From the NCBI RefSeq assembly GCF_000022205.1, contig NC_012029.1, positions 620,001 through 684,000 on the forward strand: DNA of 64,000 nucleotides. Direction: 5' to 3'. The DNA comes from Halorubrum lacusprofundi ATCC 49239 (GTDB lineage Archaea > Halobacteriota > Halobacteria > Halobacteriales > Haloferacaceae). The position numbers were made by a program, and so were the translations under genes. Below are positions 1-64,000 of the stretch, in pieces; within the stretch, counting starts at the first letter, position 1, and the number at the start of each line of letters is the position of its first letter. The notes below the pieces were generated by a model that had not been told where the DNA came from, ran no database searches, and saw only the letters and a list, made by a program, of their open reading frames with translations.

Positions 1-57
<57 letters not shown>

Positions 58-93
58 TGGTGTACGGGGATGCGGTCGACGGCTTTGATGATG

Positions 94-505
94 GTTTATA
101 ACTGGGATCTGGTGCCGCAGGAGCGAACTTCGCCAAAGCCCCAGTCGCTCGGTTATAAGCGGTTGACGACTGATCGACGGTGAACACCTCCAAAGCCCTA
201 GTCGCGAGGGCGGTGCACGCTCGCTGCGCTCCTCGTCGCTCGTTTCACTCGCTCCTCGTCGCTCGTTTCACTCGCTCCTGCGGTGCTTGCGTCGCCTGCA
301 CCGCCCTCGCGACTGCCCCTTTGAGTCCCGCCCCGACCGCACCGCAACCGCAGCCTCACGCCTCCCCAGCCTCGTCGGTCACCCTCCGCGTTGCTCCGGG
401 TGCCCGAGTCCCTCGCGGGCGGTTCGCGCCTGTTGGGCGCTCACCGGCGCGCCACCGCTGTCGGTTTATAAGTGGCCGACGCCGTCTCTCCGGGTTTATA
501 AGCGA
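94..505 (-). repeat. Intergenic repeat family, copy R1
   Basis: Read on the minus strand, this copy has all the blocks of the family: GGTGGCGCG near 455, GCGAGGGACTCG near 412, CGAGGCTGGGGAGGCGTGAG (373-354), GGGACTCAAAGGGGC (329-315), then a long stem, then AGGGCTTTGGAGGTG and two tail units ending in TTATAA boxes (about 151 and 95). The stem is perfect over 18 pairs, 200-217 with 297-314, with a loop of 79 bases. Further TTTATAA boxes at 464-470 and 494-500 flank the other side. It lies directly against the insertion element on the left. No credible gene is present; reading frames across it are compositional artefacts. Confidence 0.85.
228..273. repeat. Tandem duplication of 23 bases inside R1
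   Basis: Bases 228-250 and 251-273 are identical (unit begins GCTCCTCGTCGC and ends GTTTCACTC). Both lie in the loop of the long stem of R1, so the loop grew without disturbing the stem arms. Confidence 0.9.
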
Positions 506-506
506 C

Positions 507-1211
507 TCATTCGCCAACGTCGTCGCCGCGCAGTCCGTCGACGAGTCCTCTGAGCGTCGCGAGCGGGTACTGGCCGGGCGCCGTTGCGTTCGCGGGATCG
601 ACGGGCGCGTAGCCGATTTTCGAGCCGTACAGGGGGGTGACCGCGCGGGTGTGCCGGCCGGGTTCGCCCATGCACATCGTCGCGACGCGATGGCCCGCCG
701 CGGTCGCCTCGTGGGTCGCCTCGATCATCGCGAGCGCGTCCTCGGACGCGGCCGCGGTCGTCGCCAGCTTTCCCACGTCGCCTTCGGCGGCCGCGTCGGC
801 GAGCAGGTCAACGAGCGCCGCGGGCTCGGGCGTCGACTCAAAGTCGTGGACCGAGACGACCACCGCGACGTCTGTCTCGCGGGCCGTATTCCGGAGTGCG
901 GTCGCGTGTGACTCCTCTCCCTCCGGTGCGTTCCCGCGGAGGGCGGCAAGCTCGATGTCGACGGCGGCGACTGCGTCGTGGGTGAGCGCGGTTGTGAGCG
1001 CGTCGTACCGTCCGAGGTCGTCGGCCTCGCCGCCCTCCCACGACGCCCGGTTCGTGACGAGCAGCGGGAGCTCGCCGTCGTACGTGTCAAGCTGGGCGAG
1101 CGGGTCACTCGCCAGATCCATCCGGAACTCCACGGCGTCGGCGTGCTCACGGGCCTGCGGCTCCTCCGAGAGGTCGGCCGTGCTCGCGGTCAGGACGAAC
1201 TCCTCGAACAT
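507..1211 (-). CDS. aroD: 3-dehydroquinate dehydratase, type I
   Basis: Third step of the shikimate pathway: dehydration of 3-dehydroquinate to 3-dehydroshikimate through a Schiff base. The 234-residue protein has the length of type I enzymes. The expected residues are visible: the EFRMD strand near residue 28, the catalytic histidine in VSVHDFE, and the Schiff-base lysine in VGKLATTA. The end PGQYPLATLRGLVD matches the family C-terminus. A TATA-like CATAAGT lies about 24 bases upstream of the ATG, so the message is probably leaderless and independent of tfb, which precedes it on the same strand after an 88-base gap. Assignment is firm. Confidence 0.95.
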   Translation of the reverse strand: MFEEFVLTASTADLSEEPQAREHADAVEFRMDLASDPLAQLDTYDGELPLLVTNRASWEGGEADDLGRYDALTTALTHDAVAAVDIELAALRGNAPEGEESHATALRNTARETDVAVVVSVHDFESTPEPAALVDLLADAAAEGDVGKLATTAAASEDALAMIEATHEATAAGHRVATMCMGEPGRHTRAVTPLYGSKIGYAPVDPANATAPGQYPLATLRGLVDGLRGDDVGE

Positions 1212-1299
1212 ACGCGAGGCTTCCAGGGGCGGGGACTTATGTGTGTACGTCTGGCGCGAAACGGAACCGACAGCGTCAGAAATGGGTCGTCCGGTCAGC

Positions 1300-2274
1300 T
1301 CAGGCGACGAGGCCGTCCTCGGCCTCTAACAGCTCGTGGTACCGGTTCCGGATGGTGACCTCGCTGATGTCGGCGACCTCCGAGACGGCGGCCTGCGTCG
1401 TCTTCTCGTTGGTGAGGAGGGCGGCGGCGTAGACGGCGGCCGCGGCGAGGCCCACCGGCGACTTGCCCGAGTGGACGCCCTTCTCCTTGGCGTTGCGCAG
1501 GAGGCTCTTCGCGCGCATCTCGGACTCCTCGGAGAGCTCCAGGTCGGAGGCGAACCGGGGGACGTACTGCTCGGGGTCGGCCGGCTTCACTTCGAGCTTG
1601 AGCTCGCGGACGACGTAGCGGTACGTCCGGGCGATCTCGGCCTTCTCGACGCGGGACACGTCGGCGATCTCGTCGAGGCTGCGCGGGACGCCGGCCATCC
1701 GGGCGGCGGCGTACACGCAGGAGGTCGAGACGCCCTCGATAGAGCGACCGGGGAGCAGATCCTCGTCGAGCGCGCGGCGGTAGATAACGGAGGCCGTCTC
1801 GCGGACGTTGTCCGGGAGGCCCTGCGCGCTGGCCATCCGGTCGATCTCGCCGAGCGCCTGCTTGAGGTTGCGCTCCTTCGAGTCGCGGGTGCGGAACCGC
1901 TCGTTCCACTTGCGGAGCCGCTGCATCTTCTGGCGCTGGCGCGCGCCGAGCGACCGACCGTACGCGTCCTTGTCGCGCCAGTCGATGTTCGTCGAGAGCC
2001 CCTTGTCGTGCATCGTGTTGGTTGTCGGGGCGCCGACGCGGCTCTTCTCGTCTTTCTCTCGGGAGTCGAACGCGCGCCACTCCGGCCCGCGGTCAACCGA
2101 GTCGGCCTCGACGACGAGCCCGCAGTCGGCGCAGACGCTCTCGCCGTGTTCCTCGTCGTTGATGACGTTGCCGTCGCACTCCGGACAGCTCAACGTCTCG
2201 TCAGTCTGTTCCGATTCCTTCTCGTCTGTCTCTGTTCGGGAGCGACTCCCCCGCGTGTGTAGTCGTTCACTCAT
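1300..2274 (-). CDS. tfb: Transcription initiation factor IIB (TFB)
   Basis: Basal archaeal transcription factor that bridges TBP on the TATA/BRE element and RNA polymerase. The 324-residue protein starts with an acidic haloarchaeal tail and an N-terminal zinc ribbon (CPEC near residue 28, CADC near 46). The B-finger region (EWRAFDSREKDEKSRVG) and two cyclin-like repeats follow. The open frame continues far upstream, but the ATG at 2274 fits best: TFB homology starts here and a purine-rich GAGGGGG sits 8-10 bases before it. A TATA-like TTTTAAG at 2344-2350 predicts a 5' leader of about 45 bases, unlike the leaderless genes around it. Haloarchaea usually carry several TFB paralogues; which one this is cannot be told here. 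Confidence 0.95.
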   Translation of the reverse strand: MSERLHTRGSRSRTETDEKESEQTDETLSCPECDGNVINDEEHGESVCADCGLVVEADSVDRGPEWRAFDSREKDEKSRVGAPTTNTMHDKGLSTNIDWRDKDAYGRSLGARQRQKMQRLRKWNERFRTRDSKERNLKQALGEIDRMASAQGLPDNVRETASVIYRRALDEDLLPGRSIEGVSTSCVYAAARMAGVPRSLDEIADVSRVEKAEIARTYRYVVRELKLEVKPADPEQYVPRFASDLELSEESEMRAKSLLRNAKEKGVHSGKSPVGLAAAAVYAAALLTNEKTTQAAVSEVADISEVTIRNRYHELLEAEDGLVA

Positions 2275-2343
2275 GGCTAAACCCCCTCTCGGTAACTGAA
2301 CACGGCCCGAGAGCGATCTTGTCCAATAGAGGGCGGAACCAAA

Positions 2344-2350
2344 CTTAAAA
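2344..2350 (-). promoter_or_regulatory. TATA box for tfb
   Basis: TTTTAAG on the minus strand, 70-76 bases before the tfb ATG; predicts a start of transcription near 2320 and a leader of about 45 bases containing the GAGGGGG ribosome-binding-like site. Confidence 0.5.
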
Positions 2351-2463
2351 CGACCGGAACGTGTCGCCGGAATCCCGACGAAAGGACACGATCTATCACG
2401 TGTTTTCGGGGATATCGCCTGCCGACCGAAACGCTTGGGCCGGCAGCGTCCGATCCGCTCCCC

Positions 2464-3240
2464 ATGAGCGATCCACGCGTCGTCTCGCTGGCACCGAGTG
2501 CGACAGCGACCGTAACCGCTCTCGGCGCCGCCGAGATCCTGGTCGGCGTCACGAACCACTGCGATCTCTCGGAAGACGCGGGCGCCACGCACGGGATGGA
2601 TTCTCCCGCTGCCCTCGGCGGGTGGCTGAACCCCGACCTCGACCGCGTCGCCGACCTCGATCCCGACGCCGTCCTCACCAGCGACGGGCTCCAGAGCGAT
2701 CTCGCCGACGACTGCCGCGAGCGCGGGTTCGCCGTTCGGCACCGCGAGCCCGCGACGCTCGACGAGGTAGTCGCGACCTTTGCCGCCCGCGGTGCGGACG
2801 TGGGGCGATCTGAGGCCGGCGACCGTCTCGCTGCCGAGGCTCGGGAGCGACTCGACCGGATCGCCGGCGCGGTCGTGGATCGCCCGCGCCCGATCGTCTA
2901 CTGTGAGGAGTGGTCCGACCCGCCGATGGCCGCCGGCAACTGGGTCCCCGACGCCGTGCGCGCCGCCGGCGGCCGATACCCCTTCGTCGACCCCGGCGAG
3001 CGCTCCCGCGAGGTCGACCTCGCCGCCGTCGAGCGGGCCACCCCCGACCACGTCGTCGTCCACGTCTGCGGCCACGGCGATCGGATCGATCCCGCGACCG
3101 TCGAGGAACGCGACTGGGCCGTCGACGCCCCCGTCCACGTGATCGACGACTCCCTCTTGAACCAGCCGAGCCCCGCGCTGATCGACGGCGTCGAGCGGCT
3201 GGCGAGGCTGTTCCATCCCGAGATCGAGACGTATTCGTAG
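2464..3240 (+). CDS. BtuF-like helical-backbone metal/corrinoid receptor, cytosolic form
   Basis: 258 residues with the two-lobed fold of ABC-type cobalamin and iron binding proteins: VVSLAPSATATVTALGAAE at the N-terminus, a DPDAVLTSDG strand, a long linking helix (about 115-140), and VVVHVCGHGDR in the second lobe. There is no signal peptide, Tat motif or lipobox, so it probably acts in the cytoplasm rather than as a transporter receptor. No permease or ATPase is adjacent. Haloarchaea often annotate such proteins as cobalamin-binding; the ligand here is not known. It ends 20 bases before the next gene, which suggests cotranscription. Confidence 0.75.
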   Translation: MSDPRVVSLAPSATATVTALGAAEILVGVTNHCDLSEDAGATHGMDSPAALGGWLNPDLDRVADLDPDAVLTSDGLQSDLADDCRERGFAVRHREPATLDEVVATFAARGADVGRSEAGDRLAAEARERLDRIAGAVVDRPRPIVYCEEWSDPPMAAGNWVPDAVRAAGGRYPFVDPGERSREVDLAAVERATPDHVVVHVCGHGDRIDPATVEERDWAVDAPVHVIDDSLLNQPSPALIDGVERLARLFHPEIETYS

Positions 3241-3260
3241 CCGGTCGCTCGATAACGGGT

Positions 3261-3854
3261 ATGCGAATCGGCGTCGGCAGCGGCAACCCGGTGAAGCGGC
3301 GCGCGGTCGAACAGGCGCTCGGTATCGCGACCGAGTCCGGCCCCGGAGCGGATCCCCGCGACGCCGAGTCGTCCCTTCTCGACGGCCTCCCCGACGACCC
3401 GGAGACGGTCGCGGTCGAGGCCGTTCCGGTCCCCTCCGGTGTGAGCGAACAGCCGACCGGCCACACCGAGACGATCGCCGGCGCGGAGAACCGGGCTGCG
3501 GCCGTCCTCGACACGGAGCCCGACACGTACGACCTCGCGGTCGGTATCGAGGGCGGCGTCGCCCACTTCGACGGCGCAGACGGAATCTTTCTCGTGATGT
3601 GGGCCGCCGTCTCGGACGGGTCACGGGTCGGCCGCGGCGCGGGGCCGAGCCTGGAACTCCCCGCTTCAGTCGCCACCCGGATCGAGGACGGGGAGGAGCT
3701 CGGCCCCGTGATGGACGACGTCCTCGACACGACCGGCGTGGCGAGACGCGGTGGCGCCGCTGGCGCGCTCACAAACGGCCGCGTCGACCGCGCGGGCGCC
3801 CTCGCGACCGCGGTCGCGAGCGCCTTTGGCCCGTTCGTCTCCGACGTATACTGA
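3261..3854 (+). CDS. Inosine/xanthosine triphosphatase (DUF84 family)
   Basis: House-cleaning nucleotidase that hydrolyses ITP and XTP so that they are not built into nucleic acids. The 197-residue protein opens with MRIGVGSGNPVKRRAVEQAL, where the SGNPVK loop is the family signature, and continues with GVSEQPTGHTETIAGAENRA and VGIEGG, both typical of DUF84/YjjX proteins. The frame is open far upstream, but the ATG at 3261 begins exactly at the family N-terminus. The last codons and the stop lie in a 22-base tandem duplication (3837-3880). Confidence 0.85.
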   Translation: MRIGVGSGNPVKRRAVEQALGIATESGPGADPRDAESSLLDGLPDDPETVAVEAVPVPSGVSEQPTGHTETIAGAENRAAAVLDTEPDTYDLAVGIEGGVAHFDGADGIFLVMWAAVSDGSRVGRGAGPSLELPASVATRIEDGEELGPVMDDVLDTTGVARRGGAAGALTNGRVDRAGALATAVASAFGPFVSDVY

Positions 3855-3880
3855 TCCTGTCTCCGACGTGTACTGATCCG
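3837..3880. repeat. 22-base tandem duplication spanning a stop codon
   Basis: Two units, 3837-3858 and 3859-3880, differ at two positions. Unit 1 encodes the last five residues and the stop of the triphosphatase gene; unit 2 is downstream of the stop. Confidence 0.9.
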
Positions 3881-3998
3881 GACCACGGGCACCCCCGACG
3901 TTCGAGGATCGTACCGAAACCCGGTGGTCGTCCCCCCGCTGTGACCTCTTCAGCAAGGAAAATCGCATGACTGCGGCGTGTTAACCCGGTCTACCAAC

Positions 3999-4006
3999 CG
4001 CCTTAT
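3999..4006 (+). promoter_or_regulatory. TATA box for the 4031 gene
   Basis: CTTATCAG centred 28 bases before the ATG at 4031, the spacing expected for a leaderless haloarchaeal transcript. Confidence 0.55.
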
Positions 4007-4030
4007 CAGGTAACACGACCTGTATCGGGT

Positions 4031-4285
4031 ATGAGCACGGTCCAATCGGACGCGGTCGCCGTCGAATCAGCCGGCCTCTCCGCGAAACAGGCGAGCATCC
4101 TGCGGTACCTCCGCGAAAACGCCGCCGAGCAGACGTACTTCAAGTCGCGGCTGATCGCCGACGAGCTCGATCTCTCGGCGAAGGAGGTCGGTGCGAACAT
4201 GAGCGCGGTCGCCGACGCGGCCGCAGACATCGATGTCGAGAAGTGGGGCTACTCGTCGGGGACGACGTGGATGGTCACGGCGTAG
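4031..4285 (+). CDS. Small winged-helix-like haloarchaeal protein
   Basis: 84 residues. Residues 15-60 (LSAKQASILRYLRENAAEQ, then LIADELDLSAKEVGANMSAV) read like a helix-turn-helix: a helix, an ELDLS turn and a recognition helix, followed by a short wing ending in SSGTTWMV. This is a common haloarchaeal conserved protein (I believe DUF7123). A DNA-binding role is inferred from the helix pattern only. It has its own leaderless promoter and is convergent with the regulator at 4319. Confidence 0.75.
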   Translation: MSTVQSDAVAVESAGLSAKQASILRYLRENAAEQTYFKSRLIADELDLSAKEVGANMSAVADAAADIDVEKWGYSSGTTWMVTA

Positions 4286-4318
4286 GAGCGCAGTCCACCC
4301 TCCCAGCGAGCGGGTCGA

Positions 4319-4945
4319 TTACGGGTCGTACGCGACCAGCGACGCCGCATCGTCTGCGAAGGCGACGGCGTCAGCGTCGAAGGAGTCAGCGTATCGAACC
4401 ACGAGCGTGAGTAGCCGCTCTGGTTCGGTCAGCGTGTAGCCGTCGGTCCGGTCGAGGAGGCCGGCCGCCTCGAGGTCAGCGGCGGCGGTGCTCACCGTCG
4501 GCCGGGAGACGCCCAGTTCGGCGGCCAGTTCCGCGCCGGTCGCTGTCGGATCGCGCAACAGCGCGAGTATCATCCCGCGAGGGGTGTCGCGCCGAAGGTA
4601 CCCGAGCGCGCGCTTGTCGAGCCCGTCAAACCTGCCAGCCGGGAAGTACCGACGGTAGTCGGCGTCCTTTGTCGACTCGATTTCACTGTCCTCCTCCAGT
4701 TTTTGGAGGTGGTGTTGTGCCTCCCCAGTTCCGAGGTGGAGGTCGTCGCGGAGCTTCGAGAAGTGAGCGCCGGGGGTCGTCGGCACGTACCCGCGGATCG
4801 CCTCGCGGGTCTCGTTCGTATCGGCTTGTTCGGTGTCGTCGTTCCCGGTTCCGGCGCTCGCGGTCCCGACGAACGGTGCGGCGGCTCCGATGGCGGCGAA
4901 CCGCCGGAGCGTCTCGCGTTTCCGTCCGTCGATCCCGTCGGTCAC
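4319..4945 (-). CDS. Winged helix-turn-helix regulator with a signal-like N-terminus
   Basis: About 208 residues from a GTG at 4945; a longer GTG start at 4978 is also open. Two winged helices can be seen: one around TTPGAHFSKLRDDLHLGTGEAQHHLQKLE (about 50-80) and a second around DPTATGAELAAELGVSRPTVSTAAADLEAAGLL (about 130-165). This two-wHTH arrangement is common in haloarchaeal regulators. The odd part is the start: RKRETLRRF followed by AAIGAAAPFVGTASA, which resembles a Tat or Sec signal or a membrane anchor. The target is unknown. Confidence 0.7.
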   Translation of the reverse strand: MTDGIDGRKRETLRRFAAIGAAAPFVGTASAGTGNDDTEQADTNETREAIRGYVPTTPGAHFSKLRDDLHLGTGEAQHHLQKLEEDSEIESTKDADYRRYFPAGRFDGLDKRALGYLRRDTPRGMILALLRDPTATGAELAAELGVSRPTVSTAAADLEAAGLLDRTDGYTLTEPERLLTLVVRYADSFDADAVAFADDAASLVAYDP

Positions 4946-5057
4946 GAAACGTAATAGTATTTGAATCGACAAAAACACTTCGTTCGGGCGTATTGGACGG
5001 TGTCACACGATCGACGCCGGTCGTAAAATCGTTGACGACGGCGGTGAAAGGTCTCGC

Positions 5058-6200
5058 TCAGCTCTCGCGCTCGGTCTCCACGTCCTCGTCGACGGCCTCT
5101 TCGTCCATCTCTTGGATGACCTCGTCGGCCGACTTGATGTCTGCGCCGGCGCCGCCGGCCTTGACCGCCTCAGCCTCCTTTTCTAGCTCCTCGACGTCCA
5201 TCTCCGCGGACTCCTCGATCTGGCCGAGGATCTCGTCGATGTCGTCGAGCCCGAGCATCTTCCGGGTGTCGGCGTCGAACTCCTTGCCGTCGAGCCCCTC
5301 CATCTCCTGAACGTCGGAGCCGGACAGCGCCTTGCCGTAGCGACCGACGAGGCTGGTGAGCTCCTGCGGGAGTACGAACGTCGTGGATTCGCCCTTCCCG
5401 ATCTCCTCTAAGGTCTCCATCCCGCGCTCGATGATGGCGCGCTCGCCCATCGACTCGGCGGAGCGGGCGCGGAGGACGGTCGAGATCGCGTCACCCTGCG
5501 CTTCGAGGATCTGGGACTGCTTTTCACCCTGTGCGCGGATGATGTTCGACTGTTTGTCACCTTCGGCCTGCTCGACCGCGGAGCGGCGTTCCCCCTGCGC
5601 TTCGAGGATCATCGCGCGGCGGCGGCGCTCGGCAGAGGTCTGCTGCTCCATCGCCTGCTGGACATCCTTCGAGGGGTTGACCTCGCGGACCTCGACGCTC
5701 TCGACGCGGATCCCCCACTCGTCGGTCGGTTCGTCCAGCTCCTTGCGGATCTTCGCGTTGATCTCTTGGCGCTTGTTCAGCGTGTCGTCGAGTTCCATGT
5801 CGCCGAGGACGGCGCGGAGCGTAGTCTGCGCGAGATTCGAGACGGCCTTCTTGTAGTCGTCCACTTCGAGAAACGCCTTCTTGGCGTCCATCACCTTGAT
5901 GTAGACGACCGCGTCCGCCGTCACCGGCGAGTTGTCCCGCGTGATCGCTTCTTGGCGGGGAACGTCCAGCGTCTGGGTCCGCATATCGAACGCGTAGGTG
6001 CGGGAGACGAACGGTGGAATGAGGTTGATCCCGGGTTCAAGCAGCTTCCGGTACTCGCCGAACACCGTGAGTGTCTTTTTCTCGTAGGCGTCGACGATCT
6101 CGAACGACTGCCAGAGCGTGATGACCACGAGCAGCAGGAAGAGCAGCCCGACGCTCACCAGGCCGAACCCGAGGCCGGATTGGAGGGTAATCGGATCCAT
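5058..6200 (-). CDS. SPFH/band 7 (stomatin-like) membrane protein
   Basis: 380 residues. One membrane segment (residues 8-30) is followed by an SPFH domain with the stomatin signature: VFGEYRKLLEPGINLIPPF, TRDNSPVTADAVVYIKV and RAVLGDMELDDTL. Then comes a long charged coiled coil of short repeats (EAQGERRSAVEQAEGDKQS and similar), and an acidic C-terminal tail with an NFeD-like absence of further membrane segments. Such proteins form membrane scaffolds, often with an NfeD protease partner, but none is adjacent. TATTAAG at 6223-6230 lies 28 bases before the ATG, so the transcript is probably leaderless. Confidence 0.9.
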   Translation of the reverse strand: MDPITLQSGLGFGLVSVGLLFLLLVVITLWQSFEIVDAYEKKTLTVFGEYRKLLEPGINLIPPFVSRTYAFDMRTQTLDVPRQEAITRDNSPVTADAVVYIKVMDAKKAFLEVDDYKKAVSNLAQTTLRAVLGDMELDDTLNKRQEINAKIRKELDEPTDEWGIRVESVEVREVNPSKDVQQAMEQQTSAERRRRAMILEAQGERRSAVEQAEGDKQSNIIRAQGEKQSQILEAQGDAISTVLRARSAESMGERAIIERGMETLEEIGKGESTTFVLPQELTSLVGRYGKALSGSDVQEMEGLDGKEFDADTRKMLGLDDIDEILGQIEESAEMDVEELEKEAEAVKAGGAGADIKSADEVIQEMDEEAVDEDVETERES

Positions 6201-6346
6201 GTCACGACGTTAGGCCATCCTGTTCTTAATACTTCGGCCGACGTCGGACAAACTCCTCGCGAATCGCACGGCTCCACCCGCCCGCCGGTGATCTATGCGC
6301 TCCGCAGATAACAAACCCTAAAACCCGGCTCGGCGACCAATCTCGT

Positions 6347-7132
6347 ATGTATTTGCGGTTCGTCGGGCGGCTCGGGCTCGCGGACGCGGTGACGGTGGCG
6401 AACGCGGCGGTCGGCTTTCTTGCGGTCGTCGCCGCCGCCGTCGATCCTCAGCTCGCGGCCCGTCTCATCCTGCTCGCCGCAGTTGCGGACGGGCTCGACG
6501 GGGTCGTGGCACGCCACCGCGGATCCACTGACGCCGGGCCGTACCTCGACTCGCTGGCGGACGTGGCGTCGTTCGGGGTCGCACCCGCCGCACTCGTGGC
6601 GTTCGTCGTCCTCGACGCACGCTCGTTCGCGACCGATCCGATCCTCGTCGCCGCCGGCGTCGGCGTCGCGGCCCTGTTCGTCTCGATGGCGGTCGCCCGG
6701 CTCGGGATGTACACGGCCTACGACGCCGACGAGCGCGAGACGGTGGGCGTGCCGACGACGTTGGCGGCGACGGTGCTCGCCGCGGCCGTCATCGCCGGCT
6801 ACACCGCTCCCGCGTTGCTCATCGCGGCGACCGCCGCGTTCGCGCTGCTGATGGGGTCGACGGTCACGTACCCCGACCTCCACGCGCAGGACGCGCTCGT
6901 GATGGGCGTCGTGCAGGCGGCCGTGATCCTCACTCCGGTCGGCCACATGGTCACGTCACTCCTCCCGGCGTGGATCGGCGAGGGGTTCGCGTTCGCGCTG
7001 CTGTTCCTCTCCGTCGGCTACCTAATCCTCGGACCGCGATTCTACTGGGGCGACGGGATCCGGTCGCCGACGGACGTGGAGGACGCGAAAGACGCGACGG
7101 ACGCCGACGCCGTTGAAGACCGCGGCGCCTGA
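6347..7132 (+). CDS. pssA: CDP-alcohol phosphatidyltransferase; archaetidylserine synthase
   Basis: 261-residue membrane enzyme that joins CDP-archaeol and serine. The CDP-alcohol motif is complete: DGLDGVVAR then GPYLDSLAD, holding the metal-binding aspartates; the spacing between AR and G is seven residues, as in archaeal members. About six to seven membrane segments follow. In Haloferax volcanii PssA and PssD make archaetidylethanolamine, which is needed for ArtA (archaeosortase) anchoring of S-layer proteins; a pssD gene is not in view. A CCTAAAAC box about 28 bases upstream suggests leaderless transcription. The acidic tail (VEDAKDATDADAVED) is typical haloarchaeal adornment. Confidence 0.85.
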   Translation: MYLRFVGRLGLADAVTVANAAVGFLAVVAAAVDPQLAARLILLAAVADGLDGVVARHRGSTDAGPYLDSLADVASFGVAPAALVAFVVLDARSFATDPILVAAGVGVAALFVSMAVARLGMYTAYDADERETVGVPTTLAATVLAAAVIAGYTAPALLIAATAAFALLMGSTVTYPDLHAQDALVMGVVQAAVILTPVGHMVTSLLPAWIGEGFAFALLFLSVGYLILGPRFYWGDGIRSPTDVEDAKDATDADAVEDRGA

Positions 7133-7249
7133 CTCGTCAGGTTCGGAAGTCTGTTCGATCGGTTCAGTCGGTTCTAACGAGAAAAAGCGAAACGACGAAA
7201 AATACTGACAGAAGCGGATCTACGTCGATTTCGACCGGAGCGACCGCGT

Positions 7250-7981
7250 CTACAGCAGGTCGTCGAAGTCCTTGTAGCGAGTGATGTCGACGCCATCGTC
7301 GGTGACGACGGCGACGTTGATCCCGTTGCCGGACGCGAGGTCGCGCTCGACGGCAGACTGGATCGCCTTCGCGGCCATGGTCTTGGCCTCGTCGACGGTC
7401 ACGTCGTCGTCGTACTCCTGTTCGAGGACACCAAGGGCGTACTGGGAGCCGGAGCCGGTGACGGTGTACTCCTCCTCAGTCGTGCCGCCGAGGGCGTCGA
7501 TGGAGTAGATGTGGGAGCCCTCGTCGTCGACGCCGCCGAGGATCGGCTGGACGATGTAGAACGCGCCCGATCGGAGGAGGTTCCCGGTGAGCGTCGACAG
7601 CGCCTCCATGGACATGTCCTTGCCGCGGCGGGTTTCGTAGAGGCTCGTCTCGGCTTTTAGCGTCGAGATGAGGTTCTGGGCGGCGGAGACCGAGCCGGCG
7701 ATGGTCAGCGCGCCGCGGGGATGGACCTCCTCGACCTTCTGGACGTCCTTCGAGGAGACCATGCCGCCGAGAGAGGCGCGCATGTCAGTCGCCATCACGA
7801 CGCCGTCGGCGGTCTTGATGCCGACCGTCGTGGTCCCGGTCTTCATTTCGCCCTCGCCGTCGGCCTGCGCCGCGCGGCGTTCGCTGTGTTCGAACTCGCC
7901 AATCTCCGGTCCGAAGACGGGCTGATCGCGGCCTAACTCCTCGGCCGGCCCGTCAGAGAGGTCGCCAGTCGGTGTTCGCAT
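7250..7981 (-). CDS. psmB: Proteasome subunit beta
   Basis: Catalytic subunit of the archaeal 20S proteasome. The 243-residue precursor has a propeptide of about 50 residues ending in KTG, followed by the nucleophilic threonine of TTTVGIKTADG. Downstream are the conserved ATDMRAS, GSVSAAQNL, LLRSGAFYIVQPILGGVD and GSGSQYALGVLE segments. The ATG at 7981 (MRTPTGD) is chosen over an upstream start because Haloferax PsmB starts alike and because a TATA box (8007-8013) sits 29 bases upstream. No alpha subunit gene is adjacent, which is usual in haloarchaea. Confidence 0.95.
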   Translation of the reverse strand: MRTPTGDLSDGPAEELGRDQPVFGPEIGEFEHSERRAAQADGEGEMKTGTTTVGIKTADGVVMATDMRASLGGMVSSKDVQKVEEVHPRGALTIAGSVSAAQNLISTLKAETSLYETRRGKDMSMEALSTLTGNLLRSGAFYIVQPILGGVDDEGSHIYSIDALGGTTEEEYTVTGSGSQYALGVLEQEYDDDVTVDEAKTMAAKAIQSAVERDLASGNGINVAVVTDDGVDITRYKDFDDLL

Positions 7982-8006
7982 TACGCCTTCGTTGGCCCGG
8001 CGCGCT

Positions 8007-8013
8007 GATAAAG
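8007..8013 (-). promoter_or_regulatory. TATA box for psmB
   Basis: CTTTATC on the minus strand, centred 29 bases from the psmB ATG; supports a leaderless message and the 7981 start. Confidence 0.6.
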
Positions 8014-8180
8014 GCAACCCTTCGGGGACCGACCGCCGGTTCCGACGGGTCTATGCGTTGGCGAATGCCTCGATGCCATTTATAAGCAACTAGGTACGCG
8101 AACCAACCGCGAACGCGGTGATTTTGGTCCGTCTCGACGCTTCCCTCCGGCTCACACGAATTGTTCGTCTCGGATCGCAT

Positions 8181-8368
8181 GTGGCGGCGCGTGCCCGTGA
8201 GCGGCCGTCAGGCCGCGAGCGGCACGCGCGAGGGAGCCCGCGGCCGCCTCTGGCGGCCGCGGCGAGGCTGGGGAGGCGTGAGGCTGCGGTTACCGTGCGG
8301 TGTGAGCCGTCCTCGGCGGCTGGGGCTTTGGAAGTGATCGCCTTCCCAGCACTGATCGCTTATAAACA
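8181..8368 (+). repeat. Intergenic repeat family, copy R2 (short form)
   Basis: Contains GGCGGCGCGTGCC, hairpin I (GCGGCC/GGCCGC around 8201-8216), GGCACGCGCGAGGGAG, hairpin II with a perfect 11-pair stem (8238-8248 with 8252-8262, loop TCT), CGAGGCTGGGGAGGCGTGAGG, and GGCTGGGGCTTTGGAAGTG followed by a CTTATAAAC box. The CTCAAAGGGGC block and most of the long stem are missing; only AGCCG/CGGCT remains. The preceding 8018-8180 holds the psmB promoter and a TTTATAA at 8079 but no gene. Confidence 0.85.
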
Positions 8369-8462
8369 ACGACCGGATCCGAATCGGCGACGCTCCTGAG
8401 AAGCGGGCGCTTTTGAAAAGGAACTGTCCGAAAACGGAGCGGTTACGACGGCGTCGACGCGT

Positions 8463-8636
8463 TCACTCTTCGGTGGCCTCGTACACTTCGCCGGTGGTCT
8501 GGACGAGCCGGCCGATGGGGACGTTGATACCGAGTTGCTTACGGGCGAAAACGGCCACCGGGAACAGCGAAATCCCGGCGGCAACGGTCGCCTGGTGCAG
8601 CCCGAAGAGGGCCGCCGTACGGATGCGGTCGAACAT
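8463..8636 (-). CDS. Small membrane-associated haloarchaeal protein, 57 residues
   Basis: MFDRIRTAALFGLHQATVAA begins an amphipathic to hydrophobic segment (residues 8-32), followed by RKQLGINVPIGRLVQTTGEVYEATEE. The regular, acidic C-terminus and a strong upstream TATA stretch at 8667-8674 argue for a real gene. I recall similar short proteins in other haloarchaea, but no function. The frame is open further upstream; the ATG at 8636 is preferred because the TATA run predicts transcription starting near 8643. Confidence 0.65.
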   Translation of the reverse strand: MFDRIRTAALFGLHQATVAAGISLFPVAVFARKQLGINVPIGRLVQTTGEVYEATEE

Positions 8637-8983
8637 GGGTCTTCGAACGACCGGAGCGGAGGAGTGTATATATATCTTTCGAGGTGTGTAATTCGTCGAC
8701 CTCGACGCAGTCACGCGATTTCGAGTTATAGAGTAACGATCGTGAAATATATTCGAGTGGCTGTCACGATCTGGATATCCACGGCGGTGCGAACCCCGCT
8801 CGTTTCCATAAGTTATGGGTATCCACTGCGCCTCGTGCGCCTCGCATCTATGGGGTCTTGGCGGAGTTCGAGGCAGATATCTCGGCGGTCCTCGTAGTCG
8901 TGTTCGAGGCTCGGACCGGAACCCTGACCGGCTCCGATCGTGGACCGAACGCGATTTAACCGATCCGTCGCCTATCACGCGGC
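8637..8983. other. Intergenic region with two divergent promoters
   Basis: Apart from the TATATATA stretch (8667-8674, minus strand) and the TTTAA box (8955-8959, plus strand) I see no gene, RNA or repeat. G+C is lower than average between 8660 and 8830. A 13-base sequence (GGACCGAACGCGA) occurs twice, at 8942-8954 and 8998-9010. Confidence 0.5.
8955..8959 (+). promoter_or_regulatory. TATA box deciding the GTG start at 8984
   Basis: TTTAA centred exactly 27 bases before GTG 8984, so transcription should begin at that codon. Confidence 0.55.
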
Positions 8984-9670
8984 GTGCAGAACGTTACGGA
9001 CCGAACGCGAAACCCGTTCGGGATGCGCCCGGACTGCGAGTCGTTCGTCCCCGGCTACGGCGACGCCAACGCCGACTTTCACGTAGTCGGCGACCACCCC
9101 GGCGTCCACGGCGGCGTCGACGCGGGCATCCCGTTCACCGGCGAACCGTGGTCGACCGCATTCCTCTCGGCGCTGGCCGAGGGAGGCCTGATCGGGGGGT
9201 TCGACGACTCGGCGGATGACCCAGCGACGATCGACGACTCGGCAGACGGCGCCGAGACCGCGGACCCGATCGTCGCTGACCGGACGTTCTTCTCGTACCT
9301 CCACATGTGCGTCCCCGACGGTGTCCCGGACGAGGCGTCGTACAACGACATGGAGCGGTTTTTCGACGCGGAGCTCCGGGCCATCGCGGCCCACGTCCTC
9401 CTCCCGGTCGGCGCCCGCGCGACCGACCACGTCCTCCAGCAGTACACATCGCGTGCGCACAAGACCGAGATCGACATGGACGCGCTCCACGCCGAGGAGC
9501 TGCTCGGGTCCGGGTGGCTCGTCCTCCCGATCAAAGACCCCGCGGAGTGGACCGAAGGCGACGGCGACCGACTCGCCGCGGCGCTCCGCGAGCTCCAATC
9601 GACGGACTTCCGTCGCGAGAGCGACCTCGGTCGCTTCATCGCGGGCAGTGAACCGTATCTCGTCAGGTGA
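8984..9670 (+). CDS. Uracil-DNA-glycosylase-family protein
   Basis: 228 residues. The motif block ADFHVVGDHPGVHGG followed by GIPFTGEPWS corresponds to the GEAPG and PFVG motifs of family 4/5-like uracil-DNA glycosylases, which remove uracil from DNA in base-excision repair. The usual N-terminal iron-sulphur cysteines are not evident (only C18, in MRPDCESFVPGYG, and C109). Active glycosylase function is therefore not assured; the usual catalytic residues of the GE[AP]PG motif are altered to GDHPG. A GTG start at 8984 is supported by a TATA box 27 bases upstream; the ATG at 9023 is the alternative. Confidence 0.7.
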   Translation: MQNVTDRTRNPFGMRPDCESFVPGYGDANADFHVVGDHPGVHGGVDAGIPFTGEPWSTAFLSALAEGGLIGGFDDSADDPATIDDSADGAETADPIVADRTFFSYLHMCVPDGVPDEASYNDMERFFDAELRAIAAHVLLPVGARATDHVLQQYTSRAHKTEIDMDALHAEELLGSGWLVLPIKDPAEWTEGDGDRLAAALRELQSTDFRRESDLGRFIAGSEPYLVR

Positions 9671-9873
9671 CGCGTCGCGAGACGCGGTTCGCGGTCGCTT
9701 ACTGTTAACGACCCGACCCGATCACCCCCTCGCTCCGATCCCTAGGTCGGATGCATGTGCGGTTCCGCTGCGGCTTTGAGGTTCCGATCGGATCGTTCGA
9801 GCGGAATTACCCACATTAGTGTCTGAACGTCACCCTCACACCGACCGCTGCTGTCATATTTGTCACTACTCCC

Positions 9874-9884
9874 CGAATTTTATA
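9874..9884 (+). promoter_or_regulatory. Promoter (BRE and TATA) of the candidate small RNA
   Basis: CGAATTTTATA: an archaeal BRE-like purine stretch joined to TTTTATA. The box centre at 9881 predicts initiation at about 9907-9908, where the first hairpin begins. Confidence 0.6.
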
Positions 9885-9907
9885 CTAGTCACCGCTATTC
9901 GACAGTA

Positions 9908-9991
9908 GACGCCCGATCGATCGGGCGTCGGCCGTAGGACTGGTACTCCATACGGTGGCTTGGTCAGCACCGGCCCTCACGGGCCGTTTTT
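9908..9991 (+). ncRNA. Candidate structured small RNA, about 84 nt
   Basis: No protein frame fits, but the segment has a promoter, dense secondary structure and a terminator. From 5' to 3': a perfect 22-base palindrome (9908-9929, GACGCCCGATC and its complement); a hairpin with arms CCGTAGGA and TCCATACGG (9932-9939 and 9947-9955, one bulged A); a competing stem CGGTG/CACCG (9953-9957 and 9968-9972); and a terminator hairpin CGGCCC/GGGCCG (9971-9986) followed by TTTTT. The overlapping stems could make alternative folds. It faces the 3' end of the asparagine-synthase-like gene and is antisense to any readthrough from it. I do not recognise it as a known RNA family. Confidence 0.55.
9971..9991 (+). 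terminator. Intrinsic-type terminator of the small RNA
   Basis: Six-pair GC stem (9971-9976 with 9981-9986), four-base loop TCAC, then five T residues. The T run is only on the plus-strand side, so it serves rightward transcription. Confidence 0.6.
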
Positions 9992-10010
9992 CGCGCCGCT
10001 TGGTCCCCGC

Positions 10011-11180
10011 CTACTGCTCCGCCAGCAGCGCGTCGAGGTACTGCCCGACGTGGTCGTCCATGCGTCGCTTGAACCCCGCCCGCCGCGCGAGCCGGTCGAT
10101 CTCTCGCGAGACGTACGTGCCGTACTGGACCGCCTTCTTGTCGGCCGTCCGGACCGACTCCGGCACTCGATCGGTTGCCGCCCGCCGGAGCGCGACCTTG
10201 CGCTCGTCGTCGCTCGCGAGCAGTTCGCCCGGCAGCGCGAGCGCGGCCGCAACGAGCCGGTCGTCCAAGAGCGGCGCGACCGGCTCGACCCCGGCGGCGC
10301 GGAGCGCGAGCACGTCGCGATCGAGCTGTTCCGGAAGCGTCCGGACGGTCTCAGTCCGTGCGCCCCGCACCGTCTCCGCTGCGACGCGGTCGTCGCCGGC
10401 GGGGTTGACGACCTTGCTGTAGCCACCGAACAGCTCGTCGGCGCCCTGTCCCACCGCAAGTCGATCGATACCGTCCGTCGCGGCCGCCTCCGCCGCGAGA
10501 TACAGCGGGACCGCGATCGCGACGTCCATCGGATTGCGCCGTCCGGTCGCCGCGGCGACCGCTCCGACTGCGCGCACGAGGTCGTCGTGAGTGATCTCGA
10601 CGACTCGGAGATCAAGTTCCATCGCCGTGGCGGCCTCGCGAGCGGCCTCAATGTCGTGACAGCCCTCGAAGCCGGCGACGTAACACGGCGCGTCCGGGAC
10701 CGCGGCAGCGACGACTCCGGAGTCGATGCCGCCGGAGAAGGCGACCGCGAGGTCGTTTCTGTTCGCCTCCGTTTTGATCTCGCCGAGCACAGCGCCGAGT
10801 GCCTCGTCGACCGCGGCCTGTCCGGACTCTGCGTCGACCGGCTCCTCGTCCGGGAGCGACCAGACGCGCTCGGCCCCCGCACTCGACGCGACGGTCCCGG
10901 CTGGAACGGGTTCCGGGTCGTCGAGGTCGGTCCGATCGAAGCTCCAGATACCGGAGTCAGTAGGATCACCCCCAGACGCCGGATCCGCGCCGCCCCGCTC
11001 GACGAACAGTGGCTCGCGGCCGAGGACGTCACGAACAAGTACCGGCCCCTCGCGGTTCGGGGGATCGCGGAGGAGTCCGGCGAAGCCGCGCCCGCCGGGG
11101 AGGGGGTCGCCGCCGCGGAGGGCGTCGCAGATGCGATCGGGTGACGCGCCTCGCAGATCGGAGGAGGAAGGGGTCGTCAT
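10011..11180 (-). CDS. Asparagine-synthase-like protein without a glutaminase nucleophile
   Basis: 389 residues. The C-terminal half is an asparagine synthetase-type ATP pyrophosphatase domain: the PP-loop SGGIDSG, then YVAGFEG, NPMDVAIAVPLYLAA and GQGADELFGGYSKV. The N-terminal 130 residues keep only part of the class II amidotransferase fold (LLRDPPNREGPVLVRDVLGREPLF) and do not start with Met-Cys, so glutamine cannot be hydrolysed by the normal Cys2. It may use free ammonia or another donor, or act on another carboxylate. ATG 11180 starts 5 bases after the stop of the PHP gene, with which it forms an operon. Confidence 0.8.
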   Translation of the reverse strand: MTTPSSSDLRGASPDRICDALRGGDPLPGGRGFAGLLRDPPNREGPVLVRDVLGREPLFVERGGADPASGGDPTDSGIWSFDRTDLDDPEPVPAGTVASSAGAERVWSLPDEEPVDAESGQAAVDEALGAVLGEIKTEANRNDLAVAFSGGIDSGVVAAAVPDAPCYVAGFEGCHDIEAAREAATAMELDLRVVEITHDDLVRAVGAVAAATGRRNPMDVAIAVPLYLAAEAAATDGIDRLAVGQGADELFGGYSKVVNPAGDDRVAAETVRGARTETVRTLPEQLDRDVLALRAAGVEPVAPLLDDRLVAAALALPGELLASDDERKVALRRAATDRVPESVRTADKKAVQYGTYVSREIDRLARRAGFKRRMDDHVGQYLDALLAEQ

Positions 11181-11185
11181 CGCAG

Positions 11186-11869
11186 TCAGCGGAGCGCGTT
11201 CAGCGCGCGGAGCGCGCGGCGCTTGGCGCCGCCGCTGAACTGGCGGAGCGAGACGCGCCACGGGGTTCGTTTCCCGACGACGCTGGTTCGTCCGTCGGCG
11301 ATCCCGTTGAGGATCGCCTCGGCCGAACGGTCGTCGGCGCCGACCTCGGTTACGGCCTGTCCCACCATCTCCGAGATGTGGGCGTCGCTGCCGGCGGTCA
11401 TCGGAATCCGGTTCCGGATCGCGAACTTCTCGGCCTGCCGGTTCGATCGCCCGGTGAACAGCCGGGAGTTGTACACTTCGAGGGCGTCGGCGCTCGCCAA
11501 CTGTTCGTCGGTGATGTGAGCGGCGACGCCGTGGCGGGACTTCTGGAAGGGATGGGGAATGACCGCGATCCCGCCCTGGTCGCGGATCCGATCGAGCGTC
11601 TCGTCATACGGGAGCCCGCTCTCGACGCGCTCGCTGATGCCGAACGCGAGGATGTGGCCGGCCGCGCTCGTCACCTCCATGCCAACGATGCCGACGAGCC
11701 CGTAGTCGGGGGCCTTCTCGGCCGCCTCGATGCTGGCGTCGATCTCGTCGTGGTCCGTAACGGCGAGCGCGTCCAGTCCGACCGCCGCCGCCTGCTCCAA
11801 GAGGAGGTCGACCGGATCGCGCCCGTCGTAGGACAGCGCGGAATGCGTGTGCAGCTCGACCGATAACAC
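11186..11869 (-). CDS. PHP-domain metal-dependent phosphoesterase
   Basis: 227 residues from GTG 11869 (a TTG at 11896 is also open). All PHP motifs are present: HTHSALSYDG, TDHDEID, GMEV, PHPFQ and GSDAH, which bind a trinuclear metal centre. Stand-alone PHP proteins of this length are phosphoesterases acting on small phosphorylated substrates or nucleotides; the substrate here is unknown. The GTG is preferred because the sequence just after it (LSVELHTHS) is the usual N-terminus of haloarchaeal members. It precedes the asparagine-synthase-like gene by 5 bases. Confidence 0.85.
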   Translation of the reverse strand: MLSVELHTHSALSYDGRDPVDLLLEQAAAVGLDALAVTDHDEIDASIEAAEKAPDYGLVGIVGMEVTSAAGHILAFGISERVESGLPYDETLDRIRDQGGIAVIPHPFQKSRHGVAAHITDEQLASADALEVYNSRLFTGRSNRQAEKFAIRNRIPMTAGSDAHISEMVGQAVTEVGADDRSAEAILNGIADGRTSVVGKRTPWRVSLRQFSGGAKRRALRALNALR

Positions 11870-11974
11870 GCGCTTGACTTCGGGCGTGGTCTTCAAAAGC
11901 GCCCCGGTCCGGCGCGGTTCGCGTCGATATCGATGAACGACTCCTCACACGGCGACGCGATAATTAAAAGGAAA

Positions 11975-12335
11975 GTGCGGTGGCGCGTGCCTGCGAGTGG
12001 CCGAAAGGCCACGAGGAGCACGCGCGAGGGAGTCGGTCGTCCGGAGCGAAGCGACGGGCGACCGACGAGGCTGGGGAGGCGTGAGGCTGTGCGGTGCGGC
12101 GGGCGGGACTCAAAGGGAAGTCGCCGGCGGCTCTGCCGCCGGCTGCCAGAGGCGCGAAGCGCCTCGCTGCCACGAGGACGAAGGCGCGGGAGGTAAGGAC
12201 CGCAAGAAGCGAGCATCGTGAGCGACTGAGGACCGAAGCGACCGCACCGAGTCCTCGTGGCTGGGGCTTTGGAGGTGTTCACCACGGATTCGCAATCAAC
12301 TATTTATATGCGAGCGGCTGAGGCTTTACGAGCAG
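11975..12335 (+). repeat. Intergenic repeat family, copy R3
   Basis: Blocks in order: TGCGGTGGCGCGTGCC, hairpin I with a GAAA loop (GTGGCC/GGCCAC, 11997-12012), GCACGCGCGAGGGAG, hairpin II (12032-12043 with 12055-12066, one T-G pair), CGAGGCTGGGGAGGCGTGAGG, GGGACTCAAAGGG, two further perfect hairpins (GCCGGCGGC/GCCGCCGGC near 12123-12143, and GAGGCGC/GCGCCTC near 12149-12165), the long stem of 11 pairs (12169-12179 with 12251-12261), and TGGGGCTTTGGAGGTGTTCACC with a TTTATATG box and a partial second tail unit. The rest of the 11870-12409 gap holds only a possible PHP promoter. Confidence 0.88.
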
Positions 12336-12409
12336 CCACCGTATCACCGATCGACGGAGTGTGAACGATCGAGTCGACAACACCAGAAAAACGGTCTCCC
12401 TCAGACCGA

Positions 12410-12676
12410 TCAGAACGCGCTTTTGCCGACCGTCTCGCGGTACGTCCCGGTACCGCGGTGGCCCGCCTCGTCCCACGTCTCGACCACGACCAGCACGCGA
12501 GTGTTCACGGCGTCGGCCGGCGCGTCCTCGATCCGGAGCATTGAGTCGCCGATGCGGGCGACGGCGTCGCCGCCCTCCGTGCCGGTGACCATCACCTCGA
12601 TCACGTCGCCCGGCTCGTAGTCGGGAGTCGACTCTCGGAACGAGAACCCGGCGAAGAACTTGTCGAAGCGGCTCAT
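12410..12676 (-). CDS. Small TRAM/OB-like protein
   Basis: 88 residues. The core (PGDVIEVMVTGTEGGDAVARIGDSMLRI, then TRVLVVVE) has the strand pattern and glycine placement of a TRAM domain, an RNA-binding OB-like fold found in many small haloarchaeal proteins. Its ATG overlaps the stop of the NhaC gene in an ATGA, so the two are translated from one message. A role in RNA binding is inferred from the fold pattern only. Confidence 0.65.
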   Translation of the reverse strand: MSRFDKFFAGFSFRESTPDYEPGDVIEVMVTGTEGGDAVARIGDSMLRIEDAPADAVNTRVLVVVETWDEAGHRGTGTYRETVGKSAF

Positions 12677-14331
12677 GCGCGCGACACCTCCTCAGAGGTC
12701 CGGTCGGGAATGTACTCCCGCCCGAATCCGGTGATCGCGGCTAGCAGGAAGACGATCACGAGGAACCAGCCGTGGAACACGTACGGCACGACCTCGATGG
12801 GGTTGACCACCATCTCGGGGCCGTACTGGGCGCCGAGTCCGTCTGGACCGACCATCACCTGATACCCGACGAGGACGCCGCCGGCCCACGGGAAGATGTA
12901 CCCGAGCGCGGAGGTGTTCGCGTCCAAGATGTTCGCCCGCCGGTAGCCGTTGATGTTGAACTTCTCGCCGATCCGCGCGATGTACGGCGCGATCGCGATC
13001 TCCGCAGCCGTGTTGATTGTGATCATCCCGTTAATCGTCGCCGTGCCGAGGACCATCGTCAGCTCGGCGCGGCGGACGTTGGTCGCGACGGAATTGAGCA
13101 GGAATTCCTGGATCGCCGCGAACCCGCCGCCGCGGATCATGATCTGCGCCATCGACACGATCAGCAGCGTCAACACGATGAGCGGGAAGAAGCCGATCGC
13201 GCCCGAGTAGAGGCTCCCGCCCACGCCCGCGGTCTCGCCGACCACGACGAACGGCAGCGCGGTGAACCTCCCGGCCTCGGTCACGGTGAACGCGAGGATG
13301 TCGCTCACCGACGAGAGGCCGAACGCGATGTTGAACGCGACGGCGACGACGATCCCCCACGAGATCGCCTCAACGATGTGCCGTCCCGCGATCGCCGTCG
13401 CGATGACGATGCCCATCGAGAACAAGTGAACCAGACCGAGCGCAGTCGCTGACTCGCGGAGCGCGACCGACCCTTCGAGGCTCGCTCCCGACAGCGCCGA
13501 CCCCATGATCAGGTAGGCGATGAACGCCGGGATAGCCGCCGCAATCGCGTATTTGAACCGCGAGGCGACGACGCCGCCGATGTCGGCGTCCTGCGTCACC
13601 GCGCTTACGATCGTCGTGTCGCTGACGGGCGCGAGGTTATCGCCGAAGACGGCGCCCGAAAGGATCGCCGCGAACAGCAGCACCGGGTTCGCGCCGATGA
13701 GGACCCCGGCTGGGAAAAAGAGGGTCACGAACGCGATGGTGGCACCGTACCCCGTCCCGATCCCGGTCGCGAGCAGGCCACAGAGGACGAACGCCGCAGC
13801 CGGGAACGTCGCCGCGCCGACGTTCAAGGCGTCGGCGGCGAAGATGAGTCCCTCGACGAATCCGCCGACCTGTAGCGTGTCGGCGAACATGCCGGCCCAC
13901 AGCCACGCGACGATCGCCGTCGCGGCGACGCGCTGGGTCATCCCCTCGAAGATGGTGTCGGCGTACACCTTCCAGTCTCCGCGTACGAAGAACATCCCGA
14001 GGATCGTCCCGAGCAGCGCCCCGATGACGAGGCCCTGCGTGTCGCCGATGCCGAGGACACCGCTCTGGAAGATGGCCCAGGTGATGAAGAAGGCGAGCGG
14101 GATCGTGCTCGCCCACTTCCCGCCGTAGAACGTGATCCGCGGTCCTGAGTCCGTCCCCGTTCCCGTCTCGGCGCTGAGCCCCCCGTCGGTCACGAGTTCG
14201 TCGTCGTTCGCGGCCCCACCGGCGGTCATGGTCTCGTCAGTTGCGCCGGATCCGCCCCCACCGGGGGCGTCGCAGTCGGGTGGTTCGTCGCCGGTCCGAT
14301 CGATCGGGTCGCTGTCGGATGGGTCGGTCAT
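12673..14331 (-). CDS. Na+/H+ antiporter, NhaC family
   Basis: 552 residues with about 11-12 membrane segments after an acidic, glycine-rich cytoplasmic N-terminus of about 75 residues. NhaC signatures seen include GALLGTILGMFF, LWAGMFADTLQVGGFVEG, ATGIGTGYGA, SGAVFGDNLAPVSDTTIVSA and MITINTAAEIAIAPYI. It exports sodium in exchange for protons, which matters for a cell living in high salt. ATG 14331 is chosen because GTTTACG at about 14367-14373 gives a short leader; an upstream ATG at 14457, in frame and 25 bases from a CTTAAG box, would add 42 unusually arginine-rich residues. Confidence 0.9.
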   Translation of the reverse strand: MTDPSDSDPIDRTGDEPPDCDAPGGGGSGATDETMTAGGAANDDELVTDGGLSAETGTGTDSGPRITFYGGKWASTIPLAFFITWAIFQSGVLGIGDTQGLVIGALLGTILGMFFVRGDWKVYADTIFEGMTQRVAATAIVAWLWAGMFADTLQVGGFVEGLIFAADALNVGAATFPAAAFVLCGLLATGIGTGYGATIAFVTLFFPAGVLIGANPVLLFAAILSGAVFGDNLAPVSDTTIVSAVTQDADIGGVVASRFKYAIAAAIPAFIAYLIMGSALSGASLEGSVALRESATALGLVHLFSMGIVIATAIAGRHIVEAISWGIVVAVAFNIAFGLSSVSDILAFTVTEAGRFTALPFVVVGETAGVGGSLYSGAIGFFPLIVLTLLIVSMAQIMIRGGGFAAIQEFLLNSVATNVRRAELTMVLGTATINGMITINTAAEIAIAPYIARIGEKFNINGYRRANILDANTSALGYIFPWAGGVLVGYQVMVGPDGLGAQYGPEMVVNPIEVVPYVFHGWFLVIVFLLAAITGFGREYIPDRTSEEVSRA

Positions 14332-14719
14332 GTGTCTCTCCCACGCACTCGGTAATCGACGACCTACGTAAACCCTCGTGTCCTGTTCCGTCAGCCTCCC
14401 GTCTCCGCCCGCGTCTCGTCTCCGCCCGTGACTCCGTTCCTCGATCTCCGTATCCATCCGAGCGCCCCACAAGAACACGCTTAAGAACCCCGACGACGAC
14501 CCCTCACACGGGAACAGCACAGCTGCAGATCCGACGCGCCGGGGCCTCTTCGCCCACGGCTTGGGAATGTAGCAGTGCGCCGACGCCTCCGGCGTCGCGG
14601 TCGGACCGTCCGCTCACGCGGGTTGTCCGGTCGGACTGCTCGATCCGCGAGCCGTCCGTCAGCCGCGTCGCGCGGAGTCGCGGTCACGTTGCGGTTGTGC
14701 CGTTCCAATCAGATACACA
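14332..14719. other. Divergent promoter region between nhaC-type gene and rps15
   Basis: 388 bases. On the minus strand, GTTTACG (about 14367-14373) and CTTAAG (about 14480) are possible NhaC TATA boxes. Between 14575 and 14700 lie several GC hairpins (for example GACGCC/GGCGTC at 14582-14598), which may form a leader upstream of rps15. I see no separate gene. Confidence 0.45.
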
Positions 14720-15190
14720 ATGGCACGAATGCACACGCGCCGTCGCGGTTCGTCCGGTTCGGACAAGCCGGCGACGGACGAGAACCCGGAGTGGAGCGAC
14801 GTCGACGCCGAGGACATCGAGTCCCGCGTCGTCGAACTAGCGGAGCAGGGCCACGACCCCAGCGTCATCGGACTCAAGCTCCGTGACGAGGGCGTCAAGG
14901 GCGTTCCGGTGCCCGACGTGAAGCTGGCCACCGGCAAGAAGCTCACCGATATCTTAGAAGCGCACGACGCGGATTCGGAGTTCCCCGAGGACCTCCGCAA
15001 CCTGATGGCCCAGGCCGTCCGCCTGCGCGAACACATGGCGGAGAACGGACAGGACCACCAGAACAAGCGCTCGCTCCAGAACACGGAGTCGAAGATTCGC
15101 CGCCTCGCGAACTACTACCGTGGCGACGAGATCGACGAGGAGTTCACGTACACCCACGAGCTCGCCGCCGAGCTCCTCGAAGACGAGTAG
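14720..15190 (+). CDS. rps15: 30S ribosomal protein S15
   Basis: 156 residues, the usual length for the archaeal/eukaryotic S15 (S13e) type. The N-terminus MARMHTRRRGSSGSDKP, the central GVPVPDVKLATGKKLTDIL and the 16S-contact segment DHQNKRSLQNTESKIRRLANYYR are all conserved. It heads a compact group with the RecJ-like gene, pcc1 and rps3ae, an arrangement shared among haloarchaea. Confidence 0.97.
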   Translation: MARMHTRRRGSSGSDKPATDENPEWSDVDAEDIESRVVELAEQGHDPSVIGLKLRDEGVKGVPVPDVKLATGKKLTDILEAHDADSEFPEDLRNLMAQAVRLREHMAENGQDHQNKRSLQNTESKIRRLANYYRGDEIDEEFTYTHELAAELLEDE

Positions 15191-15302
15191 CGACTCCGAC
15201 GGGAACGGCTCCGACGAGTAACCGACACGACGCGACACCGAGTCGCGACAAACCGACGTGACGCATCGACCCACGACCACACCACACGACCGCACCCACT
15301 CA

Positions 15303-16583
15303 ATGACCGAAGCGACATCCGCCACGCCCGCCCCCGACGCCCTCGCCGACGTCCTCGCGGACGCGCCGTTCGCCCGGCTCGTCGCGACCGACGACGGTGA
15401 CGCGGTAGCAGCCGCCGGGCTGCTCGCGCGGGCACTGCGGGCGGTCGGCACGCCGTTTCAGGTCCGCGTGTCTCGCGATCCGGTCCCCGACGCCGGCGAC
15501 GACGCCGTCGCGGTGACAATTGGCGCGGACCGCGGCCCGCACGCGATTCCCGGTTTGGGGCGCCCGGCGAGCACGGACGCGTTCGCGATAGCGCGCGCGC
15601 TCGGCGTCGACCCCGATCCGGTCGTCGCCCTTGCGGGCGTCGTCGCAGCCGGCTCCGTGCCCGGTACGGACGGCTCCGGTGACGCACTGGAGGCGGCCGA
15701 GCACACGGACCGCGTTCGCCGACGCCCTGGCGTCGCGCTCCCGACCGTCGATCTGGCGGACGGGCTCGCGGCCTCGATGCTCGTTCGGACGTCGTACTCC
15801 GGCGATAGCGAGGCCGCGCGCGCAGCGCTCGCGGATCTCGGACTTCCGGCCGACCTCGACGACGACGCACACCGGCGACTCGCGTCGCTGGTCGCCGTCG
15901 ACGTTGCGGACGCCGAGGGTGCGAGCACACGGGCCGCCTCTGCGGTCGAGCGCGCGCTCCGCCCGTACGCCACGGTCGGAGACGCGGCACCGTTCGAGAC
16001 GGTCGGCGGCTACGCCGACGTGCTCGACGCGCTCGCCCGCGAGGCTCCCGGTACGGGAGTCGCGCTGGCGCTCGACAGCGATCCGGGCGACGAGCTTCGG
16101 GCCGCCGCGCTCGACGCGTGGCGGTCGCACGGACTCGCCGCGCACCGCGCGCTCGACGACGCGACGATCGGCCGGTACGACGGCTGTCTCGTCGCGCGCG
16201 TCGCCCTCGCGGGAGGCGACCGCTCGGAGGAGGACGGAGACGCCGCGCCTGACGCGGCCGCCGTCCTTCCGACGGTTGCTCGACTCGTCCGCGACTTCCG
16301 GTCGCCGGAGCCCGTCGCCGTCGCGGTCGACGAGGCCGCGGGCCGGCTGGCTGCTGCCGCGACCGGCGGGGGCCGCGCAGCGGGCGGCGCGACCGCCGAG
16401 CCGATCGGGCTCGGCGACGCCTGCCGGTCGGCGGCAAGCGAGGTCGGCGGCGACGGCTGGGGGACCGCCGACCGTGGCGGGATCGCAGTCGGCACCGCCG
16501 ACGAGGCGGACAGGATTGAGGAGCGCGAAGCGACCGACGGCGACATCACGGGCGCGCTCGCCGCGCTCAGGGAGGCGCTATGA
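15303..16583 (+). CDS. RecJ/DHH-family homologue with degenerate motifs
   Basis: 426 residues from ATG 15303; a GTG at 15258 is in frame. Motif I is recognisable as VATDDGDAVAAAGLLARAL, and LAGVVAAGS resembles the GAxGD region, but the DHH triad that holds the manganese ions is not found where expected (PGLGRPASTDAFAIARAL). Archaeal RecJ-like proteins include nucleases and the GINS-associated GAN; this member may be catalytically inactive or altered. Its stop overlaps the pcc1 start, so it is co-translated with KEOPS and ribosomal genes. The rich Ala, Asp and Arg content and high G+C make motif reading less sure. Confidence 0.7.
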   Translation: MTEATSATPAPDALADVLADAPFARLVATDDGDAVAAAGLLARALRAVGTPFQVRVSRDPVPDAGDDAVAVTIGADRGPHAIPGLGRPASTDAFAIARALGVDPDPVVALAGVVAAGSVPGTDGSGDALEAAEHTDRVRRRPGVALPTVDLADGLAASMLVRTSYSGDSEAARAALADLGLPADLDDDAHRRLASLVAVDVADAEGASTRAASAVERALRPYATVGDAAPFETVGGYADVLDALAREAPGTGVALALDSDPGDELRAAALDAWRSHGLAAHRALDDATIGRYDGCLVARVALAGGDRSEEDGDAAPDAAAVLPTVARLVRDFRSPEPVAVAVDEAAGRLAAAATGGGRAAGGATAEPIGLGDACRSAASEVGGDGWGTADRGGIAVGTADEADRIEEREATDGDITGALAALREAL

Positions 16584-16894
16584 GCGGAGAATCCGCTCGG
16601 AGCGAGGCGTCCAGCCGGACGGCGACCGTCCGGACGACCCACGCCGACGCCGCCCTCGTCGCCGCCGCGCTCGCTCCCGACGAGACCGATTCGATGACCA
16701 CCCGCGTCGACGGCGACGCGATCGAGTGCGTCGTCGAGCGACCCACCACTGGTGGGCTGCGGTCGACCGTGGACGACCACGTCGTGAACCTACGCGTCGC
16801 GGACCGACTCGTCGAGCGCGCGAGGGCGCACCTCGCGGCCGACGACGGAGGGCGCCGCTCCGACACCAACGGCGACACCGACACCAACACATGA
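16580..16894 (+). CDS. pcc1: KEOPS complex subunit Pcc1
   Basis: 104 residues. Pcc1 is the small dimerising subunit of KEOPS, which makes the t6A modification at position 37 of ANN-decoding tRNAs. The core TTRVDGDAIECVVERPTTGGLRSTVDDHVVNLRVADRLV is the family pattern of two strands and two helices. It overlaps the RecJ-like gene upstream and rps3ae downstream, both by ATGA. Confidence 0.9.
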   Translation: MSGESARSEASSRTATVRTTHADAALVAAALAPDETDSMTTRVDGDAIECVVERPTTGGLRSTVDDHVVNLRVADRLVERARAHLAADDGGRRSDTNGDTDTNT

Positions 16895-17538
16895 GCGAAC
16901 GATCCGTATCCAAGAGCAGAGAACAGAAGCGCTGGTACTCCGTGCTGGCGCCCGAACAGTTCGACCGGCAGGAGCTCGGCGAGACCCTCGCCGAGGAGCC
17001 CGACCAGGTCGTCGGCCGTACGATCACGACGACGCTGGGCGAGCTGACCGGCGACTCCGGCGCGAACAACACGAAGCTCACGTTCAAGATCACCGACGTG
17101 GGCAGCGACACGGCCTACACCGAGTTCATCAAGTACGAGCTCACGCGGGACTACCTGCGCTCGCTCGTCCGCCGCGGCGCCTCGAAGGTCGAGGCGTCGA
17201 TCACGGTGCTGACGACGGACGACTACCGCATCCGCGTCCAGCCCGTCGCGCTGACGACGAAGAAGGCCGATCGCTCGCAGGAGAAGGCGATCCGCCGCGT
17301 CATGATCGACAAGGTCCACGCGGCCGCCGAGGACCGGACCTTCGAGTCGTTCGTCGACGCCATCGTCGAGGGGAACCTCTCGTCGGCCATCTACGGCGAC
17401 GCGAAGCTCATCTACCCGCTTCGCCGCGTCGAGATTCAGAAGCTGACGCTGGAGGCGCGGCCGTCCGAGGTCGCCGCCGAAGAGGAGACTGCCGTCGACG
17501 TCGACGCCGACGAAGTGGCTGTCGACGCCGACGAGTAA
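16891..17538 (+). CDS. rps3ae: 30S ribosomal protein S3Ae (S1e)
   Basis: 215 residues. Conserved segments: SREQKRWYSVLAPEQFD, GRTITTTLGELTGD, KYELTRDYLRSLVRRG, RVMIDKVHAAA and a KLIYPLRRVEIQKLTLE ending. The acidic tail (VDVDADEVAVDADE) is a haloarchaeal extension. The ATG at 16891 overlaps the pcc1 stop and matches the family start, although the open frame runs far upstream. Confidence 0.96.
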   Translation: MSERSVSKSREQKRWYSVLAPEQFDRQELGETLAEEPDQVVGRTITTTLGELTGDSGANNTKLTFKITDVGSDTAYTEFIKYELTRDYLRSLVRRGASKVEASITVLTTDDYRIRVQPVALTTKKADRSQEKAIRRVMIDKVHAAAEDRTFESFVDAIVEGNLSSAIYGDAKLIYPLRRVEIQKLTLEARPSEVAAEEETAVDVDADEVAVDADE

Positions 17539-17668
17539 CGCCTCACCGAGCGTACCCGCAGTTTTCCCGTTTATCAGTCGCGTAGCGGCGGTGCTGCCAC
17601 AAGATGTTGGGAGTGAGATCGGATGCGGTAACCCCTTCTAAATAGAATTGATAGAGAAACTGTGCGGG

Positions 17669-18003
17669 TGCGGTGGCGCGCGCATGTGAGCGCCCGAAGG
17701 GCGCGAACAGCGACGCGCGAGGGAGTCGCTGGCGCCGTCGGCGCCAGCGACGAGGCTGGGGAGGCGTGAGGTGCGGTTGCGGTGCTGGCGGGGCGGGGGA
17801 CTCAAAGGGGCAGCCGCGAGGCGAAGCACGCCGCAGTAAGCACCGCACGAGCGTCGCGAGTGCGGCGCGCAGCAAGGCGCGCGAGCCCTCGCGGCTGGGG
17901 CTTTGGAGGTGTTCGCCGTCGATCCGGTGTCAACGACTTATAAGCGAGCGGCTGGGGCTTTGGAGGTGGTCACCCTCAAACGGTCATTAACCGCCTATAA
18001 ACG
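17669..18003 (+). repeat. Intergenic repeat family, copy R4 (most complete)
   Basis: The best reference copy: TGCGGTGGCGCG, hairpin I (GCGCCC/GGGCGC), ACGCGCGAGGGAG, hairpin II with a perfect 12-pair stem (17725-17736 with 17740-17751, loop GTC), CGAGGCTGGGGAGGCGTGAGG, GACTCAAAGGGGC, long stem of 11 pairs (17811-17821 with 17887-17897), TGGGGCTTTGGAGGTGTTCGCC, then a first tail unit ending CTTATAAGCG and a second unit that repeats GGCTGGGGCTTTGGAGGTG and ends in CCTATAAACG. The stretch 17539-17668 before it shows no gene. Confidence 0.9.
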
Positions 18004-18006
18004 CAC

Positions 18007-18546
18007 TCACTCCACGTCTCGCGTTAACTGCTTGCGATACGGCTCGAACCCCTGGTTCTCGTAGAACGCCATCGCTCGCCCGTTATCGACGTCGACGTCG
18101 AGCCGGAGTTCGCCGCAGTCCTGCTCGCGGGCGTCAGCCGCAGCACGCTCCATCAGACGGTCTGCAAGCCCGGTACCACGGTACGGCTCAGCGACGTAAA
18201 TCTCCCCGACGACGAGTCTATCAGACCGGTCGAACGGGTCGGGACACTCGTCGACGCTCGTCAGCAACAGGCCCGTCAGTTCGAGGTCGGGATGTGTAAC
18301 AGACACAGTCGCGGGGTCGGCCTCGGCGTCATCGGGCACCCCCACCGCCACCCATCCCCGGTTGCCGTCGTCTTCGAGCCGGTTTCGGGTGAACTCGACG
18401 TTGCGCTCGACGAACCGCTCGTCGGGCCAGTCGGCCAGCGCGTGGGCGTCGACGGCGGCCGCGAGGTCGCGGTGATAGGGGAGCCACAACTCGGCCGCAT
18501 AGCGGCGGAGGGCATTCTCGTCGGTCGGGAGGCGTCGGATTTCCAT
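18007..18546 (-). CDS. GNAT-family N-acetyltransferase
   Basis: 179 residues from ATG 18546. The acetyl-CoA-binding motif A is clear: VVGEIYVAEPYRGTGLADRLMERA, with the RGTGLA pyrophosphate loop. LDVDVDNGRAMAFYENQGFEPYRKQL is the typical motif B end. The acceptor is unknown; proteins of this type acetylate small amines or protein N-termini. It starts divergently from rpoL, 114 bases away. Confidence 0.85.
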   Translation of the reverse strand: MEIRRLPTDENALRRYAAELWLPYHRDLAAAVDAHALADWPDERFVERNVEFTRNRLEDDGNRGWVAVGVPDDAEADPATVSVTHPDLELTGLLLTSVDECPDPFDRSDRLVVGEIYVAEPYRGTGLADRLMERAAADAREQDCGELRLDVDVDNGRAMAFYENQGFEPYRKQLTRDVE

Positions 18547-18660
18547 GCCACCGACTGCGTCCACGTCACTTAAAAGGGCTGCCGTGGCGTGTGGATAATC
18601 CGCAACCACCGATATCCGGGAGACGAAACCTTGAAACGCGCCTCGGGCGAATCGCTAGGC

Positions 18661-18939
18661 ATGGAACTGCGGGTCATCGAGAAAACCGACACGGAACTCC
18701 GCATCGAGATCGCCGGCGAGGACCACACCTTCATGAACGTGCTGAAGGGCGTCCTGCTGGAGACCGACGACGTCGCAGCCGCGACCTACGACATGAACCC
18801 CGAGCAGTCCGGTGGTCAGACGGAACCGGTACTGACGGTGAAATCCGAGTCCGGTGACCCGCTCGACGTGCTCGCCGAGGGAGCGGAGTCGATCACCGAC
18901 CGCACCGGCGCGCTGCGCGACGCCGTGAAGGCCGCCTGA
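18661..18939 (+). CDS. rpoL: DNA-directed RNA polymerase subunit L
   Basis: 92 residues, homologous to eukaryotic Rpb11/AC19 and part of the D-L assembly platform of RNA polymerase. [27 protein letters not shown] is the conserved dimerisation segment, and [13 protein letters not shown] follows. The length is normal. The longer open frame upstream is not needed; ATG 18661 begins at the family start. Confidence 0.95.
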
Positions 18940-19054
18940 ATCGGGCTCGAGGAAAGCCGCTGCGCATCTTTTTATATTCTCCCGACGTGCGGCGAGCCGC
19001 TCGGCCGCGCGAAGTAGGGGCATACCTAAGTGCCGACTCCCAAAACGTGGGGGT

Positions 19055-20101
19055 ATGCCGCCGAGCGTACTCATGCTGGGATGGGGGTATCCGCCGAACA
19101 TCACCGGCGGGCTCGATGTCCACGTCGGTGAACTGTTCTCCGGGCTCCGCGACGACCTCGGGGTGGATGCCACCCTCGTGTTGCCCGCGGAGTTCGCGCC
19201 GGACGACGAGCCCGGGATCGAGCCCGTCGAGACCGGAGAGGGGGACGTCGCGGACCGCGTCGACCGCCTCAGCGACCGGTTTGCCGAGCTCGCCCCCGAC
19301 CACGACGTGATCCACACGCACGACTGGTTCGGGTACGGTCCCGGCCGACAGGCCGCTCGCGCGTCGGACGCGACGTGGGTGTCGTCGTTCCACTCGCTCG
19401 CGAGCGACCGCAATATCAACCCGCCGACCCGAGAGGTCGAGACCGAGCGCCGCCTCGCGAACGCCGCGGACACCAACATCGCGGTCAGTGAACTCGTCCG
19501 CGAGGACATCCGCGAGCTGTACGGCGCCGACTCCCGAGTCGTGTACAACGGCTTCTCGACCCCGACGTTCTCCGGGAAAGACGTCCGCGAGGACCTCGGG
19601 ATCGACGGGGAGATGGTCTTCTTCGTCGGCCGACACACCGACCAGAAGGGGATCTCGCACCTGCTGTACGCGATGCGCAAGCTCCGCCGTCCCGGCGTGA
19701 CCCTCGTCGTCGGCGGGTCGGGCCACCAGACCGACCAGTTGAAGCGGTTTGTCGAGCTGCTCGGCATCGAAGAGCGTGTCGAGTTCGTCGGCTACGTCCC
19801 GGAAGCAGAGCTCGGCGACTACTACGCCGCCGCGGACGCGTTCGTCTCACCCTCGTACGCGGAGCCGTTCGGCATCACGATCACCGAGGCGCTGGAGTCC
19901 GGGACGCAGGTCGTCGCGACCCGGGCGGGCGTCGCGGAGGTACTGCCGGACGGCTGTCTCGTCGAGGTCGAGGTCGATTCTGAGTCGATCGTCGACGGGA
20001 TCGCAACCGCGCTTGACCGCGAGCAACCCCCGGAGTACGAGCGCCGCGAGTGGTCGGAAGTCGCCGAGGACACGCTGGCGGTGTACGAGGACGTAGCGTA
20101 G
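19055..20101 (+). CDS. Glycosyltransferase family 4 (GT-B)
   Basis: 348 residues. The N-terminal domain carries the GGLDVHVGEL glycine loop of GT4 enzymes and HTHDWFGYGP. The C-terminal domain has RHTDQKGISHLLYAM, FVGYVPEAELGDYYAAADAFVSPSYAEPFGITITEALE (the EX7E nucleotide-sugar site) and ATRAGVAEVL. The layout resembles glycogen-synthase-like GT4 proteins, but donor and acceptor are unknown; no polysaccharide cluster is adjacent. CCTAAG about 27 bases before the ATG suggests a leaderless transcript. Confidence 0.88.
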   Translation: MPPSVLMLGWGYPPNITGGLDVHVGELFSGLRDDLGVDATLVLPAEFAPDDEPGIEPVETGEGDVADRVDRLSDRFAELAPDHDVIHTHDWFGYGPGRQAARASDATWVSSFHSLASDRNINPPTREVETERRLANAADTNIAVSELVREDIRELYGADSRVVYNGFSTPTFSGKDVREDLGIDGEMVFFVGRHTDQKGISHLLYAMRKLRRPGVTLVVGGSGHQTDQLKRFVELLGIEERVEFVGYVPEAELGDYYAAADAFVSPSYAEPFGITITEALESGTQVVATRAGVAEVLPDGCLVEVEVDSESIVDGIATALDREQPPEYERREWSEVAEDTLAVYEDVA

Positions 20102-20141
20102 GCCTCTCGAAATCCGTTTTCTCTCGGTCTGTTTCCGTCGC

Positions 20142-20462
20142 CTACTCGTCGTCGCCGCGGTACACGTCGAACTCGGTGGCCGTCTCCGGATGCGTGATCC
20201 GGAACCCGTCCGCGGTCTCGACCACGCCGCGAGTGCTTCCGGACCCGCCGCCGTACGGGCTCTCCTCGCCGTCGATCCCGCTTCCGCCCTGATACGGAGA
20301 GGTGTACGGCGAGTCCGACACGGGCTCGTCGAAGCCGGCCGGCGGGAGGTAGATCCGCTCGCCGCTCGCGGACCGAACGACGACGGCGACGTCGCGAGTC
20401 CCGGTCACGTCGATGACGGTTCGCTCGTCCGTGACGCGCGTGTCGATGTCGATTTCGTCCAT
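20142..20462 (-). CDS. Conserved haloarchaeal protein of unknown function, 106 residues
   Basis: The sequence MDEIDIDTRVTDERTVIDVT, then RDVAVVVRSASGERIYLPPAGF, is beta-rich and acidic, with a flexible middle (SPYTSPYQGGSGIDGEESPYGGGSGS) and a final strand DGFRITHPETATEFDVYRG. This looks like a real haloarchaeal conserved protein (I believe DUF7510), but nothing shows its role. It is divergent from rpa, with the 20-base tandem repeats lying between them. Confidence 0.7.
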   Translation of the reverse strand: MDEIDIDTRVTDERTVIDVTGTRDVAVVVRSASGERIYLPPAGFDEPVSDSPYTSPYQGGSGIDGEESPYGGGSGSTRGVVETADGFRITHPETATEFDVYRGDDE

Positions 20463-20530
20463 ACCTCACGTTGCGGACGGGGGCGGTTTATCCCTACCGG
20501 CCAGCGAGAGTGGGGCGGTCGGCGTCGTCA

Positions 20531-20605
20531 TGTCGGTTCGCTGGTGGTCGTGTCGGTTCGCTGGTGGTCGTGTCGGTTCGCTGGTGGTCGTGTCGGTTCG
20601 CTGGT
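20531..20605 (+). repeat. Tandem 20-base repeats upstream of rpa
   Basis: Three perfect copies of TGTCGGTTCGCTGGTGGTCG (20531-20550, 20551-20570, 20571-20590) and a fourth of 15 bases (20591-20605). They end 45 bases before the rpa ATG and 10-15 bases before its TATA region. They lie in non-coding sequence. Confidence 0.95.
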
Positions 20606-20650
20606 CGGGGTGGTGAACCCTTTTGTGCGGTCGCGTCGAATCCCGACCCG

Positions 20651-21925
20651 ATGGACGTCAACAGCCATGCCGAGGAGCTCGCCTCCGACCTCGGTGTCGA
20701 CAAAGAGGAGGTCAAAGCCGACCTGCAGAACTTACTGGAGTACAGCGTCCCGATCGACGAGGCCAAACAGAGCGTCCGCCGGAAGCACGGCGGTGGGGGT
20801 GGTGGCTCGACGCCGACGCCAGATTCGGTCGACGTGGACGAGATCACCACCGACCACGACGGCGTGACGGTGACCGTCCGCGTGCTCACGCAGGGAACCC
20901 GCACGATCCGGTATCAGGGCGACGATCTCACGATCCGTGAGGGGGAGATCGCCGACGAGACCGGCGTCATCTCCTACACCGCGTGGCAGGACTTCGGGTT
21001 CGAGCCGGGCGACTCGCTGACGATGGGTAACGCCGGCGTCCGAGAATGGGAGGGCGAGCCGGAGCTCAACCTCAATGACTCCACCACCGTTGCCATCGCC
21101 GACGAGACGGTCGAGGTCGACCAGGAGGTCGGCGGCGACCGGAGCCTCGTCGACATCGCCGCGGGCGACCGCGGCCGCAACGTCGAGGTCCGCGTGCTGG
21201 AGGTCGACGAGAAGACCATCTCCGGGCGCGACGGCGAAACGGAGATCCTGGAGGGCGTCGTGGGCGACGCCACCGCGAAGCTCCCCTTCACCGACTGGCA
21301 GCCCCGCTCCGAACTGGAGCCGGGCGCCGACCTCCGGATCGAGGACGTGTATGTCCGAGAATTCCGCGGCGTGCCGTCGATCAACCTCACCGAGTTCTCG
21401 ACGGTCACTCCCCTCCCCGACCCCGTCGAAGTTGCGGAGGACGCACCCCGCCTTTCGGTCGCCGACGCGGTCGCCTCCGGCGGGATGTTCGACGTGGAGA
21501 TCGTCGGCAACGTCCTCGAAATCCGGGACGGCTCCGGGCTCATCGAGCGCTGTCCGGAGTGCGGCCGCGTGGTCCAGAACGGCCAGTGCCGGAGCCACGG
21601 CGACGTGGACGGTGAGGACGACCTCCGCGTGAAAGCGATCGTCGACGACGGCACCGACACCGTCACCGTCGTCCTCGACGACGAGCTCACCGCCGAGGTG
21701 TACGGCGGGGGGCTCGACGACGCCCTCGACGCCGCGAAAGACGCGATGGACAAGGAGGTCGTCGCCGAGGCGATCGCCGATTCACTGGTCGGACACGCCT
21801 ACCGCGTCCGCGGGAACCTTTCGGTCGACGACTACGGCGCCAACCTCGACGCCAGCGAGTTCGCGCTCGCGGATGACGACCCCGCCGATGCCGCCCGTGC
21901 CGCGCTCGCGGAGGTGGGCGAATGA
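20651..21925 (+). CDS. rpa1: Replication protein A (single-stranded DNA binding), RPA1 type
   Basis: 424 residues. An N-terminal helical segment (residues 1-47) and a glycine linker precede two to three OB folds (about 60-150, 165-255 and 265-370). A zinc finger in the last part is visible as CPECGRVVQNGQCRSHG, matching the C4/C3H zinc ribbon of archaeal RPA. The protein coats single-stranded DNA in replication and repair. It overlaps the next gene by ATGA and the trio matches the Haloferax volcanii rpa1-rpap1-rpe operon. CTTTTGTG about 27 bases upstream may be the TATA box. Confidence 0.93.
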   Translation: MDVNSHAEELASDLGVDKEEVKADLQNLLEYSVPIDEAKQSVRRKHGGGGGGSTPTPDSVDVDEITTDHDGVTVTVRVLTQGTRTIRYQGDDLTIREGEIADETGVISYTAWQDFGFEPGDSLTMGNAGVREWEGEPELNLNDSTTVAIADETVEVDQEVGGDRSLVDIAAGDRGRNVEVRVLEVDEKTISGRDGETEILEGVVGDATAKLPFTDWQPRSELEPGADLRIEDVYVREFRGVPSINLTEFSTVTPLPDPVEVAEDAPRLSVADAVASGGMFDVEIVGNVLEIRDGSGLIERCPECGRVVQNGQCRSHGDVDGEDDLRVKAIVDDGTDTVTVVLDDELTAEVYGGGLDDALDAAKDAMDKEVVAEAIADSLVGHAYRVRGNLSVDDYGANLDASEFALADDDPADAARAALAEVGE

Positions 21926-23574
21926 GCGACGACGGACCGGGCGCCCGCGAGGTCGCTCACCGCGTGTTCGCCGCCGAGTTCGACGACGCCTCCCTCTCGT
22001 ACTCCGAGAGCGACGAGGAGCGCGCCCCGAACTACGTCGTCACCCCGACCGGCGCGCGCGTGAACCGGCTGTTCGTCGCGGGCGTGCTCACCGAGGTCGA
22101 GCGCGTGAACGACGAGACGCGTCGCGGGCGGGTCGTCGACCCATCCGGCGCGTTCGTCACCTACGCCGGCCAGTACCAGCCCGAGGCGCAGACGTTTCTC
22201 GAACGCGCCGAGCCGCCGGCGTTCGTCGCGCTCACGGGCAAGGCACGCACCTTCGAGCCGGAGGACTCAGATCGGGTGTTCACTTCGGTTCGCCCCGAGA
22301 GCCTCAACGCGGTCGACGCCGACACCCGCGATCGGTGGGTCGTCTCCGCCGCGGAGGCCACTCTCGACCGACTCGCCGTCTTCGCGAAGGCCCTCGACTC
22401 GGAGCTCCGCGGCGAGGAACTCCGCGTAGCCCTCGAAACGGGCGGCGCACCGGCGGCGCTGGCGGCCGGGATCCCGAAAGCCATCGCGCACTACGACACC
22501 TCGACCGCCTACGTCGAGGCGCTCCGGCGGCTCGCCGTCGACGCCCTGAAGCTGATCGCCGGCGACCGCGACGAGGTGCGCTCACCCGATATCGCCCCCG
22601 ATGCGGGCGGTGAGGCCGCCATCGGCGCGCTCCCGGAAACGGACGTGACGATCGAGGCGCCGGCGGAACCGGTCGCCGACGATGGGGCGGTGGAATCGGA
22701 ATCCGAGTCTGTCGCCGCCGAATCGGACGAGTCTGCCTCTGAGCCGGAACCCAACGCTGAGTCGGAACCTGCGGTGACAGGTGACGAGACGGCCGACTCA
22801 ACCGAGGCCGACTCAACCGAGACCGACTCAACCGAGACCGACTCAACCGAGACCGACTCAATCGAGACCGATACTGAGGACACCGCCGTGTCCGTCGAAA
22901 CCGAACCGTCGGATTCCGGTTCCGATGCTGCTGGATCCGTCGACGCCGGCCCCGGCTCCGCCGACTCCGAGTCTGACGACGAGAGCGGTGGGCTCGGGGA
23001 CTTCGACGCCGGGACCGACGATACCGAGACCGACGAATCCGGGACGGACGACGCCGAGGCCGACCTCGACGAGCCGTCGTCCGAGCCCGGCTCCGACGAG
23101 ATGTACCAGCTCGACGACGAGGAACGCGAGGAGATCGAGTCGGAGTTCGGCACCGACTTCTCGACCGGAACCGAGGTCGACGAGCCCGGCGAGGCCGACA
23201 TCGACGTACCCGATCCCGAGGAGATAGAGGAGTCGCCGACCTCGGTGGGCGCTTCGGAGTCCGCCGGGGCCGACGCACCCGCCGGAAGCGCTGACGAGGC
23301 CGCAGCGGAGCCCACCACTGATTCGGAACCAGAGAGCGAAGAGCCGGCGGGCGACGAGACGAGCGATGCTGACGCCGACATCGACCTCGAAGCCGCCGTT
23401 ATCGACGCGATGGGTGCGCTCGACGACGGCGCCGGCGCCGATCGCGAGGCGGTCGTCGAGGCGGTCGTCGACGACCACGGCGTCGCAGCCGACGCGGTCG
23501 AGGACGCGATCCAGGACGCGCTGATGAGCGGGAAGTGCTACGAGCCCGGCGACGGCACGCTGAAGCCGATCTGA
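21922..23574 (+). CDS. rpap1: RPA-associated protein
   Basis: 550 residues. Residues 1-215 form the conserved RPAP domain: an OB-like part (EVAHRVFAAEFDDASLSY, GARVNRLFVAGVLTEVERVN, GRVVDPSGAFVTYAGQYQP) and an alpha-helical part. Residues about 230-480 are an extremely acidic Ser/Thr/Glu/Asp-rich linker with a repeated ETDST unit. The last 70 residues (IDAMGALDDGAGADREAVVEAVVDDHGV) are a small wHTH-like end as in RPA partners. In Haloferax, RPAP1 works with RPA1 and is needed for DNA repair. The linker is much longer than I would expect for the family, which is inference. Confidence 0.9.
   Translation: MSDDGPGAREVAHRVFAAEFDDASLSYSESDEERAPNYVVTPTGARVNRLFVAGVLTEVERVNDETRRGRVVDPSGAFVTYAGQYQPEAQTFLERAEPPAFVALTGKARTFEPEDSDRVFTSVRPESLNAVDADTRDRWVVSAAEATLDRLAVFAKALDSELRGEELRVALETGGAPAALAAGIPKAIAHYDTSTAYVEALRRLAVDALKLIAGDRDEVRSPDIAPDAGGEAAIGALPETDVTIEAPAEPVADDGAVESESESVAAESDESASEPEPNAESEPAVTGDETADSTEADSTETDSTETDSTETDSIETDTEDTAVSVETEPSDSGSDAAGSVDAGPGSADSESDDESGGLGDFDAGTDDTETDESGTDDAEADLDEPSSEPGSDEMYQLDDEEREEIESEFGTDFSTGTEVDEPGEADIDVPDPEEIEESPTSVGASESAGADAPAGSADEAAAEPTTDSEPESEEPAGDETSDADADIDLEAAVIDAMGALDDGAGADREAVVEAVVDDHGVAADAVEDAIQDALMSGKCYEPGDGTLKPI
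22795..22869 (+). repeat. In-frame 15-base minisatellite in rpap1
   Basis: Five units of 15 bases (consensus GACTCAACCGAGACC; the first has G for A, the last T for C) encode the repeated DSTET linker residues. Being a multiple of three, changes in copy number keep the frame. Confidence 0.95.
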
Positions 23575-24392
23575 TGGCACCGGGCGCGTCGCCCGCCGTC
23601 GAGCCGGTGGTCGGCGAACCGGCGGCCGTGGCCGATCTCGGCGACCGGCGCCTGCTGCTCGTCGCCGACGTGCACGCCGGTATCGAGGTCGGGCTCCGCT
23701 ATGAGCGCGGCGTCGAACTCGATAGCCGTGCAGACGAGCGCCGCGAGCGGCTCTGTGGCCTCATCGCCGAAACCGACGCCGATCGATTGGTAATCCTCGG
23801 CGACCTCGCGCATCGGATCGCGGCGCCGGAAGGCGACGAACGCGAGGAGCTCGTCGAGCTGATCCGGGCGGTCACGGATCGCGTCCCGATGACGCTCGTC
23901 GAGGGGAACCACGACGCCGGGGTCGCTGAGGCGTTCGCCGACGACCTCGACGTGATCGGAGCGGGCGGGGGCGTACTCGGCGGCGACGGCGGCGAGCGCG
24001 ACGACGACACAACCACAGGTACCGGCGTTGGCGTCCTCCACGGCCATACGTGGCCGAACCCGGAACTGCTCGACGCCGACGTGGTCTGTATGGGACACGA
24101 GCATCCGCAAGTGCGACTGGAAGATGCGGTCGGCGGCTCGCGAGTGGAGCGCGCGTGGCTCCGGGGCGAACTCGATCCGACGGCGTTCGTGAAAGACGGT
24201 GAAGTCGACCCGGCCGCCGCCACGGATCCGCCCGAACTCGTCGTCTTCCCCGCGTTCAACGAGCGCTCCGGCGGGACGTGGGTCAACGTCGACGGCCAGT
24301 CGTTCCTCGCGCCGTTCCTCCCCGACGCACTCCCGGCCGGCGACGCATACCTACTGGACGGGACCCGGCTCGGCGACTTCCGACGGATCTGA
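23574..24392 (+). CDS. rpe: RPA-operon metallophosphoesterase
   Basis: 272 residues, calcineurin-like. Metal-binding motifs: LLLVADVHAG, VILGDLAHR, VEGNHD, VLHGHTWP and CMGHEHPQVRL. The third gene of the rpa operon in Haloferax is this phosphoesterase (RPE). It may act on nucleic acid ends in repair, although its substrate has not been shown here. The start overlaps the rpap1 stop (TGATG). Confidence 0.9.
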   Translation: MAPGASPAVEPVVGEPAAVADLGDRRLLLVADVHAGIEVGLRYERGVELDSRADERRERLCGLIAETDADRLVILGDLAHRIAAPEGDEREELVELIRAVTDRVPMTLVEGNHDAGVAEAFADDLDVIGAGGGVLGGDGGERDDDTTTGTGVGVLHGHTWPNPELLDADVVCMGHEHPQVRLEDAVGGSRVERAWLRGELDPTAFVKDGEVDPAAATDPPELVVFPAFNERSGGTWVNVDGQSFLAPFLPDALPAGDAYLLDGTRLGDFRRI

Positions 24393-24467
24393 CGGAACCG
24401 ATAGTCCCGCCGATCCGCTACCCTCTCGCGGCGAGGACGTTTTCTCTCGCGAAACGAAACGGGCTCC

Positions 24468-25043
24468 ATGGTCATCGACCGCGCGCCGACCGAGATCGAC
24501 GAGGCGGGATGGCACTGGCTCCGGGTCAAACACGTCACGGGGTTCCCGCGCAACGCCCGCGACGGCTACTTTCCGAGACACTCCGTGACGCGGCCGGCGG
24601 CGACGACAGCGGCGGACTTACCGCCGATCGACGCCGAGCGGGAATCGCTCCCGGCCGACGCGGGGACCGTCGCCGATGCGGACCGGCTCGCTCTCGAAAC
24701 GACGTACCTGAGTGGGAAGTGGCTCGTCGAGCGCCCGTCGGAGACGGTGGACGATCTCTGGAACGCAGTCGTTGAGGACGTCGCGGCCGAGCAGTTCTGG
24801 GACGCGAAAGTCTCGACCCGCGCCGGCTGCGAGGCGTTCGGCGAGGCAGACCACGCGGTGCTCGTGTTCACGCCCAACTACTTCGATCGGGAAGACATTG
24901 ACCGAGTGCGACGCCGACTCAGAGATGCTCACGGGGTGACCGAGGAGATCCGGTACCGACCCGATGTGTACACGCTCGACGGGATCCACGAGGGGACGCT
25001 CGGCGAGCTCACAGACACGGAGTCGGCGCGGTTCAGCGCTTGA
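24468..25043 (+). CDS. Bles03-fold protein (DUF1917-like, putative phosphothreonine lyase domain)
   Basis: 191 residues. The pattern matches haloarchaeal proteins annotated with a phosphothreonine-lyase/Bles03 (eIF4E-like) fold: SGKWLVERPSETVDDLWNAVVEDVA, followed by FWDAKVSTRAG and HAVLVFTPNYFDREDIDRVRRRLRD. No lyase activity has been shown for this group and catalytic residues of bacterial OspF are not evident. It follows rpe in the same direction after 75 bases and may be separately transcribed. Confidence 0.7.
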   Translation: MVIDRAPTEIDEAGWHWLRVKHVTGFPRNARDGYFPRHSVTRPAATTAADLPPIDAERESLPADAGTVADADRLALETTYLSGKWLVERPSETVDDLWNAVVEDVAAEQFWDAKVSTRAGCEAFGEADHAVLVFTPNYFDREDIDRVRRRLRDAHGVTEEIRYRPDVYTLDGIHEGTLGELTDTESARFSA

Positions 25044-25095
25044 GAAGACGACAGCAGAGACGGGCCGTGAATCGCGAGACGGTTCGCCCGGTCAA

Positions 25096-25569
25096 CTACT
25101 CGACCGGACGGAATCGGAACCCGTCCCAGTCCTGGCTCTCGGGCTCGCGGATCCCGGCGCCCGGCTCGCGGAGTTCGTCGGCGTAGACGGGCTCGACCCG
25201 GTCGCCGATGTCGACGTCGAAGGTCTCCCCAGAGCTGTCCTCGCGTTCGGCGATCTGTCCGAGCGCGCGGACCGCCGGCCCGTCGTACTCGTCGTTCATG
25301 TCGAACTCGACGATGGCGAGGGTGTTTGGCTCGCGAACGCCCGGGGGCGTCGCCATCGAGGTCGTCCACGTGAGGACCCGCCCTCCGTACTCCCGGAGGT
25401 CGACCGTCCCGACGCGCTCGGCGCCGTTCGGGCTCACGGTGTGAGGCGGGTACGTGACGGTGCCGTCCGCGTACTCGGCGGCCTCGAAGGCCGGTTCGGC
25501 GCTGTCCGTCTGGTCGTCGGTGTCGGTCGCGGTATCGGTCGCAGTGTCGGTCGCTTCGTTGTCGCTCAT
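25096..25569 (-). CDS. OB-fold (DUF35-type) partner of the thiolase-like protein
   Basis: 157 residues. After an acidic Thr/Asp-rich tail (about 1-30) comes a DUF35 OB fold: GTVDLREYGGRVLTWTTSM, TLAIVEFDM and ALGQIAERED. Proteins of this class normally carry an N-terminal zinc ribbon with two CxxC pairs, but this one has no cysteine at all, so the ribbon is lost or degenerate. In archaea the DUF35 protein bridges thiolase and HMG-CoA synthase. Its start overlaps the thiolase stop by 4 bases, supporting a complex. Confidence 0.8.
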   Translation of the reverse strand: MSDNEATDTATDTATDTDDQTDSAEPAFEAAEYADGTVTYPPHTVSPNGAERVGTVDLREYGGRVLTWTTSMATPPGVREPNTLAIVEFDMNDEYDGPAVRALGQIAEREDSSGETFDVDIGDRVEPVYADELREPGAGIREPESQDWDGFRFRPVE

Positions 25570-26726
25570 TGGTTACCCTCCAGAATCGTCGTGGTCACGC
25601 AGTTCCCGAACCCGCCGACGTTGCAGGCGAGTCCCGTGTCGGCCTCGACTTGCCGCGGGCCGGCGTCGCCGGTGACCTGTTTGAATATCTCGTACACCTG
25701 TGCGACCCCGCTGGCGCCGAGGGGGTGCCCCTTCGACTTGAGCCCGCCGGAGGTGTTGATCGGGAGCTCGCCGTCGCGGTCGGTGACGCCCTCCTCGACC
25801 GCCTTCCACCCCTCGCCCTTCTCGAAGAAGCCGAGGTCCTCACTCTGGAGGAACTCGAGGATCGTGAACATGTCGTGGAGTTCCGCCACGTCGATGTCGT
25901 CCGGGCCGATCCCGGCCATTTCGTAGGCGATATCGGAGGAGTCAGCGACCCCGCCCATCGTCGTCGGGTCCGCGCGCTCGTGGACGACGTGGGTGTCGGT
26001 CGCACCGCCGATCCCCGAGATGACCGCGTACTCGTCTTCGGGAACGTACTCCGCGGCGACGGATTCGGGGCAGAACACGAGCGCGGCGGAGCCGTCCGTG
26101 ATCGGACAGAAGTCGTACAGCCGGAGGGGGTCGGCGACGATCGGCGAGTCGAGGACCGTGTCGAGGTCGACCTCCTTCTGAAACTGCGCGTGGGGGTTGT
26201 CCACGCCGTTTTTGTGGTTCTTCACCGCGACCTTTCCGAGACTCTCGCGGGGGGCGTCGTACTCGTCGAGGTAGAGTCGCGCCGTGAGCCCCGCGAAGGA
26301 GGGGAGCGTGACGCCCTGTTTGTACTCGACCGGGTGGGTGAGCGACGCGATCACGTCGGTCGCCTCCGCGGTCGTCCGGTGGGTCATCTTCTCGCCGCCG
26401 ACGAGCATCGTCAGATCGCTCGTGCCAGAGGCGATCGACTGCCACGCGGCGTACACGCCCGCACCGCCCGAGGAGGATGTCTGGTCGATCCGGGCGGTGT
26501 ACGCTGGGGTGGCGGCCAGATCGTGGGCGAGCGCATTGGGGACGCCGGTCTGGCCTTCGAACTCGCCGCTGGCCATGTTCGAGACGTACAGGTGATCGAG
26601 GTCGTCGCCGTCAATTCCGGCGTCGTCGAGCGCGGCCGCGCCCGCCTCCGCCAACAGCTCTCGCACCCACGCGTCGCGTTGCCCGAACTGGGTCATCGAC
26701 GCGCCGATGATCGCTACGCGTTCCAT
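25566..26726 (-). CDS. SCP-x/thiolase-family protein with Ser at the nucleophile position
   Basis: 386 residues. Thiolase architecture: N-domain MERVAIIGASMTQFGQRD, the nucleophile loop as QTSSSGGAGVYAA, VGGEKMTHRTT, the loop AELHDMFTILEF, SKGHPLGASG with the active histidine, and CNVGGFGNC at the end. In active thiolases the nucleophile loop has cysteine; here it is serine. I recall the same in haloarchaeal homologues, so it is lineage-wide rather than a sequencing error. Role is probably in acyl-CoA condensation or as a scaffold in the mevalonate pathway. The partner DUF35 gene follows with a 4-base overlap. Confidence 0.85.
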   Translation of the reverse strand: MERVAIIGASMTQFGQRDAWVRELLAEAGAAALDDAGIDGDDLDHLYVSNMASGEFEGQTGVPNALAHDLAATPAYTARIDQTSSSGGAGVYAAWQSIASGTSDLTMLVGGEKMTHRTTAEATDVIASLTHPVEYKQGVTLPSFAGLTARLYLDEYDAPRESLGKVAVKNHKNGVDNPHAQFQKEVDLDTVLDSPIVADPLRLYDFCPITDGSAALVFCPESVAAEYVPEDEYAVISGIGGATDTHVVHERADPTTMGGVADSSDIAYEMAGIGPDDIDVAELHDMFTILEFLQSEDLGFFEKGEGWKAVEEGVTDRDGELPINTSGGLKSKGHPLGASGVAQVYEIFKQVTGDAGPRQVEADTGLACNVGGFGNCVTTTILEGNQ

Positions 26727-26789
26727 ACGCGTGGGTCCACGGCGCCCGCCTAAAGCGTACCTCTCCGCGGTCGTTCGTCGAGCGGGTCG

Positions 26790-29093
26790 CTACTCTGTGC
26801 GTCGACCCGCGTGACCGGGGTAGTCACGCTCGAACCGGGAGCCGATCTCCTCGCGGTTGAGCCGGATCACGACTGGCCGACCGTGCGGGCAGGCGTAGGG
26901 GTTCTCGCAGTCGTCGAGCCGGTCGAGCAGGTCGACGACCGACCCCTCCGTCAGCGAGGTGTTCCCGGTCACGGAGGGGTAACACGCGAGATCCGCGAGC
27001 AGTTCGTCGACCACGTCCGTCACCGGCTCGTCGCCCGCGGTCGCGTCGCCGACGAGCGCGGAGAGCACGTCTCGGAGGAGTTCGGGATCGAGCGCGGCGT
27101 CGAACACCGCCGGGACCGACTCGACGACCACCTCGCGCTCGTCCGCGCGCTCGGCTCGGAATCCGACCCCCGCGAGGTCATCGACGAACTCCTCGAACAG
27201 CGCGGCCTCCCGGGCGGTGAGTTCGATCCGAACTGGTTCCGCGAGCGCCTGCGCGTCGGCACCGTCTGCGAAGGCGGTCTGCAGGCGCTCGTAGTTCACT
27301 CGCTCGTCGGCGGCGTGCTGGTCGATCAACACGAGCCCGTCTGGCGCTTCCGCGATGACGTACGTCTCGTGGAGTTGACCGAGTACCCGTAGCGGCGGGA
27401 GCGAATCGTAGGTGCGCTCCGCGCTCGTCGGCTCGCCATCGAGGGTCCGCTGTGCGGTCGCGGTCGAGCGCGGTTGGGCCGTCGGCTCCCGTCGTCCGCC
27501 CGACGCGTCGGCGGTGGGATCAGGTGAGGTGTCGGTGGCGCCAGAATCCTCGTTGTCGTCGGTCGCCGAGCCGCCGAATCGGTCGAGTCCGCCGGCCTCT
27601 CCGGCGTCGCCCTCGGTGTCGGCCTCGACGCCGGCGACCGCGCCAGTGTCGCCCTCCTCCGTACCGTCCTCGGCGTCGTCCGGCTCCGACTGCCAGCTCC
27701 GCGGCGAGGGGCGGTCGGACGCGGAACCGGCGGAACTGTTGGAACCGTCGGGAGCGGTGGGCCCGGCTGACTCGCCGGTGCGGTCGGCGGGCGGGCCGCC
27801 CGGATCAGCGGTGTCGTCCGAACTCACGTCGCCGACTGCCCACGCGTCATCGTCCGTGGGGTCCAGTTCGGACGCGTCGGCCGCGGATCCGGCGGCCGAA
27901 TCGTCGTTGCCGTCCCGGCTCTCACCGGCCCTGTCGCCGCTCTCGCGGTCTTCGAGCGCGGCGCGCTCGTGATCGGTTCCGGCGCCGCCGATGGCCTCGG
28001 TCTCCGGCCCTTCGGGGTTGATCTCTGTCTGATCGGGGGCCGACTGCCCTCGCGGTGCGGTCGAGCGGATCAGCCCGTGGTCGAGCAGCGCGGCCTCGAC
28101 CGCCTCCTCGACCGCGGCGCGTACCGCCGGCTCCTCGTCGAACCGGACTTCGAGCTTGCGCGGATGGACGTTCACGTCGACGTCGCCCGGCGGGACCTCG
28201 ACGAAGAGCACCGCGAAGGGATACCGATCGGGTGCGAGTTGGCCGCCGTACGCGTCGAGGACGGCGTCGCGGAGGGCGCCCGCCGTGACGTACCGACCGT
28301 TGACGTAGGTCGCGAGGTATTCGCGGCTCGACCGGGTCGTCTCCGGGTGGGAGACGAGGCCGGTGACACTGTGAACGGGCGAGTCGGTGTCCGAATTACC
28401 CGGTTCCCACTCCATGTCCACCATCGCGTCCGCGACCTCGCGGCCATAGACCGCGAGGACGGCAGACCGGAGGTCACCGTTCCCCTCCGTCGCGAACGTC
28501 TCCCGTCCGTCGTGTTCCAGCGAGACGGCGACGCCGGGGTTCGCGAGCGCGTAGCCGGTGACGACCGCATTCACGCGGTCGAACTCGGTGGCGGTCCGCT
28601 TGAGGAACTTCTTGCGGGCGGGGGTGTTGTAGAAGAGGCCGTCGACCTCCACGGTCGTCCCCTCGGGACAGCCGGCGGGACGGACGTCTCCCACGTCGCC
28701 GCCCTCGACGGTAATCTCTGAGCCCGCGTCGGCTCCTGGTGGGCGCGACCGGACGGTGAGCCGCGAGACCGCGCCGACGGTGTACAGCGCCTCGCCGCGG
28801 AAGCCGAGGGTGCCGACGCCGTGATCGAGGTCCTCAATCTTGCCGATCTTCGAGGTAGCGTGTTCCGCGACGGCCGCCTCCAGTTGGTCTGCGGGGATGC
28901 CGACGCCGTCGTCTCGGATGCGGATCCCCTCGGTGCCGCCCGCCTCGACCGAGACGGCCACGCGCGTCGCGCCCGCATCGAGGCTGTTCTCGATCAGCTC
29001 CTTGACGACGCTGGCCGGACGCTCGACGACTTCACCGGCCGCGATGCGCTGGACGGTCCGCTCATCCAACCGCTCGATGTTCGGCGGCTCCAT
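26790..29093 (-). CDS. mutL: DNA mismatch repair protein MutL
   Basis: 767 residues. The GHKL ATPase motifs are complete: ELIENSLDAGAT, IRDDGVGI, HATSKI, GTLGFRGEAL; then DGLFYNTPARKKFL and VDVNVHPRKLEVRF. The C-terminal dimerisation domain carries the endonuclease motif DQHAADERVNYE and CPHGRPVVIRL, so it is a nicking MutL. Between the domains (about 360-555) is a long, acidic, glycine-rich linker typical of haloarchaea. No mutS is in this window. Confidence 0.95.
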   Translation of the reverse strand: MEPPNIERLDERTVQRIAAGEVVERPASVVKELIENSLDAGATRVAVSVEAGGTEGIRIRDDGVGIPADQLEAAVAEHATSKIGKIEDLDHGVGTLGFRGEALYTVGAVSRLTVRSRPPGADAGSEITVEGGDVGDVRPAGCPEGTTVEVDGLFYNTPARKKFLKRTATEFDRVNAVVTGYALANPGVAVSLEHDGRETFATEGNGDLRSAVLAVYGREVADAMVDMEWEPGNSDTDSPVHSVTGLVSHPETTRSSREYLATYVNGRYVTAGALRDAVLDAYGGQLAPDRYPFAVLFVEVPPGDVDVNVHPRKLEVRFDEEPAVRAAVEEAVEAALLDHGLIRSTAPRGQSAPDQTEINPEGPETEAIGGAGTDHERAALEDRESGDRAGESRDGNDDSAAGSAADASELDPTDDDAWAVGDVSSDDTADPGGPPADRTGESAGPTAPDGSNSSAGSASDRPSPRSWQSEPDDAEDGTEEGDTGAVAGVEADTEGDAGEAGGLDRFGGSATDDNEDSGATDTSPDPTADASGGRREPTAQPRSTATAQRTLDGEPTSAERTYDSLPPLRVLGQLHETYVIAEAPDGLVLIDQHAADERVNYERLQTAFADGADAQALAEPVRIELTAREAALFEEFVDDLAGVGFRAERADEREVVVESVPAVFDAALDPELLRDVLSALVGDATAGDEPVTDVVDELLADLACYPSVTGNTSLTEGSVVDLLDRLDDCENPYACPHGRPVVIRLNREEIGSRFERDYPGHAGRRTE

Positions 29094-29195
29094 TGCTACC
29101 CTCCGGTCGGACGAGCGCGCACTTGAACCCCTTGTCGTCGTCGGCGACGCGAGACTGACGGTGTGTCAGAGCGCAGGACTACTTATAAACCGAAT

Positions 29196-29640
29196 TGCGG
29201 TGGCGCGCGCCTCCGAGCGGCCGGCAGGCCGCGAGTAGTGAGGGACCGAAGGTCCCTCTGACAGCCGCCGGCGAGAGCGCCGCGCGAGGTCGCCGGCGCT
29301 ACGCGCCGGCTGCCAGAGAATCTTCGATTCTCGCTGGACGCGGTGAGCGCTCGGAGAGCGCGAACCGCGAGGCTAGGGAGGTGTGAGGTGCAGTTGCGGT
29401 CGGGTGAGGATTCAAAGGGGCAGCCGCACTCGACGAACCGCAGCGAGCTGTGGGAGTCGAGCGCGGCTGGGGATTTGGCGGTGTTCGCCGTCGATCTACT
29501 AGTAACCGTTTATAAGCGAGCGGCTGGCTCTCTGGAGGTCGTCACCGTCGATCCGCTATCAATCACTTATAAGCGATCGGCTGGGGCGTCGAAGCAGTCT
29601 ACCACCAAGTCACCGATCACGTATAAGTAGAATAAGTAAA
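29196..29640 (+). repeat. Intergenic repeat family, copy R5 (long, three tail units)
   Basis: TGCGGTGGCGCGCGCC, hairpin I (GCGGCC/GGCCGC), an added hairpin GAGGGACC/GGTCCCTC (29240-29247 with 29251-29258, loop GAA), GCCGCGCGAGG, further hairpins, CGAGGCTAGGGAGGTGTGAGG, TTCAAAGGGGC, the long stem (29422-29434 with 29456-29468; 12 pairs and one A-C mismatch), then three tail units with boxes TTTATAAGCG (29510), CTTATAAGCG (29567) and CGTATAAG (29620). Its first 100 bases are nearly identical to the inverse of R6. The whole 29094-29692 gap is otherwise empty. Confidence 0.9.
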
Positions 29641-29692
29641 CACAAGAACGAGAGACCGCAGAACGGAGGGGAACCGGGTCGAAACCCGTCTA

Positions 29693-30751
29693 TCACTCCA
29701 TCCCGCCGAACGAGAGCCCGTCTTCGACGGAGCGCTGCGCCGCGAAGTAGACGACCGCGACGGGGAGCGCGAACAGGTTCGCGAACGCCGCGAACCGCGT
29801 CCACGGCGTCGAGAATCGCCCCTCGGTCGCGATGTTGTACAGCTCCACCGAGAGCGGGTAGTTCTCGGGGCGCAGCAGCGTCTGCGCGATGATGAACTCG
29901 TTCCACCCGGCGAGCCAGACGAAGATGAGCACGACGGCGAGCCCCGGCTTCGTCAGCGGGAGGATGACCTCCCGGATCGTGTCTAGGAAGCTCGCGCCGT
30001 CGACCATCGCCGCCTCCTCGTAGGAGATGGGGATGTTGTCCATGTACGTCTTCAGCAGCCACGTGTTGAACGGGATCGCCGACGCCGCGTAGAACAGCCC
30101 GAGGATGAACAGGTTGTTCGTGAGCCCGTAGCTGCTGAACAGCGAGTACAGCGCCACGAGCGTCGCGATCGATAGCCCGGCGCCGATCTGCGTGAACAGC
30201 ACGTAGCCGTAGAGGATTCGCTTGCGACCCACGAACTGTCGGCGCGAAAACGCATATGCTGCCGGGACGATCATCCCGAACCCGGCGGCGAGCGTCACGC
30301 TGACGATGTAGAGGCTGTTGAACAGGGCGCCGGGACCGGTCTCGGTACCGGCCCACTGGAAGCTGACCAGCCCGCTCCCCCCGCCGAGGACGAGCTGGGG
30401 ATACCCCCAGTCGCCGTCGACGAAGAAGAAGTCGGACTCGAAGATCACCCACCGGTACGCGTCGAGGTTGTATGTCGACGGGTCCGGGAAGATCCCGCTC
30501 GTGTTGAACAACCGAGACCCTTCCGCGAGCGACGCGCTCGTGATCCAGAACAGCGGGAACAGCAGCACGAGCACCATCGCGAGCCCGAACAGAGTCATCA
30601 GGACGCTCTTGGCGACGTCCCACGGGGTGCGCTTCCCCGTGCGAACGTCGTATATCGCCCGCTGGATCAGCACGGAGAACCGCTTCGGAGCGGTCGCGAA
30701 CGCGATCAGCTTCGAGCGGATCAGCGCGAGCGTGGAGCCGAGGAGGCTCAT
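29693..30751 (-). CDS. Sugar ABC transporter permease, MalG type
   Basis: 352 residues, six membrane segments in the standard pattern after a 40-residue basic cytoplasmic start. The EAA loop that docks on the ATPase is EEAAMVDGASFLDTIREVILPLTKPG. LLFPLFWITSASL is typical of the MalG half. A large insertion between the first two segments (about 75-130) is normal for CUT1 proteins. It overlaps the MalF-type gene by 4 bases. Confidence 0.92.
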   Translation of the reverse strand: MSLLGSTLALIRSKLIAFATAPKRFSVLIQRAIYDVRTGKRTPWDVAKSVLMTLFGLAMVLVLLFPLFWITSASLAEGSRLFNTSGIFPDPSTYNLDAYRWVIFESDFFFVDGDWGYPQLVLGGGSGLVSFQWAGTETGPGALFNSLYIVSVTLAAGFGMIVPAAYAFSRRQFVGRKRILYGYVLFTQIGAGLSIATLVALYSLFSSYGLTNNLFILGLFYAASAIPFNTWLLKTYMDNIPISYEEAAMVDGASFLDTIREVILPLTKPGLAVVLIFVWLAGWNEFIIAQTLLRPENYPLSVELYNIATEGRFSTPWTRFAAFANLFALPVAVVYFAAQRSVEDGLSFGGME

Positions 30752-31743
30752 TCGTCACCCACCCCCTCGGCAAGGCCGCCGTAGCGGACGGCGGCGTACA
30801 TGAACAGCCCGACGAACACGATGCCGACGATCAAGATTGCGGCCGATAAGCCGAACTGATTGAACGTGATCGCCTCGCGGTAGCCGTACACGATGATCAG
30901 CTCGTTCTGCCGCGACGGGCCGCCCTGATTGAACACCCACGGGATCAGGAACTGCTGGAACGACGTCGCAGCGGTGAGGATGGATGCGAACAACACCGGC
31001 CCCTTGATCGCGGGCAGCGTCACGGTTCGGAACCGCTGGAGCGCCCCGGCGCCGTCGACCATCGCGGCCTCGTGGAGCGATCGGGGCACGTCCTGCAGTG
31101 CGCTCACGATGATGATCACCATGAACGGGTACGCCAGCCATACCTCTGTGGTGACGTACGCGAAGAACGCCTCCCAGCGACCGCTGAGGAAGCCGATCGG
31201 CACGTCAAAGAGGAGGAGTTCGGGGGCCGACAGCGACGACATAAACTCGTTGTAGCGGCCCAAGATTGTGTTGAACACGCCGTACCGTGCGTCGCTGAAC
31301 ATCCCACGCCAGACGGTGATCGTGAAGATGCCGGGGAATCCCAGCGGGACGATCACCGCCGCGCGCATGTACCGCTTGCCGGCGACGCGCACGTGGTTCA
31401 ACAGGAGGGCGATCCCCACGGCGAGGAACACCTTGAGAACGAGCGAGACGGCGACGAACAGCCACGTCGTCGTCATCGATGTCCAGAACTGCGAGTCGCC
31501 GATCAGCTGGACGTAGTTGGCCAGCCCGATCAGCTCGGCACCGCCCCCGATCACCGACCCGGCGAACGTTGCGTCGGTGAGCGAGATGTAGAAGAGATAG
31601 AAGATCGGGTACAGCATGAAACTGGAGAAGAGGAGCACGCCGGGGGCGACGAGCAGGAGCCCCCAGTCGCGACTGGAGAAGGGCAGCGCTGCGCGGAGGC
31701 GCGACAGCCCGCTGACGTCGGTGCCGATTTGCGAAGAGGCCAT
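30748..31743 (-). CDS. Sugar ABC transporter permease, MalF type
   Basis: 331 residues with six predicted membrane segments (first at LLLVAPGVLLFSSFMLYPIFYLFYISL). EAA loop: HEAAMVDGAGALQRFRTVTLPAIKGP. It lies 15 bases after the binding protein gene and overlaps the MalG-type gene, completing the importer. Substrate is unknown but the four proteins are of the CUT1 class (maltose, trehalose and other oligosaccharides). Confidence 0.92.
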   Translation of the reverse strand: MASSQIGTDVSGLSRLRAALPFSSRDWGLLLVAPGVLLFSSFMLYPIFYLFYISLTDATFAGSVIGGGAELIGLANYVQLIGDSQFWTSMTTTWLFVAVSLVLKVFLAVGIALLLNHVRVAGKRYMRAAVIVPLGFPGIFTITVWRGMFSDARYGVFNTILGRYNEFMSSLSAPELLLFDVPIGFLSGRWEAFFAYVTTEVWLAYPFMVIIIVSALQDVPRSLHEAAMVDGAGALQRFRTVTLPAIKGPVLFASILTAATSFQQFLIPWVFNQGGPSRQNELIIVYGYREAITFNQFGLSAAILIVGIVFVGLFMYAAVRYGGLAEGVGDE

Positions 31744-31758
31744 GGCTCCGAGCGGTGT

Positions 31759-33063
31759 CTACAGCGCCTCCCGGATCTCGGAGGCGGCCTGGTCGAGCGC
31801 CGCGTCGCTGTCCTGCTCGTCGTTGAAGACGCGCTCTAACGCGTCCGTTACGGGCGTCCAGACGCTGTCCATGTCGGGGTGTGTCGGGATGGGGACACCG
31901 TGATCGACCTGTTGGGCGAACGCCTGAACCTCGCTGGAGAGGTCGTCGTTGTCGACGACGTTCGTGAGGACGGGGATATACCCCTGTTCGTCGGCGTTGC
32001 TCAGGACGATGTCCTCGTTGGTCGTGTACCACTCGGCGAGCCCGGTCGTGGCGTCGACCGTCGATTGGTCGGCGTCCGCCAGCATCGAGCTGAAGTAGAA
32101 CAGCTGGATCCCGGAGTACGTACGCGGGTTGTTCCCGTCGACGGTCGGCAGCGTCGTGACGCCGAGGTTGTCGATTTCGTCCTGAAGGTTGCCGAGTTCC
32201 CACGGGCCGTTGATCGCGAACGGCGCGAGCCCGTCCGCGAACGCGACGATCTGCGACTCGTAGCCGGGGTCGGACGGAACGTAGTCGGACAGCGTCTCGA
32301 GGGCGTCTATGCCCTGCTTACACGCGTCGCTGTCGACGGTCACCTTGAGGTTCTCCTCATCGAAGATGTCCCCGCCGTACGCCTGGATGAACCCGCTGAC
32401 GAAGTAGGGGTCCGTCACGGGGTACGAGAGCCCGTACTGCCCGTTGGCCGGGTCGTGGTGGTCGTCCATGATCGAGACCATCTCTTCCATCGTCTCCGGC
32501 GGCTCGTCGACCATGTCCTCGTTGTAGAACAGCGCGACGGTCTCGGAGGCGAACGGGAGCCCGTGGAGGGCGCCGTCGAACTGGGCGGCCTGCCGGGCGG
32601 TCTCGGTGTAGCTGTCGAGCGAGACGTCGACATCGTCACTCGCGTCGTACAGGAACGGCGGTTCCTCGCGGACTGCAAACCGGCCGACCCAGTCGTGCGC
32701 CCAGATCCACGATTCGGGGCCGTCGCCGGCCGGAATCGCCGTCTCGAGCTGCTGGTCGAGTTCTCCGCCGGGCGCCTCCTTGTTGATGGTGTCGCCCGAA
32801 TCCGACTCGTACTCGTCGATGTAGCCGGACATGGCCTCGTCCTCGGCGGCGGAGAGGTCGGCCCACAGCGTCGTGGTGCCCGTCGTTCCGCTGTCGGAAC
32901 CGTCGGAGCCGTCGGAACCGTCCGAACCATTGGAACCGTCTGACCCGTCGGAGCCGTCGCCGCCGTCGCCGCCGTCGCCGCCGGTGCTGATACAACCCGC
33001 GAGCGCAGCGAGCGCGGTCGATCCCCCCATCGTCTTCAGAAGCGTTCTGCGTTTCTCGTTCAT
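31759..33063 (-). CDS. Extracellular sugar-binding lipoprotein, MalE type
   Basis: 434 residues. The signal is of the haloarchaeal Tat-lipoprotein kind: NEKRRTLLKTMGG, hydrophobic STALAALAG, and a lipobox cysteine at residue 24 (LAGC). A 40-residue Gly/Ser/Asp linker (repeated GSDGSDGSNG) holds the mature protein off the membrane. The body is a solute-binding protein of family 1: LWADLSAAEDEAMSGYIDEYE, FASETVALFYNEDMVDEPPETMEEMV, FAINGPWELGNL. The operator-like palindrome at 33080-33096 overlaps its promoter. Confidence 0.92.
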   Translation of the reverse strand: MNEKRRTLLKTMGGSTALAALAGCISTGGDGGDGGDGSDGSDGSNGSDGSDGSDGSDSGTTGTTTLWADLSAAEDEAMSGYIDEYESDSGDTINKEAPGGELDQQLETAIPAGDGPESWIWAHDWVGRFAVREEPPFLYDASDDVDVSLDSYTETARQAAQFDGALHGLPFASETVALFYNEDMVDEPPETMEEMVSIMDDHHDPANGQYGLSYPVTDPYFVSGFIQAYGGDIFDEENLKVTVDSDACKQGIDALETLSDYVPSDPGYESQIVAFADGLAPFAINGPWELGNLQDEIDNLGVTTLPTVDGNNPRTYSGIQLFYFSSMLADADQSTVDATTGLAEWYTTNEDIVLSNADEQGYIPVLTNVVDNDDLSSEVQAFAQQVDHGVPIPTHPDMDSVWTPVTDALERVFNDEQDSDAALDQAASEIREAL

Positions 33064-33365
33064 GAGACTACAACAAACGATGAATTACATATTCATACAT
33101 TTAGTACTTTGGGTCATCCCCACAGCGACCCCTGAAACGCGCGGATCGGGCCGCAGCGTACGGATCGGATCACGGCGGAATGGCTTCGCTCTAGCTGTCT
33201 CCGGTGCTGCGGTCGAGTGGTCGATCGCACTCGGCGTTCCTCCGGTACCGCGACCGGCGGACTGTTCGGTGCTGCATTCGATGCCCCGTTCAATATTTAA
33301 GATGAGATCGTTCCTCACATATCGACAAAACAGCAAAGAACTAATATGCCAGTAGGACCGTTCTC
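33064..33365. other. Divergent control region of the sugar transporter
   Basis: 302 bases between the binding-protein gene and the ATPase gene, with lower G+C at both ends. The leftward TATA region (TATGAATATG on the minus strand, 33088-33097) is 29 bases from the binding-protein ATG. AATATTTAAG near 33291-33300 is a candidate box for the rightward gene but would leave a leader of about 45 bases. No gene is seen in the GC-rich middle. Confidence 0.5.
33080..33096. promoter_or_regulatory. Inverted repeat overlapping the sugar-binding-protein promoter
   Basis: ATGAAT-N5-ATTCAT, a perfect 6-base inverted repeat sitting on the TATA region. Position suggests a repressor or TrmB-like operator. It does not match the Halobacterium TrmB consensus (TACT-N7/8-GAGTA) as I remember it. 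Confidence 0.45.
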
Positions 33366-34505
33366 ATGGAAATGGCACGAGTCACGCTCGACACACTCCG
33401 AAAGGAGTTCGACCGGGGGACCATCGTCGCCGTCGACGACATCGATCTGGAGATCGAGGACGGCGAGTTTGTGACCGTTGTCGGGCCGTCGGGCTGCGGG
33501 AAGACGACCACGCTCCGGATGGTCGCGGGACTGGAGGAGCCAACGTCGGGCGCCGTTCGGTTCGACGACGAGGACGTCACCGAGGTTCACGCGAAGGAGC
33601 GCCCGGTCGCGATGGTGTTCCAGAACTACGCGCTGTACCCCCACAAGACGGTTCTGGAAAACATGGCGTTCGGGCTCAAGATGAGCACCGACATGACCGC
33701 GGAGCAGCGACGCGAGCGCGTGACGGAGATGGCCGAGATGATGGGGATCGAGGATCTGCTCGACGACAAGCCGGACGAGCTCTCCGGCGGACAGAAACAG
33801 CGCGTCGCCCTCGGCCGCGCCATCGCCCGCGAGCCCGAAGTGTTCCTGTTCGACGAGCCGCTCTCGAACCTCGACGCCAAGCTCCGCACCGAGATGCGCG
33901 CGGAGATTCAGAAGCTCCAGAAGGAGTTCGGCGTCACCGCGATGTACGTTACCCATGACCAAGAAGAGGCGATGACGATGGGCGACCGCCTCGCCATCTT
34001 GAACGACGGGAAGCTCCAGCAGGTCGGGAAGCCCACCGAGGTGTACGAGAACCCGGTCAACAAGTTCGTCGCCGGCTTCATTGGTTCGCCGTCGATGAAC
34101 TTCATCGACGTGGATGTCGAGACCGACGGCTCGTCGGCGACGATCCACGACGACGCGTCAGGGCTCGCGTTCGAGCTCAGCGACGAGTACGTCGCGGGTC
34201 ACGAGCTGGAGAACGCCCCCTACACGCTCGGAATCCGGCCCGAGAACATTCGGATCGTGGAGAATCCGACCGGCGACGAGACGCTCACCTCGACCGTCGA
34301 GGTCGTCGAGCCGATCGGCTCCGACAACTACGTCCACCTCACGATCAACGAGGACTTTCTCGCGCGCTCGACCCCGGACGTCCTGCCCGAGACCGGCGAC
34401 GAGGTGGGCGTGGTGTTCGAGGAAACGAACATTCACCTGTTCGACGCGGAGACCGGCGAAGACGTGTTCCTAACCGACGAGGAGATCGCGGCTGCAGTGG
34501 CCTGA
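33366..34505 (+). CDS. Sugar ABC transporter ATPase, MalK/UgpC type
   Basis: 379 residues. Walker A GPSGCGKTTT, Q-loop FQNYALYPHKT, signature LSGGQKQRVALGRAIA, Walker B VFLFDEPLSNLD, and the switch histidine YVTHDQEEA. The C-terminal 140 residues are the TOBE/regulatory domain (FIGSPSMNFIDVDV, LGIRPENIRI, NIHLFDAETGED). It powers the divergent permeases. Two in-frame ATGs at 33366 and 33372 are both plausible; GTCACGCTCGACACA coding after either makes them indistinguishable here. Confidence 0.95.
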   Translation: MEMARVTLDTLRKEFDRGTIVAVDDIDLEIEDGEFVTVVGPSGCGKTTTLRMVAGLEEPTSGAVRFDDEDVTEVHAKERPVAMVFQNYALYPHKTVLENMAFGLKMSTDMTAEQRRERVTEMAEMMGIEDLLDDKPDELSGGQKQRVALGRAIAREPEVFLFDEPLSNLDAKLRTEMRAEIQKLQKEFGVTAMYVTHDQEEAMTMGDRLAILNDGKLQQVGKPTEVYENPVNKFVAGFIGSPSMNFIDVDVETDGSSATIHDDASGLAFELSDEYVAGHELENAPYTLGIRPENIRIVENPTGDETLTSTVEVVEPIGSDNYVHLTINEDFLARSTPDVLPETGDEVGVVFEETNIHLFDAETGEDVFLTDEEIAAAVA

Positions 34506-34561
34506 TACGGACCGTGTTCTCGAAGCGAGCCCGTGTTCATCGCCGTCGACGTGTTGTACGA

Positions 34562-34816
34562 TCGCTTATAACTGACTGATAGCGGATCGACGGTGGACAC
34601 TTCCAAAGTCCCAGCCGCCCCGCAACCGCACCTCACACCTCCCCAGCCTCGTCGCCGGACGTAGCGCCGGCGACCTCGCGCGGCGCTCTCGCCGGCGGCT
34701 TCGCCGCCGGCTGTCAGAGGGACCTTCGGTCCCTCACTACTCGCGGCCGCTTAAAAGCGGCCGCTCGGAGGCGCGCGCCACCGCATTAATAGGGTTTCAA
34801 AAACCGATTTATAATC
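34562..34816 (-). repeat. Intergenic repeat family, copy R6 (long stem deleted)
   Basis: Read on the minus strand: TTAATGCGGTGGCGCGCGCC, hairpin I (GCGGCCGCTT/AAGCGGCCGC, 34743-34763), hairpin GAGGGACC/GGTCCCTC, GCCGGCGGC/GCCGCCGGC (34691-34711), CGAGGCTGGGGAGGTGTGAGG, then directly CGGCTGGGACTTTGGAAGTG and a TTATAAGCGA tail box. The CTCAAAGGGGC block and both stem arms are absent. The 100 bases nearest the sugar transporter's far side match R5 almost exactly, in inverse orientation. Confidence 0.88.
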
Positions 34817-34840
34817 CGTTTCGTCCAGTGCGTTCGAGCC

Positions 34841-35872
34841 TCAGTCAGCCGCGTTCGGCGTCGGCGCCTCGTCGTCGAGCCGGTCGCGATCGTGCGCCGC
34901 CTCCCAGTCGAGGTCCGGACCGCGCGCGATGATGCCGGTTGGGGTCACGTCCGGGTGCGTCGTGTAGTAGTGCTCCTTGATGTGCGCCATGTTCACCGTC
35001 TCGGCGACGCCCTCGGTCTGGTAGAGATCCCGCAGGTACGGCCACAGGTGCTCGTACTGGTGGACGAACTTCTTGTTACACATGAAGTGGGTGTGGTACA
35101 CCTGGTCGAACCGGACCAGCGTCGTGAACATGCAAATGTCGGCCTCGGTCAGCGAGTCGCCGACGAGGTAACGCTGGTCGGCGAGGTGGTCGTTCCAGCG
35201 ATCGAGCGCGCCGAACAGCTCGTCGATCGCCTCGTCGTAGGCCGCCTGCGAGGTTGCGAACCCGGCGCGGTAGACGCCGTTGTTAACGGGTTCGTAGATT
35301 TCGGTGATCACCTCGTCGACATCCGCGACGGTCGCCTCGTCGTCGGGGGTGGGCAGCAGCGACGCGTCGTTGCCGAGGTCGTCGAACGCAGTCGAGAGTA
35401 TGCGAAGGATCTCGCGCGACTCGTTGTTGACGACCGTCCCCTCCTCGGTGTCCCACAGCACGGGGACGGTCACGCGGCAGGTGGCGTCGGGGTCGGCCTC
35501 GATGTACAGCTCTCGGAGATAGTCGCTGCCGTGGAGCTTGTCGGGCGTACAGCCCTCCTTCTCGGGAGTGAACTGCCAGCCCCCCTCGCCGCGGTACGGG
35601 TCGACGACCGAGACGTCGATCGCGTCTTCCAATCCGAGCAGCGATCGCGCGAGTAGCGTCCGGTGGGCCCACGGGCAGGCGTACGAGACGTACAGGTGGT
35701 ACCGGCCCGCCTCGGGTTGGAATCGGTCGTCCGGCTCGGCGTCGATGTGATCCGGCACGTCGCTGCCGGCGATCCAGTTCCGAAAGGTCGTCTCGCCGCG
35801 CTGGAACGAGCCGTCCCCGTCGGTCGCCTCGTACGTGTCGGTCCGCCACTCGCCGTCGACGAGCTGGTTCAT
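34841..35872 (-). CDS. Glutathionyl-hydroquinone-reductase-like protein (Xi-class GST)
   Basis: 343 residues. The catalytic cysteine lies in YVSYACPWAHRTLLAR, the signature of Xi-class (ECM4/YqjG) transferases, with VVDPYRGEGGWQF and VPVLWDTEEGTVVNNESREILR of the thioredoxin-like domain and an all-helical C-domain (YLVGDSLTEADICMFTTLVRFDQVYHTHF). Such enzymes reduce glutathionyl-hydroquinones; haloarchaea use gamma-glutamylcysteine rather than glutathione, so the natural thiol is probably that. Length is normal. Confidence 0.92.
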   Translation of the reverse strand: MNQLVDGEWRTDTYEATDGDGSFQRGETTFRNWIAGSDVPDHIDAEPDDRFQPEAGRYHLYVSYACPWAHRTLLARSLLGLEDAIDVSVVDPYRGEGGWQFTPEKEGCTPDKLHGSDYLRELYIEADPDATCRVTVPVLWDTEEGTVVNNESREILRILSTAFDDLGNDASLLPTPDDEATVADVDEVITEIYEPVNNGVYRAGFATSQAAYDEAIDELFGALDRWNDHLADQRYLVGDSLTEADICMFTTLVRFDQVYHTHFMCNKKFVHQYEHLWPYLRDLYQTEGVAETVNMAHIKEHYYTTHPDVTPTGIIARGPDLDWEAAHDRDRLDDEAPTPNAAD

Positions 35873-36167
35873 ACCGATCGCACGGGCGCGAGCCCCATAA
35901 CGTGGCCGGGGACGTGCGTGTCACCGGGTGCGTCGACGACGCCGACGGCAATATTGCCGCGTCGCGACGGGTTTATGAAACGGACGCGACTACCGATATG
36001 CAGTCATGGCCGCACAGGCGATGGATCGCGTTCCGCGATCGTGATGAGGTCTTCTTCGTGAGTATTGACACCGCGTGGCGAACCGACGCCTCCCGCCGGG
36101 GAGCCGCTGCTCCGCGAACCGCGCAGCCGTTGCGACCCGCAGCGTCGTCCGGCGGGGTGATCGCCCG

Positions 36168-36986
36168 ATGCTGACCGGTCGCGAGGCGGTCGCCCGAGCC
36201 GGTATCGACGCCGTGGCGCTGAAGCCCGCGGAGTGCGACGTCTCCCGGGCAGCCGAACTCCCGATCGATCGGGTGACGATCGACTACGAGGGGCGCGAAC
36301 ACCTCCCGGACGCGGAGACGCTCGACCGACTGGCCGCGGAGGCGGAGCTGTACGTCACCACGCCGGTCCGGGCGGACGGATTCGACCCGCTCGGCGACGA
36401 TTCGCTGATCGACAAGATTCCGGACCCGGCCCGCCGGGTGCTCGTGGCGGGCCACGGCGCGTACCTCTCGAAGGACGAGTCGTCGCGCGCGGTCGCTCCG
36501 CGGCTCGGAGCCGCGCGGCGCGACGCCCCCGACGCGTGGGTCGGCACGGAGGGCGTCGAGCGCGTCGCGCTGGCGGCGGGCGGGACCCAGTTCGAATTGC
36601 TCTCTCGGTCGACCGATCGAGACGTGCGTGGGCTCCGCGCCGCCGGGTTCGACGGCGAGATCGCCGTCTACGCGCCGACCGTCCTGACCGACGACGAGGA
36701 CGTCGTCCTCGACGCCGTGGGCGCGTACGTCGCCCGCCGCCGGCCGGTGGCCCGCGCGCTCCCGGACGGGGACGGAGATGGAAGCGGAGACGACCCCGAC
36801 ACCGCCCCGCCCACGGACGCCTCGGCGACGGGGCGCACCCGAGAGGTGCTCTCGGCGGCCGCTCGGGACTTCGCGCTCGTCGGGTCGCCAGAGACGGTCC
36901 GCGAGCGAGTCGATGCGCTTCGGGAGGCCGGTGTCGACCACGTGGTCGGCTACCCCGCCCGCGGGATCGACGAGTTCCTGTTGTAG
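36168..36986 (+). CDS. Luciferase-like (LLM-type) protein, haloarchaeal
   Basis: 272 residues from ATG 36168. The end FALVGSPETVRERVDALREAGVDHVVGYPARG matches the C-terminal segment of F420-dependent luciferase-like oxidoreductases, and VAVYAPTVLTDDEDVVLDAV resembles the preceding helix. The N-terminal half is divergent and short compared with active LLM enzymes, so cofactor binding is uncertain. I recall a conserved haloarchaeal family (possibly DUF7388). A TATA box at about 35969-35976 would start transcription near 35998, leaving a 170-base leader with short overlapping ORFs. Confidence 0.6.
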   Translation: MLTGREAVARAGIDAVALKPAECDVSRAAELPIDRVTIDYEGREHLPDAETLDRLAAEAELYVTTPVRADGFDPLGDDSLIDKIPDPARRVLVAGHGAYLSKDESSRAVAPRLGAARRDAPDAWVGTEGVERVALAAGGTQFELLSRSTDRDVRGLRAAGFDGEIAVYAPTVLTDDEDVVLDAVGAYVARRRPVARALPDGDGDGSGDDPDTAPPTDASATGRTREVLSAAARDFALVGSPETVRERVDALREAGVDHVVGYPARGIDEFLL

Positions 36987-37016
36987 CGGCCGCCCGCGCC
37001 GCGCTCACCCCCGTCG

Positions 37017-37024
37017 TTTTTAAG
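37017..37024 (+). promoter_or_regulatory. TATA box fixing the start at 37048
   Basis: TTTTTAAG centred 27 bases before ATG 37048; favours that ATG over the GTG at 37033. Confidence 0.6.
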
Positions 37025-37047
37025 ACGTACCCGTGAAACGCGAGCCC

Positions 37048-38349
37048 ATGAGCCGGCCCGACGCTCCGGCGGACCGAGACGCTCTCACACCTGCAGTCGC
37101 GGTCGTCGGCGGCGGCGCCGTCGGCGTCACCGCGGCCGCCGACCTCGCGGCCCGCGGCGCCGAGGTGACGCTGTACGACCGCAGCGACCTCGGCGCCGGA
37201 AGCTCCGGGCGCGCCGCGGGCGTGCTGTACGACGCGTACGCCGAGGACGTCGACGCCGCGCTGGCTGCCCGCGCGATGGAACGATTCCGGGCGTTCGACC
37301 GATCGCTCCCCGAATTCACGTTCACGCCGTGCCCGTACGTCATCGCCGTTCGCGAGGGCGACCCGGACGCCGAGGCCGTGCCGGCGATGGTCGACCGGAT
37401 GCGCGCGCACGATCGCGCCGTCTCACTCGTCGACCTCGAGACGCTCGGCGAGCAGTTCCCCGTCACGACCGACGACCTCGCGGTCGCCGCGGTGGCCGAG
37501 GGCGCCGGCTGGTGTGATCCCGCGAGCTACGTCGCCGCCATGGGCGAGCGGGCGCGTCGCGAGGGCGTCGCCGTCGAAACCCACACGCCCGTCTCGCTCG
37601 CAGGCGACGGCCCCGAACTACGGGTCGGGGGTAGCAGAGCGGTAGACGGCGAAACGGTGGACGATGAAGGCGCGGATCGGAGCGTAGAGACCCGCTCGTT
37701 CGACGCCCTCGTCGTCGCCACCGGCGCGCACACCGCCGGTTTCCTCGGCGGCGCGAGGATCGAGGTTCCCGTGGTTCCCTACCGCGTGCAGGCGCTGACT
37801 GCCGGACTCGGTGGCAGCGGATCGGCGAGCTACGACGGCCCGATGGTGTACGACGCGACCGCGGGCGTGTATGTCCGACCGCATCCGACCGGTCTGCTCG
37901 CCGGCGACGGCACGGAGCCGGTTCCGGCCGACCCGGACGACTACGACCGGACGGGCGACGACTGGTTCGTCGAGTCGGTCTCGGCGACGCTCCGCGAGCG
38001 ACTTGACGCAGTCGGCGAGGACCGTGCGGTTGGCGCGGACGGCCCAGCCGTCGAATGCGCGTGGGCCGGTCTCTGCACGGCGACTCCCGACGGCGACCCG
38101 CTTGTCGGGGCAGTCGGCGACCCCGCCGACCGCGTGTTTGTCGCCGCCGGCTGGCAGGGCCACGGGTTCATGCGCGCGCCAGCGATCGGCGAGCTCGTCG
38201 CCGAAGGGGTGTTGGCATCACTCGGCGGGATCGAAGCTGAGGATCCGGACTCGCCGTGGATCGACGCGTTCGATCCCGATCGATTTGACGGGAACGAAGA
38301 GTTCGACATCGCGGAGGGGATGTCGGTGGAGAGCCGGGTCGAGGAGTGA
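37048..38349 (+). CDS. FAD-dependent amino-acid/glycine-oxidase-type oxidoreductase (DAO family)
   Basis: 433 residues. The Rossmann FAD motif is VAVVGGGAVGVTAAADLAARGAEVTLYDR, followed by the SSGRAAGVLY loop typical of D-amino-acid/sarcosine/glycine oxidases. AFDALVVATGAHT-like (FDALVVATGAHTAGFL), YVRPHPTGLLAGDGTE and VFVAAGWQGHGFMRAPAIGELVAE complete the family pattern. The substrate is an amine or amino acid that cannot be named. Start is set by the TATA box. Confidence 0.85.
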   Translation: MSRPDAPADRDALTPAVAVVGGGAVGVTAAADLAARGAEVTLYDRSDLGAGSSGRAAGVLYDAYAEDVDAALAARAMERFRAFDRSLPEFTFTPCPYVIAVREGDPDAEAVPAMVDRMRAHDRAVSLVDLETLGEQFPVTTDDLAVAAVAEGAGWCDPASYVAAMGERARREGVAVETHTPVSLAGDGPELRVGGSRAVDGETVDDEGADRSVETRSFDALVVATGAHTAGFLGGARIEVPVVPYRVQALTAGLGGSGSASYDGPMVYDATAGVYVRPHPTGLLAGDGTEPVPADPDDYDRTGDDWFVESVSATLRERLDAVGEDRAVGADGPAVECAWAGLCTATPDGDPLVGAVGDPADRVFVAAGWQGHGFMRAPAIGELVAEGVLASLGGIEAEDPDSPWIDAFDPDRFDGNEEFDIAEGMSVESRVEE

Positions 38350-38376
38350 GAAAGGGGAACTCGGACTGGGCCGGGA

Positions 38377-38820
38377 TCAGGTGTCGTCGGTCGAATCGCT
38401 TTCCTCGTCGTCCTCCTCGACGACTGCCACGTCGCGCGCATCGTCCTTCTTCGGGATCTTCACCTGGAGGGTTCCGTTTCGCGTGAGCGTCGCGTTCGCC
38501 CCCTGGGGAGTCACGTTTGCGTCGCGGGGAAGGTCGGCGCTTCCGGAAAGCGAGACACCGCGACCGGGGAACAGCATCTCGTAGCCGTCGTAGAAGTCGC
38601 GGAAACGGTCGAGTTCGACCTCAACGGTGTGATCGAGGAACGTCACGTTCAGGTCCTCGCCGCGGACGCCCGGGGCGTCGAAGACGACGAGATAGGCGTC
38701 GTCGCTCTCCAGGAGGTCGTACGAGAGCGGCCGCCGCTCCTGCATCTTGCTCCACCCGCGGCCGACGCGTTCGAGGGCGCGACGGACGACCGACCGGCCG
38801 GTCTCGACGAATCCGCTCAC
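38377..38820 (-). CDS. Hsp20/alpha-crystallin-family small heat shock protein
   Basis: 147 residues. The alpha-crystallin domain runs about 33-125: YLVVFDAPGVRGEDLNVTFLDHTVEVELDRF, SADLPRDANVTPQGANATLTRNGTLQVKIPK, with the GTLQVKIPK end motif typical of Hsp20. The short N-arm (SGFVETGRSVVRRALERVGRGW) may mediate oligomer contacts. The C-tail is acidic and lacks a clear IxI motif. It and the zinc-ribbon gene upstream share direction and lie 3 bases apart, suggesting an operon. Confidence 0.88.
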   Translation of the reverse strand: MSGFVETGRSVVRRALERVGRGWSKMQERRPLSYDLLESDDAYLVVFDAPGVRGEDLNVTFLDHTVEVELDRFRDFYDGYEMLFPGRGVSLSGSADLPRDANVTPQGANATLTRNGTLQVKIPKKDDARDVAVVEEDDEESDSTDDT

Positions 38821-38823
38821 GGG

Positions 38824-38979
38824 TTACACCTCGATCTCGGCGAGGTCGCTCCCGCCGCAGTACGGACACGACAGGTCCTCGACCGCGTGGTCGTCGGGCA
38901 CGTCGTACGTGTAGTGGTTCTCGAACATGTCGAGCTCGCAGTCGTCGCTCTCGCATTTGACCTCCATCGTCGATGGCAT
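38824..38979 (-). CDS. Small zinc-ribbon protein, 51 residues
   Basis: Reads MPSTMEVKCESDDCELDMFE at the start and VEDLSCPYCGGSDLAEIEV at the end: two cysteine pairs, C9/C14 (CESDDC) and C41/C44 (CPYC), the mark of a rubredoxin-like zinc ribbon. A second ATG at 38967 could be the true start. It resembles tiny haloarchaeal conserved proteins (possibly DUF7559). Its stop lies 3 bases before the hsp20 start. Too short to appear in many ORF callers; conserved cysteine spacing and acidic composition argue it is real. Confidence 0.75.
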   Translation of the reverse strand: MPSTMEVKCESDDCELDMFENHYTYDVPDDHAVEDLSCPYCGGSDLAEIEV

Positions 38980-39065
38980 ATACAGAGGTGTTGTGTCGGC
39001 GAGGGCTTAAACGGCGTGGCGGCGGCGGTCCGGTTCGACTGGACGCGCCGACTCCGCGAGGGCGA

Positions 39066-39497
39066 TCAGATCCCTGCTCCGCGCAGCCGCTCGGGGACGA
39101 CGGTGCGCTCGGCGAGGAACACGACGAGCGTCCCGAGCGCGACACCGACGAGGAAGCCGGGACCGTACGGGAAAAACGGGACCTCGAACGCGAGCGCGGC
39201 TCCCAGTCCGACGGGGATGGCGAGGATCGCGGCGCCGAAGGCGACGTACGTCAGCGTTTCCAGTCGATCCGGCGGGAGCCGGTCCCGCGCCACCCACGCA
39301 GCCGGTCCGAGGATGACCGCGGTCGCCGCGGCCCAGCCGGCGGCGAGTCCCCACGGGCGCGGATCGGCGCCGTAGAACTGTACCGCGGCGTACGCGCAGA
39401 CCGCGCCGAGCGCGACGTACTGTCCGACCCGCTGACGACGGGACTGCGTGTCGTCGGCTGGAGATGGATCCGGGTCCGGAGGAGGCTCGGAGGGCAT
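39066..39497 (-). CDS. Four-segment membrane protein of unknown function
   Basis: 143 residues: a Pro/Asp-rich N-terminus (PSEPPPDPDPSPADD), then four hydrophobic segments (about 38-58, 62-84, 93-115, 120-138). No motif is recognised. The TTATAA box at 39521-39526 lies 27 bases from ATG 39497, so this start is well supported; the frame is open further but would begin inside the neighbouring gene. Confidence 0.7.
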   Translation of the reverse strand: MPSEPPPDPDPSPADDTQSRRQRVGQYVALGAVCAYAAVQFYGADPRPWGLAAGWAAATAVILGPAAWVARDRLPPDRLETLTYVAFGAAILAIPVGLGAALAFEVPFFPYGPGFLVGVALGTLVVFLAERTVVPERLRGAGI

Positions 39498-39519
39498 ATC
39501 GGCCGATTCCGCGAGAGCG

Positions 39520-39529
39520 CTTATAAGCG
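39520..39529 (-). promoter_or_regulatory. TATA box for the membrane protein (palindromic)
   Basis: CTTATAAGCG; centre 27 bases from the leftward ATG at 39497. Because TTATAA is a palindrome it might also drive the rightward radical SAM gene with a leader of about 40 bases. Confidence 0.55.
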
Positions 39530-39591
39530 ATCCGGGGAACCCCAGACGTTCCGCACGCTTTTCCCGTCTCGGCCGACTACGGTGGGCCAAC

Positions 39592-41469
39592 ATGACCGAT
39601 TCGCCCGCGTCGGGCCGGGGTTCGCTCCCGCCCGACCCGAACGACCTCTCCGTCACCATCGTCGACGGCTACGTCGACGAGCCAGCGCACTTCGGCGTGC
39701 CGCCGTACATCTCGACGTATCCGCGGTACACGGCCGGCGCGCTCGTCGACGCGGGCGTCCCCGAGGAGTCGATCACCTACCACACGATCGACGAGCTGCG
39801 CGAGGACCGGGGCAAGCACGCCGACGTCGCGAACGCGGACCTCATGGTGTACGTCGGCGGCATGACGGTTCCCGGGAAGTACGTCGGCGGGACTCCTGCG
39901 GAGCCGGACGAGGTGCGCGAGTTGGGGTGGACTGCGGACGGTGTCACTCTGCTAGGCGGCCCCGTGCGGTTCGGCGTCGGCGAGGAGAACGCGGGCGCAC
40001 AGGAGACCGAGCGCGACGATCTCGACTACGACTTCGTCGCCATGGGCGATGTGGAGGCGGCCGCGTACGACCTCGTTCGCGAGGGGTTAGAGGGGTTCGG
40101 CAACCGGATGCGCGACAACGCGGAGATCGACCGCTGGGCCGAGAAGGGCGCGTTCGTCGTCAAGCAACACCCCAACCACCCGGACTACCTCATCTGCGAG
40201 ATGGAGACCTCCCGCGGGTGCGCCTACCGGTGTTCGTTCTGTACCGAGCCGCTGTACGGGAGCCCGGCGTTCCGGGAGGCGCAGTCGGTCGTCGACGAGG
40301 TCGACGCGCTCTCCGATCGGGGAGTCAAGCATTTCCGGCTCGGCCGGCAGGCCGACATCCTCGCGTTCGGCGGCGACGGGGAGGCGCCGAACCCCGACGC
40401 GTTGCGCGAGCTGTACAGCGGGATCCGCGAGGTCGCGCCCGACCTGCGGACGCTCCACCTCGACAACATGAACCCGGTGACGATCACCGACTACCCGGAG
40501 GCCTCTCGCGAGGCGATCCGCGTGATCGCCGCACACAACACGCCCGGTGACACCGCGGCGTTCGGACTCGAATCGGCCGACCCGGTCGTTCAGGAGCAGA
40601 ACAACCTGCTCGTCACCGCCGAGGAGTGTTTGGAGGCGGTCCGCGTCGTCAACGAGGAGGGCGGCTGGCGACCGGGCGACACCCCGGAGACGACCCCCGG
40701 CGCCGACGACCGAGTGATGGGGCCCTCGACCGGGCCGGACGCCTCGCCGCGGCTGCCGAAGCTGCTCCCCGGGATCAACCTCGTCCACGGGCTCGCGGGC
40801 GAGCGCCCGGAGACGTACGAACACAACAAGGAGTTCCTCCAGACGGTCTACGACGAGGGGCTCATGCTCCGCCGGATCAACATCCGGCAGGTGATGGCGT
40901 TCGCCGGCACGGAGATGGCCGAGACGGGCGCCGACATCGCACAGGAGCACAAAGACCAGTTTCAGGCGTACAAGCGGGAGGTCCGCGAGACCGTCGACAA
41001 CCCGATGCTCGACCGAGTCGTCCCGCCGGGAACGGTCCTCCCCGATGTCCATCTGGAGTACCACCAAGACGGCAAGACGTTCGGCCGGCAGCTCGGCACG
41101 TACGCGCTCCTCGTCGCCGTACCGGGCGAGCGCGAGCTCGGCACCGCCATCGACGTGGCGATCACGGACCACGGCTACCGCTCGGTCACGGGCGTCCCGT
41201 ACCCGATCGACGTCAACGCGGCGTCGATGGACGAGCTGACGGCGATCCCCGGAATCAACCGGAGTAAGGCGGGCGACATCGTCGTCGGGCGGCCGTACGG
41301 TTCCCTCGACGAGGTCGATTCCGGCGTCGCCGACCTCTCACGGTTCGCTGTCGCCGACGACGTGGACGTGGCAATCCCGGGACGAGACCGCTCGGGATCC
41401 GGCCCGGGGCCGGCCGCGCGCTCCCTACTCGATCGGCGCGACGGCTCTTCTGTCGGACGTGGAGACTGA
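39592..41469 (+). CDS. Radical SAM protein with N-terminal B12-binding-like domain
   Basis: 625 residues. Residues 25-190 look like a B12-binding-type Rossmann domain (DLSVTIVDGYVDEPAHFG, ADLMVYVGGMTVPGKYVGG, LLGGPVRFG). The radical SAM domain starts with the 4Fe-4S motif SRGCAYRCSFC (about 213-220), then FRLGRQADILAFGG and LPGINLVHGLAGERPETYEHN. The C-terminus has a ComEA-like helix-hairpin-helix (DVNAASMDELTAIPGINRSKAGDI). I recall this three-part protein as archaeal; the reaction is unknown. ATG 39592 is the first in a good frame. Confidence 0.85.
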   Translation: MTDSPASGRGSLPPDPNDLSVTIVDGYVDEPAHFGVPPYISTYPRYTAGALVDAGVPEESITYHTIDELREDRGKHADVANADLMVYVGGMTVPGKYVGGTPAEPDEVRELGWTADGVTLLGGPVRFGVGEENAGAQETERDDLDYDFVAMGDVEAAAYDLVREGLEGFGNRMRDNAEIDRWAEKGAFVVKQHPNHPDYLICEMETSRGCAYRCSFCTEPLYGSPAFREAQSVVDEVDALSDRGVKHFRLGRQADILAFGGDGEAPNPDALRELYSGIREVAPDLRTLHLDNMNPVTITDYPEASREAIRVIAAHNTPGDTAAFGLESADPVVQEQNNLLVTAEECLEAVRVVNEEGGWRPGDTPETTPGADDRVMGPSTGPDASPRLPKLLPGINLVHGLAGERPETYEHNKEFLQTVYDEGLMLRRINIRQVMAFAGTEMAETGADIAQEHKDQFQAYKREVRETVDNPMLDRVVPPGTVLPDVHLEYHQDGKTFGRQLGTYALLVAVPGERELGTAIDVAITDHGYRSVTGVPYPIDVNAASMDELTAIPGINRSKAGDIVVGRPYGSLDEVDSGVADLSRFAVADDVDVAIPGRDRSGSGPGPAARSLLDRRDGSSVGRGD

Positions 41470-41473
41470 GGCG

Positions 41474-42346
41474 ATGGCGACGCCGGACCTGAGGTCGTCG
41501 GTTACCCGCGTCGCGGTCGACACTCGTGCGCCCGGCGGGACGACGAACGCCTATCTCGCGGGCGGCGCCCTCGTCGATCCCGCGGCTCGCACAGAGACGC
41601 TCGACGCGGCGGTCGGCGTCGACGGAGAGAGCGGTAACGGAACAGAGGGCGGCGCAGTCGACGCGATCGCCGTCACCCACGCCCACCCGGATCACGTCGG
41701 CGCAGTCGCCGAGTACGCCGACCTGACCGACGCGTCCGTGTTCGCGCACGCCGACCACGTCGACCGGTTCGCGGCGGCGACCGGCGTCGAGCCAGACGAG
41801 ACGTTTCGTGACGGCGATCGCGTCGGCAACACCTCCGTCCGCGCGGTCGAGACGCCGGGCCACGCGCCGGATCACGTCGCGTTCGCGGTCGAGTCGAGGG
41901 GTGACGGAGACGGCGACAGCGACGCCGGTGCTGACGGCACGCCCTCCGAACTCCTCTGTGGCGACCTCGCGATCGAGTCGGGAAGCGTCGCGGTCGCCGC
42001 CCCCGACGGCGACCTCCACGAGTACCTGAACAGCCTCGAACGCGTCCGCGAGGCGGGATACGGCCGGCTGTACCCCGGACACGGTCCCGTCATCGAGGAC
42101 CCGAATATCGTCTGTCAACGCCTGATCGACCACCGGCTGGACCGCGAGCGGGTAGTCCTTGCGGCGGTCGAGGCCGGCGCGAGCGACGTGGACGCGGTGG
42201 TCGACGCCGCCTACGAGAAGGATCTGACCGGCGTTGCGGACCTCGCGCGGGCGACGGTCGTCGCTCACCTCGAAAAACTGGTCGCGGAGGGCCGGGTCGG
42301 CCGGGAGTGGACGGATCGGGCCGATATCGACGCGCCCGGAGAGTAG
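41474..42346 (+). CDS. MBL-fold metallo-hydrolase
   Basis: 290 residues from ATG 41474, 4 bases after the radical SAM stop. Metal motifs: THAHPDHVGAV (HxHxDH), a GHAPDHVAF histidine, CGDLAIES aspartate and YPGHGP. The C-terminal 80 residues (LDRERVVLAAVEAGASDVDAVVDAAYEKDL, HLEKLVAEGRVGREW) form a winged-helix end like that of LACTB2-type hydrolases. Activity on thioesters or RNA is possible; the family has broad substrates. Its position just after the radical SAM gene suggests a shared role. Confidence 0.88.
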   Translation: MATPDLRSSVTRVAVDTRAPGGTTNAYLAGGALVDPAARTETLDAAVGVDGESGNGTEGGAVDAIAVTHAHPDHVGAVAEYADLTDASVFAHADHVDRFAAATGVEPDETFRDGDRVGNTSVRAVETPGHAPDHVAFAVESRGDGDGDSDAGADGTPSELLCGDLAIESGSVAVAAPDGDLHEYLNSLERVREAGYGRLYPGHGPVIEDPNIVCQRLIDHRLDRERVVLAAVEAGASDVDAVVDAAYEKDLTGVADLARATVVAHLEKLVAEGRVGREWTDRADIDAPGE

Positions 42347-42375
42347 GCGTTTCCGTCGGCGTCTGATTCCTGTCG

Positions 42376-42996
42376 TCAGAGCTCGGCTTCGAGCTGGGCC
42401 GCCAGCGCGTCGAGCGGCGTCTCCGTCACGTCCACGAACCGGCCACCGACAGCCTCGACGCCGCCGTCCGTCTCGGGGTCGTCACCGACGTGGACCAGCG
42501 ACGCGGGCGCGACGCCGAGGGCCTTGGCTGCTGCCTCGAACGCCTTCGGATGGGGTTTTCGCCAGCCACAGCCGATGCTCGTCGTGACCGCGTCGAACTC
42601 GCCGCGGAGCCCGGCGCGGATCAGCGTCTTGGGAACTAGCTCGGGTACCGCACAGTTCGAGAGGAGACCGACAGGGCCCTGATCGGACACGTCTCGGACG
42701 GCTTCCAGCGCGCCGTCGCGCCGGGTCACGTCGGGGTCGAACGCCGCGACGACGGCGTGCCGGACGACGTTGTCGGCGGCCTCGACGCCGCGGGAGTCGA
42801 GCGCGTGCGCCACATGAGCGGGGAGCGGGACCTCCGCGCCCGCCGGGGCGTCCACGTGTCGCTCGCCGTACGCGACGTGCCAGTCGTCCGGTACCTCGAC
42901 GCCGCGCGACTCCAGTTCGCGGGCGACGATCTCCGCGGGGTCGGACGGGTACTCGACGTCGACGAGGGTCCCGAACAGATCGAAAGTGACTGCCAC
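42376..42996 (-). CDS. HAD-family hydrolase
   Basis: 206 residues. Motif I FDLFGTLVD holds the nucleophilic aspartate; motif II LLSNC, motif III RKPHPKAF with the lysine, motif IV VHVGDDPETD. The cap between about 15 and 90 is a four-helix C1 type, as in haloacid dehalogenases and phosphoglycolate-phosphatase-like enzymes. Substrate unknown. Convergent with the MBL gene. Confidence 0.88.
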   Translation of the reverse strand: MAVTFDLFGTLVDVEYPSDPAEIVARELESRGVEVPDDWHVAYGERHVDAPAGAEVPLPAHVAHALDSRGVEAADNVVRHAVVAAFDPDVTRRDGALEAVRDVSDQGPVGLLSNCAVPELVPKTLIRAGLRGEFDAVTTSIGCGWRKPHPKAFEAAAKALGVAPASLVHVGDDPETDGGVEAVGGRFVDVTETPLDALAAQLEAEL

Positions 42997-43102
42997 GATA
43001 CCGGGACTACGGCGAAAACGGGATTGAACCTGTCGGTCGGTGCGGTCGATGCCGCGTTTCGAGGTCGTCGGCGCTCCCGGGCTCTCGGCAGGGCGACGCC
43101 CG

Positions 43103-43585
43103 TCAGAACATCGGCGCGACGTGGAGGGCGTAGAGCCGGTAGAGCCCGGTCACCCACGCGCACAGCCAGAGGAGCATGAACCCGGCTACGCCCGCCCGGA
43201 GCCGTGCACGCCAGTGACCCATATCCTCGTGTATTTCGTCGATGTCGACGTCGGGATCCTCGTAGGCGTCAGCATTATGCTTCGCCTGCAAGATTCGGGC
43301 GATTCCCGTGAGGGCGAATGCCAGGAGCGCATACGCCTGCACTCCCAGAAACGCGTGGATCACGGCGAGCCCGGACAGGTGGACGAAGAGCCGCGGAATC
43401 ATCCACCCGACGATCGGGACGGTCGTAAGTACCAGCCCGACGCCGATATATCGCAGGTGCCGCATGAGAACGGTCCACGTCACGGTCTCGGTGTCGATCA
43501 TAATCCATGCCCCGTACAGCAGGAACGGGAAGCTCGCAGTCACCGACAGCCCGGCCACCGCCGCGATAACCGACTCGTCGACCAT
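43103..43585 (-). CDS. Conserved haloarchaeal membrane protein (DUF7321-like)
   Basis: 160 residues from ATG 43585. Four membrane segments: AAVAGLSVTASFPFLLYGAW, IGVGLVLTTVPIVGWMI, HLSGLAVIHAFLGVQAYALLAFALTGI and AGVAGFMLLWLCAWVTGLYRL. Histidines in the segments (HLSGLAVIH, and one at LHVAPMF) could bind haem, but this is speculative. It is divergent from the start of the cytochrome b module and appears to belong to it by position; homologues in other haloarchaea lie at the same place as far as I recall. The long open frame upstream overlaps the next gene and is ignored. Confidence 0.75.
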   Translation of the reverse strand: MVDESVIAAVAGLSVTASFPFLLYGAWIMIDTETVTWTVLMRHLRYIGVGLVLTTVPIVGWMIPRLFVHLSGLAVIHAFLGVQAYALLAFALTGIARILQAKHNADAYEDPDVDIDEIHEDMGHWRARLRAGVAGFMLLWLCAWVTGLYRLYALHVAPMF

Positions 43586-43727
43586 TACCCGCGATTGGAT
43601 CTCCGGCGCGTAAAACTCCCCGATCCGCGGCTCCTCGGTCTGGCTCTCGGGAGCGGATCGCCCCGGACGCCCATCGCCCCGTCGGTAGACGAAAACAGTT
43701 AGCGTCCGGAGCACGTACCGGCGGACA

Positions 43728-44573
43728 ATGGAGGACACCTCGACCGAACCGGATCCGGAGTCGCCGCCGGACCGGTCGCCGGACGAGTCCGACGGCGGCG
43801 AATCTCCCCGAGGCGACGCGTCCCACGAGAGTAGCGGCGACGCTCCCGACGACGCGGACGACCTTGCCGCACTCCGCGAGCGAGTCGACGAGGAGTACGA
43901 CTTCGACGAGTTCGGTCCCTCGGACATGGCTCGGATGAGCGCGGAGGAGTGGGATGCCGCGTTCGATCCGGACTCGTGGATCACCGGTGACCGGCTGCTC
44001 GACCGCGCCGAGGCGGAGTTGAAGTCTCGGATCGCGCGCCGGGACGTTTTCGGCGTGTTAGAGCGCGTTCGCGAGGACGGCGAAGACCGGCTCCTCGTGT
44101 ACTCCGACGAGGGGTATGCGATCGTCCGACCGACGGGCGAGGTGACGGGGCAGGGAACCGTGCTCCGTGACATCGAGCCGATCGTCGCGCTGGCGGCGAT
44201 GGAATCGTACGACGTGCCCGAACCCCCGGACGACTGGTCGCTTCCCCATCCGGACACGGTCACGGAGGGCACAGGCGAGTTCGGCAACCTGATGATCCAG
44301 GTGGTCGCGATCGTGCAGGTGCTCGCGGGAGCGGCACTGCTTATCGCCTCGTTCGTCATCGACCTGAACACGATCGTCGCGCCGGCGATGGGGATCGTGT
44401 TCCTGCTCATCGGTCTGCTGCTCTTCGTCATGGTCGCGAACGCGCGCCTCTCCGATCGGTTCCGTTCGGAAGAGTATCGCGAACGGCTGCGAGCCCTCCG
44501 GCAGGCGAAGGAGCGCCCCGATTTCGTCCCGGTCGAAGGCGGGGTTGTGAACGAGGATACGCGGGACGAGTGA
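43728..44573 (+). CDS. Conserved haloarchaeal membrane protein (DUF7319-like)
   Basis: 281 residues. A 75-residue acidic, disordered start is followed by a soluble domain (DLAALRERVDEEYDFDEFG, SWITGDRLLDRAEAELKSRIARRDVFGVLERV, LLVYSDEGYAIVRPTGEVTGQGTV) and two membrane segments (about 190-213 and 220-240). It stands just upstream of the halocyanin gene. It may be an assembly or accessory factor of the cytochrome b complex; nothing in the sequence proves this. Confidence 0.72.
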   Translation: MEDTSTEPDPESPPDRSPDESDGGESPRGDASHESSGDAPDDADDLAALRERVDEEYDFDEFGPSDMARMSAEEWDAAFDPDSWITGDRLLDRAEAELKSRIARRDVFGVLERVREDGEDRLLVYSDEGYAIVRPTGEVTGQGTVLRDIEPIVALAAMESYDVPEPPDDWSLPHPDTVTEGTGEFGNLMIQVVAIVQVLAGAALLIASFVIDLNTIVAPAMGIVFLLIGLLLFVMVANARLSDRFRSEEYRERLRALRQAKERPDFVPVEGGVVNEDTRDE

Positions 44574-44637
44574 AATGCCGATATCGCGGGACAGAGGCCT
44601 TGTAAGCCCTTCCAAGTCGACGAGTTCAGTCGGTGGG

Positions 44638-44643
44638 TTTAAG
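44638..44643 (+). promoter_or_regulatory. TATA box of the halocyanin-cytochrome b operon
   Basis: TTTAAG centred about 28 bases before ATG 44669; supports a leaderless operon transcript starting with halocyanin. Confidence 0.6.
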
Positions 44644-44668
44644 CGCACCCCGTCCCGAGTGAACCTGT

Positions 44669-45313
44669 ATGAAAAGGCGGGAATTCGTGCGCACGGCCGG
44701 CGGTGCGACCGCCGTGGCCGCGGCCGGTGCCGGAGCGACCGGAACGGTCGCCGCACAGGAGCTACAACCGGTCTGGCCGAGCGCGGTCACGGGTGCAAAC
44801 CTCGGGACGTACCAAGACGCCCGCGGCGAGAGCGAGGTGACCGTACAGGTCGGCGCGGGCGACAGTGGCCTCGCGTTCGACGCCACTAAGCTGTGGGTGG
44901 ACCCCGGGACGACCATCACGTTCGAGTGGACTGGGAACGGTGGCGCACACAACGTGCAGAACGTCGAGGGGCCGGCCAGCCTCGACAGCGGTGATCCGGT
45001 CGGCGAGGAGGGTGCGACCTACGAGTACGAGACAAGCGAGGAGGACGTGGGGATAACCCACTACCACTGCGTGCCTCACACCGCGGTCGGCATGCACGCC
45101 GGCCTCGCCGTCGGTGAGGACATCGAGACGGAGTCGGCCGGCGGCGGCGGGAACACCGGGTGGCCGGAGAACATCGCCCACGTGGGCGTCCCGCTTCACG
45201 CCCACTGGGTCGGCATCGCCGCGATGCTCGGTATCTCGCTGACCTTCGTGTTTACCTTCTATCTGCTGAAGTACGGTGAGTCGGCCCACACCGGCCACGG
45301 GGGTTCCCAATGA
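44669..45313 (+). CDS. Halocyanin-type blue copper protein, membrane-anchored
   Basis: 214 residues. Tat signal MKRREFVRTAGGATAVAAAG, cleaved near GTVAAQ. The cupredoxin domain has the full copper set: His in GGAHNVQNV, then Cys, His and Met in HYHCVPHTAVGMHAG. A C-terminal membrane helix (GIAAMLGISLTFVFTFYLL) keeps it on the outer face. It is the first gene of the operon and overlaps the next by 4 bases. It probably accepts electrons from, or is a subunit of, the cytochrome b complex. Confidence 0.9.
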   Translation: MKRREFVRTAGGATAVAAAGAGATGTVAAQELQPVWPSAVTGANLGTYQDARGESEVTVQVGAGDSGLAFDATKLWVDPGTTITFEWTGNGGAHNVQNVEGPASLDSGDPVGEEGATYEYETSEEDVGITHYHCVPHTAVGMHAGLAVGEDIETESAGGGGNTGWPENIAHVGVPLHAHWVGIAAMLGISLTFVFTFYLLKYGESAHTGHGGSQ

Positions 45314-45699
45314 GCTCCGGCGGTTCCTCGTACGGTGACATCCACCGGTACGAGCCCGCACGTGAGAGCACCGCCGCTGCGATCGCGATCGTGCTCCTCA
45401 CCGTCATCGAGGTCGTATTCGTCTCCCTGTTCGTCTACGGGCTCATGTCCGCGTGGGCCTCGACGGAGTTCGGGAACATGTTCGCCGGTGCGTTGCTGGC
45501 GATGATCTTTATCGACCTCGCGTTCATCCTCCTGCTGTACCGCAAGGAGTTCCTCCCCGACGTGATGATCGTGAAGAAGCGCCGCCGCAAGTGGGAGGAC
45601 CTCTACGTCCGCGAAGAGGACAAAGACGGCGTCGGCGTCGACACCGGTAACCTAACCGAGACGCTCAAGCGGGCCGTCTACCCGTATTACAAGAAGTAA
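45310..45699 (+). CDS. Conserved haloarchaeal membrane protein (DUF7318-like)
   Basis: 129 residues with two membrane segments (about 22-47 and 57-78) and a basic, then acidic C-terminal region (VKKRRRKWEDLYVREEDKD). It sits between halocyanin and cytochrome b with a 4-base overlap and a 7-base gap, so it is most likely a subunit or assembly factor of that complex. No metal-binding motif and no Rieske signature is present. Confidence 0.75.
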   Translation: MSSGGSSYGDIHRYEPARESTAAAIAIVLLTVIEVVFVSLFVYGLMSAWASTEFGNMFAGALLAMIFIDLAFILLLYRKEFLPDVMIVKKRRRKWEDLYVREEDKDGVGVDTGNLTETLKRAVYPYYKK

Positions 45700-45706
45700 C
45701 CTGACA

Positions 45707-46516
45707 ATGAGCCTCAAAAAACAAGACGAGATGGACCACAACGCGTGGCTCAAAGAGCAGGACCTGACGGTCATCGAGACCGCGTTCCTCACCACGCTCA
45801 TCTGGCTCGACAAGCGGCTCCGCATCGTCGACTACCTCGAGCTGCTGGAGACGATGTACTACCGCGCGAACCTCCAGATGCCGAAGAGCCACACCGAACA
45901 GTACGACCTCGACAACAAGTTCTGGTACTGGTACCCGCTGTACTCGCTCGGGTCCCTCTCTATCATCGCGTATCTGGTCGCGGCGGTCACCGGCGCGCTG
46001 CTCGGGTTCTACTACTCCCCGTCGACCGCCGGCGCCGCCGCGCAGGGCGACCCGACGGCCGCGTACGACTCCGTCGTGATGATCATGAAAGACGTCCAGT
46101 TCGGGTTCATGCTCCGCTCCCTCCACAGCTGGGCCGCCCAGTTCATGGTCGCCGCAGTGTTCCTGCACATGCTCCGCGTGTACTTCACCGGGTCGTACAA
46201 GGAGCCCCGGGAGGTCAACTGGATCCTCGGGGTCATCCTCATCGGCCTGACGCTTCTGTTCGGCTTCTCCGGGTACGTGCTCCCGTGGAAGCAGCTGTCC
46301 TTCTGGGCCGCGCAGATCGGCGTCGAGATGGCGCTCGCGACGCCCCTTGTGGGCGAGTGGGCGGCACAGCTCCTGTTCGGCGGCTTCACGCTCGGACAGG
46401 CGACGCTCGTGAGAATGTACATCCTGCACGTGTTCGTGTTGCCGTTCGTGGTGACGGGGCTCATCGCCCTCCACGTCGGCATCGTCTGGGTGCAGGGCAT
46501 CGCGGAGCCGCACTAA
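45707..46516 (+). CDS. petB: Cytochrome b, N-terminal half (haem-bearing)
   Basis: 269 residues. Four membrane helices carry the paired haem ligands: SLHSWAAQFMVAAVFLHMLRVYF and, later, ILHVFVLPFVVTGLIALHVGIVW. The quinone-site region is GFSGYVLPWKQLSFWAAQIG. An N-terminal cytoplasmic region of about 80 residues precedes the first helix. The protein is of the split b6 type, with the second part in the next gene. It oxidises menaquinol and feeds the copper protein upstream. Confidence 0.93.
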   Translation: MSLKKQDEMDHNAWLKEQDLTVIETAFLTTLIWLDKRLRIVDYLELLETMYYRANLQMPKSHTEQYDLDNKFWYWYPLYSLGSLSIIAYLVAAVTGALLGFYYSPSTAGAAAQGDPTAAYDSVVMIMKDVQFGFMLRSLHSWAAQFMVAAVFLHMLRVYFTGSYKEPREVNWILGVILIGLTLLFGFSGYVLPWKQLSFWAAQIGVEMALATPLVGEWAAQLLFGGFTLGQATLVRMYILHVFVLPFVVTGLIALHVGIVWVQGIAEPH

Positions 46517-46520
46517 TCCA

Positions 46521-47309
46521 ATGACCGACAACGACACCCCCATGACGGACGGAGGCACCGACGAGGAAGCGCGCACGGACGGCGGACCGCCGGCCACCGT
46601 GCCGCCGGACGATGAGACGCCCACCTGGTCCGAGCGCAAGGAGCATTCGCAGGGGCTCGCACAGCTCACCTACCAGTACTTCGAGCGCTCCCGCCGCGAG
46701 GACGAGGACCTCCGCACCGAGTCGACGTACGTCGAGCGCGACGTGCTGGGCTTCCCGACGTGGCCCCACGAGACGCTTCGGAACCTCGCGATCACTAGCT
46801 TCTTCGTCGGGATTATAATCCTCATCGCGGCGCTGATGCCGGCGCACTACGGGGAGCCGGCGAACCCCGGCTCGACGCCGGCGATCATCCTGCCGGACTG
46901 GTACCTCTACTGGTCGTTCGGGCTGCTGAAGCTCAACCCGCTTAACCCTGAACTGGCCGTGCTTGGCGGGAACATCGTGATGTCGAACGAGTTCCTCGGT
47001 ATCACCGCTCACGGGATCGTCTTCGGCGTCATCGGGCTCGTGCCGTTCCTCAACAAGGGGAGCGCGCGCCGTCCCGTCGAGCAGCCGTTCTGGGCCGCCG
47101 TCGGCGTGACGGGCGTTATCCTGTCGTTCACGCTCGCGGCGCTCGCGATCCAGAACTTCTTCCCGATCACGCTCGACCTGCTCCTCACCCTCACGTTCAT
47201 GCTGCCCGTGCTCGGTGGCATCATCACCTACGCGGTGTTGAAGACGATGCGTGAGGGGTACATGTACGGCCTGAACCGGCGGTACTACATGCTGCGCCCG
47301 CCGAAGTAA
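46521..47309 (+). CDS. petD: Cytochrome b, C-terminal half (subunit IV type)
   Basis: 262 residues. A 75-residue acidic and basic start is followed by the subunit IV core: TSTYVERDVLGFPTWPHETLRN, LIAALMPAHYGEPANPGSTPAIILPDWYLYWSFGLLKL (the PEWY-equivalent is PDWY), then three more helices (GITAHGIVFGVIGLVPFLNKG, GVILSFTLAALAI, ILLLTLTFMLPVLGG-like). The PDWY motif lies at the Qo site. It follows petB by 4 bases. Confidence 0.92.
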   Translation: MTDNDTPMTDGGTDEEARTDGGPPATVPPDDETPTWSERKEHSQGLAQLTYQYFERSRREDEDLRTESTYVERDVLGFPTWPHETLRNLAITSFFVGIIILIAALMPAHYGEPANPGSTPAIILPDWYLYWSFGLLKLNPLNPELAVLGGNIVMSNEFLGITAHGIVFGVIGLVPFLNKGSARRPVEQPFWAAVGVTGVILSFTLAALAIQNFFPITLDLLLTLTFMLPVLGGIITYAVLKTMREGYMYGLNRRYYMLRPPK

Positions 47310-47354
47310 CGGCCTCGAACATCCGGTTCCGTTTTCCCGCCGCACACTCCCTCG

Positions 47355-47786
47355 ATGTCATCATCAACCGACCACGACGACGCACAGGCGTTCGACGAGA
47401 CGGGCGATCCGATCGCTGCAGACGAACGAGAGGATCCCCGTAGCGAGCCGACTGGGCCCCGAGTCGGGGCCGACGGACGCGAGGTCGTCGTCCCGTTCCG
47501 CCTGTACAAGGCCGTCACCGTCTTCTCGACGCTGGCGGCTGTGGTCGCGTACCTGATCGGCTTCACGCTTATCGACGCCGCGACGATGCAGATCAGCTTC
47601 ATGCGGACGACGATCGTCTACCTCCTGAACAGCGCCGGGCTCTACCCGTCGGACGACGCCCTCGTCGCCGCGCTGGCGATCGGGGGCATCGCGTTCATCG
47701 TCGGAGGGACGGTGGTGTACGTGCTGGGGACACGGTTCCGCGGCCAAGGGATGGGAAAGTCTCAAGACGACTCCGACGAATCGTAG
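47355..47786 (+). CDS. Conserved haloarchaeal membrane protein (DUF7315-like)
   Basis: 143 residues: an acidic N-terminus, then two membrane segments (about 55-80 and 100-125), and an acidic tail. It shares the operon direction 45 bases after petD. No motif is known; probable accessory subunit by position. Confidence 0.7.
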   Translation: MSSSTDHDDAQAFDETGDPIAADEREDPRSEPTGPRVGADGREVVVPFRLYKAVTVFSTLAAVVAYLIGFTLIDAATMQISFMRTTIVYLLNSAGLYPSDDALVAALAIGGIAFIVGGTVVYVLGTRFRGQGMGKSQDDSDES

Positions 47787-47790
47787 GACA

Positions 47791-48069
47791 ATGACAGACG
47801 AGTTCATGAAGGGGTTCGCCCTGTTCGCGCTCGGTGGCCTCGGCTGGCTCACTTTCGGCGGATGGTACCGGACGCCCTCGTACTACGACATCGTGCAGCT
47901 GGTCAACCCGGCCGAGGGCGTCGATAGCGCCTACGGAGAGATCGGTCTCGTCGCCGGCAACGCGTTCTTCTGGCTGATGATCCTCGGTGCGCTGACGTTC
48001 TGGGTGCTGATCCCGGCGAGCCGCGAGCTGCGCGCCGCCCTCGACGACGACGCCGACGCGGCGAACTGA
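47791..48069 (+). CDS. Conserved haloarchaeal membrane protein (DUF7314-like)
   Basis: 92 residues with two membrane segments (FALFALGGLGWLTFGGWY and GNAFFWLMILGALTFWVLIPA). It starts 4 bases after the previous stop and is the last gene of the run. The Trp- and Gly-rich first segment resembles small subunits of respiratory complexes, but this is only resemblance. Confidence 0.7.
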   Translation: MTDEFMKGFALFALGGLGWLTFGGWYRTPSYYDIVQLVNPAEGVDSAYGEIGLVAGNAFFWLMILGALTFWVLIPASRELRAALDDDADAAN

Positions 48070-48349
48070 CTCCCTAGCTGTTTCCTTCTTCGGACCGGGT
48101 GCTGACCCGTATCTCGTTTTGCAGTTCTCCGTCACCGAGAGGCCTCTCCTTTGCGCGCCGCATCGACGTGTCTCTGTGGGCCCGCACGGCGACGGAAGTC
48201 GGACGGAAACGAGAAGGGATCCGCGACGTCGAGGAGCGGTCGCTACGGGAAGGAGAGGTCGATGTGCGAACGCGAGTGCGACGGAGACGAGAGCGACGGC
48301 GGAAGCGATACGGAGACGATGGAAGGCCGTCGGTCCCGGTATCGCCGGA

Positions 48350-48793
48350 TTATGCGATGACGAACTGGTTCCAGATCCCCGAGACGAGGAACCACAGGGC
48401 GTAGTAGGAGGCGAACACCAAGACGAGCAGCGACGCGGCGATCGAGCTCTTCGGGGCCTCGATCGACATGTCGTTGCGTGCCTCAACGTTTCGCGCCTCA
48501 AGCTCGAACAGGTCGGCGATCAGCATCGTGATCACGATCACCGCGAGGATCGTGCCGCTGACGGGCGCGTCGAGAACGAACAGAAACGTCAGAAGCATCA
48601 GTCCGATGTTCGTGAACGCGTGAGGCGTGTACGGTTCGACGCTGTCGCCGTCGCTACCCTGGTCGACGTGGTGCCGGTGTGCGATGTGTCGGGTCGCGAG
48701 GTTCGCGACCGCCATCACGAGTATCGCGTACGGCAGCATCGGTCCGACTTCGGACAGCCAGCCGAGCGGAACGAGGAACTGCAGTGGGTCCAT
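48350..48793 (-). CDS. Conserved haloarchaeal membrane protein (DUF7313-like)
   Basis: 147 residues from ATG 48793. Four membrane segments; the HIAHRHHVDQG run between the first and second is rich in histidine. It is convergent with the cytochrome b operon and, by position, part of the same neighbourhood. Function unknown. The region 48070-48349 between them contains no gene. Confidence 0.7.
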   Translation of the reverse strand: MDPLQFLVPLGWLSEVGPMLPYAILVMAVANLATRHIAHRHHVDQGSDGDSVEPYTPHAFTNIGLMLLTFLFVLDAPVSGTILAVIVITMLIADLFELEARNVEARNDMSIEAPKSSIAASLLVLVFASYYALWFLVSGIWNQFVIA

Positions 48794-48807
48794 ACCCACA
48801 CATCTGG

Positions 48808-49602
48808 TCACGAGTTATTAGAGTGTTTCCGATCAGCGCGCTCGCGAGATCCCCTCGGCGCCGCGAACGCGACTCGATCGACCGTCTCGATCTCGATCGG
48901 TCGGTGTGGCTCAACGGTGACGCGTCGCTCCCCGTCGGTCACGAGCGCGATCGGCTCGCCCTCCCGTTCGACCGTGAGTCGTATCCGGTCCGCCGCGACC
49001 CACGCGTCGGTCCGGGTGCTAAACGGGGCGATCGGTGCGATTGAGAGCCCGCCGTCAGGCTCTACGAGCGCACCTCCGGCAGCGTTCGCGTATCCGTCGC
49101 TCCCCAGCGGCGTCGCGACGACGACACCATCGGCGCGGACCGACTCGGTCTGCCCGCGCGGGAACTCGACCGCGAACTCCGAGATTCGTGCCGGCTCGTC
49201 GGTGACGACGGCAACATCAAACGCGGCCCGCGAGTGCGGGTCTGTCCCACTGTCGACCGCGAGGACGGGATGACTGACGCGCCTGACGGAATCGTCACCC
49301 GCCGACTTGTCGAGCAGCCGTCGAAGGACATCGACGGCGCCGTCGCGATCGAACGCGAGCCGACGGTCGGTAACGGGGATAACCGTACAGTCCGTCGCTG
49401 CGACGACGGCGTCGCGAATAGCCTCGTCGCCGACCGCCACGAGGAGGTCGGAGTCGGTATCGTCGTCACCGATCGTCCTCCTCTCGGCGCTCGTGCTTGC
49501 GGGGCCTGTGAGGTGTCCCCCGGCGTCCCGGACCGCGTCTCGGAGCTCCGACGGTCGTCCGTCGTCGCCGACGACGGCAACGCGGCGTTCCGACGCTTCC
49601 AT
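48808..49602 (-). CDS. NAD-kinase-like protein with an altered GGDGT loop
   Basis: 264 residues. The fold of NAD/NADH kinase is evident: VAVGDEAIRDAV stands where GGDGT should be, LAFDRDGAVDVL follows, and VVVATPLGSDGYANAAGG corresponds to the TPTGSTAY loop that grips the substrate; the C-terminal strands match. The loss of the GGDGT glycines and aspartate suggests weak or no kinase activity. Its start is divergent from no gene; the neighbour at 49661 lies downstream on the same strand order (transcribed before it). Confidence 0.75.
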   Translation of the reverse strand: MEASERRVAVVGDDGRPSELRDAVRDAGGHLTGPASTSAERRTIGDDDTDSDLLVAVGDEAIRDAVVAATDCTVIPVTDRRLAFDRDGAVDVLRRLLDKSAGDDSVRRVSHPVLAVDSGTDPHSRAAFDVAVVTDEPARISEFAVEFPRGQTESVRADGVVVATPLGSDGYANAAGGALVEPDGGLSIAPIAPFSTRTDAWVAADRIRLTVEREGEPIALVTDGERRVTVEPHRPIEIETVDRVAFAAPRGSRERADRKHSNNS

Positions 49603-49660
49603 GTCCGAGGATGCGATCGGTGGGTGTGAAAACCTCCCGGTTCGCGGCGGGCGAGTGGGG

Positions 49661-50977
49661 CTAGAACGGCCAGTCGCCGGTTATCTTCATCCCCGTCGCC
49701 TTCCCCTCTTGTTCGAGCGCGCTCGCGATCTCGTCGGTTGGCTTCCGCGCGGTCGACACGTCGTCGCCGGCGAGGTCGACGACGAGCGCCGTCAGGAGGA
49801 TCGCCTGCTCGCGGAGGTTCCGAGACTCCAGCTTGTCGAGCGTGTCCGCACCCGTGTGTCCCCAGCCCCGGCCGCGCCCCTCCGTCTCACCGGAGACCAT
49901 ATAGCCGGGGATCCCGCGCTCGACGAACGGCCAGTGGTCGCTGTGGGGGACCTGCTCCTCGCCGAGCGCGATCGGGTGATCGAACCGGTCGCTCACGCGC
50001 TCGCCGGCCGCCTCCAGCGGGTCGAAGCCGTGGTGATCGAGCTTCAGGGTACGACCGAACACGTTGCTATCGACGTTGACGACGGCCTTGACGTGGTCGG
50101 GGTCGACGCCCGCGGCAAATTGGGAAGAGCCGACCAGCCCGACCTCTTCGGCACCGAAGCCGACGAACCGCACTCTCGTGTCGAGCTCCTCTTCGCGGGC
50201 CGCGAGAGCGTTGGCGACCTCGACGATCGTCGCGGTGCCGGCGCCGTTGTCCATCGCCCCCTCCGCGAGGTCGTGGGCGTCGACGTGGCAGGAGACGACG
50301 AGGTACTCGTCGGTGTCGGGACCGAGGTCGGCGACCGCGTTCCCGCTCGTCGCGTCGGGCGTCTCGCAGTTGACTGCGACGGTGAGGTCCTCGCCCTCGC
50401 GTCGGCGCGCGAGGCTCGCGCCGGTCTCCTTCGAGACGCCGACCGCCGGGATATCGCCGATCGGCGCATCCGCGGTGCCGACGCTCCCGGTCGGCGGCAG
50501 CGTCCCCTCGACGTGGTTCGCGAAGACGAAGGCGGCGGCACCCGCCTCCACCGCGTGGTAGTACTTTTCGCGGCGGTGGATGAACCGGTCGACCGAGTCG
50601 GGGGTGTCCGACGAGACCATCACGACCTTCCCCGTCAGATCGTCGTCGAAGTCCTCGGGGACGCCGTACCCCAGATCGACGAACTCGCCGGTCGCCTCGC
50701 CGCTCGGGCTCCGCGGGAGCGCGATGCAGGCGTTTTGCCCGCTCGCGACAACCTCTTCGTCGCGTCGGATCTCGCTGTCGCCGCGCTCCCAGCCCTGAAT
50801 CTCGAATTCCTCGATCCGCGCGTCACGCGCGCCGGCGTCGGACAGCGCGTCGCGGGTCAGTTCGAGCCCGGCGCGCTCGCCGTCGGAGCCGGCCATGCGG
50901 TGATCGATATCGACGAGTGATTCGAGGTGATCCCAGCCGGCGTCGCTCGTGAAGGTGTCGCCGATCCAGTCGGTCAT
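49661..50977 (-). CDS. M28-family metallopeptidase
   Basis: 438 residues. The zinc ligands and catalytic acid are visible: SCHVDAHDLAEGAMDNGAG (His and Asp), FGAEEVGLVGS (the Glu pair), NVDSNVFG (Asp) and GWGHTGADT (His). Between about 110 and 230 is a PA domain insert (CIALPRSPSGEATGEFVDLGYG) like that of bacterial leucyl aminopeptidases. There is no signal peptide, so it acts in the cytoplasm, likely as an aminopeptidase. Confidence 0.9.
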   Translation of the reverse strand: MTDWIGDTFTSDAGWDHLESLVDIDHRMAGSDGERAGLELTRDALSDAGARDARIEEFEIQGWERGDSEIRRDEEVVASGQNACIALPRSPSGEATGEFVDLGYGVPEDFDDDLTGKVVMVSSDTPDSVDRFIHRREKYYHAVEAGAAAFVFANHVEGTLPPTGSVGTADAPIGDIPAVGVSKETGASLARRREGEDLTVAVNCETPDATSGNAVADLGPDTDEYLVVSCHVDAHDLAEGAMDNGAGTATIVEVANALAAREEELDTRVRFVGFGAEEVGLVGSSQFAAGVDPDHVKAVVNVDSNVFGRTLKLDHHGFDPLEAAGERVSDRFDHPIALGEEQVPHSDHWPFVERGIPGYMVSGETEGRGRGWGHTGADTLDKLESRNLREQAILLTALVVDLAGDDVSTARKPTDEIASALEQEGKATGMKITGDWPF

Positions 50978-51080
50978 GCGTGTGGGTGGCCGGGGCGCGG
51001 CTCAAGCGTTTCGATGGCGGTGGACGGGGCCGGTGTTGGTGGGCTGTCGCGGCGGTCGGGGATTGAACCGACGCGGAGCG

Positions 51081-51743
51081 CTACGCTCCGGGACCCACCG
51101 GAAGGAGCATCGCCGCGGCCTCGGCGGCCGCGAACGTCGAGTCGTACGCGTGGTTCAACATGAGGTAGGTGACGACGCCGAGCACGAGCGAGAGGAGCCA
51201 CGCGCTCGCGGCGATCCGGCCGACCCGGCGGTGGGGCGTCTCGTTTCGAAGCTCCGCCTCCGTGTGGGTAAGTCCGAGGACGACGGCGTAGAGGACGACG
51301 GGAACGGCGACGACGGAGAGAATGATGTGAATCGCGAGCATGAGGAGGTACGCGTAGTAGATCCAGTCCCACAGCGGAACCCACGCGTACGCCGACTCTA
51401 AGACGAACTCACGCGTTCCGCCGCCGGCAACTTTCGGCAGGTACAGCCCGAGAAACACGAGGATGAGTGTGAACGATGTCGTCATCGCCGCCGCGTGTTT
51501 CTTCACCTCTCCGTTGCGGATCCAGTACCAGCCGAGCGAGAGCGTGACGATCGTGACGGTGTTGACAGCGGCGATGGCGTGTGCGAAGAGGTCGACGGTA
51601 CTCCGCGTCAGTTCAGGGAACAGCGCCTGAAACTGGGGGACGAGGAACACGCCGCCAACCGCGCCGTAGCCGATGATGGTGAGAAGTACGGTGATCGCGC
51701 CGGCCCGCTCTTTGGCCCGGTCGCGAACGCGAGCGGTGGACAT
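51081..51743 (-). CDS. DUF420 membrane protein
   Basis: 220 residues with five to six membrane segments. DUF420 pattern: VDLFAHAIAAVNTVTIVTLSLGWYWIRNGEVKKHAAAM, and WDWIYYAYLLMLAIHIILSVVAVPVVLY. Members sit by cytochrome oxidase genes in many bacteria and archaea and are thought to aid oxidase assembly. AAATAAC at about 51766-51772 lies 26 bases from the ATG, giving a leaderless message. A possible stem (51043-51072) follows the gene. Confidence 0.85.
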   Translation of the reverse strand: MSTARVRDRAKERAGAITVLLTIIGYGAVGGVFLVPQFQALFPELTRSTVDLFAHAIAAVNTVTIVTLSLGWYWIRNGEVKKHAAAMTTSFTLILVFLGLYLPKVAGGGTREFVLESAYAWVPLWDWIYYAYLLMLAIHIILSVVAVPVVLYAVVLGLTHTEAELRNETPHRRVGRIAASAWLLSLVLGVVTYLMLNHAYDSTFAAAEAAAMLLPVGPGA

Positions 51744-51831
51744 ACGCGGAGTTGTCGCGGGACGGTTATTTCGCTTTCGAGGGCGGAACGGGTCGCCGGC
51801 TGTCGGCGGTTCGGTTCACCGATGAGTCCGC

Positions 51832-52884
51832 TTATCCGTCAATGACGCCCGTCGCGGTCGCGACCTCGATAGCGGCCGCCTCGTTGATCCCGCCCTGCAG
51901 GATCGTGTACCGGTCGCGGATCTCGTGGGCGCTCGTGAGCGCGGCGATCAGCTCCGCATCGTCGAGTCCGAGTTCGGCGGCGGTCGTCGGGGCGTCCAGC
52001 GCGGCGAGCGCGTCGCGGATCGCGCTCCACTCCCCGTTCTCGCCGCTGTGGAGATACTCGGTCATGATCGAGGCGACGCCAACCTGATGCCCGTGGAGCG
52101 CCCTCCCCGGTGCGCTTCGGTCGAGCTGGTGGGAGATGAGGTGTTCTGCGCCGGAGGCGGGTCGCGACGAGCCCGCGATCGACATCGCGACGCCGGAGGA
52201 GACGAGCGCCTTCACGACGACCCACGCCGACTCCTCTAGCCCGGGGCGGATCATGTCGGCGTTCTCGACGAGCAGCTCCGCGGTCATCTCCGAGAGCGCG
52301 CCCGCGTACTCGCTGTACTCGACGTTGCGAAGCCGGCGAGCGAGCCGCCAGTCTTTCACCGCGGTGTAGTTCGAGATGATGTCCGCACAGCCCGCGGTGG
52401 TGAGCCGCCACGGGGCATCCGCGATCAGGGTCGTGTCCGCGACGACTGCGAGCGGCGGGTCGGCCGCGACCGAGTGGCGCGTGTCGCCTTCGGGGATCGA
52501 GGAGCGTCCCGAGACGATCCCGTCGTGGGAGGCGACCGTGGGGACGGAGACGAAGCCGACGCCGAGGTGGTCGGCCGCCATCTTCGCGATGTCGATCGGC
52601 TTCCCGCCGCCCAAGGCGATCAGGTAGCCGGGGTCGACCGCCTCCGCGGTCTCGGTGAGCTTCTCGACGGCCTCGAAGGAGGCCTCCTCGACGACGGCGG
52701 TCGCGGGGTCGTCGAACTGCGCGCGCACCCGGTCACCGGCGATGTCGTTCGGTGTCGGGCTCGTCACGATCAGCGGCCTCCCCGTGAGGTACAGCTCGCC
52801 GACCGCCTCCCCGAGGTCGTCGAGGACGCCGTGGCCCACGAGCACGTTCCGCGGGAGCTTGATCCACGTGGTCTTCTCGAACAT
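51832..52884 (-). CDS. egsA: NAD(P)-dependent glycerol-1-phosphate dehydrogenase
   Basis: 350 residues from ATG 52884. Makes sn-glycerol-1-phosphate from dihydroxyacetone phosphate, the first step of archaeal ether lipid synthesis. Motifs: MFEKTTWIKLPRNVLVGHGV, LIALGGGKPIDIAKMAA (nucleotide loop), SVPTVASHDGIVSG (the catalytic Asp and binding loop), and HQLDRSAPGRALHGHQVGV with the zinc-binding histidines. Length and motifs are normal. Confidence 0.96.
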   Translation of the reverse strand: MFEKTTWIKLPRNVLVGHGVLDDLGEAVGELYLTGRPLIVTSPTPNDIAGDRVRAQFDDPATAVVEEASFEAVEKLTETAEAVDPGYLIALGGGKPIDIAKMAADHLGVGFVSVPTVASHDGIVSGRSSIPEGDTRHSVAADPPLAVVADTTLIADAPWRLTTAGCADIISNYTAVKDWRLARRLRNVEYSEYAGALSEMTAELLVENADMIRPGLEESAWVVVKALVSSGVAMSIAGSSRPASGAEHLISHQLDRSAPGRALHGHQVGVASIMTEYLHSGENGEWSAIRDALAALDAPTTAAELGLDDAELIAALTSAHEIRDRYTILQGGINEAAAIEVATATGVIDG

Positions 52885-52962
52885 ACCGGGCGGTCGGGCC
52901 CGTGGGTGAAAGCCGTTGTCCATGCGGATCGTCGGCGTCGGGCGATTCTAGCTGCCGGAGAC

Positions 52963-53670
52963 TCAGACCCCCAGCGTCGCCAGTGCCGCCAGCGTCGTCG
53001 CCGCGTCGTAGAGGAAGTAGACGCCGAACCCAGCGAGCACGACCGCGGAGCCGACCGCGACGATCGGTGCGAACGTCTCGATCCGGCGCTCGGCGGCGAC
53101 GAGCCCGGTCGGGAACCCCACGATCCACGTTAGCACCCCCAAAAAGAACCCGCCGATGAGCGCCGGAGAGCCGGTGGCGACCACGAGCGTCCCGGCGAGA
53201 TCCTCGCCGACGACGGGGAGTCGGGCCAGCACGTCGAGCTCGCCGGGGCGGAGGAGTCCGACGCCGATCGTCAGCCAGAACAGCACTTGGTACGGGTTCG
53301 TCAGGGCAAGTACCAGCGCCTTGCGGAACCCCTTGCCCTCCGCGACGGTGGGCTCGGCGCCCGAGGTCGGACGGAACGACGCCCGGGCACCGCGGGCCGC
53401 GCCGATAGCGAAGTACAGCATGAGGACGCCGCCGATCGCGATCATAGCGCCCTGCAACAGCGGGAACGACTCCACGACTGCGACGACGCCGAGGTACGCG
53501 AGCACGAAGAAGATCGCATCGGCGGTCGCAGCGCCGAGGCCGGCCCAGAAGCCGGCGAGGCGACCGCGCAGCACCGACTCCTCGGCGATCACGGCGTTCA
53601 TGGGTCCGGGCGGGGCCGCGAGCGCCAGCCCGAAGACGACGCCGGCGCCGAGCGTTACGAAGAGACTCAC
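52963..53670 (-). CDS. LysE-family exporter
   Basis: 235 residues from GTG 53670, which sits 27 bases after a TTTTT box at 53696-53700. Six membrane segments. GLALAAPPGPMNAVIAEESVLRGR carries the PGP and NA motif near the first helix, typical of LysE/RhtB amino-acid exporters; VLALTNPYQVLFWLTIG is the matching second motif. Substrate unknown. The longer reading frame up to 53763 is less likely because its first residues match no family. Confidence 0.82.
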   Translation of the reverse strand: MSLFVTLGAGVVFGLALAAPPGPMNAVIAEESVLRGRLAGFWAGLGAATADAIFFVLAYLGVVAVVESFPLLQGAMIAIGGVLMLYFAIGAARGARASFRPTSGAEPTVAEGKGFRKALVLALTNPYQVLFWLTIGVGLLRPGELDVLARLPVVGEDLAGTLVVATGSPALIGGFFLGVLTWIVGFPTGLVAAERRIETFAPIVAVGSAVVLAGFGVYFLYDAATTLAALATLGV

Positions 53671-53783
53671 ACCGTTCAGGAGGGTCGTTTTCGTGAAAAA
53701 CCTCGCGAACGAAAGCTGGTCGTTACGGTCGGCGAACCCGCACCGATGTACGAGTGTGGGCAATGAGGTCCCAGGTATCGGAA

Positions 53784-54443
53784 TCAGCCCGCGTCCTCGA
53801 CCCGGATCGAGCGGGCGATCTCGGCGGGGAGGCTCTGCTCGCCGGTCGGTGTCGTCACAGTCACCATCCCGAACGGGGCGACGTCGACGACCTCGATCTC
53901 GGTGCCCGGCGTGATTCCGGCGTCGGCGAGGTACTCAAGTTCGTCCTCGTTTCGGTCGGAGACGCGGGTTACGACCACGCGATCGCCCTCCTTGTGGTTC
54001 GCGAGGAGGGCGCCGCTCTCCTCGTCGACCGGTTCGAGGTCCGCGCCCGGGATCGGGTCGCCGTGGGGATCGACGGCGGGGTCATCGAGGGTCTCCGCCA
54101 CGCGCCGCTCGAACGCCTCGGAGATGTGGTGTTCCAAGGCATCCGCCTCCTCGTGGACTTCGCTCCAGTCGTAGTCGAGCCGCTCGGCGAGAAACGCCTC
54201 CAACAGCCGGTGGTGACGGACGATCTCTAGAGCGACCGCCTCGCCCTCCGCCGTCAGCTCCGTGCCGCGGTACGGCTCGCGCTCGACGAGTCCACGGTCC
54301 TCCAGTTTTCCCAACATGTCGGTGACCGACGGCGAGGTCTTGTCGAGGTACTCCGCGATCGCCGACGTCGAGACGGGCGGACCCTGCTCGGACTGGAGGA
54401 CGTAGATCGCCTTCAGGTAGTCCTCCATCACGTCGCTCAGCAT
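53784..54443 (-). CDS. DtxR/MntR-type metal-dependent regulator
   Basis: 219 residues. The wHTH spans residues 5-65 (DYLKAIYVLQSEQGPPVSTSAIAEYLDKTSPSVTDMLGKLED), followed by the dimer/metal domain with HHRLLEAFLAERLDYDW and HEEADALEHHISEAFERR. The C-terminal 70 residues are an FeoA/SH3-like domain (EGDRVVVTRVSDRNEDELEYLADAGITPG). It represses iron or manganese uptake genes in homologues. A TTATAA box nearly touches the ATG, so the true start could be the Met at residue 6. Confidence 0.9.
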   Translation of the reverse strand: MLSDVMEDYLKAIYVLQSEQGPPVSTSAIAEYLDKTSPSVTDMLGKLEDRGLVEREPYRGTELTAEGEAVALEIVRHHRLLEAFLAERLDYDWSEVHEEADALEHHISEAFERRVAETLDDPAVDPHGDPIPGADLEPVDEESGALLANHKEGDRVVVTRVSDRNEDELEYLADAGITPGTEIEVVDVAPFGMVTVTTPTGEQSLPAEIARSIRVEDAG

Positions 54444-54494
54444 TTATAAGTGATCGCGGCCGGTGCCGGAAATACCTACCGGGAGTCGGCGCGC

Positions 54495-55262
54495 TCACTC
54501 GTCCTGCAGTTCCGCGTCCCGCAGCGCCTCGTTGAGGTCCTCGCGGACGCGCTCGCCGGTTTCGCGGTCCATCGCGGTGGTGACGATCCGATTCTCCTGC
54601 ACGCTGGAGCCGTCCCGCAGGAGGAGCCGAATGTTCCCGTTGGTCCCGGCGCGCGTCGCCTTCGCACGTAGTCCCGTCCGTGAGCCGGTGCCGCCGGCGT
54701 CGATCGGCCCGGGGACGATCTTCTTGACATGCGGATGTTGCGCGACCGTGCTGACCGCCTTCCGCCCCTTGCGATCGCCGATGAGCGTCGAGTGGGACCC
54801 GCCGATCTTCTCGCGCGGTGGCGTCTCGACGATATCCAGTGCGCGGTCGCCGCGACGGGCGAGCACCCACGAAACGACGGGGTTCGCGTGCTCGCGATCG
54901 CCGTCGGACTCCTCGTCGACGCCCGCGTCGGGGACGCGGTAGAACTCGTGGTGGACCTGCGCGCGCGTCTCGCGGAGGGGCTCCCGGGCGCCGGCGGCGT
55001 AGACGGTGTCGGGTCGCTTCCGGCGGAGCTCGTCGGCGACGCGCCCGGCGAAGTTGCGGAGCTGGATCTGGGTCAGCTGCTCGTCGGTCTCGGGACGGGT
55101 GGTCACGGTCGTCTCGCCGACGACCTCGTCCTCGTCGAGCATCGTGAGCCGGGCGCGGTCTGCCTCGAACTCGACGACGACGGCGTTAGCGTTGGCGGTG
55201 TTGCAGGTGAGACAGTAGTCCCCGGGCTTGCGAAGCGGGGTTCCACACCGCCGGCAGTTCAT
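54495..55262 (-). CDS. DUF2103-type metal-binding protein
   Basis: 255 residues from ATG 55262. Begins with a zinc ribbon: MNCRRCGTPLRKPGDYCLTC (C3, C6, C17, C20). The middle is acidic and variable; the conserved end HSTLIGDRKGRKAVSTVAQH, then HPHVKKIVPGPI and RLLLRDGSSVQENRIVTTAM, matches archaeal DUF2103. Likely nucleic-acid or metal related; no function shown. It starts divergently from the 55346 gene, 83 bases away. Confidence 0.78.
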   Translation of the reverse strand: MNCRRCGTPLRKPGDYCLTCNTANANAVVVEFEADRARLTMLDEDEVVGETTVTTRPETDEQLTQIQLRNFAGRVADELRRKRPDTVYAAGAREPLRETRAQVHHEFYRVPDAGVDEESDGDREHANPVVSWVLARRGDRALDIVETPPREKIGGSHSTLIGDRKGRKAVSTVAQHPHVKKIVPGPIDAGGTGSRTGLRAKATRAGTNGNIRLLLRDGSSVQENRIVTTAMDRETGERVREDLNEALRDAELQDE

Positions 55263-55345
55263 AACGAACGGAGGAACGTGACGGATAAAAGGTCGTCCGT
55301 TCGACGTAGCAACCAATATTAGTGACCGCCGCCTCGATGAATGGT

Positions 55346-56077
55346 ATGGACACCGATCGCGGCGGACCGGACGCCGCCGACGGGACGGAGGAGCCGGGCG
55401 AACCGGGAGAGCCCGGTGACCTCAACGACGGATTGACCCTCCCCGGGCCGGATCCGCCCGCGGACCTCGTCGAGGGAGCCGTCGACGAGGGATGGGCGAT
55501 GCAGTTATTCCGCAACGGACGAACAAACGCGCTGATCGCGTGGGCGATGGTGACGGTGCTCGCGGGGGTGTTCGTCGAAAGTCTGTTCGACTTCGACTTA
55601 CTCTCGATGGCTCTCATCGGGAGCATCGCCGCCGTCGTGGTCGCGCCCGCGGTCGCGGCGCGCACGCCCCGCGCGATGCTTCCCTGGGAGCTGCTCGGGC
55701 TCGCGCTGTTGCCGATACTCGTGCGCGCGCTGCTCGGCGGGGAGCTCGGCATCTTCGCGACGTACCTCGCGATCGCCGCGCTGGCGCTTGCGATCACCGT
55801 CGATCTCCACATGTTCACCACGCTGCGGGTGACCCACTGGTTCGCGGTCGTCCTCGTCGTGATGACGACGATGGCGACCGCGGCGGTGTGGACTATCCTC
55901 CGGTGGAACGCCGACCGGATGTACGACACCGCCTACCTGTCGACGAACGAGGCGCTGATGATCGAGTGGATCTACGTCACGCTGGCCGGGATCGTCGCCG
56001 GCACCCTCTTCGACGCCTACTTCCGGCAGCGCGGGGTGCGGCTCCGACGCGCCCTCCAGCGGGTGGTGCGTCGATGA
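55346..56077 (+). CDS. Membrane protein of unknown function
   Basis: 243 residues from ATG 55346; GTG 55322 and ATG 55337 are in frame. The start is chosen because a CCAATATT box lies about 28 bases upstream. After an acidic Pro/Gly-rich 50 residues there are five to six membrane segments. No motif recognised. Its last codons overlap the next gene by ATGA, so they form a pair. Confidence 0.68.
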   Translation: MDTDRGGPDAADGTEEPGEPGEPGDLNDGLTLPGPDPPADLVEGAVDEGWAMQLFRNGRTNALIAWAMVTVLAGVFVESLFDFDLLSMALIGSIAAVVVAPAVAARTPRAMLPWELLGLALLPILVRALLGGELGIFATYLAIAALALAITVDLHMFTTLRVTHWFAVVLVVMTTMATAAVWTILRWNADRMYDTAYLSTNEALMIEWIYVTLAGIVAGTLFDAYFRQRGVRLRRALQRVVRR

Positions 56078-56721
56078 GTTTCGCTCGCATGTCGCTCCCG
56101 CGACCGTCCGTCGCCAACCAGCGACGGCTCACCCGCGGGATGCAGATCCTTCTCGTCGCAATCGTTGTCTACGGCGTAGTCGCCGGCGAGCCGAAGGCGA
56201 TCACCAACGGAGGACTCGGGCTGTTCGTCACGTTCGTGCCGGCGCTGGCCGAACGGAACTACGACATCCCGCTCGATCCGTGGCTCGGCGTGTGGATCAC
56301 GTCGGCGGTATTCCTCCACACGCTGGGATCCGCGTGGTTCTACGCGGAGATCGTGTGGTGGGACCACCTCACGCACGCGCTCTCGGCGACGCTCGTCGCT
56401 GGCGCGGGATACACGGCGCTGCGCGGCGTCGACCTTCACAGCGATGCGATCCGGATCCCGACCCGCTTCGCGTTCGTCTTCATCTTCGTCGTCGTCCTCG
56501 CGTTCGGGGTCGTCTGGGAGCTATTCGAGTTCGGACTCGATATCGTCGCCGACGTGACGGGGGTCTCCATGCCGCTGGCACAACACGGGCTCGACGACAC
56601 AGTGCTCGACTTAATGTACAACTCGATCGGAGCCCTGATCGTGGCGATGTTCGGTCAGGCGTATCTCTCGGGCGTAGCCGAGACTGTTAGGGATGGCCTG
56701 TTCTCGATCCGCGACGAGTAG
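56074..56721 (+). CDS. Membrane protein resembling DUF2238 (YjdF-like)
   Basis: 215 residues, six membrane segments. The pattern YDIPLDPWLGVWITSAVFLHTLGSAW, then WWDHLTHALSATLVAGAGYT and VVLAFGVVWELFEFGLDIV resembles the DHxxHF and WEhfEf features of YjdF/DUF2238 proteins. No function known. The start overlaps the preceding stop. Ends convergently with the ArsA gene after 20 bases. Confidence 0.7.
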   Translation: MSFARMSLPRPSVANQRRLTRGMQILLVAIVVYGVVAGEPKAITNGGLGLFVTFVPALAERNYDIPLDPWLGVWITSAVFLHTLGSAWFYAEIVWWDHLTHALSATLVAGAGYTALRGVDLHSDAIRIPTRFAFVFIFVVVLAFGVVWELFEFGLDIVADVTGVSMPLAQHGLDDTVLDLMYNSIGALIVAMFGQAYLSGVAETVRDGLFSIRDE

Positions 56722-56741
56722 GGTCCGCGTTCAGGGGTAGC

Positions 56742-57920
56742 TCAGCGTAGGCACGCAGCCACGACCCGCAGTGCGGCCTCCCCGCGAACTTCCTTCGCGA
56801 GCAGCGGGACTCGCTTCACGTCGCGTCCGCGGAACAGGTCCGTGGCCCGACGCAGTGCCGCCTGCTGGACCTCCCATCGGCGCGCACAGAACTCACAGGA
56901 GTCCGGGTTCGGCTCGACGACCCACTCGGGGTCGATCGCGGCCCCGCTCCCGTCGGTCACGTCGCCGACGCCCTCCATCACCCGGTTGACGACGAGGGTG
57001 TTCACCGGAATCCCGAACTCGTCGAGGCGCGCGACGAGCCGTTCGGACTCGGTGACGCTCATCTCCTCGGGGATGGTCACCACGCGGAAGTCGGTCTTTT
57101 CGGGATCCTGCAGCACGCTCCGGAGGCGCTCGATCCGCTCGCGGAGCTCGTCGAGGTCGGCAGAGGGATCGGGGTCGTCGTCCCCGCCGCCAAACATCCC
57201 CTTGATCCCGTCCATCATCCCGGAGAATCGGTTGCGGAGTTTCATCACCCGGCCGATCATCGAATCCATGATCTCTGGGAGTTGGAGCAGCCGGAGGGTG
57301 TGGCCCGTCGGTGCGGTGTCGACGATCACGCGGTCGAACCGCGGGTCGTCGAGGTACTCCAGCAGTTGGCGCATCGCGGCCGCCTCGTCGGCGCCGGGCA
57401 TCGTCCCGCCGAGTAGGGAGCCGAGGCCGCCGTCGGCCTCGTCGTCTGCGGGGCCGTCCGGGTCGCTCGCACCGCCCATCATTCCGCCCATCGCGTCCCC
57501 CATCTCGCCCATCCCGCCGAGGGGGTCGCCGTCGGCGCCGAACATCCCCTCCTCCATCGCGTCGTCGGGGTCGATCTCGGCGGCGTACAGCGGCATGTCC
57601 TCGCGAATGCGCGCTGGTTTCGCCGGGATCTCCGTCTCGTAGGTATCGGAGAGGGAGTGGGCCGGATCGGTGGAGACCACCAAGGTGTTGACCCCGCCCG
57701 CCGCCGAGGCGAGTCCGGTCGCGGCCGCCATCGTCGTCTTCCCGACGCCGCCCTTCCCGCCGTAGAGGACGTAGTCCGGGGCGTCGACGCCCGCCGGGAG
57801 GTCCGTGGCAGCGTCCGTTTCGGTCGGGAGATCAGCGTCGCTTGCGGGGTCGGCGTCAGCGGTCTCGTTGATCTCCGGCTCCTCGACGCGATCCACCGGC
57901 TCGACGTCGATATCGTCCAT
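56742..57920 (-). CDS. ArsA/Get3-family ATPase
   Basis: 392 residues from ATG 57920. A variable acidic start of about 45 residues precedes the deviant Walker A GGKGGVGKTT, then the switch I VSTDPAHSLSD and VDTAPTGHTLRLLQLP. The A-loop region LVVNRVMEGVGDV and the Get3 CxxC in NPDSCEFCARRW are present, so it can dimerise on zinc like Get3. The region about 115-170 holds a Met- and Gly-rich insert (GGMGEMGDAMGGMMGG). Single ATPase domain. Likely involved in tail-anchored protein targeting or metalloid handling; the haloarchaeal role is not settled. Confidence 0.9.
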   Translation of the reverse strand: MDDIDVEPVDRVEEPEINETADADPASDADLPTETDAATDLPAGVDAPDYVLYGGKGGVGKTTMAAATGLASAAGGVNTLVVSTDPAHSLSDTYETEIPAKPARIREDMPLYAAEIDPDDAMEEGMFGADGDPLGGMGEMGDAMGGMMGGASDPDGPADDEADGGLGSLLGGTMPGADEAAAMRQLLEYLDDPRFDRVIVDTAPTGHTLRLLQLPEIMDSMIGRVMKLRNRFSGMMDGIKGMFGGGDDDPDPSADLDELRERIERLRSVLQDPEKTDFRVVTIPEEMSVTESERLVARLDEFGIPVNTLVVNRVMEGVGDVTDGSGAAIDPEWVVEPNPDSCEFCARRWEVQQAALRRATDLFRGRDVKRVPLLAKEVRGEAALRVVAACLR

Positions 57921-58041
57921 ATCGGGTCGTGGGTGCGGCCCGCTTGTGTACTCGTCGGTCCGGATATGTCGGCGTTGGGTGGTGATCGGGCCGTTCGGTG
58001 GTTTGATGTGACCTATGTATCGATCAGTACAGCCCCTGGCC

Positions 58042-58209
58042 TTAGACCTCTGTAATACCCGATCTGATGTTTTCGACGGTTTCGTCGTCCAGTTCGAGTT
58101 CGGGGTGCGAACTGTTCGCGTGTTCTTCGGCTTGAGCCATAACCTCCTGTTCAGTCTCGGATTCAATAGTCGCGTTGCACCCGTCTATGGGGCATTCCAG
58201 TCTCATCAT
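58042..58209 (-). CDS. Small DUF1059-like protein, 55 residues
   Basis: MMRLECPIDGCNATIESET, then QEVMAQAEEHANSSHPELEL and DDETVENIRSGITEV. The first cysteine pair (C6, C11) and the EQEVM..AEEHA..SH pattern match DUF1059, a small family of haloarchaea. An ATG at 58206 is also possible. Codon use is less GC-biased than its neighbours (for example ATA, ACT, TCA, TTA-type codons), which fits the low-G+C patch 58021-58440. Convergent with nothing; upstream is empty. Confidence 0.75.
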   Translation of the reverse strand: MMRLECPIDGCNATIESETEQEVMAQAEEHANSSHPELELDDETVENIRSGITEV

Positions 58210-58447
58210 AGTCCAATCGTAGGTTAGGTGTTACCGCATAATTGGTATTAGGTCTCTAATGGAATATACGCACACTCTACCGGGCCGACTCCACAAATCT
58301 CAACGATAATGGCAGGGTTACTGGCGATAGGTTCGCACCCTTCACCTAACGGCTGTTTCAGACGATAATGTGTCTGAAAAATAGGATTTCTACAGAGCCA
58401 TAAGCAACTGTTGCTAGCGGCGCGATGGCTACCTCTGACGCCTCATT
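58210..58447. other. Low-G+C intergenic patch with an IS-end-like remnant
   Basis: No gene found. A perfect inverted repeat TTTCAGAC/GTCTGAAA (58350-58357 and 58366-58373) lies in a 49-base piece whose outer ends, GGCTGTTTCAGAC (58346-58358) and, on the other strand, GGCTCTGTAGAAATCC, resemble insertion-sequence terminal repeats as I remember them in haloarchaea. Could be a solo or miniature remnant. Confidence 0.45.
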
Positions 58448-58454
58448 CGGCCAC

Positions 58455-58812
58455 TTATGAGTAATTGACAACGAGTCGGTGGTGAACACCTCCAAAGCCC
58501 CAGTCGCCGAGGCGGGCGCACGCTCGTTGCGCGCTTCAGTCGCTCACTCCGTTCGCTCCCTCCAGTGCTTCCGTCGTCATCAGAACGCGAAGCGTTCTGA
58601 TTGGCTCACGAGAGCACTGCTCTCGTGAACGCCTGCGCTGTCCTCGGCGACTGCCCCTTTGAGTCCCACCCGCACGCACAGCACTGCGCCTCACGCCTCC
58701 CCAACCTCGTCGCTGGTACCCGTTCGCTTCGTTCCGGGTACCAGCGACTCCCTCGCGCGGCGCTCCTCGCGGTCGTCGGTGACGACCGCTCGGACGCGCG
58801 CGCCACCGCATA
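58455..58812 (-). repeat. Intergenic repeat family, copy R7
   Basis: Minus strand order: TGCGGTGGCGCGCGCG, hairpin I (GCGGTCGTC/GACGACCGC), GCGCGAGGGAG, hairpin II with a perfect 14-pair stem (58709-58722 with 58735-58748, loop 12), CGAGGTTGGGGAGGCGTGAGG, GGGACTCAAAGGGGC, long stem of 12 pairs (58501-58512 with 58642-58653), GGGGCTTTGGAGGTGTTCACC, and a tail box CTCATAAG. The loop carries extra hairpins (AGAACGC/GCGTTCT at 58582-58598, CACGAGAGCA/TGCTCTCGTG at 58608-58627). Confidence 0.9.
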
Positions 58813-58849
58813 CGAACCTGAAAACCCGCTTAAAAGTGCTGAGGCCGCA

Positions 58850-59380
58850 CTACTCGTCGGTACCGTTTCCGCCGTCTCCCTCGCTCCCGGCACCGTTCCG
58901 CACCTTCACCGCGACGCCGCTCGCGAAGTGCTCGGCCTCGGCGCCGGAGAGCTCGGCCCGTCCGACCGCGAACAGCGCGTCCTCGTCGTCGACGACGAGC
59001 ACCTCGTCACCGGGGCGGATCCCGTCGTCGGCCGCGGTCACGAACTTCGCGAAGGCGTTGCGCCCCTCCCGGACGAACGGCTCGCTCTCCTCCCCGACGA
59101 CCATCCGGTGGCACGGGGCCGCGAACCCGTCGCGGATCCGGCGCCCGCCGGCGATTCCGAGGGTGAATCGCCCGTCAGTGCCGTACGAGACGAGCCGGTC
59201 GCCCTCCGGGCTCCCGGGGTCGTCGTTCACGTCGCCGACGATCACCTGTCGGGGGCGGCCGCCGCTCGACCGCCGGAGGGTCAGCGTCTCGTCGGGTGGG
59301 AACAGCGCGTCGCCCGCGCCCGCGCCGAACTGGTAGTCGGCGCCGGTCCGCAGGTCCGCGAAGGCCGCTTCGTCACTCAT
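58850..59380 (-). CDS. PUA-domain protein
   Basis: 176 residues from ATG 59380. The C-terminal half is a PUA RNA-binding domain: RMVVGEESEPFVREGRNAFAKFVTAADDGIRPGDEVLVVD, then LFAVGRAELSGAEAEHFASGVAVKVR. The N-terminal half (DYQFGAGAGDALFPPDETL, RPRQVIVGDVND) is the haloarchaeal pre-PUA part. It resembles the C-terminal module of archaeosine tRNA-guanine transglycosylase and of stand-alone PUA proteins that aid RNA modification. Confidence 0.82.
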   Translation of the reverse strand: MSDEAAFADLRTGADYQFGAGAGDALFPPDETLTLRRSSGGRPRQVIVGDVNDDPGSPEGDRLVSYGTDGRFTLGIAGGRRIRDGFAAPCHRMVVGEESEPFVREGRNAFAKFVTAADDGIRPGDEVLVVDDEDALFAVGRAELSGAEAEHFASGVAVKVRNGAGSEGDGGNGTDE

Positions 59381-59450
59381 ACCCCGGCTATCGCGGCCAC
59401 CCGCAAAGCCGTTGCGACACGGGGCGCGGGCAGTGCGGACCCGTACCGGC

Positions 59451-60698
59451 TTATCTGGCCTCGCTCTCGCTCGTCGTGAAGTCGGCGGCGACCGCGTCCC
59501 CGTCGACGCGCCACCGGTCGGCGAGGTCGCGGTACGCCGCCGGGTCGGTCGCCGCGCTCTCAGGAATCGAGCCGGGCGCGTCGACGTCGAGTTCGTCGGA
59601 GTCGGGATGGGCCGCAAGCAGCGCCGCCAGCTCCTCAGCAGCAGGAACGACCGCGCGCACGGACTCAATCCGATAGCCGAGATCGATCGCCGCTGTCAGC
59701 CGGTCGACGGCCGTCTCGACGTCCCCCCGCTCGGCCGCGACCCGCCCGAGATCGGCGAGCGCGCGCGCCTCGACGGCAGTGAACCCGTCCGCTTTGGCGT
59801 CGCTGGTGTTCTCGTCGTGGCCGCCGCGGCCGGTGGTGCTTCCGGCGGGCTCTGTGCCCTCGGTAGTACGGTCTCCTGTGTCGCCCGCACCGTCGGGCTC
59901 CTCGCACCCTCTGTCCCGCGCATCCCGGATCGCCGCGAGCTCGTTCGTCACGTCGTAACCCGCCTTGCAGAGGGTACACACGCGCTCGCGGACCCATTCG
60001 ACCGCCTCGGTATCGGTCGATTCAGCAATGCCGTGAACACCGCCGTCGTCGTCGAACACGACGAGGACCGCGGTCTCGTCAGCAACGAGACAGCCGACAT
60101 CGATCCCATCGGCGATAACCACCGCGGCGTCGTCACCGGCCGCGAGCCCGCCCAGCGTGTCGGCGTAGTGCTCTCGAGCGTGGTGGTACGTGCGATCGGT
60201 CAGCGCGAGATCGACACTCCCGCCGGCGGCGGCGGTGGATCGGCACCGATCGAGCAGGCGGGGGGACGGGAGCGTGGGAAGCGCGGCGGCGATGCTGTCG
60301 GCGTCCGCGAGCACCGCGTCGAGGCGCTCTAAGGGGCGGTACGGATCGGGGGCCGCGGCGCGGTAGGTGTCGGCGTCCCGCAGCGCGGCCGGCGAGAGTG
60401 CGATGTCGGGACCGAGCGGGGCGAGCGTCTCGCTCGCGGCGTCGACGTCGGCGGCGACCGTCAGGAATCGTCGGTAGCTCTGAGCGAGCAGTCGTCCGGT
60501 CAGGGTCGTCCGGTACCCGTCGGTCTCGCCGGCGACGAGTCCGGCGGCCTCCAGCTCGTCGATCGCGCGGTTAACCGTCGAGCGCGAGTGGTCGAGTTCG
60601 TCGACCAACTCGTGTTTCCGGAGTGCCCCCTCGGCGAGCCGTTCGAGGAAGTCGAGCCGGCGCTCGACCACTTCGACGAGTGCTGACGGCGCCTCCAT
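59451..60698 (-). CDS. Helix-turn-helix regulator, haloarchaeal two-domain type
   Basis: 415 residues. The N-terminal wHTH is RLDFLERLAEGALRKHELVDELDHSRSTVNRAIDELEAAGLV. A central HVO_A0563-like (DUF1724) domain follows, about 80-260, which in this group probably senses a ligand. Beyond it is a disordered Gly/Thr/Asp-rich linker and a C-terminal helical part with a TPR-like stretch (ARALADLGRVAAERGDVETAVDRLTAAIDLG). It is divergent from the aldehyde-dehydrogenase-like gene, which it may regulate. Confidence 0.8.
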   Translation of the reverse strand: MEAPSALVEVVERRLDFLERLAEGALRKHELVDELDHSRSTVNRAIDELEAAGLVAGETDGYRTTLTGRLLAQSYRRFLTVAADVDAASETLAPLGPDIALSPAALRDADTYRAAAPDPYRPLERLDAVLADADSIAAALPTLPSPRLLDRCRSTAAAGGSVDLALTDRTYHHAREHYADTLGGLAAGDDAAVVIADGIDVGCLVADETAVLVVFDDDGGVHGIAESTDTEAVEWVRERVCTLCKAGYDVTNELAAIRDARDRGCEEPDGAGDTGDRTTEGTEPAGSTTGRGGHDENTSDAKADGFTAVEARALADLGRVAAERGDVETAVDRLTAAIDLGYRIESVRAVVPAAEELAALLAAHPDSDELDVDAPGSIPESAATDPAAYRDLADRWRVDGDAVAADFTTSESEAR

Positions 60699-60788
60699 TC
60701 GTCACCCACGACTCAGCCCACTCGAATAACTGTTTCCTCGAACACATATTCCGCCGCGGGGTGACACAGTGCACCACCGGATGAGAAT

Positions 60789-62258
60789 ATGCGGCTGGAC
60801 AAGAGGCTATGGCGTATGACCGGGGGTGTAATCGCGAACACAGACGAGGGAGACAGGGTGGCGACAACCGTCGCAGACGCTCGATACGCGGGGGCGCGGC
60901 TCGCGGAGCGCGACGCCGCGGCGACGGACCGGATCGTCGAGGCGGTCGGCGAGCGACTGAGCGATCCGGAGACGATCAGCCGACTGGCGCTGGCGGCCGC
61001 AAACGAGACACGACGGGGACACTCGGGAGCGAAGACGGAGAAGATCGCGACGGCGGTCGACGGCGCGCGATCGCATCTCCGTGAGACGCCCACCACGGGC
61101 GTGATCGGCCGGGACGAGCCGCGGGGCGGGCTCACCGTCGCCCGGCCGGTCGGCGTCGTCGGTGTCGCGGTCCCGGCGACGCACCCGGTGGTCGTCTCCG
61201 CTGTCGTGTCGCTGTACGCGCTGGCCGGCCAGAATTCGGTGGTCCTCGCGCCGTCGCCGTCGGCGGTCGAGACCTGCGATATGGCCGTCGAGGAGATCCG
61301 GCGAGCGCTTGCGGAGGCGGGCGCGCCCGCAGACGCCGTCTCGATGCTTCCCGCGCCGTCCTCAAAGACCGGAACTGACTCGCTGTTCGAGCGGGTCGAC
61401 TTCGTCGTCGCGTCCGGCTCCGCGGCGACCGTCGCCGCCGGCCAGCGCTGTGGGACACCCAACATGTGTGCCGGCGCTGACGGGCTCGTTTCCGTCTCCG
61501 ACGGCTCGGCGTCGATGTCGGCGGTGGCAACGCGGATCGCGGTCGGTGCCACGTACGACTTCGGTGCTCACCCCGCCGCCGACGCCGCCGTGGTGACGGC
61601 CGAGGGAACGACAGAACCGCTGATCGCGGCGCTCGAAGACGAAGGCGGATACGTCCTCGACGCGAACGAGTGCGACCGGCTCCGGGACCTGCTGGCGGGC
61701 GACGGTACAGAGTTGTCGTCTCCGGTCGGCAACTCACCCAGATGGTTCGCGTCGACGCTCGACCTGCCTCCGGCGGCTGACGCGACGGCCTTCCTGATCG
61801 TCGCCGGCGAGAATCTGGGCAAGTATCCGAGCGAGAACGGGGAGCGGAACGAGGATGAAGATGCCGGGGATGACCCGCTCGCGGCGCTTCCGGGGATTCC
61901 GGCAGTCACGATACACGCCTGCGAGGGATTCAGCGCCGCGCTGCGGCTGGCGGCCGGGCTGGGCGGATCACATGCCGCTGCGGTCCACACGACGCGACAG
62001 GGGCGGGTCCAGCGGGCCGCGGAGCGGCTCGCTCCTGGCCGACTCGTCGTCAACCAGCCGGGCACTGCGGCGGTGGGGTCGGCGCGAAACGGGTTCCCGA
62101 TCGCGCCGCTCCTCGGGGGCGGGAGCCGCGAGGGGAGTCAGCTCGACGGCGGGCTGACCGCGACAGACCTGATCGAGACGACGAGTGTCTCGGTGACGAC
62201 GGTCACCGATCGAGCCGCGCACCGGAATGGGGCCGGGGAGACACTTCGAGGGCCGTAG
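60789..62258 (+). CDS. Aldehyde-dehydrogenase-family protein lacking the catalytic cysteine
   Basis: 489 residues. Resembles the CoA-acylating acetaldehyde dehydrogenase branch (EutE/PduP): ARPVGVVGVAVPATHPVVVSA and NSVVLAPSPSAVETCDM in the cofactor domain, and FVVASGSAATVAAGQ. The segment GATYDFGAHPAADAAVV corresponds to the ASFDNxxxCIAE loop of EutE, and residue 262, where the nucleophilic cysteine should be, is proline. The enzyme is therefore probably not a normal dehydrogenase. Start alternatives at 60789 and 60816. The divergent regulator at 60698 may control it. Confidence 0.75.
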   Translation: MRLDKRLWRMTGGVIANTDEGDRVATTVADARYAGARLAERDAAATDRIVEAVGERLSDPETISRLALAAANETRRGHSGAKTEKIATAVDGARSHLRETPTTGVIGRDEPRGGLTVARPVGVVGVAVPATHPVVVSAVVSLYALAGQNSVVLAPSPSAVETCDMAVEEIRRALAEAGAPADAVSMLPAPSSKTGTDSLFERVDFVVASGSAATVAAGQRCGTPNMCAGADGLVSVSDGSASMSAVATRIAVGATYDFGAHPAADAAVVTAEGTTEPLIAALEDEGGYVLDANECDRLRDLLAGDGTELSSPVGNSPRWFASTLDLPPAADATAFLIVAGENLGKYPSENGERNEDEDAGDDPLAALPGIPAVTIHACEGFSAALRLAAGLGGSHAAAVHTTRQGRVQRAAERLAPGRLVVNQPGTAAVGSARNGFPIAPLLGGGSREGSQLDGGLTATDLIETTSVSVTTVTDRAAHRNGAGETLRGP

Positions 62259-62323
62259 CTACTCTGGTCGCCGTAGCGACTCCGATCGCCGAGAACCGCC
62301 GGTGAACGACCCGGAGAACCGTC

Positions 62324-63259
62324 CTACAGCTCGATCCGGTCGACGATCGACCCGTTGCCGTCGTCGTCGCGGTGGGTGTTGATCGCGACGGTCCGGATCT
62401 CGTCTTCCAGCAGCGATCCCTCGATCTTCGCTTTGAGCAGCGAATCGACCTGGTAGACGCCGGCCGCGTTGTTCATCCAGATCACGACCTGCGCCGGGGT
62501 CTCCTCGCCCTCACGCAGCGAGACGCGCTCGATCGCTTGCGAGGAGACGGTGTTGATCCCGCGGCCGCCCTCCTCGTAGGGGACCCGCGAGCGCCCGCGC
62601 TCCATGTCGAGGCCGTCGGCGATCCGGACGATGCCGGCCTCGCGGGTCAGCGGCTGCTCTTCGGTGTGATGACAGAGGATGGCGTGGAGCACCTCGGCTT
62701 TGATCCGGACCTGCTCCGGAACGCCGTAAAACGAGGAGAGGAAGTCGTCGAGGAGGTCGGCCGCGAGCGGGATCGAGTAGTACGGGTGGTCGTGGCGGTG
62801 GACGACGTGGCCGATGTCGTGGAGCGTGGCCGCGAGCGCGATGATCACCGACTCGTCGGCCTCGTCGAGCCCCTGCTGGCGAGCGCCGTTGAACTCGACG
62901 CCGCCGGCCTTCAGCAGGTCGTACAGCCGGAGCGCGCGGTCCCGGACGATCTCGACGTGTTTCGAGCCGTGGTCGTTGTACCCCTTCCGGTCGACGGGGT
63001 TGACGTTCTGCGCCTCCAGGTACGCCGTGATCTCCGGGTCCGACTCGATCCGGTCGAGCATCTCGTTGAGCCGTTCGTCGGGGAAGGCGTGCTCCCGGTC
63101 GGGGTGGTACTCGTGGCGATCGGCGTCAGGGCTGATGTCGATATCGGGATTGACGTCGATGTCGGGATCGCGGACCGTGTCGGTTTCGGGATCGCGGACC
63201 GTGTCGGACTCGTGGTCTTCGGGATCCGCGTCGACACCGGCGTCGGCGGGGTCGGTCAT
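62324..63259 (-). CDS. HD-domain metal-dependent phosphohydrolase
   Basis: 311 residues from ATG 63259. Residues 1-45 are an acidic repeat region (DTVRDPETDTVRDP, then DIDVNPDIDISPD). The HD domain holds HGSKHVEIVRDRAL, the HD pair in LAATLHDIGHVVHRHDHPYY, CHHTEEQPLTREAGIVRIADGLDMERGRSR with the last aspartate. Similar archaeal proteins hydrolyse nucleotides or cyclic nucleotides; substrate unknown. Its promoter is inside the inverted repeat 63279-63300. Confidence 0.85.
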   Translation of the reverse strand: MTDPADAGVDADPEDHESDTVRDPETDTVRDPDIDVNPDIDISPDADRHEYHPDREHAFPDERLNEMLDRIESDPEITAYLEAQNVNPVDRKGYNDHGSKHVEIVRDRALRLYDLLKAGGVEFNGARQQGLDEADESVIIALAATLHDIGHVVHRHDHPYYSIPLAADLLDDFLSSFYGVPEQVRIKAEVLHAILCHHTEEQPLTREAGIVRIADGLDMERGRSRVPYEEGGRGINTVSSQAIERVSLREGEETPAQVVIWMNNAAGVYQVDSLLKAKIEGSLLEDEIRTVAINTHRDDDGNGSIVDRIEL

Positions 63260-63278
63260 GGGATAGAAGAAGACGCGG

Positions 63279-63300
63279 CGGACATATAAATGAATGTCCG
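63279..63300. promoter_or_regulatory. Inverted repeat straddling the HD-gene TATA box
   Basis: CGGACAT-N8-ATGTCCG, a perfect 7-base inverted repeat. The spacer and right arm hold TTTATATG (minus strand, 63283-63290), 27 bases from the HD-gene ATG. Placement suggests an operator that blocks TBP/TFB binding. Confidence 0.5.
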
Positions 63301-63395
63301 TGATCGAGGATTGAGGGCGTTGCCGGCGGGCGACCGCGAGACGTTCATCGAAGCGATGGGGCGCGGCAGAGCGGCAGTTTCCACCCGAGGCGCAA

Positions 63396-63673
63396 TCTAT
63401 AAGCGAGCCAAAGGCGCATACAGTGGTGTGACCCGACCCGCGTCCGAACGCGGCTCGCCGACGCCGACAGCGACGCGGCTCTTCTCGAAAAAACGCGCGT
63501 GAACCGTCCGACGGCGGGAGTGGCGACCCCGTCCCGGACGACCCCCGACCCGCGCGACAGGTACGACGGTCACCGGCGATCCGCGATCGACGGTGACCCG
63601 CGGCAGACATCGACCCGTGACAGGCTCTGACCCGCGACACGCAGCGACCCACGCGACACACCCACGACACACC
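63396..63673 (+). promoter_or_regulatory. dapA promoter and leader region
   Basis: TCTATAAG at 63396-63403 is a good TATA box, predicting transcription from about 63428. The dapA ATG is at 63674, so the leader is near 245 bases. It begins with a possible 24-codon GTG-initiated frame (63428-63502) and then a GC-rich hairpin region (about 63505-63545), and ends in C-rich, G-poor unstructured sequence (63640-63673). The rest of 63301-63395 has no feature. Confidence 0.45.
63428..63502 (+). CDS. Possible leader peptide ORF ahead of dapA, 24 residues
   Basis: GTG start exactly 27-28 bases after the TATA box, so it would be translated as the first codon of a leaderless message. It encodes TRPASERGSPTPTATRLFSK-KRA with two adjacent lysine codons (AAA AAA) three residues before the stop. 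dapA makes the precursor of diaminopimelate and lysine. A regulatory peptide is only a hypothesis; such short frames arise often by chance. Confidence 0.3.
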   Translation: MTRPASERGSPTPTATRLFSKKRA

Positions 63674-64000
63674 ATGACGGACACCACCACCACGACACCC
63701 TACGCGACGCAGGACGAGACGGACCGAGAGACGACCGACGAGCCCTTCGAGGGCGTCTACCCGGCGATGACGACCCCGTTCACGGACGACGACGAGGTCG
63801 ATCACGAGCAGCTCGCCGCCAACGCCCGCTACCTCGAACGCGCCGGCGTCGACGGCGTGGTCCCCGTCGGCTCCACCGGCGAGTCGGCGACAATGAGCCA
63901 CGACGAGCACGTCGACGTGATCGAGACGGTCCGCGACGCCCTCGAAGACGTGCCGGTGGTCGCCGGAACCGGGTCGAACAACACCGCCGAGGCGCTCTCG
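63674..64000 (+). CDS. dapA: 4-hydroxy-tetrahydrodipicolinate synthase, N-terminal part (runs off the window)
   Basis: 109 codons are visible. After a 20-residue Thr/Asp-rich extension comes FEGVYPAMTTPFTDDDEVDH, then GVDGVVPVGSTGESATMSHDEH with the GSTGE motif that holds pyruvate-binding Thr residues, and VPVVAGTGSNNTAEA. It condenses pyruvate and aspartate semialdehyde in lysine/diaminopimelate synthesis. The active-site lysine lies past the edge. Homologues also include KDG aldolases, but the GSTGES sequence and context favour DapA. Confidence 0.85.
   Translation, partial: MTDTTTTTPYATQDETDRETTDEPFEGVYPAMTTPFTDDDEVDHEQLAANARYLERAGVDGVVPVGSTGESATMSHDEHVDVIETVRDALEDVPVVAGTGSNNTAEALS

Follow-up and report, generated by a model that had tools for sequence, protein, structure and literature searches.

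We propose that positions 9908-9991 on the forward strand of the window (the whole stretch of 64,000 nucleotides of Halorubrum lacusprofundi ATCC 49239 that was analyzed) contain the gene for a trans-acting small RNA (sRNA) that would find its partners by base pairing through an exposed loop and an unpaired tail, with the 3'-UTR of carA as one target in Halorubrum and with other partners as well, a reading to which we assign a probability of about 0.6. The RNA would be an independently transcribed intergenic species, ~84 nt long in H. lacusprofundi, in which a 5' hairpin would stabilize the molecule, a central hairpin would present the loop CUGGURC, the tail CUUGGUCAG would be exposed, and a terminator hairpin would come last. 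The proposal of a new sRNA gene at this place, equipped with a promoter and a terminator-like hairpin of its own, had been made from the letters of the window alone, and the comparative data support it well. The elements named in that original prediction, namely the BRE/TATA box CGAATTTTATA, a palindrome, a second stem and CGGCCC/GGGCCG-TTTTT, are all found in the sequence where it had put them.

A homology search, which had been suggested along with the prediction as a check on it, finds the element by BLAST in 51 of 52 Halorubrum genomes, with essentially one copy in each, and further homologues occur throughout the family. The whole conserved gene, upstream element included, spans 9856-9991 (+) of the window, and the sRNA itself is taken to run from the predicted start site to the end of the T-run, both ends being predicted. 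The BRE/TATA box lies at 9874-9884 (+), and TTTTATA is present in all 51 of the aligned Halorubrum rows. From the start of TTTTATA to the first base of stem I there are 30 nt in 48 of these 51 loci and 29 nt in the other three, and the bases separating the box from the stem vary freely, a combination of fixed spacing and free intervening bases that, on sequence grounds, is what a promoter followed by a start site and an RNA would look like. Further upstream, the element ATATTTGTC (9856-9864, +), conserved as ATATTTGNC in the Halorubrum alignment, lies exactly 22 nt before TTTTATA in 51/51 loci, and a similar, ATATTGGC-like element is found 19-21 nt upstream of the TATA box in 35 of 42 loci of other genera (loci L086, L087 and L112-L151). 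Standing as it does at a fixed distance before the TATA box, it is possibly the site of a regulator. The locus thus appears to have the own promoter and independent gene that characterize trans-acting intergenic sRNAs of haloarchaea.

Folding of positions 9900-9995 gives three hairpins at −42.3 kcal/mol with a z-score of −2.1 against dinucleotide shuffles, a modest value that, taken alone, would be unconvincing, and we judge the locus to be real because it is conserved rather than because of its folding energy. Besides the promoter, the conserved parts of the Halorubrum alignment are stem I, AGGACTGGTACTCC, CTTGGTCAG and the terminator hairpin. Stem I is the 5' hairpin GACGCCCG/CGGGCGTC at 9908-9929 (+), a perfect 22-base palindrome (GACGCCCGATCGATCGGGCGTC) in which 97% of the cells are paired across 42 Halorubrum sequences, and the terminator hairpin, CGGCCC-TCAC-GGGCCG-TTTTT at 9971-9991 (+), has 95% of its cells paired. 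Both scarcely vary within the genus, and stem I is almost without covariation because it is nearly invariant. In other genera the 5' hairpin usually has a different sequence, and the terminator T-run is absent from a few relatives.

Covariation, the second check suggested with the prediction, is found in stem II, which occupies 9932-9955 (+) as CCGTA/TACGG plus GGA/TCC with the arms CCGTAGGA and TCCATACGG at 9932-9939 and 9947-9955. Within Halorubrum this stem shows UA/CG changes in the register CCGYA/TRCGG, and across 46 diverse cores there are both-sided changes at four of the eight pairs (UA/CG, CG/UA, GC/AU and GC/AU), amounting to 36 cells compared with 14.6 in shuffles. The covariation score is 0.229 versus 0.127 in shuffles, with 0/500 shuffles as high and slid controls lower; kinship inflates such scores, though the slid controls keep the relatedness of the sequences. 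These compensatory changes support a predicted central hairpin with the loop CUGGURC, and it is through stem II that the secondary structure appears both conserved and covarying, stem I and the terminator being paired but nearly invariant.

The least variable parts of the 46 cores are the loop, CURGURC, and the tail, GGCUUGGUCAG. In the window the loop CTGGTAC (CUGGUAC, hereafter seed 1) lies at 9940-9946 (+) and is invariant in Halorubrum, with CURGUGC or close variants outside the genus, while the single-stranded tail CTTGGTCAG (seed 2) lies at 9959-9967 (+) and, as (G)GCUUGGUCAG, is nearly invariant in Halorubrum and in most of the family. The original prediction described an RNA with almost no unpaired space, but its most conserved parts turn out to be a 7-nt loop that is exposed and a tail of 9-14 nt that is unpaired. 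It also included a competing CGGTG/CACCG stem that would allow the RNA to switch between folds. That stem is present in the sequence of the window but is not conserved across Halorubrum: the third stem, 9953-9957 with 9968-9972, has 67% of its cells paired versus 66% in shuffles, and 36 of 42 sequences cannot form its fourth pair. Since it pairs hardly better than shuffles, we reject the switch; conserved, mutually exclusive stems of the kind that mark riboswitch-like elements are not seen here, and switching folds are left without support.

The locus also falls outside the known RNA families and classes that were compared. Rfam release 15 gives no match at the gathering score at the locus or at the homologue loci L086 and L118, and at a relaxed E-value it returns only a chance microRNA model upstream of the locus. 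Elsewhere in the window, positions 14508-14578 (+) match the S15-Halobacteria ribosomal protein leader (RF03143) with 70.9 bits. Between 9908 and 9994 there is no ACA box as in H/ACA guide RNAs and neither RUGAUGA nor CUGA as in C/D guide RNAs. A guide or pairing RNA for rRNA or tRNA was considered and rejected because the complementarity of the loop and tail to the rRNA operon and tRNAs of the same genome is at most 8 nt, which is the level of chance.

The sRNA spans ~20 genera. A first covariance model built on Halorubrum recovered only two homologues outside the genus, missing most of them because few candidates were scored, and these two gave the two-motif pattern GACTRGTRCTN{6,26}CTYGGTCRR, which matched 97 of 391 genomes of the class, nearly all belonging to the family of Halorubrum, and gave few matches among controls. 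Matches outside the family are few and none has the CAGTGGCTTGGTCAG form, although more diverged members there are possible. With a second model, the Haloferax genomes of the sample that had been missed were recovered, together with eight genomes of one genus, a single genome of another and three partial cases. Homologues are thereby found in ~63 of the 89 sampled Haloferacaceae genomes other than Halorubrum (three of them partial), including Haloferax, Halobellus, Halogeometricum, Halogranum, Halohasta, Halonotius, Haloprofundus, Haloparvum, Halobium, Salinigranum, Natronocalculus and others. In three relatives (G060, G328 and G331; loci L343-L345) stem II and the loop are kept and the tail is changed (CAATTGATCATG-like), which provides a natural test of the role of the tail. 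Additional matches to GGACTGGTACTCC were rejected as second sRNA copies, as they are mostly coding, for example for Asp-Trp-Tyr-Ser in L092-L111. By eye only, two GC-rich intergenic stretches of the window, ~8180-8345 and 11980-12285, are similar to each other and have phrases such as GAGGCTGGGGAGGCGTGAGGCTG and CTGGGGCTTTGGA in common.

A candidate target comes from five Halorubrum genomes in which the loop motif has a second match. These matches lie between carA and surE, as the two flanking genes were identified, and on the opposite strand to them, and the mRNA strand therefore carries the complement. We thus read them as complementary sites rather than as second copies of the sRNA. When the regions upstream of surE and 17 further Halorubrum loci were aligned (47 Halorubrum gaps in all), a block of ~35 nt, (G/A)CUGACC(A/G)-n-GGAGUACCA-n-CGGCCGACGCC, emerged from a gap that is otherwise variable, and CUGACC, GGAGUACCA and CGGCCGACGCC are complementary, in antiparallel order, to the tail, the loop and the upstream arm of the sRNA, respectively. 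The strict block is present in 36 of the 47 gaps, and another four have a looser form (40/47); it begins 16-137 nt past the carA stop. Because a conserved TTTTC box adjoins surE, just before the gene, we infer that the block belongs to the 3'-UTR of carA and precedes a surE that is probably leaderless. Duplex energies taken over the whole gap proved noisy, and windowed ones were used in their place; by this calculation, which leaves internal folding out, the best sRNA window overlaps the block in 40/47 gaps, and relative to shuffled gaps the mean z for the full set of 47 is −3.3. In a family-wide search with a two-seed pattern, no place other than the carA-surE gap recurs broadly from one Halorubrum genome to the next. 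In H. lacusprofundi itself the site is degenerate (z −0.3), and Haloferax and most other genera lack it. As the sRNA has a much wider distribution than the carA site, other targets or partners must exist, and carA is not the sole partner of an RNA that is family-wide. Two further candidates were rejected as targets: in Haloferax, the site CTGACCAAATCGAGCACCA falls within an ORF of 302 aa on the opposite strand, and a Halogranum/Halobellus site is part of a coding sequence.

The carA site also appears to change together with the sRNA. In two genomes of other genera, G385 (L300) and G345 (L299), the sRNA loop is UGGUGC and the sequence after carA is CTGACC-n-GCACCA, matching the changed loop, with 0/200 shuffles as good in each case; the block 3' of carA in G122 (L302) is one mismatch off. 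The base beside the tail seed has a Watson-Crick partner in the mRNA in 26 of 36 genomes, or 30 if G-U pairs are included, against a permutation mean of 14.9, but the permutation p overstates this match because only about three clade-level events lie behind it. On the carA tree these are concordances of G-C, A-U and C-G, set against six mismatching genomes, and G048 and G021 mark a possible path from A-U through G-U to G-C. Judged on these comparisons, co-change of the sRNA and the carA site is suggestive.

The alternative that survives best, though we regard it as unlikely, is that of a structured RNA that binds a protein, with the loop and tail forming a recognition site (for example, for an Lsm-type protein or a translation factor), so that the RNA would titrate or guide this protein and the carA block would be a side effect or a sponge. 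Such a role would suit the conservation of the loop and tail in genera that have no carA site, and a general target has not been found. However, it leaves unexplained why 40 of 47 carA 3' regions contain the complement of three parts of the RNA in antiparallel order, and why the change from GUACCA to GCACCA follows that of the loop. Less probable again is that the carA-surE block is a degenerate paralogue of the sRNA encoded antisense to these genes, and not a target at all. The opposite strand of the block does resemble the sRNA over 30-35 nt, but a TATA-like box is found 30-90 nt upstream on the antisense strand in 0/39 blocks, the bases for stem II and for closure of the loop are missing in most genomes, and in two other genera the differences in the block parallel those in the loop.

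An element acting in cis is marginally more doubtful still. It would be either the 3'-UTR or terminator of the upstream gene, which encodes a member of the UDG superfamily (8984-9670, +; Pfam PF03167, E 3e-7), or an antisense regulator of the convergent asparagine-synthase-like gene (10011-11261, −; Pfam PF00733, E 2e-32). In nearly all loci of the family the UDG-like gene is the direct upstream neighbor, in the same orientation, with the sRNA ~150-460 nt downstream of it, but the sRNA has a conserved promoter of its own, and in G138 it is located away from the UDG gene. As the original prediction had it, the RNA faces the asparagine-synthase-like gene in H. lacusprofundi, and it does so in its Halorubrum relatives, but in other genera this gene is replaced by others. 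Since the downstream gene differs among genera, the asparagine-synthase-like gene is neither a conserved partner nor the explanation of the RNA. Also in this part of the window is a gene for the archaeal proteasome beta subunit (7250-8017, −; TIGR03634). Finally, chance hairpins in GC-rich intergenic DNA, for which the modest folding energy might speak, carry a negligible probability, having already been refuted by conservation and covariation across the family.

Hundreds of intergenic sRNAs have been catalogued in Haloferax volcanii (PMC3956466, PMC4983044, PMC6490895), and the RNA described here is of the same class. Haloarchaeal sRNAs are reported to be numerous, but their conservation is described as poor and few of their targets are known (PMC3956466, PMC6560208), and 22 of 27 catalogued sRNAs are confined to H. 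volcanii (PMC3956466), in contrast to the ~20 genera found here. The closest parallel is sRNA132 of H. volcanii, likewise a haloarchaeal sRNA that is intergenic and monocistronic, has a BRE/TATA promoter of its own and is predicted to act on a 3'-UTR by pairing, but it is reported only in Haloferax and has a phosphate ABC transporter as its target; a conserved two-seed site like the present one is not described in the text available (PMC6560208). Also comparable is an archaeal sRNA of Methanosarcina mazei, sRNA162, which is reported to use two domains to target mRNAs, although both the organism and the targets are unrelated (PMC3510493). A search of the literature by sequence and by neighboring gene did not identify the Haloferax homologue, which may already be in the H. 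volcanii catalogues under a coordinate name. With no curated family and no description in the searchable literature, we consider this sRNA to be a probable new member of the known class of haloarchaeal sRNAs, and its candidate carA target to be the interesting part.

For the trans-acting sRNA that we favor, the tail, the loop and the strand preceding the loop would pair in antiparallel fashion with CUGACC, GGAGUACCA and CGGCCGACGCC in the carA 3'-UTR, and the consequence for the carA mRNA would be a change, in either direction, of its stability or 3'-end formation. Action at a 3'-UTR would fit what is known of haloarchaea because sRNA132 is predicted to pair with a 3'-UTR (PMC6560208) and because most H. 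volcanii transcripts are leaderless (PMC4983044). Tentatively, and at just short of even odds, we extend this to a previously unnamed sRNA family that is ancestral to the Haloferacaceae and uses its loop and tail seeds jointly, with a co-evolving site in the carA 3'-UTR of Halorubrum and of a few genomes from other genera, where it would control the supply of carbamoyl phosphate for arginine and pyrimidines, carA encoding the small subunit of the glutamine-hydrolyzing carbamoyl-phosphate synthase. If so, this would be an archaeal pair of an sRNA and a 3'-UTR that can be traced through comparative genomics. A structured sRNA of ~20 genera, with two exposed, nearly invariant stretches and a conserved complementary site behind one gene, offers a testable case of how such RNAs find mRNAs, and with archaeal mRNAs being mostly leaderless, the access of the sRNA to them would be through the 3'-UTR.
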